Below, piece after piece: positions 1-29,072 of a DNA stretch of 29,072 bases. The number at the start of each line of letters is the position of its first letter. Within the stretch, counting starts at the first letter, position 1. A program made the position numbers and the translations under genes. This stretch comes from a virus: the IMG/VR virus record IMGVR_UViG_3300037485_001554, positions 1 to 29,072 of that record; one strand, 5' to 3'. The notes under the pieces are model-generated. The model saw only the letters and a program-made list of their open reading frames with translations. It made no database searches and was not told the origin of the DNA.

Positions 1-2
1 GT

Positions 3-341
3 TTGTTTTGTGATATTTCAAAACCTAAAGTAAAACGTTCACTCGATCAGAACGCTTTACATTGGCTTTATATGTCTATTCTTGAAACTGAATCAAATAC
101 CGGCTATACAAAAGACGAGTGGCACGAATATTTTATCGAAAAGTTTGCGCCGGTTAAAGAGATGTTTGATTGTTTTATTTTGGTTAGAACCAGCGAAATG
201 GATTCAAAACAGATGACTGAATTTATTGAAAAGTATAGGCATTTTTGCGAAATGGAGGAGGCAATAAGAGTATTTTTGCCCGACCCGAATGACAAGAGAA
301 TTTTAGAATACTATGAAAAATTTAACTATAAGATAAAATGA
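3..341 (+). CDS. NinB-like recombination protein, 5' end outside window
   Basis: The open frame reaches the left edge, so the N-terminus is probably missing and the 112 visible residues are the C-terminal part. The stretch KRSLDQNALHWLY near the start closely resembles the RSLDQN motif of lambda NinB. Further on, RTSEMDSKQMTEFIEKY matches the NinB region in which a Ser/Thr-Arg stretch precedes a helix. NinB (Orf family) proteins bind single-stranded DNA and assist phage recombination by RecF/RecO/RecR-like routes, and that role is inferred here from family membership. The gene ends five bases before the first long inverted repeat, so it is either the last backbone gene before the cassette block or itself a cassette gene. 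I am fairly confident of the family and less so of the exact role. Confidence 0.7.
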   Translation: MFCDISKPKVKRSLDQNALHWLYMSILETESNTGYTKDEWHEYFIEKFAPVKEMFDCFILVRTSEMDSKQMTEFIEKYRHFCEMEEAIRVFLPDPNDKRILEYYEKFNYKIK

Positions 342-345
342 TAAA

Positions 346-444
346 GGCTAATGTTGGGTATATGTGTTGTACGCCTAACCAAAAAACTTTAAAATTAAGT
401 ACAACACTTCATTGGCGTATAACATATATACCTTGTTATAAGCC
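346..444. repeat. attC-like imperfect inverted repeat A
   Basis: The left arm (346-375) and right arm (414-444) are imperfect inverted complements. The inner 20 bases pair with only two differences, both G for A and hence wobble-type, and both arms carry the motif TACGCC/GGCGTA at the hairpin base. The right arm ends in CCTTGTTATAAGC. A second, exact 9-base pairing is possible between GTGTTGTAC (364-372) and GTACAACAC (399-407), so alternative folds exist. No gene lies in this stretch. Size (about 100 bases), imperfect symmetry and position between short genes fit an integron attC site. The 3' core GTTATAA keeps GTT but departs from the classical GTTRRRY, so I call it attC-like only. Confidence 0.55.
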
Positions 445-462
445 GTTTTAAATTAAATAATT

Positions 463-618
463 ATGGCAAAGAAAATGCAAAATTTACCTGAAGGAATGAT
501 ACCTGATAGAGATAATGTCGTTTACTACGATACAGAAAAAGGACAGTTTTACATTATTAAATGGGAAGATGGTGGAAATAATGACATCCCTATCAGACAT
601 TATATACCGAAGCCTTAA
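463..618 (+). CDS. Small hypothetical protein, first gene of cassette 1
   Basis: This 51-residue protein starts with ATG 19 bases after inverted repeat A, the short leader expected of a gene-cassette ORF. It is acidic to neutral with no Cys and no hydrophobic segment. Its sequence (MAKKMQNLPEGMIPDRDN, then YYDTEKGQFYIIKWEDG) looks like a small beta-strand-rich globular protein. It ends with IPKP, and the same 12 bases, ATACCGAAGCCT, recur at 682-693 in the next gene. The next ATG follows its stop codon directly. I do not recognise the family. A purine-rich Shine-Dalgarno sequence is absent. Confidence 0.6.
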   Translation: MAKKMQNLPEGMIPDRDNVVYYDTEKGQFYIIKWEDGGNNDIPIRHYIPKP

Positions 619-903
619 ATGGCTTATAATGTAAATAATAAAAACAGTTTTGATATGAAAAGTACAACATTTACAATAGAGATACCGAAGCCTAAAGGAT
701 TGCAACCTAAGATAAAACAACCTAAAAAATTGTTTTTATTTAGTGTTATGCTTTCGTTTTTTGGCGTTGGCAAGAAAAAGCAAACTTGTAAAAACTGCAA
801 ATTTAATAATGAGCAGTATTGTGTAGTAGGAACATATTATGCAGAAAAAGGACTAAACAGAATTTGCTATGAAGGTGAATTGTGGGAAGGAAATGAAGCA
901 TAA
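619..903 (+). CDS. Small Cys-containing hypothetical protein, end of cassette 1
   Basis: A 94-residue protein if read from the ATG abutting the previous stop; an internal ATG at 655 would give 82 residues and is equally plausible. The middle has a moderately hydrophobic stretch (LFLFSVMLSFFGVG) followed by KKK. The C-terminal third has four cysteines in the pattern CKNC-x7-C-x14-C, suggesting a small zinc- or disulfide-stabilised knuckle. Its stop codon TAA (901-903) lies within inverted repeat B, in the ATAAC that pairs with GTTAT at 992-996. Overlap of a cassette gene's stop with the 5' end of attC is common in integrons. Function unknown. Confidence 0.6.
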   Translation: MAYNVNNKNSFDMKSTTFTIEIPKPKGLQPKIKQPKKLFLFSVMLSFFGVGKKKQTCKNCKFNNEQYCVVGTYYAEKGLNRICYEGELWEGNEA

Positions 904-1000
904 CGGATGGCGGTATGGTTTAGTAAAGGCTGACCACTACCGCCCAGTCGAAGAACAAAACTTAATTCAGCCTTTATTAACTATACCGCTTGTTATAAGC
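898..1000. repeat. attC-like imperfect inverted repeat B
   Basis: This is the clearest of the hairpin sites. Outer pairing is ATAAC (900-904) with GTTAT (992-996). A short unpaired spacer follows (905-909 opposite 990-991). An inner stem then runs from GCGGTAT (910-916) with ATACCGC (983-989) to AAAGGCTG (925-932) with CAGCCTTT (968-975), interrupted by an unmatched T on the left arm. This R box, spacer, L box and extra-helical base plan is the architecture of integron attC sites. The loop (933-967) is variable. The right end, CTTGTTATAAGC, is identical to that of repeat A (432-443). The primary sequence of the two sites otherwise differs, as expected of attC sites rather than of copies of one transposable repeat. 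Confidence 0.6.
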
Positions 1001-1021
1001 TGTATTTAAAATTTTTGAGCG

Positions 1022-1213
1022 ATGAAAACACATCAAGTATTAGATTTACATTACCACGAAGACGAAGGACAAGGTTGCTTTGATGGTACACAACAGGAGT
1101 GCGTGGAATTTGCAGCAACGCAAACACCACATTTTATGTACAAAGTAGTTCCGATGACAAAGGAGGAAATTGAAACACACCCAGACAATATAGTGGTGCG
1201 TGGGCAATTTTAA
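1022..1213 (+). CDS. Small hypothetical protein of cassette 2
   Basis: A 63-residue acidic protein starting 22 bases after repeat B and ending five bases before the half-site at 1219. It therefore fills a segment bounded by the inverted 12-mers CTTGTTATAAGC (989-1000) and GCTTATAACAAG (1219-1230). It is His-rich (LHYHEDEGQGC) with a QQECVEFAATQ helix and a KEEIETHPDN stretch. The QQEC...W/F-type composition resembles small cargo proteins seen in Bacteroidota mobile DNA, but I do not recognise a named family. No Shine-Dalgarno sequence is obvious (gagcgATG). The reverse-strand frame over the same bases is a shadow. Confidence 0.6.
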   Translation: MKTHQVLDLHYHEDEGQGCFDGTQQECVEFAATQTPHFMYKVVPMTKEEIETHPDNIVVRGQF

Positions 1214-1218
1214 ATATT

Positions 1219-1243
1219 GCTTATAACAAGGAAATAAACGCAA
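1219..1243. repeat. Half-site C of the cassette array, and intergenic direct repeat
   Basis: GCTTATAACAAGG (1219-1231) is the exact reverse complement of the right end of repeat A (431-443) and would be the 5' (R'') half of a third attC-like site. No matching right arm follows before the next gene at 1310. A 12-base direct repeat, AAATAAACGCAA, occurs at 1232-1243 and 1296-1307. It may mark the edge of a deletion or the junction where the array meets the phage backbone. The rest of 1244-1309 is AT-rich, with a small TTTAAC/GTTAAA dyad (1271-1294). Confidence 0.4.
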
Positions 1244-1309
1244 TAAGGATAAAGTATTGAAAAATAATTGTTTAACTTTTAATAATTTGTTAAAAAAATA
1301 AACGCAACT

Positions 1310-1525
1310 ATGAACGCAATGAATGAACAAATAGGAGGTAGCCATTATAAAGACTTTAAAATACAACCGGCTCAATACTCATTTGCTAATAATCTTAATT
1401 GGTTTCAGGGTGAAGCCATAAAATACATAACAAGATTTAAGGGTAAGGGTGGCCAGAAGGATTTAGAAAAAGCAATTCATGTTATACAAATGTTAATAGA
1501 ATTAGAATATGCAAAAATAACATAA
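1310..1525 (+). CDS. DUF3310 family protein
   Basis: This 71-residue protein matches the DUF3310 pattern across its whole length. It has IGGSHYKDFKIQPAQYSF near the N-terminus, a central aromatic/Asn motif (NNLNWFQGEAIKYITRF), then a Lys/Gly-rich turn (KGKGGQKDLEKAIHVIQML). Members are short phage and prophage proteins, often called SaV-like or nucleotide-kinase-like; their biochemical function is not settled. It is the first gene downstream of the cassette block and looks like ordinary phage backbone. Start chosen at the first in-frame ATG; a second ATG lies three codons on. Confidence 0.85.
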   Translation: MNAMNEQIGGSHYKDFKIQPAQYSFANNLNWFQGEAIKYITRFKGKGGQKDLEKAIHVIQMLIELEYAKIT

Positions 1526-1567
1526 AAAATAATTTTGTATAATAAATTAAAAAACAGTATATTTGCT

Positions 1568-1813
1568 ATGTATAATTATGTGATTGTGAAGGCAATAATA
1601 TTTATGAAGGATGGTAAGTCAATAGATAAACTAGTTAAGAAACATTATAAATTGAAGATGCTACAATTTATAAGATACAGGGAAAGGCACTTAAAAAGAA
1701 TGATTACTAAGGAGGGGGATGGTGGAAATGTTTATTTTGTTTACAAGCAGAAATTAACTAATAAAGAATATCGAAAAGAATTAAAGGAAAATCCTTTAAT
1801 GTGTGAAAAATAA
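1568..1813 (+). CDS. Basic hypothetical protein
   Basis: A strongly basic protein of 81 residues from the ATG at 1568. A TTG at 1535 would give 92 residues and an ATG at 1604 would give 69. The body is rich in Lys, Arg and Tyr (LVKKHYKLKMLQFIRYRERHLKRM) with a Gly turn and a charged C-terminal helix (NKEYRKELKENP), compatible with nucleic-acid binding. It overlaps the downstream phosphoesterase start by 11 bases, suggesting translational coupling. Family not recognised, and the start is uncertain. Confidence 0.5.
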   Translation: MYNYVIVKAIIFMKDGKSIDKLVKKHYKLKMLQFIRYRERHLKRMITKEGDGGNVYFVYKQKLTNKEYRKELKENPLMCEK

Positions 1814-2789
1814 AAAACCTAAAATGAAAACTAAAAGATTACATACACTGCCATTTATTGAGAAACATAAAACAATGGCAAAAAGGGCTGTTGCAAAACT
1901 TTTATTAGAAGAATTTCCAAATGATTTTTCTGATATTGAATCTGCAAGAACATTTATAAGAAAACTAACAGGAAATCAAGGCACTTCTCATACATCAGGT
2001 AAAATTAGAATACTTGATACATTTGGAAAGTTGCCGGAAGAAGTTACCGACATTCCTTCAGAACCCTATTATTTACCAAAGAGTGTTAGACGACTTGGAT
2101 TATTATTCGATGTGCATGGATTGTTTCATGATTCAGATGCGTACATTCTGGCTTTAAAATGGCTTATAAATAATGGTTGTGATTGTATTTTTTTAGGTGG
2201 CGATTTTGTTGATTTTTATTCTATTAGCAAGTTTCAATCATTGCCTAATAAGTCTCATTTTCAAAACGAAAGGGCGTGGGCGATAGAAGCATTACAACAA
2301 CTTCAAGAATTATTTCCACAGGTTTACTACAAAAAAGGAAATCATGAAAATAGGTATGAGCATTATATGTTAAGAAATGCACCTTTAATTTTCAACGAAT
2401 CAGAGCATAATATTGATACATTATTTGGGTTTAAGGATTCAAGAATTAAGTACATACATGAAAGCCAATTAACAATAGTTGGTAAGTTAGGATTACTTCA
2501 TGGCCACGAAATAAGAGGAGGAGGGGTTGTGAATATTGCGAGAAATAAAATGCTTAAATTCTTTGACAACCTAGCTTTCGGACATCACCATAAGAGAAAC
2601 GAGGAGTTAATTAAGAATGGAATGACTGATGAATATTTTGGAGCTTATTCTGTGGGTTGTTTATGTAAGACAAAGGTAGGGTATTATCCATTTAATCAGT
2701 GGAATCATGGCTTTGGGTTTGTTGAATTAGACAAAGACGGCTTATTTAGTTTTCACAATAAAATAATAATCAGAGGAAAGGTGTTATGA
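1803..2789 (+). CDS. Calcineurin-like metallophosphoesterase
   Basis: A 328-residue protein carrying the complete metallophosphoesterase motif set in order (numbered from the GTG start): DVH (103-105), GDFVD (133-137), GNHE (179-182), HGHE (233-236) and GHHH (260-263). These Asp, Asn and His residues form the two-metal centre that hydrolyses phosphoesters. The first 100 residues are basic with a helical stretch (KRAVAKLLLEEFPNDF) and may bind nucleic acid. Phage relatives are variously nucleases, phosphodiesterases or polynucleotide phosphatases, and substrate cannot be told from sequence. An ATG at 1824 is an alternative start. The gene ends in an ATGA overlap with a 19-codon mini-ORF. Confidence 0.88.
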   Translation: MKNKKPKMKTKRLHTLPFIEKHKTMAKRAVAKLLLEEFPNDFSDIESARTFIRKLTGNQGTSHTSGKIRILDTFGKLPEEVTDIPSEPYYLPKSVRRLGLLFDVHGLFHDSDAYILALKWLINNGCDCIFLGGDFVDFYSISKFQSLPNKSHFQNERAWAIEALQQLQELFPQVYYKKGNHENRYEHYMLRNAPLIFNESEHNIDTLFGFKDSRIKYIHESQLTIVGKLGLLHGHEIRGGGVVNIARNKMLKFFDNLAFGHHHKRNEELIKNGMTDEYFGAYSVGCLCKTKVGYYPFNQWNHGFGFVELDKDGLFSFHNKIIIRGKVL

Positions 2790-2845
2790 ACTTACAAAAA
2801 AGTAACTTACAAACAAGTAACCTACTAGTGAACCTAATAATGTAA
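2786..2845 (+). CDS. 19-residue pentapeptide-repeat-like mini-ORF
   Basis: An ATG overlapping the phosphoesterase stop (ATGA) opens a 19-codon frame. It is preceded by a good purine-rich Shine-Dalgarno sequence (GAGGAAAGG), unusual in this window. The peptide reads NLQKSNLQTSNLLVNL in its middle, with Asn-Leu recurring every five residues as in pentapeptide repeats. The DNA accordingly shows repeated ACTTACAA and AAGTAAC units. It ends three bases before the next ATG. It may be a coupled leader peptide, a relic of a pentapeptide-repeat gene, or chance; expression is unproven. Confidence 0.3.
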   Translation: MNLQKSNLQTSNLLVNLIM

Positions 2846-2847
2846 TT

Positions 2848-3123
2848 ATGAAATTTAAAGATTTTGATATTAAAACATGGCTTAGGGATAAATGGTTAGA
2901 TGAATATTATAATACCAATTCAGGAGAAGTTGTAGGCAAACATCCTATTGAGGTCAAGAATGGTTCATGGTTTAAATTATATCCTCTGACTAAAGATCAG
3001 TACCAGGAATGGCTTAAATCGTTTGAATTAGAAATTAAGAAATTAAGAAAAAAATATTATATCAATGACTTTACGAAGGGATTGATTTTTTTAGACGTTG
3101 CACCATTTACACAAACTGAATGA
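2848..3123 (+). CDS. Hypothetical protein
   Basis: A 91-residue mixed-charge protein with many aromatic residues (WLRDKWLDEYY, SWFKLYPLTKDQYQEWLKSF) and a helical C-terminal half (LEIKKLRKKYYINDF). There are no cysteines and no membrane segment. It begins two bases after the mini-ORF and stops one base before the next ATG, so it is part of a tightly packed early operon. Family not recognised. Confidence 0.7.
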   Translation: MKFKDFDIKTWLRDKWLDEYYNTNSGEVVGKHPIEVKNGSWFKLYPLTKDQYQEWLKSFELEIKKLRKKYYINDFTKGLIFLDVAPFTQTE

Positions 3124-3124
3124 T

Positions 3125-3307
3125 ATGGATATAACAAAATGTGCAAATATAGAGTGTCCTTTAAAGGAAAATTGTTATATATTTTTGGCAGAATCAGACG
3201 AATTTTGCCAAAGTTTTACAGACTTTACTCCTGTGTATAATGAAGAAACAAAGGAATGGGAGTGCGAATATTTTATAAAATGTAATATACAAAATGTAAG
3301 ATTATGA
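3125..3307 (+). CDS. Small Cys-rich hypothetical protein
   Basis: A 60-residue protein from the ATG one base after the preceding stop; a TTG at 3098 is in frame but overlaps the upstream gene and lies before the conserved-looking region. Cysteines lie in the pattern C-x4-CPLKENC near the N-terminus, then FCQSF, then CEYFIKC near the C-terminus. This layout is common in short Bacteroidota phage proteins and suggests a zinc- or disulfide-stabilised fold. Function unknown. Confidence 0.7.
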   Translation: MDITKCANIECPLKENCYIFLAESDEFCQSFTDFTPVYNEETKEWECEYFIKCNIQNVRL

Positions 3308-3396
3308 AAAGTCGCAAAAATGTGCTAAATTTACGACAAAAATGTAACCTTTTTCCAGCAAAAAACTTTGACAAAAATTAATATAACTAACTGATT

Positions 3397-3636
3397 ATGA
3401 CTATAATATTTTTATATAAAATAAATGGCAAGGCCTATAGGTCAAGAGTTAAAATAACTCCTACTCATGACAAGGAATGGAATATGTATTTAGCAAAGGG
3501 AAAATTGTATAATGCAGTTGAAAGAAAATTTGGAAAGGTGCTTCCTGAAGATATTAAAGTTGATGGTATGGATGAGAATAATTTATTTGTTGATGATGGG
3601 TTTGATTTTCTAAAAGATATGTTTGGTATGAAATAG
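3397..3636 (+). CDS. Hypothetical protein
   Basis: A 79-residue protein preceded by an 89-base AT-rich gap (3308-3396) in which I see no gene and no clear promoter, although TTTGAC occurs at 3366. It begins with beta-strand-like sequence (TIIFLYKINGKAYRSRVKIT) and ends acidic and aromatic (VDDGFDFLKDMFGMK). It is followed by a pair of TACC-N6-GGTA elements that overlap the next gene's start. Family not recognised. The reverse-strand frame here is a shadow. Confidence 0.7.
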   Translation: MTIIFLYKINGKAYRSRVKITPTHDKEWNMYLAKGKLYNAVERKFGKVLPEDIKVDGMDENNLFVDDGFDFLKDMFGMK

Positions 3637-3691
3637 TACCCGATGAGGTATAAGAGATTATTAATTACGAAAAATATACCCGATAAGGTAT
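3637..3691 (+). promoter_or_regulatory. Tandem TACC-N6-GGTA dyads, possible operator
   Basis: TACCCGATGAGGTAT (3637-3651) and TACCCGATAAGGTAT (3677-3691) differ at one position and are spaced 40 bases, close to four helical turns. Each is a small dyad (TACC/GGTA). The second covers the ATG of the next gene, so a bound protein, or an RNA-binding protein on the transcript, could block its expression. Inferred from repeat structure only. Confidence 0.4.
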
Positions 3692-4034
3692 GAAAATACA
3701 CAAAGTAAATAACATAGTTCTTGAGTTGATGAATGATATTGTTTTGGAAAAAATGCAGTTCGAGGGTATGATTCGCTTTATACTAAAGAATTTTGATAAG
3801 TACAATTTTGAAGCGAGTGAAATAATGATAATAAGGGAAATAGGAATGTTATTTAACAAAGAAAAGGAATTGATTTTAACATTTGAACACGATAATTTTG
3901 ATGTATTTATTAAGGCATTGAAAGTCGTTTGGGATGAAGAAAAGAAAATAGGGCTCATTCAAAACAGAATGAGCGCAATGTATATAAATATTTTAGAAAA
4001 AATTTTATTAAAAATGGCAAATAATTGCACCTGA
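3690..4034 (+). CDS. Helical hypothetical protein
   Basis: A 114-residue, predicted mostly helical protein (MNDIVLEKMQFEGMIRF, FDVFIKALKVVWDEEKK, INILEKILLKM) with acidic and basic residues mixed. It has one Cys near the C-terminus and no membrane segment. The start ATG lies inside the second TACC-N6-GGTA element, so this gene is the likely target if those dyads are an operator. Family not recognised; it sits among the early accessory genes. Confidence 0.65.
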   Translation: MKIHKVNNIVLELMNDIVLEKMQFEGMIRFILKNFDKYNFEASEIMIIREIGMLFNKEKELILTFEHDNFDVFIKALKVVWDEEKKIGLIQNRMSAMYINILEKILLKMANNCT

Positions 4035-4054
4035 CGTTAAAAAATAAAAGCAGT

Positions 4055-4135
4055 ATGAAAAGTAAAATAACAGAAATAATCAATCAAGTATCAAACCGCA
4101 CAATATACTCACTAATAACAACATTTGTAAGATAA
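4055..4135 (+). CDS. Possible 26-residue leader peptide
   Basis: In the 100-base gap before the DnaA-like gene, an ATG opens a 26-codon frame (MKSKITEIINQVSNRTIYSL and a short tail). Its stop overlaps the next start as TAATG. The overlap favours translational coupling; composition is ordinary for the window. It could equally be non-coding spacer. Confidence 0.35.
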   Translation: MKSKITEIINQVSNRTIYSLITTFVR

Positions 4136-4551
4136 TGGACAAAGAAAAATTAATAAATTTCTATCAGTTAGCTATTAAATCCTTACAGGATGATTTGATA
4201 GAAATAGACGTAAACCAATCCGATTACTCAGTTATTGCTAATAATGTTTGTCAGGTAACGAATAGTAATATTACTGACCTTAAAAGTAAAAGTAGGAAGA
4301 GAGAGTTTTCAGATGCAAGAATACTTTATGGATTTATTTGTTATATAAATAGGTTAGAGCTTAAATACAGTCAAGAAAAAATATCTATGCTAATAAATAA
4401 GGATAGATGTTCATACATTCACTGGAAAAATAAAGGTGAGGAATTGTTAGAAACTAAGGATAAAAGGTTTTGTTTTCTCTTTAATTCTTATGTTGAAAAA
4501 TTCGGATTAACAATAAAAAAAGATGAAAAAATTTGCACAAATGAAAATTAA
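4135..4551 (+). CDS. DnaA domain-IV-like DNA-binding protein
   Basis: A 138-residue protein whose middle (about residues 33-105) follows the layout of the DnaA C-terminal DNA-binding domain. It has a helix ending VCQVTNSNITDLKSKSRKRE, matching the family's V-x3-F/C-x-V-x4-L-x-S-K-x-R pattern. A helix DARILYGFICYINRL follows, then QEKISMLINKDRCSYIHWKNK in the place of the DnaA signature that ends RDHSTVxHA. There is no AAA+ ATPase part, so it cannot be a full initiator. It may bind DnaA-box-like sites to recruit or divert host replication, or act as a regulator. Role inferred. Confidence 0.7.
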   Translation: MDKEKLINFYQLAIKSLQDDLIEIDVNQSDYSVIANNVCQVTNSNITDLKSKSRKREFSDARILYGFICYINRLELKYSQEKISMLINKDRCSYIHWKNKGEELLETKDKRFCFLFNSYVEKFGLTIKKDEKICTNEN

Positions 4552-4563
4552 TTGTTACATTTG
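4533..4563 (+). promoter_or_regulatory. Bacteroidota-type promoter
   Basis: TACATTTG (4556-4563) matches the -7 consensus TAnnTTTG, with TTG (4533-4535) 23 bases upstream as the -33 element. It would drive the HNH/VRR-NUC/SSB-like group. CCATAG follows at 4569-4574, a hexamer also found just downstream of the promoters at 17293 and 27567. Confidence 0.55.
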
Positions 4564-4584
4564 CTCTTCCATAGGTTAATAAAG

Positions 4585-4634
4585 AAATGGTTGCGAAATT
4601 CTCTTGAAGGAGTTAAAAAAAGTAGCAACCATTT
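4585..4634 (+). promoter_or_regulatory. Leader stem-loop with tiny ORF
   Basis: AAATGGTTGC (4585-4594) pairs perfectly with GCAACCATTT (4625-4634). The loop contains a Shine-Dalgarno-like GAAGGAG (4606-4612) with no start codon at the right distance. An ATG at 4587 opens MVAKFS-stop inside the stem-loop. The structure lies between a promoter and the HNH gene start (4643), so it is a plausible 5' leader regulator. A U-rich stretch directly after the stem is short, so termination is uncertain. Confidence 0.4.
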
Positions 4635-4642
4635 TTAAAATT

Positions 4643-4909
4643 ATGAAAAAACATACAAAAATATATATGAAATACTTTGGGTACTCAGAGGGAGAATTTA
4701 TACCCTCCGAGATTTCCGGCTTAAGAGCTTCGGACATTCACCATTTAAGTCCGAGAGGGATGGGTGGAAGTAAAACAAAAGATAACATTGAAAATCTTAT
4801 TGCAGTTACTAGGATGGAACACAATAAATGCGAATCGAATCCGGCGTACAATGAAGAAGCTAAACAAATACACTTAAAATTACTAAATGACAGAAAAGCA
4901 ATTACATAA
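4643..4909 (+). CDS. HNH-type nuclease or zinc-binding protein
   Basis: An 88-residue protein from the ATG at 4643; a TTG at 4604 would place the N-terminus inside the leader stem-loop and is unlikely. The core ASDIHHLSPRGMGG followed by KDNIENLIAVTRMEHNKCES is the HNH layout. The DIHH pair is followed by a Gly-rich turn, the Asn of the second motif (NIENLIA) and the final His in the REHN-like helix. HNH enzymes nick or cut DNA with one metal ion; in phages they act in packaging or as homing nucleases. The usual CxxC zinc knuckle is absent. It overlaps the next gene by 23 bases. Confidence 0.75.
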   Translation: MKKHTKIYMKYFGYSEGEFIPSEISGLRASDIHHLSPRGMGGSKTKDNIENLIAVTRMEHNKCESNPAYNEEAKQIHLKLLNDRKAIT

Positions 4910-5270
4910 ACAGATCTGTACTTATTTGAAATTTCAGTACCCAAATATCTTATTCAATACAGATATGTCGGGGGTTAGAATGACAATGGGTCAAGCAATG
5001 CAAGTAAAGAATCTAAGGAGTTGCAATGGGTTTCCGGATATAGTAATTTACGAAAGAAACGAAAGATTTAATGCTTTATTTTTGGAGGTTAAAAAAGAAT
5101 CTCCATATCTTAAAAATGAATTTAGAACCCTAAAAAAAGACAAGCACCTGGAAGAGCAAGAAAATATACATAAAAAATTAATTTTAGAAGGATATTTCGC
5201 TTGTTTTGTTTGGAACTTTGAAATGGCAAAGGATATAATTGATAGATATTATAATAATAAAATAAGATGA
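4887..5270 (+). CDS. VRR-NUC domain nuclease
   Basis: A 127-residue single-domain PD-(D/E)xK nuclease of the VRR-NUC family. The catalytic layout is visible: Glu/Gln-rich first helix (TEKQLHKQICTYLKF), GFPDIVI (PD at 50-51), FLEVKK (EVK at 67-69), then the conserved EEQENIHKKLILEGYFACF, in which the Gln and the aromatic-rich strand match the family. Phage VRR-NUC proteins are structure-specific nucleases, often placed as Holliday-junction resolvases. The pairing with an HNH protein and an SSB-like protein suggests DNA recombination or replication-intermediate processing. Ends in an ATGA overlap with the next ORF. Confidence 0.85.
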   Translation: MTEKQLHKQICTYLKFQYPNILFNTDMSGVRMTMGQAMQVKNLRSCNGFPDIVIYERNERFNALFLEVKKESPYLKNEFRTLKKDKHLEEQENIHKKLILEGYFACFVWNFEMAKDIIDRYYNNKIR

Positions 5271-5443
5271 CATACGAAGTAACTTTAGAAACTGGAGAAA
5301 AATACAATGTATATGGCGACAGTCTTAATAAGAATGACAAAGGATTGCCGAGTACCGTAACTGTAAAGAGAAATAAAAAGGAATTGGTAGTGGCATTAAT
5401 CCCAGCCTCAGCAAAAATAGTAACATTAATAAGTAGAAAATAG
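5267..5443 (+). CDS. Small hypothetical protein
   Basis: A 58-residue protein whose ATG overlaps the VRR-NUC stop (ATGA) and which fills the gap up to the SSB-like gene. It begins with MTYEVTLETGEKYNVYGDSL and ends with a beta-rich, hydrophobic stretch (KELVVALIPASAKIVTLI) and RK. No cysteines and no signal peptide. The tight junctions on both sides support it as a gene. Family not recognised. Confidence 0.65.
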   Translation: MTYEVTLETGEKYNVYGDSLNKNDKGLPSTVTVKRNKKELVVALIPASAKIVTLISRK

Positions 5444-5448
5444 AAATT

Positions 5449-5718
5449 ATGGCAGAAAAGATTTACGCAAAAGGAATTTACTTTAATAAAAAAGGTGGCA
5501 ACGCTCCCGATTTCGTATTAGGTAAAATATCTATAAAAAAAGAAGCATTAATTGAATGGCTAGGAAGTTTAGAAGTAAATGAAAGCGGATATATAAACCT
5601 TGATATATTAGAGGGAAAAGAGGGCAAACCATTTATAAGTTTAAACACTTGGAAAAAAGAAGAAAAAAAGTCCGGCCAACCAGTATCAATAAGTAAAGAA
5701 GAAGACTTGCCATTTTAA
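5449..5718 (+). CDS. Small protein with SSB-type acidic C-terminal tip
   Basis: An 89-residue protein opening MAEKIYAKGIYFNKKGGNAP, with alternating strands (FVLGKISIKKEALIEWL, INLDIL, PFISLNTWKK). It has a low-complexity polar linker and a terminal EEDLPF. The tip mimics the D-D-x-P-F tail through which bacterial SSB recruits replication and repair proteins. Small proteins of this kind occur in many Bacteroidota phages next to DNA-metabolism genes; whether the body is an OB fold cannot be settled by eye. The neighbouring VRR-NUC and HNH genes support a DNA-associated role. Confidence 0.7.
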   Translation: MAEKIYAKGIYFNKKGGNAPDFVLGKISIKKEALIEWLGSLEVNESGYINLDILEGKEGKPFISLNTWKKEEKKSGQPVSISKEEDLPF

Positions 5719-5719
5719 T

Positions 5720-5809
5720 ATGCAAGTAGTATCACTTTATTTGTTATCAGTTTTGGTTATTTATGGAATATTCTTTATATTTGTACGATATTTGGATGAA
5801 AAAAAATAG
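5720..5809 (+). CDS. 29-residue single-pass membrane peptide
   Basis: An ATG one base after the SSB-like stop opens a 29-codon frame almost wholly hydrophobic from residue 2 to 22 (VVSLYLLSVLVIYGIFFIF), then RYLDEKK. This is a textbook single transmembrane helix with a positive and charged C-terminal end. It stops three bases before the next ATG. The predicted promoter at 5753-5783 lies inside it, so either may be fortuitous. Possible roles such as a membrane leader or a host-interference peptide are speculative. Confidence 0.45.
   Translation: MQVVSLYLLSVLVIYGIFFIFVRYLDEKK
5753..5783 (+). promoter_or_regulatory. Bacteroidota-type promoter
   Basis: TATATTTG (5776-5783) matches TAnnTTTG exactly, with TTG (5753-5755) 23 bases upstream. 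It would give a roughly 25-base leader to the Cys-rich gene at 5813. It overlaps the membrane mini-ORF, so part of the match could reflect its hydrophobic codons. Confidence 0.45.
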
Positions 5810-5812
5810 TAT

Positions 5813-6049
5813 ATGGCTTGTAGCAGTTGTATGAATAAATGGAAGTCGGCAATAAAGAGTTTATCTAAATTGCCTAAAGATGTTATACTTGGGAAGTATG
5901 CTTCGACAGATGAAAAGAAAAAGAGGTTTATGATATGCACAACTTGTGCTTATTTCTCCAAGAAAACAAAAAGGTGTAAGCAGTGCGGATGTTTTTTGAG
6001 GTTTAAAACTATGTTACAATCACAGAACTGCCCACTAAATAAATGGTAA
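5813..6049 (+). CDS. Cys-rich zinc-ribbon-like phage protein
   Basis: A 78-residue basic protein with CSSC near the N-terminus and a C-terminal pattern CTTCAYFSKKTKRCKQCGC followed by FLRFKTMLQSQNCPLNKW. The C-x2-C, C-x2-CGC and CPL-x-KW arrangement recalls the small phage proteins grouped as DUF6171-like, which look like zinc ribbons. Role unknown; nucleic-acid or protein binding is typical of such folds. Its stop codon overlaps the next start within ATGGTAA. Confidence 0.75.
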   Translation: MACSSCMNKWKSAIKSLSKLPKDVILGKYASTDEKKKRFMICTTCAYFSKKTKRCKQCGCFLRFKTMLQSQNCPLNKW

Positions 6050-6192
6050 TATATGAGAGCAACTTTAAGTACGACATTACAATTAATGGAAATTTGTTTA
6101 TATCAAATAAAGAAAAGAATTTAATAAGATTATTTGTGTATGAATTATTTAGTCAAACAATTATACTTGACACAATTATTAACCTAAATTAA
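6043..6192 (+). CDS. Small hypothetical protein
   Basis: A 49-residue frame starting at an ATG seven bases before the end of the upstream gene and ending five bases before the lipoprotein start. It reads as alternating beta strands (FKYDITINGNLFISN, LIRLFVYELFSQTI). The strand pattern faintly recalls the C-terminal sorting domain of type IX secretion cargo (a strand, IYDVxGQ-like turn, strand), but the match is too weak to assign. The overlap with the upstream gene supports real translation. Confidence 0.5.
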   Translation: MVIYESNFKYDITINGNLFISNKEKNLIRLFVYELFSQTIILDTIINLN

Positions 6193-6197
6193 TTATT

Positions 6198-6449
6198 ATG
6201 AAATTATTAACTATTATTTTTTTATTGTTTTTATTGAGTTGTTCAAAAGAAGAACAAACAAAATGCTGGGACTGTGAAATGAAGGAGTATTATATTGATT
6301 TAAACCAACAAATTGTTCCAGTCCAAGATGTTCCGGTCATAATGTGTGATGAAACAAAAGAAACTATTGCAAAATATGAACAAGACAATTATTTTCGTGA
6401 TACTATGTTTTCAGGTGATATTTATATAATTGAAACAAAGTGCAAGTGA
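6198..6449 (+). CDS. Phage-encoded lipoprotein
   Basis: An 83-residue protein with a short lipoprotein signal peptide (MKLLTIIFLLFLLSC), lipobox LLSC and acylation Cys at 15. The residues after it, SKEEQ, resemble the Lys/acidic lipoprotein export signal that sends Bacteroidota lipoproteins to the outside of the outer membrane. The mature part has four more cysteines (KCWDCEMK near the start, MCDE, and CK at the end), probably two disulfides in the periplasm or at the surface. Phage lipoproteins made early often block superinfection by binding the receptor; that is the leading inference. It ends the early region just before packaging genes. Confidence 0.8.
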   Translation: MKLLTIIFLLFLLSCSKEEQTKCWDCEMKEYYIDLNQQIVPVQDVPVIMCDETKETIAKYEQDNYFRDTMFSGDIYIIETKCK

Positions 6450-6476
6450 ATCTAAAGTAGTTTAAAATAGATTAGA

Positions 6477-6758
6477 ATGTCAAACATAACTGGAAAAAAA
6501 TTCGGAGGGAGAACAAAGGGAACTCCAAATAAAATAACAACTACAAAACGAGAATTAGTTGCAAAGTTCATTGATGACAATTTTGATGATTTTATAATAT
6601 CCTATAAAGGATTAGAACCTATTCAAAAGTGTAAGGTCTTTCCTGATATGTTAAAGTTTGTATTACCATACTTACAGAGCATAGAAGTTAAAGATACTAC
6701 CGAAGATAAAACATTAGTAATAGTAAGTGGTAATGCAAGTAAAGGCGATAAGGTTTGA
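6477..6758 (+). CDS. Putative terminase small subunit
   Basis: A 93-residue protein directly upstream of and overlapping TerL. The N-terminus is basic and Gly-rich (GKKFGGRTKGTPNKITTTKR), the GRxxGTPNK pattern seen in many phage small terminase-like and DNA-binding proteins. A helical segment follows (ELVAKFIDDNFDDFIISYKG), then QKCKVFPDMLKFVLPYLQS and an acidic tail. TerS recognises the packaging site and loads TerL. Assignment rests mainly on position and the basic N-terminus; it is shorter than most TerS proteins. Confidence 0.6.
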   Translation: MSNITGKKFGGRTKGTPNKITTTKRELVAKFIDDNFDDFIISYKGLEPIQKCKVFPDMLKFVLPYLQSIEVKDTTEDKTLVIVSGNASKGDKV

Positions 6759-8016
6759 GGGTAACAACTTCACAAGCGTTTATGACAAGATAAGGGACTT
6801 TAAAAAAAGGTTTGTTGTAAATTATGGAGGGACAGGGAGTTCAAAATCTTATTCACAGGCACAAAATGAAATTATAAAACTACTTACCGAGAATGTAGGT
6901 GATACGATAATATTTAGAAAGACGGGAGCCTCGCATAAGGAAAGTACATGGAAAGAAATTAACGAAAAAATTGATATTTGGAATTTAAGAAGTCAATTCA
7001 AGATTGAGACAGTTCAATCCCCAATTAAAGAGATACGATTTTTAGATGTTGGCAGAAAAATATCATTCTTTGGAATAGACGATACCGAAAAGATTAAATC
7101 TATAAAAGGTTATCAAAGAGCATGGATAGAAGAAGCAAATGAGTTGTTATTAGCGGATTTTTACGAAATAAATAGGAGGTTGCGAGGGTTTGAGAACATT
7201 CAAATAACACTTACTTTAAATCCCATTTCTAAACTGCATTGGATTCCAAAGACTTTCTATGGTGATAATATCTTTAGTCAAAACGCTGACATTATTCAAA
7301 GTACTTATAAAGATAATGAGTTCTTAACAGAACAGGATAGATTGTTTATTGAAAGCATGAAAGATATTGATGTAAACCAGTACAATATCTATGGAAAGGG
7401 CGAATGGGGAGAGCAGATGACTAACAGACCTTTTGCATTTAATTTTAAAATGAGTAAACACGTAACAGCCGGATTAAAAATTGTAGATACTTTGCCGGTT
7501 TGGATTTCTTTCGATTTTAACGTAGATCCAATTACTGCAATAGTTGCTCAATTCGATAATAATCTTATAAGAATAATAAAGGAATATAGGTTAAGTAATT
7601 CAGACATACATGAGTTATGCAAAAGAATAAGTGCAGATTTTATGGGTAAGAATTATTACTTAAAAATAACAGGAGACGCTTCGGGTAAGAATAGGAGTGC
7701 AATGGTGTCCGGTAATGTTAATTATTATATACTTATAAAACAGATACTTAAATTGAATGATAGCAATTTCTTTGTTCAAAGTTCAAATTCAAGTATAAAA
7801 AATAGCAGGGCTTTGACTAACTATATTCTTGGCACTCAGGATATTTTAATAAATGATACTTGTCAGCACTTAATAGATGACTTATTATATGTTGAAATGA
7901 ATGAGCAAGGCGATATAGATAAGACAAAGGACAAACATAGGACACATTTATTGGATTGTTTTAGGTATTTTATAGATGTTAATTTCCAAAAATATTTAAG
8001 TAAATCACAATTTTAA
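6733..8016 (+). CDS. terL: Terminase large subunit
   Basis: A 427-residue packaging motor from the ATG at 6733; a GTG two codons earlier is possible. ATPase domain: Walker A GGTGSSKS (32-39), a phage-type variant of GxxGxGKS; adenine-region FRKTGASHKEST; Walker B RAWIEEANEL (about 129-138) with the catalytic Glu pair; coupling motif LTLNP. Nuclease domain (RNase H fold): FDFNVDPITA (about 260) with the first Asp, GDASGKNRS (about 314) and the final HLLDCFRYF (about 404), supplying the three metal-binding acids. TerL translocates DNA into the prohead and cuts it. All key residues are present, so it appears functional. Confidence 0.95.
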   Translation: MQVKAIRFEGNNFTSVYDKIRDFKKRFVVNYGGTGSSKSYSQAQNEIIKLLTENVGDTIIFRKTGASHKESTWKEINEKIDIWNLRSQFKIETVQSPIKEIRFLDVGRKISFFGIDDTEKIKSIKGYQRAWIEEANELLLADFYEINRRLRGFENIQITLTLNPISKLHWIPKTFYGDNIFSQNADIIQSTYKDNEFLTEQDRLFIESMKDIDVNQYNIYGKGEWGEQMTNRPFAFNFKMSKHVTAGLKIVDTLPVWISFDFNVDPITAIVAQFDNNLIRIIKEYRLSNSDIHELCKRISADFMGKNYYLKITGDASGKNRSAMVSGNVNYYILIKQILKLNDSNFFVQSSNSSIKNSRALTNYILGTQDILINDTCQHLIDDLLYVEMNEQGDIDKTKDKHRTHLLDCFRYFIDVNFQKYLSKSQF

Positions 8017-8028
8017 GTTAAATTTTAT

Positions 8029-8036
8029 TATATTTG
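8029..8036 (+). promoter_or_regulatory. TAnnTTTG promoter at the tail module start
   Basis: TATATTTG lies just after the terL stop, within TTTTATTATATTTG, which recurs before the capsid gene and gene 27603. The box ends only four bases before the ATG at 8041, so a transcript started here would be nearly leaderless for that start. Confidence 0.5.
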
Positions 8037-8040
8037 CACT

Positions 8041-8568
8041 ATGGGATTATTTAGAAAAAATAAAGTTGATAGTATTAAGAAGTTAATACTCACAAAAAAT
8101 GGTCATCGTTGGTATGAATATACAAGACCTACACAGCTACCAATTCGTAGAGCCTTATCCGCAGAAATAGCAGCTAAACAGGCGAAAATGAATATCACTA
8201 GGGAGACGTTGATTGAGAGTATTGATAAAATGGTTGGTTATGCTAATAAGGGAAACATAGTAGACTTATTTACTTTATTAACTGAAATACAAAGGCGTAT
8301 GACTTTCTGTTGCGAGGAAGCAACAATGGTAGAATTGGCGAGTGTTTATTTTTTATTAGATGATGAAAATCCCGAGTTGGTAGAAGATTTTTACAAAAGG
8401 AAGAAGTTAGAGATTTGGAAAAATGATAGTGAATTGAAGTATTTTTTTTTGCAAAGTCTGTTGAAACTCACACAAAACTTTACAACTTCATTAGCGTTCG
8501 ATATTCGAGAGTATTTAGAGGAGAACATCAAGGAGTTGGAAAAATTGGAGAATCTGTTGCAGAAATGA
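8041..8568 (+). CDS. Tail assembly chaperone, short form (gpG-like)
   Basis: A 175-residue, strongly helical protein between terL and the tape measure gene, where siphophages encode the tail assembly chaperone. Features include a basic N-terminus, helices such as ALSAEIAAKQAKMNI and IDKMVGYANKGNIVDLF, and an acidic, Leu-rich end (LEENIKELEKLENLL). Codons 134-137 (tat ttt ttt ttg) form a run of nine T, from 8442 to 8450, holding the heptamer T TTT TTG. From here a -1 shift continues into the downstream frame. The protein would bind the tape measure protein and tail tube subunits during assembly. Assignment rests on position and the frameshift architecture, not on strong sequence similarity. 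Confidence 0.75.
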   Translation: MGLFRKNKVDSIKKLILTKNGHRWYEYTRPTQLPIRRALSAEIAAKQAKMNITRETLIESIDKMVGYANKGNIVDLFTLLTEIQRRMTFCCEEATMVELASVYFLLDDENPELVEDFYKRKKLEIWKNDSELKYFFLQSLLKLTQNFTTSLAFDIREYLEENIKELEKLENLLQK

Positions 8569-8723
8569 TAAACCAATACATTGATGATTTTAATTTAGTC
8601 AATGCAAGGGTAACAGAGGGAAGATTAACAGACATAGAAAAGTTAGAAAATATGAGTGTTGAGGAGTATTATAGTACTATCAACTCTTTTCTAAAAATAG
8701 AACAAGACAAACCTAAAACGTAA
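8433..8723 (+). CDS. Tail assembly chaperone frameshift extension (T part of gpGT)
   Basis: This -1 frame is probably expressed only as the C-terminal part of a fusion made by slippage at 8445-8451. The fusion would carry 137 residues from gene 8041 plus 90 from here, beginning AKSVETHTKLYNFISV. An internal ATG at 8565 overlaps the stop of the upstream gene (ATGA) and could give a separate 52-residue protein, MINQYIDDFNLVNARVTEGR and a further 32 residues. The region after 8565 is acidic and helical (LTDIEKLENMSVEEYYSTI). In lambda the equivalent T part contacts the tail tube protein. The open -1 frame across the overlap, with no stops for 290 bases, is the main evidence. Confidence 0.7.
   Translation: MEVFFFAKSVETHTKLYNFISVRYSRVFRGEHQGVGKIGESVAEMINQYIDDFNLVNARVTEGRLTDIEKLENMSVEEYYSTINSFLKIEQDKPKT
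8445..8451 (+). promoter_or_regulatory. Programmed -1 frameshift slippery site
   Basis: The heptamer T TTT TTG fits X-XXY-YYZ in the frame of gene 8041, within nine T (8442-8450). The -1 frame is closed at TGA 8430-8432 and open from 8433 through to 8723, so slippage here yields a 227-residue fusion. The overlap between frames is 136 bases. Confidence 0.7.
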
Positions 8724-8727
8724 AATT

Positions 8728-9105
8728 ATGAAATTCTTAATCACAAAAAGCGGAAATCAAACAATCAGTAAACTTAACACTATCGTAGAATTGTCAAGTA
8801 AGTTAGGAAATCACAAACTAAGTATTAATGGAGATTTAATTACCATTGTAGGAGATAAATTCAAATACAACGGAACAATATTTAAGTTAGAAAGTGTTAT
8901 TACTGCTATAAAGAAAATTAGTAGTAATTCACCGGTTAAAGAAGTTATTGAAATAACTCCAGAGCCAAAAGAAGTTATTAAAACTGATGTATATGATACT
9001 TATTCAGTAAAGCAACTAAAGGAAGAATTAAAGAGTAAAGGAATTGATTTCAATCCTACTTTAAAAAAGAGTGAGTTGTTATTAATCATACGTTCAGTAA
9101 TCTAA
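8728..9105 (+). CDS. Protein with C-terminal SAP/Rho-N-like helix-hairpin motif
   Basis: A 125-residue protein of two parts. The first 70 residues are beta-rich (MKFLITKSGNQTISKLN, LITIVGDKFKYNG). A Pro/Glu linker (EITPEPKEVIK) joins them to a C-terminal YSVKQLKEELKSKGIDFNPT, then KKSELLLII. That last segment is the pattern of SAP/HeH/Rho-N motifs, in which a hydrophobic helix pair separated by GI(D/E) binds DNA or protein. Phage proteins with this ending are common near head and tail genes. Between chaperone and tape measure it could be a tail assembly factor; the function is not established. Confidence 0.65.
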   Translation: MKFLITKSGNQTISKLNTIVELSSKLGNHKLSINGDLITIVGDKFKYNGTIFKLESVITAIKKISSNSPVKEVIEITPEPKEVIKTDVYDTYSVKQLKEELKSKGIDFNPTLKKSELLLIIRSVI

Positions 9106-11472
9106 TTGGCAACCGAAACAAACAATGTCATATATAATGTATCCTTTAACACAGAGGGTGCGGAAGCTAATCTTAAAGACTTAACAACCAATTTAACAAA
9201 TGTCAATAAAGAGGTTAAGAGTACCGGAAGTTCATTTGATAATTTAGGAGCCACAGTTTCTGAAAATACTGCACAAGTAGTTGATTCAACGGAGAAAATT
9301 ATTACTACACAAAAAGAGTTAAGGAAAGTAGTAAGGGATATGTCTTTACAAATGCAACAAGCATTTTCGAGTGGAAATCAAAAACTTGCGGGAGAATTAG
9401 GTATAAAGATTGCAAAAGTAAAAGATAATTTCAAAGATTTACAGGCACAGATAATGGCGAGTAATCCTGAAACATTTTTTAGTAATGCAGCAAAGGCGGC
9501 TAATGGATTGGTAGGTGCTTTTGCAGGGTTAAGTGCTGCTGCCAATTTGTTTGGTAGCGAATCGAAACAACTTCAGGAAATAGAAAAGAAGTCTATTCAG
9601 TTGATTCAATTAATGATTGCATTAGAGCAAGTTGCAGAGATGACAAGGCGTGAGGGTGCAATTATGGGGCTAAAATATCAAGTTCAGTCTATTGCATTAA
9701 GAATAAAAGAGGCATTGACTATTAACGCTGTAAATGCTTCCACAAAAGCAGGGATAGTTTTAACAAGGCTTTGGAATACAATAATAGCCGCCAATCCTAT
9801 TGGGTTAATAATTGCTGGTGTAGCTTTATTGGCTGGTGCAATTTATTTATTAAGGGATAGAGTAAAGGAATTAAGTTTAGAACAATCAAGACAAAAGATT
9901 ATTAATGAAGATAATTTAAAGATGCAAAAAAAAGTTGCTGAAAATTATGCAACAGAGCAAACAAACTTATTAGTAATTCAAACTAGATTAAAAGATACTA
10001 ATTTAAAGCAAAAAGATAGAAATAATTTAATAGATGAAATCAACACAAAGTATGGAACATATCTACCAAATTTATTAACTCATGCCTCATCTGAAAAACA
10101 AATAGCAGATGCAATTGATTTAGTTAGAATAGCATTACTAAAGAGAGCAAAAGCACAAGCAGCAGAGGAACAAATAACAGAAATATTCAAAGAGAGAAAT
10201 TTAGTTGAAATAGAGTATCAAAGACGTTTAAGACAACAAGAAATATTACAAAAAAGAATAAATACATTAAGAAACACTCCTAATATTACAGAAAATCAGA
10301 AAAGAGAATTAAGCGCATTTACTGACGCTTTAGGTACAATTAATTATGAAACAAGAGCCTATGCACAGGATTTAGAAACATATGATATTAGAATTAAAAA
10401 CTTATTAAAAAATATAGAGATTATTCCTGAGAATAAACAAGTAAAAAACGTAACTAATGCAGTAAAAGTATTAAAGACTGAATTAGAAAAGCCAATAGAA
10501 GTTAAGCCTAACAATTTAAAAGATTACATAAATCAATTAGTAGATGCGTGGAGTGATTTAGATTTCGTAAAATCTACACTAGGAAAGACAAAAGAAGAAA
10601 TTGAAAAACTCCAAAACGAATTTGATTTTAATAATATTAAGGCAAAAATATTAGCAGATGAAACATTAACTACGCCTGAAAAAGAACAATTATTAACTAG
10701 TTGGCGTAAATATTATGACGAGAAAAACAAACTAATAAAAGGAGATGAAGAAAAAAAGAATTGGAAAGATTATGCAGAGGCAGTTAAAACTATTATAGAC
10801 GAAATAAATTCAGCATTAGATTCTTATATATCGAAACAGCAAGAAGCTATTGATAAACAAAAAGAAAGAGTAGCACAAGCAAGAGATGATGTTGAAAAGG
10901 GTAAGGAAATAAATGCAAGAATAATACAACTTGAACAAGAAAGATTAGATAAACTTGAAGAACAAAAACGAAAGTCTTTAGAAGTTCAAAAGGCATTAGC
11001 AATTACTGAAATAGCAGTAAATACAGCAATTGCTGTATCTAAGGCAGCTAGTGAACAAGGAATATATGGAGCTTTGGCGATTATAGCAGCTATTGCAGCA
11101 GGTATCGCCGCATCTGTTGGTGTGGCTTCATCAGTTAAAGGATTTAAAAAAGGGGGTTACACTGGAGATAAAGGAGTTGATGAAGTTGCTGGTGTAATAC
11201 ATGGAAAGGAATTCGTTGTCGATGCTGAAATGACAGCGAAGAATAGACCTATATTAGAAATGATGCATAAAACAAGAAAACCTTTAGCTTCAATAATGGA
11301 GAATATGGTAATTAATATGCAAGGTGCAACTAATAAAAAAATCATAGACAAACTTGAAAAAGTAGAACTAGCTATTAAGTCTCAAGGATTTGGTGTTAAC
11401 ATAGATTCTAAAGGATTTACAGGCTATATTAATCATCTTAATTATAAAAATGAAAGAATAAGAAACAGATGA
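9106..11472 (+). CDS. Tail tape measure protein
   Basis: A 788-residue protein that sets tail length and is ejected with the DNA. It starts at TTG directly after the previous stop; no nearby ATG exists. Hallmarks: an N-terminal ALKDLT/NKEV coiled-coil start; hydrophobic segments near residue 130 (AAKAANGLVGAFAGLSAAAN), 225-250 (AANPIGLIIAGVALLAGAIY) and 653-680 (GALAIIAAIAAGIAASVGVA); a long charged coiled coil (residues 260-650, e.g. QEAIDKQKERVAQARDDVEK); and the typical C-terminal KKGGYTGDKGVDEVAGVIHG followed by KEFVV. At about 3 bases per 0.5 angstrom-scale residue rise it predicts a tail of roughly 110-120 nm, if the usual 0.15 nm per residue holds. It ends in an ATGA overlap with the next gene. 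Confidence 0.92.
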   Translation: MATETNNVIYNVSFNTEGAEANLKDLTTNLTNVNKEVKSTGSSFDNLGATVSENTAQVVDSTEKIITTQKELRKVVRDMSLQMQQAFSSGNQKLAGELGIKIAKVKDNFKDLQAQIMASNPETFFSNAAKAANGLVGAFAGLSAAANLFGSESKQLQEIEKKSIQLIQLMIALEQVAEMTRREGAIMGLKYQVQSIALRIKEALTINAVNASTKAGIVLTRLWNTIIAANPIGLIIAGVALLAGAIYLLRDRVKELSLEQSRQKIINEDNLKMQKKVAENYATEQTNLLVIQTRLKDTNLKQKDRNNLIDEINTKYGTYLPNLLTHASSEKQIADAIDLVRIALLKRAKAQAAEEQITEIFKERNLVEIEYQRRLRQQEILQKRINTLRNTPNITENQKRELSAFTDALGTINYETRAYAQDLETYDIRIKNLLKNIEIIPENKQVKNVTNAVKVLKTELEKPIEVKPNNLKDYINQLVDAWSDLDFVKSTLGKTKEEIEKLQNEFDFNNIKAKILADETLTTPEKEQLLTSWRKYYDEKNKLIKGDEEKKNWKDYAEAVKTIIDEINSALDSYISKQQEAIDKQKERVAQARDDVEKGKEINARIIQLEQERLDKLEEQKRKSLEVQKALAITEIAVNTAIAVSKAASEQGIYGALAIIAAIAAGIAASVGVASSVKGFKKGGYTGDKGVDEVAGVIHGKEFVVDAEMTAKNRPILEMMHKTRKPLASIMENMVINMQGATNKKIIDKLEKVELAIKSQGFGVNIDSKGFTGYINHLNYKNERIRNR

Positions 11473-13241
11473 TATTAAGACTTGATGACATAGAATTTAA
11501 TCAAAAATATATATCAGGACTTGATAAATTTTCAATATCTGTAATAAAAGCACAATCAGGAATTGTTACAAAATCTTTTACAAATGAGATAGAATTCTTT
11601 GGAGATGCTTATAACTATATAAAAACAAAACTGATTGACGATATAAATGGGTGGAGCAAAAAGATAAATGTAAAGATTTACGATACTTGTTGTAAAGATG
11701 GGTCAAATTGGCAGTTAGTATATGAGGGTGCAATAATGGGTGATGGAGCCGACTACTGCATAAATGAATGTAAAATAACTGCAAATATTATAGAAGATAG
11801 TGCAAAATCAAATGCGTATGATAGATTAAATTCTCATTTAGTTTGGGAGGATCGAGACGGAAAAAAGTTTTATGAGAATTATACCACTATACCAAAGATA
11901 TATTATTGTAATTGGTCAACTCCTGACTGGATGATAGGATTTTTACTATCGTTCACTTATTGTTTAGATGGGTTTTTACTCTCATTATACGCACTAGTGC
12001 CTATAATAGCTTCAACTTCATCAATGGTATTTGTAATATGTAATATAGTAAAGGCATTAACTGGGAAAAATATAGATTGTAAAAAATACAGACCAGATAA
12101 TGCAATAAAAAGTATTAAAGATGCTATTCAAAATCTTAGAAATTCATTACAACCATGCGGAAGGTATCATCCTAGTCCATTTGTTAGAGATTATTTAGAT
12201 AACGTATGCAAACTTTCAGGACTTACTTTTAAAAGTACTATTTTTTCACCAGGTAGTGATTATTATAATTCTACTTATTTTTATGCACCAACAGTGAAAG
12301 GACAGATTTTTAGTAAAAGTACCAATATTTTAACGGATAATTACCCATTGAAAACAGGGATATCTCTCATTAATGATTTGATGTCTATTTTTAATGCAGA
12401 CTGGAATATAGTAGGTAATCAATTACAATTTGAAAGAAAAGACCATTTTGTTTATAATGAGATTGTTGCTAATGCAGGAGAATTAAATACGAGTGGAAGA
12501 CTTATAAATATTTGTTATTCATGGAATAATAATTCAAAGTTTGTTGGAGCCATGTTTAATTATACCGATGATGGATTAGACTGTGTATCAATAGAGGGTA
12601 AGAGGAAAAGATATGCAGAGATAGTTAATTGGAATATTAATAATAACCCTGCACAGAAAGGATTTAAAGATATTTCGTTCCCATTTGCTCCGGTTAGATG
12701 TCTAGGAGATAAGATTTCGTCAAGTGGATTTGAATTAGCTACACAAAATTTTTTAGTTGCCTTGTTATCTAGGTGGAAAGGTAGTGTATTGCTAGAAAGA
12801 GAGATAACATCCGTTCCAAAACTTATTATTTGGAATGAAGGTCTTATAGGGGTTCCGTATTTTTTTGATGTGCCAAACGATATTTTAGATTCATTTCCAA
12901 CATCAACACTAACAGGAAACTCAAGTGAGAAACATCCTAAGCGTGTATATAATTATGCATATTGGATTAATTCTAGTTTGAATAATATTTCTGGTTATAA
13001 AAATATTTATGAATTTCAAAGGATAGACAACCCCGAAGAAAATAATAATATTATTTATAGGTATGATTTTACTATGGAATATGTAATGGATTGCCAAGAT
13101 AGAAAACTAATAAATGATAATGATATTTTTGGTAAAAAAGTATTATTACTTAAAAATAATTCCCAAACAGATGGTAGAATTGAGGAAATAACATTTAACT
13201 TTGGAACTAAAACAATAACGATAAAAGGAAGTACTACATGA
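11469..13241 (+). CDS. Tail/baseplate protein, distal tail or hub candidate
   Basis: A 590-residue protein following the tape measure gene in ATGA overlap, the usual place for distal tail and hub proteins. The N-terminal 100 residues are beta-rich (MILRLDDIEFNQKYISGLD, VTKSFTNEIEFFGDAYNYI), resembling the first domain of gp27-type hub proteins. Residues about 155-195 form an unusually hydrophobic stretch (IGFLLSFTYCLDGFLLSLYA and VPIIASTSSMVFVICNIV). The C-terminal half again looks beta-rich, ending in LKNNSQTDGRIEEITFNFG and KTITIKGS. Many aromatic and Cys residues. Hub assignment is from position and fold impression; no enzymatic motif is seen. Confidence 0.6.
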   Translation: MILRLDDIEFNQKYISGLDKFSISVIKAQSGIVTKSFTNEIEFFGDAYNYIKTKLIDDINGWSKKINVKIYDTCCKDGSNWQLVYEGAIMGDGADYCINECKITANIIEDSAKSNAYDRLNSHLVWEDRDGKKFYENYTTIPKIYYCNWSTPDWMIGFLLSFTYCLDGFLLSLYALVPIIASTSSMVFVICNIVKALTGKNIDCKKYRPDNAIKSIKDAIQNLRNSLQPCGRYHPSPFVRDYLDNVCKLSGLTFKSTIFSPGSDYYNSTYFYAPTVKGQIFSKSTNILTDNYPLKTGISLINDLMSIFNADWNIVGNQLQFERKDHFVYNEIVANAGELNTSGRLINICYSWNNNSKFVGAMFNYTDDGLDCVSIEGKRKRYAEIVNWNINNNPAQKGFKDISFPFAPVRCLGDKISSSGFELATQNFLVALLSRWKGSVLLEREITSVPKLIIWNEGLIGVPYFFDVPNDILDSFPTSTLTGNSSEKHPKRVYNYAYWINSSLNNISGYKNIYEFQRIDNPEENNNIIYRYDFTMEYVMDCQDRKLINDNDIFGKKVLLLKNNSQTDGRIEEITFNFGTKTITIKGSTT

Positions 13242-16200
13242 TAAATTGCTTAGAAATAAAACTTAAAACACACGATAGTTATTTATCCGACCAAGTTATT
13301 GATTGTGATGAAGATAATGTCTTATATACCAAAGGAGCAATAGGAGACTATAAGAGTTTAGAATATTCTTTAGAGTATCTTCCTGATGTATCTGATTCAG
13401 CTTCTGATATGAGTTTAAGTTGTTCAGGTAGTACGATTGATTTACCTGATAAATTAGATATTTGGTTTAATGCATGGATGTATGGAGTTGCTAGTGATTG
13501 GGTTAAATATTTCAGTCCCGGCAATGAAGAAATTTTAGAACCTCCGGCAGAGGGTTGGTATATTCGTTTTGATATAAATGCTATGATAGTCGGCACTCCT
13601 TATTTAATGACAGTAAATGGTTGTGGAGTAAATGCTAATTCTCAAAAGAATATAAGTGTTTATTTTACTGCAATGGGGTGTAATCAGTTTAAGATTACTG
13701 CTTATTTTTATCTTATTTCAGATATTGATAGTCCTATTTGGAATGATTTACTAGATAATAGAACAAAACTTTTAAAAAGTCATAGGCAATCAAGTCAAGA
13801 ATTAGACAACACAGCTCAAAGTGTTTACAATGTAGATAAAGAAATAAATTCAATAGTTTATATAAAGGATAATATAGATATTCAAGAACATTATTGGACG
13901 CATAAAATACCTGTAACATGGAAATTCTATGACAAAGATAGTTATGATTCCGTTTCGCCAATAACAACAACATTTACATACACAAGAGGTGGTATTGTTG
14001 ATAATTTCTCAGCATTTGGAAAGACATTGGTAACAGTAGAAATGACATCATTCGATAAGTTGATAAATGCAATGACAGTAGAATTGATTAATGTAAGTAA
14101 CAATGATAATGAAAAAACATTTATTGATAATTATGATTTTAGTTTCGCGAACATAATAACCGATGGAACTACTGCACAAATAGATAATCATATATGGTCT
14201 CCGAGTGTATTAACTCCTGCGGTTGGAAGTACGATAGGAAGTTTTTATATAAATACTGATTTGGATTGTATTTCAACTTATAGATTGATAGCAATAGGTT
14301 ATTCAAAGGTAAATGGAGGATATGATTACATTCCACAAGATAGTACAATAACTACCGATATTCAAGAGTTATGTTTTATAGATGAAAATGTAGGATGGGG
14401 ATGCGGTAGTGGAGGAAAAGTAATAAAAACTACAAATGGAGGAGATACTTGGCAACAAATGACAAGTGGAACAACAAACGATTTAACTTCAATATTTTTT
14501 ATAAATTCTAGCGTTGGTTGGTTTTGTGGTGCTAATATTCTTAAAAAAAGTACGGATGGCGGAGTTACATGGGTATCACAAACAAGTGGATTTCCGGCGT
14601 TTAGCTATATTTACTCAATTAGATTTTTAAACACTACAACAGGTTTTGCATGTGGAGATAATGGAAGAATGTCAAAGACAACAGATGGAGGCACTACTTG
14701 GGTAAATACTCAAATAGTTATTGCTCCAACATTATACTCAATATTTATTATAGACGCCAATAATATATGGGTTTGTGGAGATGGTGGTGTTATTTTATAT
14801 TCATCAGATACAGGTGGGTCGTGGGGATCAGAAATAAGCACAGTAATTACAGCGCTACAAGATATTTTCTTTTTAGACGCTAATAACGGATGGGCGTGTG
14901 GAGGAGCGGGAAAGGTAATAAAAACAACTAACGGAGGAGCAACGTGGAGTACAGTACATACACATAGTCCCGCTACGTCTTTTTATTCTATAAAAATGCA
15001 AAGTACTACAATTGGTTATGTAGCTACCTCTCAAAATATTTTGAAAACAACAGACGGAGGAACCACATGGGGTATCACAAAATCAGGTTATCAATTATTC
15101 AGTATTTTTATTGTTGATTCTACTCACATTTGGTTTGGTGGTTATGGAGGCGCTATTTTCAAATACGGATTAACTCCTTCATTAGATGATGTATGGAGTT
15201 CAATTTCAGACGAAATAGAAATAGATTGTATTCCTGATTGCAATTGCAAACTAACAGAAGTACATTCATGGGGAGATTATAAAACGGATGATTTTAATAA
15301 TGATTCCATAATTACAACAACTCATGACAGAGTAAAGGCATTTGGAAGTATTCTTTTATCAGATTTATTAACTTGTGTTAATAGTTGGTGTTCAGTACTT
15401 GGAATAACTTCTTACCCAACAGGCTATTTAGATGGAGTGCTTTACAGAGTGAGTAAATTAAAAGTAGTAATAAGGGAAGTATTTGAAGATTACCCGCAAG
15501 ACGGAAAAGTTACTTATGCTATTTATGATTCTATAAATGCAACAAGAGATAAAATAACAGGGGTTTGGAATATACCTGATTCAAGATTGTCGATAAGTGA
15601 AAGTACTTCACTTGAATATGCTTTTGAATTCAGAACTCGATATGAGGATAATATTAATCCATTAGACATACTTGAAGCAAGTTTAACTGATCCTGAAAAT
15701 ACAAATTCAGTTGGATCTTTAATAAGTAATTATGCAACTGCATTGGGAGTAAATAATGATTGGGAGGATAGACACTTACAAGTAGTTTGGTATATAACTT
15801 TAGAATTTAATGATGCACCTCAACCATTTGAGTTTACTTATTTTTATAAAGAAAGACTTTATATTCATGAAGACGATAATACGTATTCCTATCCTTATAT
15901 GGAAAGTATAAAATTATTTGATGAATCAATGAATGAAATAACAAATGGAGTGGTTTGTAATTCTAATAAATTTATTTATGTAAGAATAAAGGCTTTAACT
16001 TCGTGTGATGAATCTAGTTGTTCGGTGAGTGGTTCTGACTCATGTTGTACTGATTGCCAAAAGAGAAATGTTATAGCTTTATTGGATAGATATCTTTATT
16101 CTATAAATTCTTTAAAAGAAAATGAAAGCTGGACAGGGCAATTACAGCAATTAACAGATTCTGAAATGTACGATGTGGATTCTAAATTCGATACAGATTG

Positions 16201-16276
16201 TTATGCGTGGTTTAAAATAGATTTAAGCAAAATAGATGAAGGAAGTACTTACCAAATATGTATTATAACTAAATGA
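13238..16276 (+). CDS. Large tail protein with inserted Ycf48/BNR-type beta-propeller
   Basis: A 1012-residue protein. Residues 1-373 are beta-rich with no motif I recognise. Residues about 374-645 are seven tandem blades of the Ycf48/HCF136 class: six end in an Asp-box-like turn (KTTNGGDTW, KSTDGGVTW, KTTDGGTTW, SSDTGGSW, KTTNGGATW, KTTDGGTTW) and blades carry GWGCG/GWFCG/GFACG/IWVCG strands. The remainder contains a CIPDCNCK motif (about 664-671) and a Cys cluster CDESSCSVSGSDSCCTDC (about 923-943). Such propellers bind proteins or glycans; in Bacteroidota they are common in secreted proteins, so capture from a host gene is a reasonable inference. The gene lies between baseplate genes, so a receptor-binding or baseplate role is likely. 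Confidence 0.8.
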   Translation: MINCLEIKLKTHDSYLSDQVIDCDEDNVLYTKGAIGDYKSLEYSLEYLPDVSDSASDMSLSCSGSTIDLPDKLDIWFNAWMYGVASDWVKYFSPGNEEILEPPAEGWYIRFDINAMIVGTPYLMTVNGCGVNANSQKNISVYFTAMGCNQFKITAYFYLISDIDSPIWNDLLDNRTKLLKSHRQSSQELDNTAQSVYNVDKEINSIVYIKDNIDIQEHYWTHKIPVTWKFYDKDSYDSVSPITTTFTYTRGGIVDNFSAFGKTLVTVEMTSFDKLINAMTVELINVSNNDNEKTFIDNYDFSFANIITDGTTAQIDNHIWSPSVLTPAVGSTIGSFYINTDLDCISTYRLIAIGYSKVNGGYDYIPQDSTITTDIQELCFIDENVGWGCGSGGKVIKTTNGGDTWQQMTSGTTNDLTSIFFINSSVGWFCGANILKKSTDGGVTWVSQTSGFPAFSYIYSIRFLNTTTGFACGDNGRMSKTTDGGTTWVNTQIVIAPTLYSIFIIDANNIWVCGDGGVILYSSDTGGSWGSEISTVITALQDIFFLDANNGWACGGAGKVIKTTNGGATWSTVHTHSPATSFYSIKMQSTTIGYVATSQNILKTTDGGTTWGITKSGYQLFSIFIVDSTHIWFGGYGGAIFKYGLTPSLDDVWSSISDEIEIDCIPDCNCKLTEVHSWGDYKTDDFNNDSIITTTHDRVKAFGSILLSDLLTCVNSWCSVLGITSYPTGYLDGVLYRVSKLKVVIREVFEDYPQDGKVTYAIYDSINATRDKITGVWNIPDSRLSISESTSLEYAFEFRTRYEDNINPLDILEASLTDPENTNSVGSLISNYATALGVNNDWEDRHLQVVWYITLEFNDAPQPFEFTYFYKERLYIHEDDNTYSYPYMESIKLFDESMNEITNGVVCNSNKFIYVRIKALTSCDESSCSVSGSDSCCTDCQKRNVIALLDRYLYSINSLKENESWTGQLQQLTDSEMYDVDSKFDTDCYAWFKIDLSKIDEGSTYQICIITK

Positions 16277-17256
16277 GATATTGTGATTTAACAGACTGGT
16301 GCAGGGATTCAATCTCTGATAGTTCACAAAGCATAAGTCAGGATGAATGTTTTACCGATACTGGAACTAATTTACTTTGTACTTCATTTTTTAAAATAAA
16401 TTGTGATGGTGCAGATAAGAGATTTATCACTCCTGAAGAGTGTGATAAACTTTGTAAAAATGACAAAGTATTTTATCAGTTAGTTGATGATGATGAGATT
16501 CTTTCTTTACAATTTCATTTCAAAAATGAATTTAATTTAGGCAGTTTACAATCAGCAGTATGGAGTTTAATAGCCGGAACAACTTTAATTGATTTAGATG
16601 CTGTTAATTGTTGTGATTTTACAGAAGTTGAAAATGTTTCTTCATTTGTTTATAATAACGAATTTTACACAGCAAAGTATGCGGAAACAATATCGGGCGG
16701 AATTAATTATATTGACTTGCAGGGTATTAAGTTAGATGTAGGACAGATTCCTTATAATTGTTTTATGTTAAAGATAACAGTTTACAATCCAACCGGAAAT
16801 GATGTTTATTATTCTTTGCCTTATAAAAAGATAGATTGTAGAATAAGAGATTATATCACTATTTTAGGTGAATTCAATGATTCTGATTCATTAGGTAATA
16901 AATATACGTTTACGGATTATCACAATGATATTCTTGGAACCTTCTTTGCGCCAAGCACTTTATTAAAACTTATAGGAGAGTTTAAGTTAGTAAGCGTTGG
17001 AGCAGAACAAGAAATAAATAATAATCTAATCCTTACTTCTAAGCCTGTAAAAAGGTATCGAATGAGACTAGACACAATGAATGAAAATGCAATCATTAAC
17101 CTTAATAATTACTTAAATTCATCGAAATTAATAATCAATGGAGTGGAAGTAATACTTGATGGCACGATAGAAAAGGGATTTGATGAGGGAGAAAATTGGT
17201 ATCCTGAAATTTATTTTAAAGAAATAACAGAAAAAATAGATAACACTTGTAAATAA
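16273..17256 (+). CDS. Cys-rich tail/baseplate protein
   Basis: A 327-residue protein starting in ATGA overlap with the propeller gene and ending the tail tip group. It contains about twelve cysteines, most in the first half (CDLTDWCRD, DECFTDTGTNLLC, PEECDKLC, NCCDF). The second half is beta-rich with many Tyr and Asp, ending YPEIYFKEITEKIDNTCK. No enzymatic motif. Position and composition suggest a baseplate or tail-tip subunit. After it come 36 bases of AT-rich spacer before the promoter of the tail tube gene. Confidence 0.6.
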   Translation: MRYCDLTDWCRDSISDSSQSISQDECFTDTGTNLLCTSFFKINCDGADKRFITPEECDKLCKNDKVFYQLVDDDEILSLQFHFKNEFNLGSLQSAVWSLIAGTTLIDLDAVNCCDFTEVENVSSFVYNNEFYTAKYAETISGGINYIDLQGIKLDVGQIPYNCFMLKITVYNPTGNDVYYSLPYKKIDCRIRDYITILGEFNDSDSLGNKYTFTDYHNDILGTFFAPSTLLKLIGEFKLVSVGAEQEINNNLILTSKPVKRYRMRLDTMNENAIINLNNYLNSSKLIINGVEVILDGTIEKGFDEGENWYPEIYFKEITEKIDNTCK

Positions 17257-17292
17257 TTTAAAGAAAAAATTAAAACATATTAAAAAATTAGT

Positions 17293-17318
17293 TATATTTG
17301 TATTTTTAACCATAGAAT
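17293..17318 (+). promoter_or_regulatory. Promoter and conserved leader of the tail tube gene
   Basis: TATATTTG (17293-17300) matches TAnnTTTG. The 26 bases from 17293 to 17318 are identical, but for one base, to 27567-27592 before gene 27603; both end in AACCATAGAAT. No good -33 TTG is seen here. The shared leader suggests a common late control element. Confidence 0.6.
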
Positions 17319-17329
17319 AAAAAAAAATA

Positions 17330-17917
17330 ATGCCATTATGTTCAAGTGATTGTGTAATAACCATGCCGGTAGGTTATGGTGGAAATTGCGGTTTAATTCA
17401 AAAACCAGCAGGGATAAAACAACTTATTTTTATTGCATGTGATGTAGATGTAGCTTCTTTAGATTTTACATTACAACAAACATGGGATGACCTTTGTACT
17501 CAAGGTAAACTTGCAGTAAGCGGAAACCTATTAGCAGAAAAAGCAAAAGGAAGTTTCACAAAGAAAAAGATTTATTCATGTAGTCCTGAAGTTACCATTG
17601 GTGGAGAAAAAACATTAGCTTTCCAAGATTATAACGGAAGTGCAAATGATGCTACGGATGAATTTGCATTTTGGAATACGATTCAATCTGATTCTAGTAA
17701 GTTTTATATGTTCTATTTAACCTGTGATAATTGGTTATATGGAGCTGTAAGTAATTTTACTATTGAAGTTGATGAAGTTATCCCAAATGATAACAAGGAG
17801 TTAAGATATATTGACGGGGCAATAATGTGGAATGATAAAAACATGTTAGAGCCTGTAAAAGTATCTGCAAATGTTAATGTAAAATGTGATAGTTCAAGCA
17901 TTTCAATAATGCCATAA
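17330..17917 (+). CDS. Major tail tube protein candidate
   Basis: A 195-residue protein under its own promoter and between the tail tip genes and the portal. Length and beta-rich character fit tail tube subunits. The N-terminal arm is Cys-rich (MPLCSSDCVITMPVGYGGNC). A central loop holds KGSFTKKKIYSCSPEV, and there is a Trp/Phe-rich stretch (FAFWNTIQ, FYMFYLTCDNWLYGAVSNF) typical of the tube beta sandwich. It ends KCDSSSISIMP. Eight cysteines in 195 residues is high for a tube protein. An alternative, a head-tail connector, is less likely given size and the strong individual promoter expected of an abundant protein. Confidence 0.6.
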   Translation: MPLCSSDCVITMPVGYGGNCGLIQKPAGIKQLIFIACDVDVASLDFTLQQTWDDLCTQGKLAVSGNLLAEKAKGSFTKKKIYSCSPEVTIGGEKTLAFQDYNGSANDATDEFAFWNTIQSDSSKFYMFYLTCDNWLYGAVSNFTIEVDEVIPNDNKELRYIDGAIMWNDKNMLEPVKVSANVNVKCDSSSISIMP

Positions 17918-17919
17918 AC

Positions 17920-19578
17920 ATGAATATTGCCGAATTGGTTGAAAGTCCGATAATTGAAGTTTATCGAGATTTAGTAGAGGATATTATTATACATACTCAA
18001 GGGGATGAGGATGCTTTAGAATGTTTCTTAAAAAAACGCAGACCCAACGAAACAGAAGATGTCCATGAATATCGATGTGATATTATGGAGCCAATTACTG
18101 TTCCTATTTTTAATAATGCCTTTATTAATCTTAGTAAAATATTTAATTCCAGTACCTTTAATTATTCTATTAGTGAGACAACGGATGAATATCTAAAGGA
18201 GTTTAAATACGATGGAGTAACCTTTAATCAGTTTATATTTAGTTGTGTATTGGCTGATATGATAGATGATCCAAATAGTTATTTAGCATGGCTACCAAAA
18301 GGAGAAGGGCTTATAAATCCAAATGTAAAGGTTGAAGTATATCCTTATATTATTCATTCAGATAAATTACTTTACGAGGGAGAATCTATTATTTTTGATA
18401 TCTCAAATGATAAGTCAAAAATTTATGAGTTAAACAAAGAAAGTATCATTTTATATACAAAGGATAAAAATGGAAATTACAATCAATCTTTAGTTTATCA
18501 GCATAATATAGGAATTATCCCTGCCATTAAATTGGGTGGTATAAAGACATCGATAATTATAGAAGGAGAAAGATATGAATATTTTAAGTCTTTTTTCAAT
18601 AATGCAATACCGACAGCAAATGAGTGTTTGAGGCAATTTTCAGACTTTCAAGCTATCATGGTACAGCATGGATTTCCTTTTAGAATAGAACAAGCAACGC
18701 CTTGTGATAATCCTAAATGTCAAAATGGTAAGTGTAAATCCGATAATGGTAATTGGGAAACTTGTAATACGTGTAAAGGAACAACTTTAAAAATAATTCA
18801 ACGAAGTCCTTATGGTGCCTTCTTGAAACAAAAAGCACAGATAGGAGAGCAAGATACCGGAACTCCAATTGAGTTTGCAAGTCCCTCAACTGATATTATA
18901 AGTTTATCCGCTGAAACGTGGAAAGAACTGCGAGAATTAACAAAACAGGCATTATTTGTTAATACCACAGAAGAAGCACAAAGCGGAATAGCAAAGATAA
19001 TAGACAAGGATGACCAATACGCATTTATTACTACTATTTCTAATAACATATTTGATAATATAATTTATAATTCTCTTTATATAATTGAAAGGTATTTAGT
19101 TATCGAGAGTAATGAACTTCCGATAGTTATAAAACCTATTAATTTTATAATAAAAAGTGAGAATGATTTAATTCAAGAAATTAGCGACTTAAAGGCAAAG
19201 GGTGCAAGTGATTTTCTAATAGATAAGATAGTTGATAATTACAACGAAAAAAAGTACAAGAATGACCCCGAGACTTTTGAATCAATTAATTTTTTAAGCT
19301 GGTTTGACCCATTGTTTAATAAGACATCAACCGAGATATTAAATATAAAGAGCGGAATGTATCTTCCTGACGAAGTGTTTATTAATCATATTTACGCTCC
19401 TAAAGAGTTAAAGAATTTAATAAAAAAATATGGACTTGCATTGTTTGAAAAAGAGTATGAAGAAATTTCAAACTTAATGGAGCTGGATAAATATTACAAA
19501 GAGGAAAAAATGGATATCCCTAAAGAACAATTAACGGAAGGATTAGAAGAAACTGATGAATCAGATGTTAATACTTAA
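17920..19578 (+). CDS. Portal protein with zinc-ribbon insert
   Basis: A 552-residue portal. Evidence: position before the Mu-F-like gene, scaffold and capsid; a helix-rich N-terminus; a central wing region (FNQFIFSCVLADMIDDPNSY); the LRQFSDFQAIMVQHGFPF stem region; a C-terminal half with LTKQALFVNTTEEAQSG then YNSLYIIERYLV. Inserted at about residues 262-288 is a DnaJ-like Cys array (CDNPKCQNGKC then CNTCKGTT), which should bind one or two zinc ions. Twelve portal subunits form the ring through which DNA passes. The C-terminal Glu/Lys-rich tail suits scaffold interaction. Confidence 0.78.
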   Translation: MNIAELVESPIIEVYRDLVEDIIIHTQGDEDALECFLKKRRPNETEDVHEYRCDIMEPITVPIFNNAFINLSKIFNSSTFNYSISETTDEYLKEFKYDGVTFNQFIFSCVLADMIDDPNSYLAWLPKGEGLINPNVKVEVYPYIIHSDKLLYEGESIIFDISNDKSKIYELNKESIILYTKDKNGNYNQSLVYQHNIGIIPAIKLGGIKTSIIIEGERYEYFKSFFNNAIPTANECLRQFSDFQAIMVQHGFPFRIEQATPCDNPKCQNGKCKSDNGNWETCNTCKGTTLKIIQRSPYGAFLKQKAQIGEQDTGTPIEFASPSTDIISLSAETWKELRELTKQALFVNTTEEAQSGIAKIIDKDDQYAFITTISNNIFDNIIYNSLYIIERYLVIESNELPIVIKPINFIIKSENDLIQEISDLKAKGASDFLIDKIVDNYNEKKYKNDPETFESINFLSWFDPLFNKTSTEILNIKSGMYLPDEVFINHIYAPKELKNLIKKYGLALFEKEYEEISNLMELDKYYKEEKMDIPKEQLTEGLEETDESDVNT

Positions 19579-19583
19579 GATGA

Positions 19584-20369
19584 ATGAATATTTTAGACCA
19601 AGAATTTGACATAGATAAATATCTAAAAGAAGTATTAAAAATTTCTGAACAAGCATATATTAACATCATTCAAAAAACTGCTAACCTACCTTTAGACCAA
19701 AGATATAACATAATAGCAAGGGAAGTTTTAAGGACGGAACAAGAGATTAAAAACTATTTCAATAAAGATCCGAAGTATATAGATGCAGTTAAGAAATATC
19801 TTACTAATTATGATTTGCTTAATATCGAAAACGAGAAAATCTTTAATAAACAAGACATAAACATTAAAAGTCAATTAAGAAACATGACAGAAGGACAAAG
19901 ACTTATAATGAATTCTGTCATTGATGGATTAAGTGCAAATGGAATGAGTGGTGCATTTATTAAACCTCTTACAAATATATTAAGTTCAAATGCAATAGTA
20001 GGTACAGGATTTAAAGATGTTAAGAAATATTTAAGTGAAAGAATAAACAGCAACGAAGGTAGAAGATACATAAATCAAGTAACTACTGATTCTTTACGGA
20101 AATATGATGGAACTATTAAGACGATAGTTGCTCAAGAATGGAAATTAAACTGTATTAAATACATAGGAAGTGTTATAAAAGATTCGAGACCACAATGTAA
20201 AAGGTGGCATAATATGGGTACCATTAAAAAAGAAGATTTGGCAAAAGAAATTAGGTGGGCTGAAAAGTATGGGAGCGGAATGATTGAAGGAACTACGCCG
20301 GATAATTTCTTGATTAATGTAGGTGGGTATAATTGCAGACATACTGCAATACCTTTTAGATGTAAATAG
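19584..20369 (+). CDS. Minor head protein, Mu gpF-like
   Basis: A 261-residue protein. The C-terminal part has the Mu F/SPP1 gp7 layout: a strand with YIGSVIKDSRPQCKRW, then about 40 residues, then GGYNCRHTAIPF. The paired Cys of the two segments and the C-R-H motif match the family's metal-binding or structural site. The N-terminal part is helical (LKEVLKISEQAYINIIQKTA). Proteins of this family sit inside the capsid near the portal and are needed for assembly or DNA ejection. Gene order portal, F-like, scaffold, capsid is standard. Confidence 0.75.
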   Translation: MNILDQEFDIDKYLKEVLKISEQAYINIIQKTANLPLDQRYNIIAREVLRTEQEIKNYFNKDPKYIDAVKKYLTNYDLLNIENEKIFNKQDINIKSQLRNMTEGQRLIMNSVIDGLSANGMSGAFIKPLTNILSSNAIVGTGFKDVKKYLSERINSNEGRRYINQVTTDSLRKYDGTIKTIVAQEWKLNCIKYIGSVIKDSRPQCKRWHNMGTIKKEDLAKEIRWAEKYGSGMIEGTTPDNFLINVGGYNCRHTAIPFRCK

Positions 20370-20405
20370 AGGTGGGCGATGTTGCTCTCCTATAAATGTG
20401 TATAT

Positions 20406-21203
20406 ATGAAAACAAATGAATTATTAAAACAGTTAGGATTTACTGAATCCGAAATCCAATCCCTTGAAAAAGAAGAAACAAACGTATCAGAGTTGGCTCA
20501 AAGTTTTAAAGAGAAACAAAAAGAGGTAACTCAAAACGACCCGGACATTATCAAAAATTTGCAAAAACAAGCAGACGGCAAAGCTAGAGGGTCGATTACG
20601 AGTGCCATTAAAAATGAATTTGGATTAAAAGATGAGGATTTAAAAGAATGGAACGCTGAAGAATCAGGAGCGTATAAGAATCTTTTAAAAATTGCTCATG
20701 GGAAACTAAACTCAAAATCAAGTGAACCGATTGCAAACTTGCAACAAGAACTTCAAGAAGCTAATAAACAACTTCAAAAGTTTGAACAAGAAGTAATTCC
20801 AAGTTTAAAGGAACAAGCTCAAAAAGATATTAAAAGGTATCGTGCTGAGTTAAAGATTACTAACAAAATATCAGAAGAACAGAACTTGTTAATACCTTCT
20901 TCTATTGTTGACAAGAACATAAAGAATGAAATCTTTAACCAGTTTGATGTAGATTTAAACGATAATGGAGAAATTTTAATTAAAACAAAAGACGGATTAG
21001 TACCACAGAACAAGGAAAAAACTAAAAACTTAACCTTTGATGACATTTTAACCGACTTTATAACTCCCTATAAAAGACAGAGCAATGCTGGTAATGAGCC
21101 AAAGAATACAATTCCTGAAAAAGAAACTCCTAATAAATACAACTTGCCAGGATTGGAAAAAGCAAATCAAAATTTAAAATATTTAAAAGAAAAAAGTAAG
21201 TAA
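20406..21203 (+). CDS. Scaffolding protein
   Basis: A 265-residue protein from the ATG at 20406; the upstream in-frame start at 20379 adds nine residues that overlap the expected leader and look unlike the rest. It is dominated by charged helices and coiled coil (SNVSELAQSFKEKQKEV-type repeats; LQQELQEANKQLQKFEQEVI), then a Pro/Asn-rich tail (EPKNTIPEKETPNKYNLPG) and a basic C-terminal helix. Such a C-terminus normally contacts the capsid protein. The position immediately before the capsid gene is typical. Scaffolds guide prohead assembly and are removed before packaging. Confidence 0.75.
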   Translation: MKTNELLKQLGFTESEIQSLEKEETNVSELAQSFKEKQKEVTQNDPDIIKNLQKQADGKARGSITSAIKNEFGLKDEDLKEWNAEESGAYKNLLKIAHGKLNSKSSEPIANLQQELQEANKQLQKFEQEVIPSLKEQAQKDIKRYRAELKITNKISEEQNLLIPSSIVDKNIKNEIFNQFDVDLNDNGEILIKTKDGLVPQNKEKTKNLTFDDILTDFITPYKRQSNAGNEPKNTIPEKETPNKYNLPGLEKANQNLKYLKEKSK

Positions 21204-21309
21204 TTGTAAAAGTGATTAAAAATTTTATTATATTTGTAGTCTGGTTGGCAAACTTATGCACGAGTGGCGACTTCACGCAAAATAATATTAATCAAATAAT
21301 AAATTAAAT
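21204..21309 (+). promoter_or_regulatory. Promoter and 73-base leader of the capsid gene
   Basis: TATATTTG (21229-21236) is an exact TAnnTTTG match; a TTG lies at 21204-21206, slightly far for -33. Between the box and the ATG (21310) lie 73 bases that are richer in GC in the middle (CTGGTTGGC, GCACGAGTGGCGACTTCACG) and AT-rich near the start. I see no strong stem; a weak GAGT/ACTT pairing around GGCG is possible. It probably serves to enhance capsid translation. Confidence 0.55.
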
Positions 21310-22419
21310 ATGCCTATTCCGAATTTTGAATCGTGTTTATGTTCTAATATCCAACAAGCATTAAATGACATTGCTGGAAAGAACGCACCCTCTATGCTAC
21401 GAGATAAAACTGGCTTAATTTCTTTCTTGAAAAGTCCTGAAAATACAAATGGTTTTTCGGCTATCGAGTTAAACGACCCTAATGGAAAGTTTAAACAAGT
21501 ATCAATTCAATGGGTTCCACGTAAAGGGGATTCCGCTGTAAGTGATGCAAGTTGTACTCAAAGTTGTACTGCTGTTGGTGGTAACGAAACATACAAAAAT
21601 TGTGATACAGTTGCCATTGACCAATGTTTCGAATCAGAAGAATTTACTATTCCTGAAAACTACATGCGAGTTATTTGCAATCCTATTGGAGAAACAAATC
21701 AGCAATGGATTGCTACTGTAATTGGTAGCTATTTGAACGCAATGAATGTGAAGTATGAAAAAATGGTTGCTGCTTTATTGAAACCTCAAATTGGAGTATT
21801 TCCTGATGGCGACATTGTAAAAAATGTTCAGTTATGGAATAAATTAAACCCAACTTACGGAAGCATGGCAGGTAGTAGAGTATTTCCTTTATACAGAATA
21901 CTTGATTTACTTGACCAAACAGGGTACACAGGTACTCCTGGGGTAATTGGTGGTTTTACTGATCTTAATATGTATTTCAGAGACCTTAACATTTCACAAG
22001 CAAATATGTTAGGTAATAATCCTTCTGCGGTTGCCAATGAAGTGAATTATTATTATTCTAAATTTTTGACTTCTGAATTAGGTACAGATGAATTTTTGGT
22101 AGCAGTACCTGGTGTTGCTCAACTTATTGAAAAAGATTTCTACGTAGGCGAATATGCTAAAAAAGGTGCTACTTTTGAACATGGTTTTATAACTGACCCA
22201 ATTAGTGGCATTACTTACGGAATGAAATGGACTTATCAAGATTGGTGCGACAAGTACATCATGAAACTTTTCAAATTATTCACAGTATGGACTTTGCCTA
22301 CTGATTCTTATGAAAGTTCTGATGCTAACTACGGAGTCAATGGTTTGTTTAATTACAAAGTATGTGATGAAATAGTTGATTGTTCAGGATTAGAACCTGA
22401 TAGCTCTGTTTTGAGATAA
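21310..22419 (+). CDS. Major capsid protein
   Basis: A 369-residue protein downstream of the scaffold with its own promoter and followed by a strong terminator, as expected of the most abundant virion protein. It contains the N-arm (MPIPNFESCLCSNIQQALND) and a central spine-helix-like region (IGSYLNAMNVKYEKMVAALL). Long beta/loop parts follow (GGFTDLNMYFRDLNISQANM; FEHGFITDPISGITYGMKW), compatible with an HK97 fold. It holds about ten cysteines (SCTQSC, NCD, DQC, DWC, KVC), many more than usual in capsids. Assignment by position and expression context is strong; the fold itself is inferred. Confidence 0.82.
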   Translation: MPIPNFESCLCSNIQQALNDIAGKNAPSMLRDKTGLISFLKSPENTNGFSAIELNDPNGKFKQVSIQWVPRKGDSAVSDASCTQSCTAVGGNETYKNCDTVAIDQCFESEEFTIPENYMRVICNPIGETNQQWIATVIGSYLNAMNVKYEKMVAALLKPQIGVFPDGDIVKNVQLWNKLNPTYGSMAGSRVFPLYRILDLLDQTGYTGTPGVIGGFTDLNMYFRDLNISQANMLGNNPSAVANEVNYYYSKFLTSELGTDEFLVAVPGVAQLIEKDFYVGEYAKKGATFEHGFITDPISGITYGMKWTYQDWCDKYIMKLFKLFTVWTLPTDSYESSDANYGVNGLFNYKVCDEIVDCSGLEPDSSVLR

Positions 22420-22425
22420 TAATTT

Positions 22426-22454
22426 AGGGAGGTTTAACCGCCTCCCTTTTTTTT
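22426..22454 (+). terminator. Intrinsic terminator after the capsid gene
   Basis: AGGGAGG (22426-22432) pairs with CCTCCCT (22441-22447) around an eight-base loop and is followed by eight T (22447-22454). It lies seven bases after the capsid stop, so it probably lowers transcription of the downstream genes relative to the capsid gene. Confidence 0.85.
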
Positions 22455-22460
22455 ACTACT

Positions 22461-23330
22461 ATGTGCTTTACTGATTATATTGGAATTTTAGATACAGATG
22501 CCTCAACTACTGGACTATATGTTCGTCAGTTGGGTATTCCTGTTTCATTACCTCCCGCAATTAATACTAATTATTTGTCAGGTATTTCGATGTTAAGAGA
22601 TATTCTTGCAAAGGAAATAGACTTTGTAAAGAATGATTTTAAAAGATATGCTAAACCTTATTGGTTAGTAAATTCTGTAATTGACGGAAATAGAAGTGGG
22701 AAGTTTGAAGAAACTTTTTCAGGCACATCCGGAAAGATGACTATTGAGAATAATATTTGTGATTGCTCTATACTTTCTTCTTTGTTTGTTAGTAGAATAA
22801 TTTTTAAAAGTCATACAACTGTAAATGATGTTCCTGTTGTTGTAACAGACGGAGCAGATGTATATAATTATCTTATTGATGTAGTGGCTGATACAGAATA
22901 CTCTTTAGATATAAACAAAGAATTTAAAACAGATAATGTTACTATTGAATGGTCAGGAGTGGTTCCTTATGATACTGAAAGGAATTGTTGTGGAAACTAT
23001 ATTACTATAGTCGAAAATAATACTCATGGAATAATAGCTGACATAGTAATTAAGTGTTCAGACGATAAACTTTGTTGTATGTTTAATCAAGAATTAAAGT
23101 ATGCTATTTATTATAAGTATGCAGAAACATTAATGAATCATGCACGTATAACAGATAGGATTAATTTTTTCACTTTAACAACAAACGAATATAAAGAGCT
23201 TGAACTTTTTTACAATTCAAGATACAAGGAAGAAATGCAAAAGGTTGTAGATTCTATTCCTGCACTTCTTTGTAATATAGATAAATTTTGCGTTCAATGT
23301 AATTCAACAAGATACGTAGAACATTTCTAA
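22461..23330 (+). CDS. Head completion or head-tail connector candidate
   Basis: A 289-residue protein immediately after the capsid terminator. The N-terminal 100 residues are helical with a Lys-rich segment (MLRDILAKEIDFVKNDFKRY). The middle is beta-rich (DVPVVVTDGADVYNYLIDVV) and the C-terminal part has helices with an ELKYAIYYKYAETLMNHA motif. Ten or more cysteines, ending CNIDKFCVQCNSTRY. Position fits gp6/gp15-type connectors, but I see no diagnostic motif. The overlap TAATG with the next gene suggests co-translation with a tail completion protein. Confidence 0.55.
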   Translation: MCFTDYIGILDTDASTTGLYVRQLGIPVSLPPAINTNYLSGISMLRDILAKEIDFVKNDFKRYAKPYWLVNSVIDGNRSGKFEETFSGTSGKMTIENNICDCSILSSLFVSRIIFKSHTTVNDVPVVVTDGADVYNYLIDVVADTEYSLDINKEFKTDNVTIEWSGVVPYDTERNCCGNYITIVENNTHGIIADIVIKCSDDKLCCMFNQELKYAIYYKYAETLMNHARITDRINFFTLTTNEYKELELFYNSRYKEEMQKVVDSIPALLCNIDKFCVQCNSTRYVEHF

Positions 23331-23788
23331 TGACATTTGAAGAAGTCATAATTAAACAGAAAAAATTAGCAGAGAAAATAAGTGAAATTGATTTCTCTGA
23401 ATTCTCTTGCCAACAAGCCCATGCGTATTTAACAGGAAGATTATGGTCGCAAGGTGCGGCTAAAGATGTCAATGATACATTACTTCCTATTTATTCAGAA
23501 GGCTACAAGCAACTATATAGAAAAACAACAGATACATGGGATTTACATGTAACAGGAGATTTAATAAGAAGTATATCACTTGTTAATACGCCAAGTAAAA
23601 ATAGTTGTGCTTTAGTAATTAAGCCAATTCAGAATGGAAAATATAACACTCAAGAATATTCAAAGACACTTGAAGAAAGAAGCGGACAAACTATATTTCA
23701 ACTTTCTAAAAAAGAACATGAGCAAGTGGTTAGTGATACTATCCAAGAAATAGGAAGACAATTAAAAGAAATAATAAAAACAGTATGA
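23330..23788 (+). CDS. HK97 gp10-like tail completion protein candidate
   Basis: A 152-residue protein with the pattern of gp10-like neck proteins: a helical N-terminus, then TWDLHVTGDLIRSISL, the TGxLxxSI stretch seen at that place in the family. A surface strand segment follows and a closing LEERSGQTIFQLSKKEHEQV. Such proteins close the tail top and join it to the connector. It overlaps both neighbours by one to four bases. The glycosylation cluster follows directly. Assignment is moderate. Confidence 0.6.
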   Translation: MTFEEVIIKQKKLAEKISEIDFSEFSCQQAHAYLTGRLWSQGAAKDVNDTLLPIYSEGYKQLYRKTTDTWDLHVTGDLIRSISLVNTPSKNSCALVIKPIQNGKYNTQEYSKTLEERSGQTIFQLSKKEHEQVVSDTIQEIGRQLKEIIKTV

Positions 23789-24318
23789 TTTGGGAATTCA
23801 TCCCTTATGGACAGGAGGAAACTGAAAAAAACTATGGAGCAATATGTAATAAGTATTGCGAAATGGTTCCTGATAATGATTGGATTATCATAAGAGATTA
23901 TGATACAATGTGGATGACTTGGGATTATCTTCCAAAGATTCAAAAATATATAACCAAATATCCTAACACAGGACTTTTTACGACCTACACAAATAGAGTA
24001 GGTAATTTAGCACAATGCTTTAAAGGAATAATTTCTGAAGACAGAGATATAAAAAATCACGTAAAAATAGCCAAAAAGTTAAGTGATATTGAGTCAGCAA
24101 AAGAAATAAAGACTTCTATTTCAGGAATGGTAATGATATTTAAAAAAAGTACATGGAAAGAAGTTGGAGGTTTTAAGGATGGAATTCTAACTGTTGATAA
24201 TAATTTTTCTAAAAAGATTTTGAAGTCCGGAAAGAAAATACTACTTTTACAATCACTATATCTTTTTCATTATTATAGACTTATTGAAGGTATAGGATTT
24301 AAAGAACATTTACTATGA
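23785..24318 (+). CDS. Short GT2-type glycosyltransferase
   Basis: A 177-residue GT-A-fold transferase of the short phage type. WIIIRDYDTMW (Asp-Tyr-Asp at 38-40) is the metal-binding DXD motif. A loop with SISGMVMIFKKSTWKEVGGF follows, then a helix DNNFSKKILKSGKKILLL and LFHYYRL. These match the acceptor side of family GT2 proteins. The usual N-terminal nucleotide-binding strand is very short, so it may need a partner or use an unusual donor. It opens a six-gene overlapping unit. The start ATG overlaps the previous stop (ATGA). Confidence 0.75.
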   Translation: MIWEFIPYGQEETEKNYGAICNKYCEMVPDNDWIIIRDYDTMWMTWDYLPKIQKYITKYPNTGLFTTYTNRVGNLAQCFKGIISEDRDIKNHVKIAKKLSDIESAKEIKTSISGMVMIFKKSTWKEVGGFKDGILTVDNNFSKKILKSGKKILLLQSLYLFHYYRLIEGIGFKEHLL

Positions 24319-25199
24319 GAAAAATTTGTGTAATTAGTACTGATCCTTCATTTTTTAACGGACACACCCTTGTTAATGCATTGCGAAAAAAGGTAGAAGT
24401 GATTGCAGTCTTTAAAAAGAAAGATGTAAAAGGAATGTGGAAAGATGTTAAATGTTTATATGGTTACGATAAGATTCCTAAAGTAGATGAGTACCTTGTA
24501 ATAAGTGGAGGTTGTTTCATGGAGGTAAATCATTTATTGAGCGGAAAGGTATCTGTAATTTTAAGTGATACGCCATATAGATTTCATCATGAACAAATAG
24601 ACAAAGATATAACAAGGCTAAAGGCGAGAGTATTTTGTATGCCTGATATGTTTTATTGTTGTGGAGTAAAAAGAGAGGGTTTGCTTCATCCTTTTGATTT
24701 AGATAATATTCCGATAGTTAAACATAAAAACATTACTCTTTGTCATTCGCCTTTCTCGGACAAGAAAGAAATAACAAAAGGAACTCAAGATATTATAGAA
24801 GTTTTTGAAAAGATAAAATCTAAATACGGATTTGAGTATAAGATTTTAAAAGGCTTAAGTTGGAAGGAATGTTTAAAAGAGAAAGCGAAATGTCATATAT
24901 TTGTAGACCAGTATTTAAGCAACAAATCAACGATAGCAAATTACAGAGGAGGTTTGGCTAAGTCAGGACTTGAGGCGATGTTATTTAAGTCATTGACATT
25001 TACAAGTGGATTTGCTTTTAATTGTGAACTCCCACCACCTCCGGTGGTGTGGTGTAATACTAATCTTTTTGAAATTATTCAGAATTATATATTAAATAAG
25101 CAAGTAATGAATGAGGTAATTGAAAGTCAGTATAAATGGGCAAAAACATATACTTCTTTGGAATATGTATCTAATAGAATTTTAAATGAGAAAAATTAA
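24315..25199 (+). CDS. GT-B-type glycosyltransferase
   Basis: A 294-residue protein with the two-domain layout of GT-B enzymes. The N-terminal Rossmann part starts MRKICVISTDPSFFNGHTL. The C-terminal donor domain opens NITLCHSPFSDKKEITKGTQ, a GT4-like strand and helix, continues with GFEYKILKGLSWKECLKEK and CHIFVDQ, and has a YRGGLAKSGLEAM turn in the place of the GT4 E-x7-E/GLxxxEA motif. It would transfer an activated sugar to an acceptor. The start overlaps the upstream stop by four bases and the end overlaps the next gene by 14. Confidence 0.72.
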   Translation: MRKICVISTDPSFFNGHTLVNALRKKVEVIAVFKKKDVKGMWKDVKCLYGYDKIPKVDEYLVISGGCFMEVNHLLSGKVSVILSDTPYRFHHEQIDKDITRLKARVFCMPDMFYCCGVKREGLLHPFDLDNIPIVKHKNITLCHSPFSDKKEITKGTQDIIEVFEKIKSKYGFEYKILKGLSWKECLKEKAKCHIFVDQYLSNKSTIANYRGGLAKSGLEAMLFKSLTFTSGFAFNCELPPPPVVWCNTNLFEIIQNYILNKQVMNEVIESQYKWAKTYTSLEYVSNRILNEKN

Positions 25200-25716
25200 C
25201 TTTATTGATTGCGGAGCTTTTGATGGTTGTTCAATAAGTCAAGCAAGGAAACTTTGGAAAGATTGTACTATTTATTCTTTTGAGCCATTACCGGAAAATA
25301 TAGAAAAGATAAAATATTGCGGTGTTAATCTAATTAAAAAAGCTGTATGGATTGAAGATGGAACTGCTGATTTTCATATAGGACTTCCGCAGAGTGGTAC
25401 TCTTATCAAAGGGAAAACAACAGGAAAACTAAACGATTGTATAGAAGTAGAAACTATTAACTTTTCTAAATGGTTAAAAGATAATGTCAATAAAGACGAC
25501 TACAATATCGTTAAAATGAATATCGAGGGAGCCGAGTATGAAGTAATAAATCATTTGTATAAAAATAATATGTTAAGTTGGATAAGCAAGTGGTTTGTTC
25601 AATGGCACGTAGGTAAGATTCCTATTGAGTTAGAAGAACATAAAAGAATAAGTAAATTAATAAAATTTGAATCATGGAAAGTAATGTCAAAAGATACGAA
25701 ATCATACTTTACTTAA
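25186..25716 (+). CDS. FkbM-family methyltransferase
   Basis: A 176-residue S-adenosylmethionine-dependent O-methyltransferase. Motif I is FIDCGAFDG (6-14), the acidic strand-2 end is FEPLPENI (about 32-39), and motif IV/post-motif is NIVKMNIEGAEYEVI, the MDIEGAE signature of FkbM enzymes. These methylate hydroxyls, often on sugars. In a glycosyltransferase cluster it most likely methylates the transferred glycan, capping it or masking it from host recognition. It overlaps the next methyltransferase by 43 bases in another frame. Confidence 0.85.
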   Translation: MRKINFIDCGAFDGCSISQARKLWKDCTIYSFEPLPENIEKIKYCGVNLIKKAVWIEDGTADFHIGLPQSGTLIKGKTTGKLNDCIEVETINFSKWLKDNVNKDDYNIVKMNIEGAEYEVINHLYKNNMLSWISKWFVQWHVGKIPIELEEHKRISKLIKFESWKVMSKDTKSYFT

Positions 25717-26255
25717 TCAATAAGTACGATTATAAATCTTATCTTGAAATAGGAGTACAAAAGGGTGTTACATTCGAAAGGATTCCGATTAAAAAAGTAG
25801 GTGTAGATCCGATGCCACAATACGAAAGTCCTAATATAGTTCGCAGGACTTCGGATACTTTTTTTAAAGAAAATAAAGAAAAATTTGATATAATTTTCAT
25901 TGATGGACTTCACTTGTCAGAGCAAGTATTAAAAGACATTACGAATTCACTCGAAGTTCTTAACGAAAAAGGAATTATATTAGTTCATGATTGCAATCCT
26001 TTAGTTAAGGAAGAGGCTAATAGATTACGAACAACAAAAAGATGGAATGGTGATGTTTGGAAAGGATTTATAAGAGCAAGGTGTTTGGGTTATAAGTCTG
26101 GTTGTATAAATGAAGATGAGGGCATTGGGTGGATAACTTTACAAAAAGAGCAAATAGAAATACCGTCTATTAGTTGGGATGAATTTGTTTTAAATAGAAA
26201 AAAATATCTTAATTTAATGTCTTACAATGAATTCAAAAGTAGTATATTCAGTTAA
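25674..26255 (+). CDS. Class I SAM-dependent methyltransferase
   Basis: A 193-residue methyltransferase of the Methyltransf_24 type. SYLEIGVQKG (23-31) is motif I, KVGVDPMP (about 41-48) the acidic strand-2 end, DIIFIDGLHLSEQVLKDI (about 73) the DGxH signature, and GIILVHDCNP the motif with the metal-binding Asp. Proteins of this kind methylate glycans or other small acceptors. The 43-base overlap with the FkbM gene is long for this window, and the start lies well inside it; a later ATG (25686, the fifth codon) is possible. Confidence 0.82.
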   Translation: MESNVKRYEIILYLINKYDYKSYLEIGVQKGVTFERIPIKKVGVDPMPQYESPNIVRRTSDTFFKENKEKFDIIFIDGLHLSEQVLKDITNSLEVLNEKGIILVHDCNPLVKEEANRLRTTKRWNGDVWKGFIRARCLGYKSGCINEDEGIGWITLQKEQIEIPSISWDEFVLNRKKYLNLMSYNEFKSSIFS

Positions 26256-26868
26256 TATAGGAGGGTATGATAATCTTATTGAGCCCATCAAGGAAAAGGG
26301 AATTAAGTATATCTATATAACTGATAGAATTTATAAGAGTGATGTTTGGCAGTTTATGAATCCTATTGTTACTTTTGATGACCCGGCTGTTACGAATAGA
26401 TTTCATAAGATACTTTATTTTAATATGTTTGATTGTGATACTCTCTATATAGATTCTAATGTAGAACTTCTTTGTAAACCTAGTGTAATATTTGAGTATT
26501 TAAAAGGAAATGATATGGCGTGTTTTGACCATTCAAAAGCAAGTGATTCAAGAGACAACATACTAGATGAAATAAAAGCTTGTATAAGAATTGGAAAAGA
26601 TTCAAAAGAAAAATTAGAAAGTCTTTATGAATTTATGCAAAAAAATCATACTAAAAAAGGTCTTATATGCGGTAACATAATTGCAAGAAGCGATTCTTAT
26701 GTAATGAGGGAACTCATGAAGGATTGGTGGGATATGTGTAGGAATTGGACATTTAGAGACCAATGTACTTTCAATTATTTGGCAGACTATTATAAAATCA
26801 AGATTAACTATATTCAGAAAAATTTAAGAAATAATGATTTAGTAAAAGTATGGAAGCACAAGACTTAA
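26227..26868 (+). CDS. Glycosyltransferase, DUF616/TOD1-like
   Basis: A 213-residue protein with the layout of DUF616 (TOD1/MUCI70-like) transferases. It opens with a strand VVYSVNIGGYDNLIEPI, then YIYITDR. KILYFNMFDCDTLYIDSNVE follows, in which Asp-Ser-Asn (76-78) takes the place of the metal-binding DXD. Near the end is a helix FRDQCTFNYLADYY. Such enzymes add a sugar to protein or polysaccharide acceptors. It overlaps both neighbours, by 29 and 19 bases, consistent with one polycistronic message. Confidence 0.7.
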   Translation: MNSKVVYSVNIGGYDNLIEPIKEKGIKYIYITDRIYKSDVWQFMNPIVTFDDPAVTNRFHKILYFNMFDCDTLYIDSNVELLCKPSVIFEYLKGNDMACFDHSKASDSRDNILDEIKACIRIGKDSKEKLESLYEFMQKNHTKKGLICGNIIARSDSYVMRELMKDWWDMCRNWTFRDQCTFNYLADYYKIKINYIQKNLRNNDLVKVWKHKT

Positions 26869-27560
26869 TGATTCCAATAGGAAAGAGCAATGGGGATTAT
26901 TCTGAGTTAAAAATTACTTTACGAAGTATAGAAAGACATTTTAAAAATTTAGGGAATATATATATTGTAGGTGCAAGACCGCGATGGATAAAAGGAGTTA
27001 TTTATATTGAATGTGATGACCCATATACGAATAACAAAGATGCTAATATAATACGTAAAGTTTTAAAGGTTTGTGATTATCCTATAAGTCAAGAATTTAT
27101 CCGTCAAAGTGATGATCAGATTTGGATTAAAGACATAGAAAAAGTAACCATTGGACACAATGGAAAAATAATTGCAAAGGCTTCTGAAAATCGTAAATGG
27201 GTAGATAGGCTTTGGCGTACAAGTGAGGAAATGAAAAAACTAAAACTTTGCTATTATAATTATGATATTCACGCACCACTCCCAGTAGACAAGGACAAGT
27301 TTAAAGAAACTTTTAAAAAGTTTGACCTTAAAAAAGGATATACTATTAATTCACTTTATTTTAATTACAACTTAAAGGAACATAAAGAGATAGATAAAAA
27401 TATAGTACTATCAATGCGACATTATAAAAAAATACATGAGGACAAACTAAAAGAAACAATGAAAGGATATTCTTTTCTTGAACACAATCCAAATGGATGG
27501 AAAGCTATCGAGCCAATTTTATATAAATTATTTCCTGTTAAAAGTAAATTTGAAAGATAA
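26850..27560 (+). CDS. Stealth-like / GT-A glycosyltransferase
   Basis: A 236-residue protein resembling Stealth-type sugar phosphotransferases and related phage transferases. It has SELKITLRSIERHFKNLG, NIYIVGARPRWI (strand and helix of the nucleotide-binding half), an ECDDPYTN strand and the metal-binding EFIRQSDDQIWI (Asp-Asp at 88-89). A late LSMRHYKKI motif follows. Stealth enzymes join sugar-1-phosphates in capsules. It closes the six-gene unit, after which a new promoter begins. An ATG at 26868 is an alternative start that removes six residues. Assignment to a transferase is good; which subfamily is uncertain. Confidence 0.7.
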   Translation: MEAQDLMIPIGKSNGDYSELKITLRSIERHFKNLGNIYIVGARPRWIKGVIYIECDDPYTNNKDANIIRKVLKVCDYPISQEFIRQSDDQIWIKDIEKVTIGHNGKIIAKASENRKWVDRLWRTSEEMKKLKLCYYNYDIHAPLPVDKDKFKETFKKFDLKKGYTINSLYFNYNLKEHKEIDKNIVLSMRHYKKIHEDKLKETMKGYSFLEHNPNGWKAIEPILYKLFPVKSKFER

Positions 27561-27592
27561 TTTTATTATATTTGTATTTTAAACCATAGAAT
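27550..27592 (+). promoter_or_regulatory. Promoter and conserved leader of gene 27603
   Basis: TATATTTG (27567-27574) with a TTG (27550-27552) 17 bases upstream is the best full match to the Bacteroidota -33/-7 pair in the window. The 26 bases 27567-27592 match 17293-17318 at 25 positions, including AACCATAGAAT. It lies at the tail-end side of the glycosylation unit and restarts transcription of virion-type genes. Confidence 0.65.
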
Positions 27593-27602
27593 TTGTCTGT
27601 AA

Positions 27603-28406
27603 TTGTTAATCAATATTGCCTCATTCATTGCAAGTAGGATTCAAACGCTTGATACTTTTGGGATTAATGATGTTTTTTATTTAGCAAAAAAAGACGAAAA
27701 TAAGGGTATAATTTATCGAAATGGATTTGAATATACATACGCCGGTATAGATGACAGAAATGGAAACTATGTATATATCAGATTTATAGATGACGAAATA
27801 ATTAATTACTCGGAAGAAAAAGCATTAACAAGTTGCTCCGATTATTACAGATGTACTGTTCCTTTGAGATTTGTTCTTATTTTAGAAGATTATCCTGTTG
27901 GACAAATGGAGCAATACGAAGTAGAGCAAACCTTTGTTAAAATTTTAAAAAATATTCATTTTGAATTCTATACAGGAGACGAATATAATATAAAACTTAA
28001 CCTTAAAAAATCTATTTTAAATCCTGTTACTATCCTAGAAGAAGAAACTAAAAACAAATCTTTCAAACAAAATTATATATTTATTGCTCATGAAGCTGAA
28101 CTTTCCTATTCAATTAACTTTAAAGAATGTGATATGATACCTCCCGTCTTTTGTCAATGTACTTGCTCTGATACATCAGATGTATTAAGAGTAAAAACTA
28201 ATCTAACTCTTGATGCTTGGAATGTAATTACTCATGGACTGGGTGCCGGGAAAAAAGTGTATAGTTGTCATGCTATCCTTACAGATGGGAGCCATAAAGA
28301 TTTTGAGGATTTTAAAATTGTTAATGATACTTCTTTTACTGTATTTTTAAGCGGTGTAGGAACTTTAACAGATGTATTTTTATATATTGATTATTATAAT
28401 ATTTAA
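27603..28406 (+). CDS. Virion-associated beta-rich protein
   Basis: A 267-residue protein starting at TTG; an in-frame TAA precedes it directly and no early ATG exists. It looks beta-rich throughout. An N-terminal half with GINDVFYLAKKDENKGIIY, YVYIRFIDDEIINYSEE and a CSDYYRC motif is followed by a C-terminal domain from about residue 195. That domain (NLTLDAWNVITHGLGAGKK, TVFLSGVGTLTDVFLYID) resembles carbohydrate- or virion-surface-type sandwich folds. It also holds CQCTCSDTSD. It shares a leader with the tail tube gene, so it is probably a late structural protein such as a head or tail decoration. Family not recognised. Confidence 0.55.
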   Translation: MLINIASFIASRIQTLDTFGINDVFYLAKKDENKGIIYRNGFEYTYAGIDDRNGNYVYIRFIDDEIINYSEEKALTSCSDYYRCTVPLRFVLILEDYPVGQMEQYEVEQTFVKILKNIHFEFYTGDEYNIKLNLKKSILNPVTILEEETKNKSFKQNYIFIAHEAELSYSINFKECDMIPPVFCQCTCSDTSDVLRVKTNLTLDAWNVITHGLGAGKKVYSCHAILTDGSHKDFEDFKIVNDTSFTVFLSGVGTLTDVFLYIDYYNI

Positions 28407-28408
28407 CT

Positions 28409-28705
28409 ATGAACACAATTAAAAATTTAGGCGAATATAAGTATTCCGAGATAGTAGATACAGGAATTGATGCCCCTTATTCAGGAAATTATACGATAAC
28501 TTTTGAACTGTTAGGACATCAGCATAGTATTGTGGTGGCATTAATAGCCGGTGATGATGTTACTTTTACAAATGGACTTAACGAAGTAGCAGAAATAGTT
28601 TTTAAAGTAGAGATACCAACAGGAAATCAAGTTAATGGTATTTATTATCTAACAACCGATAGGGGAGAAATTCTTTTCAAATATAAAAACGTATTAACAT
28701 TCTAA
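28409..28705 (+). CDS. Small beta-rich late protein
   Basis: A 98-residue protein three bases after the previous stop. It reads as a single beta sandwich (YSGNYTITFELLGHQHSIVV; EIVFKVEIPTGNQVNGIYYL). It has no cysteines and no signal peptide. Such modules are typical of virion surface or tail fibre accessory proteins. Function unknown; late expression inferred from position. Confidence 0.6.
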   Translation: MNTIKNLGEYKYSEIVDTGIDAPYSGNYTITFELLGHQHSIVVALIAGDDVTFTNGLNEVAEIVFKVEIPTGNQVNGIYYLTTDRGEILFKYKNVLTF

Positions 28706-28707
28706 CA

Positions 28708-29072
28708 ATGAAAAATTTACTATTTTTATTATTGCTTTCATCATTTGCGTATTCGCAAACGAAGGTAATTCCAAACTATAACACTCCTTATTTTCAGGGT
28801 GAAATAATGGTAAAGGATACAGCAGGGTTTCAGGGTATAATTAAATTATATAACGTGGGCCATGTTGTAAGTGATACAATATTGGTTAAAGTTAATAATA
28901 CATTAAAATATGTATTAGTAAGTGAAATTGCTCCAAATGTTGATTCAGTTGATTGGGCTGACTCAAGTGGTCATTCTATTTATTCTGATACTGCTTATTA
29001 TTCTATGGGTGGAATTGTAGATTCAGTAAGCTGGGCAGATAGTTCAGGATTTAGTTTTATTTCTGATTCAAG
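28708..29072 (+). CDS. Signal-peptide-bearing repetitive protein, tail fibre-like, partial
   Basis: A gene starting three bases after the previous stop and running past the right edge; 121 residues are visible. It begins with a clear Sec signal peptide (MKNLLFLLLLSSFAYSQ, with cleavage likely after AYS-Q or YS). A beta region follows, with MVKDTAGFQGIIKLYNVG. Tandem repeats then begin: DSVDWADSSGHSIYSDT, then DSVSWADSSGFSFISDS. The D-S-V-x-WADSSG repeat is likely to continue. This style is known from Bacteroidota secreted tail-fibre-domain proteins. A signal peptide on a gene in a phage late region is unusual. It may be a released receptor-binding or adhesion protein; the function is open. 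Confidence 0.65.
   Translation, partial: MKNLLFLLLLSSFAYSQTKVIPNYNTPYFQGEIMVKDTAGFQGIIKLYNVGHVVSDTILVKVNNTLKYVLVSEIAPNVDSVDWADSSGHSIYSDTAYYSMGGIVDSVSWADSSGFSFISDS

Follow-up and report, generated by a model that had tools for sequence, protein, structure and literature searches.

A phage contig with the very probable remnant of an integron-like cassette array, and its relatives in Bacteroidota phages and chromosomes

The analysed stretch of DNA, further referred to as the window, comprises 29,072 nucleotides of a 29-kb IMG/VR contig (IMGVR_UViG_3300037485_001554) with phage terminase, portal and tape-measure genes. It contains two long imperfect inverted repeats, site A (346–443) and site B (898–1000). 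Folding of the single-stranded DNA compared with shuffled sequences gave z-scores of −3.3 and −4.2, respectively, with no equal among 200 shuffles. A covariance model whose training set was limited to other phages, with the window and its closest homologues left out, has exactly two matches in the window, site A (E-value 1.7e-7) and site B (4.9e-7); the next best candidate has an E-value of 0.4. No Rfam family matches the window hairpins at gathering scores. Both hairpins end with CTTGTTATAAGC (432–443 and 989–1000), and the reverse complement of this terminus, GCTTATAACAAG, is located at 1219–1230. These three sites are the only exact copies of TTGTTATAAGC or its reverse complement in the window; if one mismatch is allowed, five copies are found compared to 1.2 expected. 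An earlier reading made from the sequence alone had described the two repeats, their common 3’-end with a reverse-complement half-site, and a gene starting at 619 with the stop codon inside a site; all these elements were recovered. The features of the locus are listed below.

3–341, + strand: left neighbour outside the array, NinB/Orf-like recombination mediator (phrog_72, E-value 1.4e-16)
346–443, + strand: site A, attC-like hairpin (fold and window-free model); inner stem GGTATATGTGTTGTACGCC / GGCGTATAACATATATACC; degenerate 5’ box GGCTAATG at 346–353 (expected form xyzTAACGG); 3’ box GTTATAAGC at 435–443
463–618, + strand: cassette gene 1, 51 aa, function unknown (open reading frame)
622–630, + strand: worn 3’ box of cassette 1, GCTTATAAT (sequence)
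619–903, + strand: cassette gene 2, 94 aa, function unknown; stop codon inside the 5’ box of site B
898–1000, + strand: site B, attC-like hairpin (fold z-score −4.2, model E-value 4.9e-7); 5’ box GCATAAC at 898–904; 3’ box GTTATAAGC at 992–1000
1022–1213, + strand: cassette gene 3, 63 aa, function unknown (open reading frame)
1219–1227, + strand: 3’ box of the last cassette, GCTTATAAC (sequence and the matched-ends rule, see below)
1310–1525, + strand: right neighbour outside the array, DUF3310 protein (PF11753, E-value 1.9e-6)

Neither a hairpin nor a recognisable attI was found in the window 3’ of the 1219–1227 box, and no tyrosine recombinase was found among the window open reading frames, as the sequence-only reading had also reported. 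The three cargo genes have no Pfam, PHROG or PADLOC matches above the cut-off. Gene 1 is absent from every phage of the annotated collection. A relative of gene 2 from L289 (64% identity) likewise ends at GCATAAC and diverges beyond it; with the exception of this TAAC boundary, no recognisable sites adjoin gene 2 relatives in four other phages. In many cassettes a conserved leader, YGTTTTAATT or AGTACGGTTTAATTAGTACAAA, lies between the hairpin and the start codon, e.g. at 444–462 of the window, 2932–2975 of L066 and 3566–3610 of L074; it is possibly a promoter or a ribosome-binding region. Elsewhere in the window (23785–27560) there is a run of small genes resembling glycosyltransferases or methyltransferases, as judged by eye only.

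Viral contigs were scanned for TAACGG...TTGTTATAAGC, which yielded 101 loci. About one quarter of them contain true hairpins, which share a single plan: xyzTAACGGTTG comes first, then a stem of about 20 bp, a loop that varies and finally TTGTTATAAGC. About two thirds of the first pattern matches were chance ones and were excluded based on folding and the covariance model. The model reveals long arrays, such as 23 sites across 23 kb of a single contig, and a simple site finder produced 258 sites compared to 35 in the reversed sequence. The family has the site structure of the attC type, i.e. a common fold with varied sequence, the loops ranging from about 10 nt to an entire gene. The GTT trinucleotide is invariant in the core; GTTRRRY fits only 17 of 172 cores, the actual core being GTT[AG][TG]NN. 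Hence the departure of the 3’ core from GTTRRRY, seen initially in the window, extends to the family, which does not satisfy the integron core-box criterion (RYYYAAC / GTTRRRY). Among stem mismatches, G.T prevails over A.C (92:17 in phages, 27:2 in chromosomes). This bias is what strand selection would leave; a folded single strand as the substrate is an inference without a recombination assay. A search of the GTDB representatives with the strict site pattern gave 14 matches, about the chance expectation, none of them of the family form, and a literature search with the core sequence returned only unrelated primers. Several of the viral contigs are fragments (terminase is found in 9 of 26), and the claim that phages carry such arrays rests mainly on the window and on cultured phages.

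If these arrays consist of integron cassettes, the two ends of a gene segment have to match, because both ends of one cassette join in the circle as one attC; no match is expected within one hairpin, because a site in a linear array joins two different cassettes. We compared the bases following a hairpin (GTTAzyx) with those preceding the next one (xyzTAAC) at four variable positions. Perfect complementarity across the gene segment was observed in 101 of 129 cases, compared to 7.8 ± 2.5 after shuffling and never more than 19. In contrast, only 7 of 180 hairpins have matching boxes of their own, which does not exceed chance, and a comparison of boxes two sites apart likewise gives the chance level. 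The same holds for other sets: matched ends are observed in 45 of 56 segments of integrase-led arrays and in 120 of 146 chromosomal ones (14 of 190 for boxes of the same site). Matched ends across the gene are thus a signature of integron cassettes. In the window, GTTATAAGC at 992–1000 is perfectly complementary to GCTTATAAC at 1219–1227 around the gene 1022–1213, which explains the inverted 12-mers at 989–1000 and 1219–1230 and bears out the previous suggestion that 989–1230 is a cassette-like segment with a single gene. Likewise, GTTATAAGC at 435–443 pairs with the worn GCTTATAAT at 622–630, except for the last base of the box, around the gene 463–618. The boundaries initially suggested for the cassettes stand in part: the half-site at 1219–1227 is indeed an end, namely the 3’-end of the last cassette, but the segment 432–1000 holds two genes rather than one.

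Homology between arrays begins at TAAC and continues via the hairpin into the leader and the gene; for instance, the site B homologue in L033, L065 and L072 begins precisely at TAAC. The window and L064, an unrelated phage, share a block of 280 bp with 95% identity (353–632 of the window) and unrelated flanks. The block consists of site A without the 5’ box and the gene 463–618, as far as TTATAA. The L064 site is 95% identical to site A and has an intact 5’ box, GCATAACGG; the counterpart of the 622–630 box in L064 is also intact, CTTATAACG, and is followed by another hairpin, which is lost in the window. L168 contains an exact duplicate of a 394-bp unit, from TAAC to TAAC. From these homology boundaries, together with L064 and L168, the unit is a hairpin followed by a gene, with the exchange at AA^C, which reads G^TT on the opposite strand. 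The polarity known from bacteria, a gene followed by its site, was assumed for phages at first and excluded by the homology boundaries and by the Freya isolates described below. No sister phage was found using the metallophosphoesterase of the window (1803–2789) as a query; therefore, gain and loss in the lineage of the window itself rest on the comparison with L064, where the difference is exactly one unit, 353–632.

In phages, the hairpin is located 5’ of the gene in 132 of 141 cassettes (77:8 in site-led and 55:1 in integrase-led sets), so that the usual integron polarity, a gene followed by its own attC, is not met. Arrays detected by the covariance model are also present in Bacteroidota genomes (loci L141, L149, L268–L270, L274, L282 and others); within one family, 23 of 199 genomes have them. 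The search of related phages and Bacteroidota genomes proposed by the sequence-only reading thus met a dispersed hairpin family in both. In contrast to phages, the site in Bacteroidota chromosomes lies 3’ of the gene in 125 of 137 cases (15:2 and 110:10). The median segment length is about 330 bp in the phage set, with a few chromosomal segments included, versus about 655 bp in chromosomes. Chromosomal arrays of the usual polarity with up to 24 attC-like sites were seen in L141, L149, L268–L270, L274, L282 and L284. Where chromosomal recombinases were observed (L149, L275), they lack the IntI domain, and tools requiring this domain would call such loci integrase-less. Given the gene orientation, a Pc promoter firing from the integrase side is unlikely in phages; promoters have not been mapped.

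In phage contigs selected by sites, a tyrosine recombinase gene of the same strand directly follows the array, and a box matching the last site is 43–59 nt upstream of the ATG of this gene. An independent set of loci was selected by the enzyme rather than by sites. In these loci the sites are almost exclusively upstream, none are on the opposite strand, and the genes point towards the integrase in 55 of 56 cases. The exceptions are one downstream site in L245 and seven in L250, where the enzyme match is partial. In L250 (about 5001–5252) the match covers only residues 1–84 and is followed by the seven sites; this may be a disrupted integron or an insertion into the integrase gene. In most enzyme-selected loci with arrays, the sequence xyzTAACTATnATATATA is found 55–77 nt before the enzyme match. 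On the phylogenetic tree of recombinases (28 sequences, a small reference set, Xer as the assumed outgroup), these enzymes form one clade with IntI and the Bacteroidota chromosomal relatives, with 100/100 support and separately from host XerC/D. Catalytic motifs in the alignment are usual in most of them and vary in Ingeline and L010. All phage and Bacteroidota recombinases lack the IntI-specific insert of about 35 residues, and TIGR02249 matches them in two pieces below the cut-off; hence the IntI-domain criterion is not met. This domain is held to be defining and necessary (PMC9668308, PMC8138268). The IntI-type recombinase sought by the earlier reading is therefore absent from the window itself; members of the IntI clade do adjoin the arrays of its relatives, but without the IntI-specific domain.

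Homologues of the integrase are encoded by the cultured Polaribacter phages Freya and Leef and by Cellulophaga phage Ingeline (records MT732463–72, MT732473 and MT732435 for Freya, Leef and Ingeline). Seven sequenced Freya isolates from one host were compared. The compared upstream regions of 3.5–7.6 kb are 100% identical, and the differences are confined to cassettes just before the integrase gene, adjoining an attI-like site xAACACCCCTATA. Each left junction reads ...AAC|, and each right junction rejoins an AAC core, which in most comparisons is the attI AACACCCCTATAAC. The array steps of 842, 902, 472, 2891 and 307 bp exactly equal the total genome-length differences, and hence cassette content explains all length variation of the Freya isolates. 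An internal unit of 902 bp is present in Freya 10 and missing from Freya 8. Thus the criterion of an attI beside the recombinase is met in phage contigs and in Freya (no attI was found in the window), and cassettes are gained and lost as natural units, as seen in Freya, in the window compared to L064, and in the L168 duplicate. The prediction that sisters would differ by whole cassettes accordingly holds for cultured phages as well. The Freya hairpins are shorter and barely detected by the covariance model; in two Freya cassettes the start of the gene, or all of it, lies between the arms of the hairpin, the coding sequence being the loop of the site. Such arrangements were seen at 5483–5790 of L198 and at 1230–1690 of the joined Freya 10 array. 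The authors of the isolates took the Freya integrase as indicating a potential for the temperate life style (PMC8776804). The integrases in the Freya, Leef and Ingeline records are annotated as pointing to such a life style. The Freya and Leef integrases adjoin cassette arrays and an attI-like core, and lysogeny needs separate evidence. As to cargo, a DNA cytosine methyltransferase is encoded within a phage cassette array at 2990–4075 of L066, plausibly for anti-restriction.

The window alone satisfies the CALIN definition, having two attC sites (at least two are required) and no integrase nearby. Its array is a remnant: it retains two sites and three genes, one hairpin is lost, one 5’ box is damaged, and neither an integrase nor a recognisable attI is present. 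We infer that the recombinase, one hairpin and a part of site A were lost.

Several other explanations were weighed. The one that survives best is passive capture, in which an integrase of the host moved the cassettes in trans out of host integrons and the recombinase of the phage serves for lysogeny. It would agree with the close attC-like sites in Bacteroidota chromosomes, with the temperate interpretation of the Freya integrase by its authors (PMC8776804), and with the absence of a recombinase from the window. However, the phage genes are oriented opposite to the chromosomal ones and the phage cassettes are about half as long; moreover, the phage recombinase adjoins an attI-like site with a correctly matched box of the last cassette, and the Freya variation is located at that very attI. 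We consider capture in trans unlikely. The sequence-only reading had allowed for both an integron integrase acting in trans and a related system carried by the phage itself.

Mobilisation of Xer/dif modules of the pdif type by host XerC and XerD is still less plausible. Although the recombinases score well on Xer models and XerC/D are always present in the host, the sites are hairpins of about 100 nt with one exchange core rather than 28-bp dif-like sites, and the array adjoins the gene of a recombinase of its own, which falls outside the clade of host Xer, the units entering beside it. There is hardly any room for the hairpins being terminators, attenuators or structural elements of another kind, lying between ordinary genes that stay in place. 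They are intergenic, overlap stop codons and fold strongly, but terminators require self-pairing, whereas the outer boxes of one hairpin match at chance compared to 101 of 129 across the gene; whole units are gained and lost at the boxes, and no Rfam family matches. What would have refuted an integron-like array, i.e. fixed genes across the block, sites matching no model, and hairpins known only as terminators, was not encountered. Finally, dispersed hairpins of the REP/RAYT or IS200/IS605 type hopping alone without gene cargo can be dismissed just as firmly: similar hairpins do occur at many places, and some homology blocks consist of a hairpin plus merely 50–190 bp, but gene segments have matched ends, exact units containing genes move (L168, Freya, window and L064), and the linkage is to a tyrosine recombinase instead of a Y1 transposase.

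Hence the region 346–1227 of the window is very probably a decayed cassette array of an integron-like system carried by Bacteroidota phages. The initial suggestion of an integron-like array is upheld by the site family, the matched ends, the turnover of whole units and the IntI-clade integrase of the relatives. A complete system is a row of mobile units, each made of an attC-like hairpin, immediately followed by a short gene and a box xyzTAAC of 7–9 bases; this terminal box complements the GTTAzyx box just after the hairpin. In the free circle, the two boxes and the hairpin would make one complete attC. The simple tyrosine recombinase encoded at the 3’-end of the array is assumed to cut at AA^C, or G^TT in the opposite strand; circles would insert at the attI-like site (xyzTAACTATnATATATA or xAACACCCCTATA) adjoining its gene, and excision of cassettes would proceed by site-by-site recombination. 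Cutting by this recombinase, the circle intermediate and one folded strand as the substrate are inferred, in the absence of a recombination assay; the site family, the matched ends, the position of attI, the linkage of the recombinase, the cassette differences at AAC junctions, the stem asymmetry and the reversed orientation are observed directly.

The system works like an integron (IntI, attI and attC), yet it fails the criteria of the IntI domain, the GTTRRRY core and, in phages, the usual polarity. Both have an array of hairpin sites with single genes, one exchange core, an attI beside the recombinase, cassette ends matched as for a one-site circle, a strand-asymmetric stem and a recombinase of the IntI clade. 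The phage system differs in the lack of the IntI-specific domain, in the core GTT[AG][TG]NN, in the gene being reversed relative to the site, so that transcription runs towards the integrase, and in a short AT-rich attI. Phage CALINs (Qi et al. 2023, PMC9892861) are likewise clusters of attC-like sites in phages, including the flavobacterial Polaribacter phage P12002L, and their attC sites were recombined by IntI1 in the laboratory. That study, however, used canonical attC models and described neither a phage-specific integrase class nor consistent gene reversal, nor did it demonstrate that cassettes turn over naturally among isolates. The Bacteroidota chromosomal arrays share with the phage ones the site family, the matched-ends rule and related recombinases without the IntI domain (L149, L275), but have the usual gene-then-site orientation and segments about twice as long. 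XerC/XerD with dif and pdif also combine simple tyrosine recombinases with gene modules bounded by sites, but rely on double-stranded 28-bp sites and host enzymes and have no attI-recombinase locus. Complete integrons in Bacteroidetes were reported to be rare (PMC9024848). We found no account of integrase-bearing phage integrons with reversed cassettes in the literature, subscription journals and preprints being outside the search. Two features are new, the cassette reversal in phages and the recombinases that group with IntI and lack the IntI domain.

It is fairly probable, in our judgement, that these arrays represent a second integron lineage, residing in Bacteroidota and their phages and handling hairpins without the domain supposed to be essential, and that phages reversed every cassette, turning the array into an expandable accessory locus, where phage transcription runs through the genes into that of the integrase and entry is at the far end. 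Tools requiring either the domain or GTTRRRY miss the whole group, as its enzymes have no such domain and its sites deviate from this core. The finding reveals an active-looking gene-capture platform in cultured phages, which accounts for all length variation among isolates of one phage species, and provides a simple key to the small genes that change rapidly in Bacteroidota phages. What is currently taken for a lysogeny integrase may be a cassette recombinase, and life-style predictions would change accordingly. The flip of orientation between phages and chromosomes offers a clean natural contrast for studying what sets cassette polarity.
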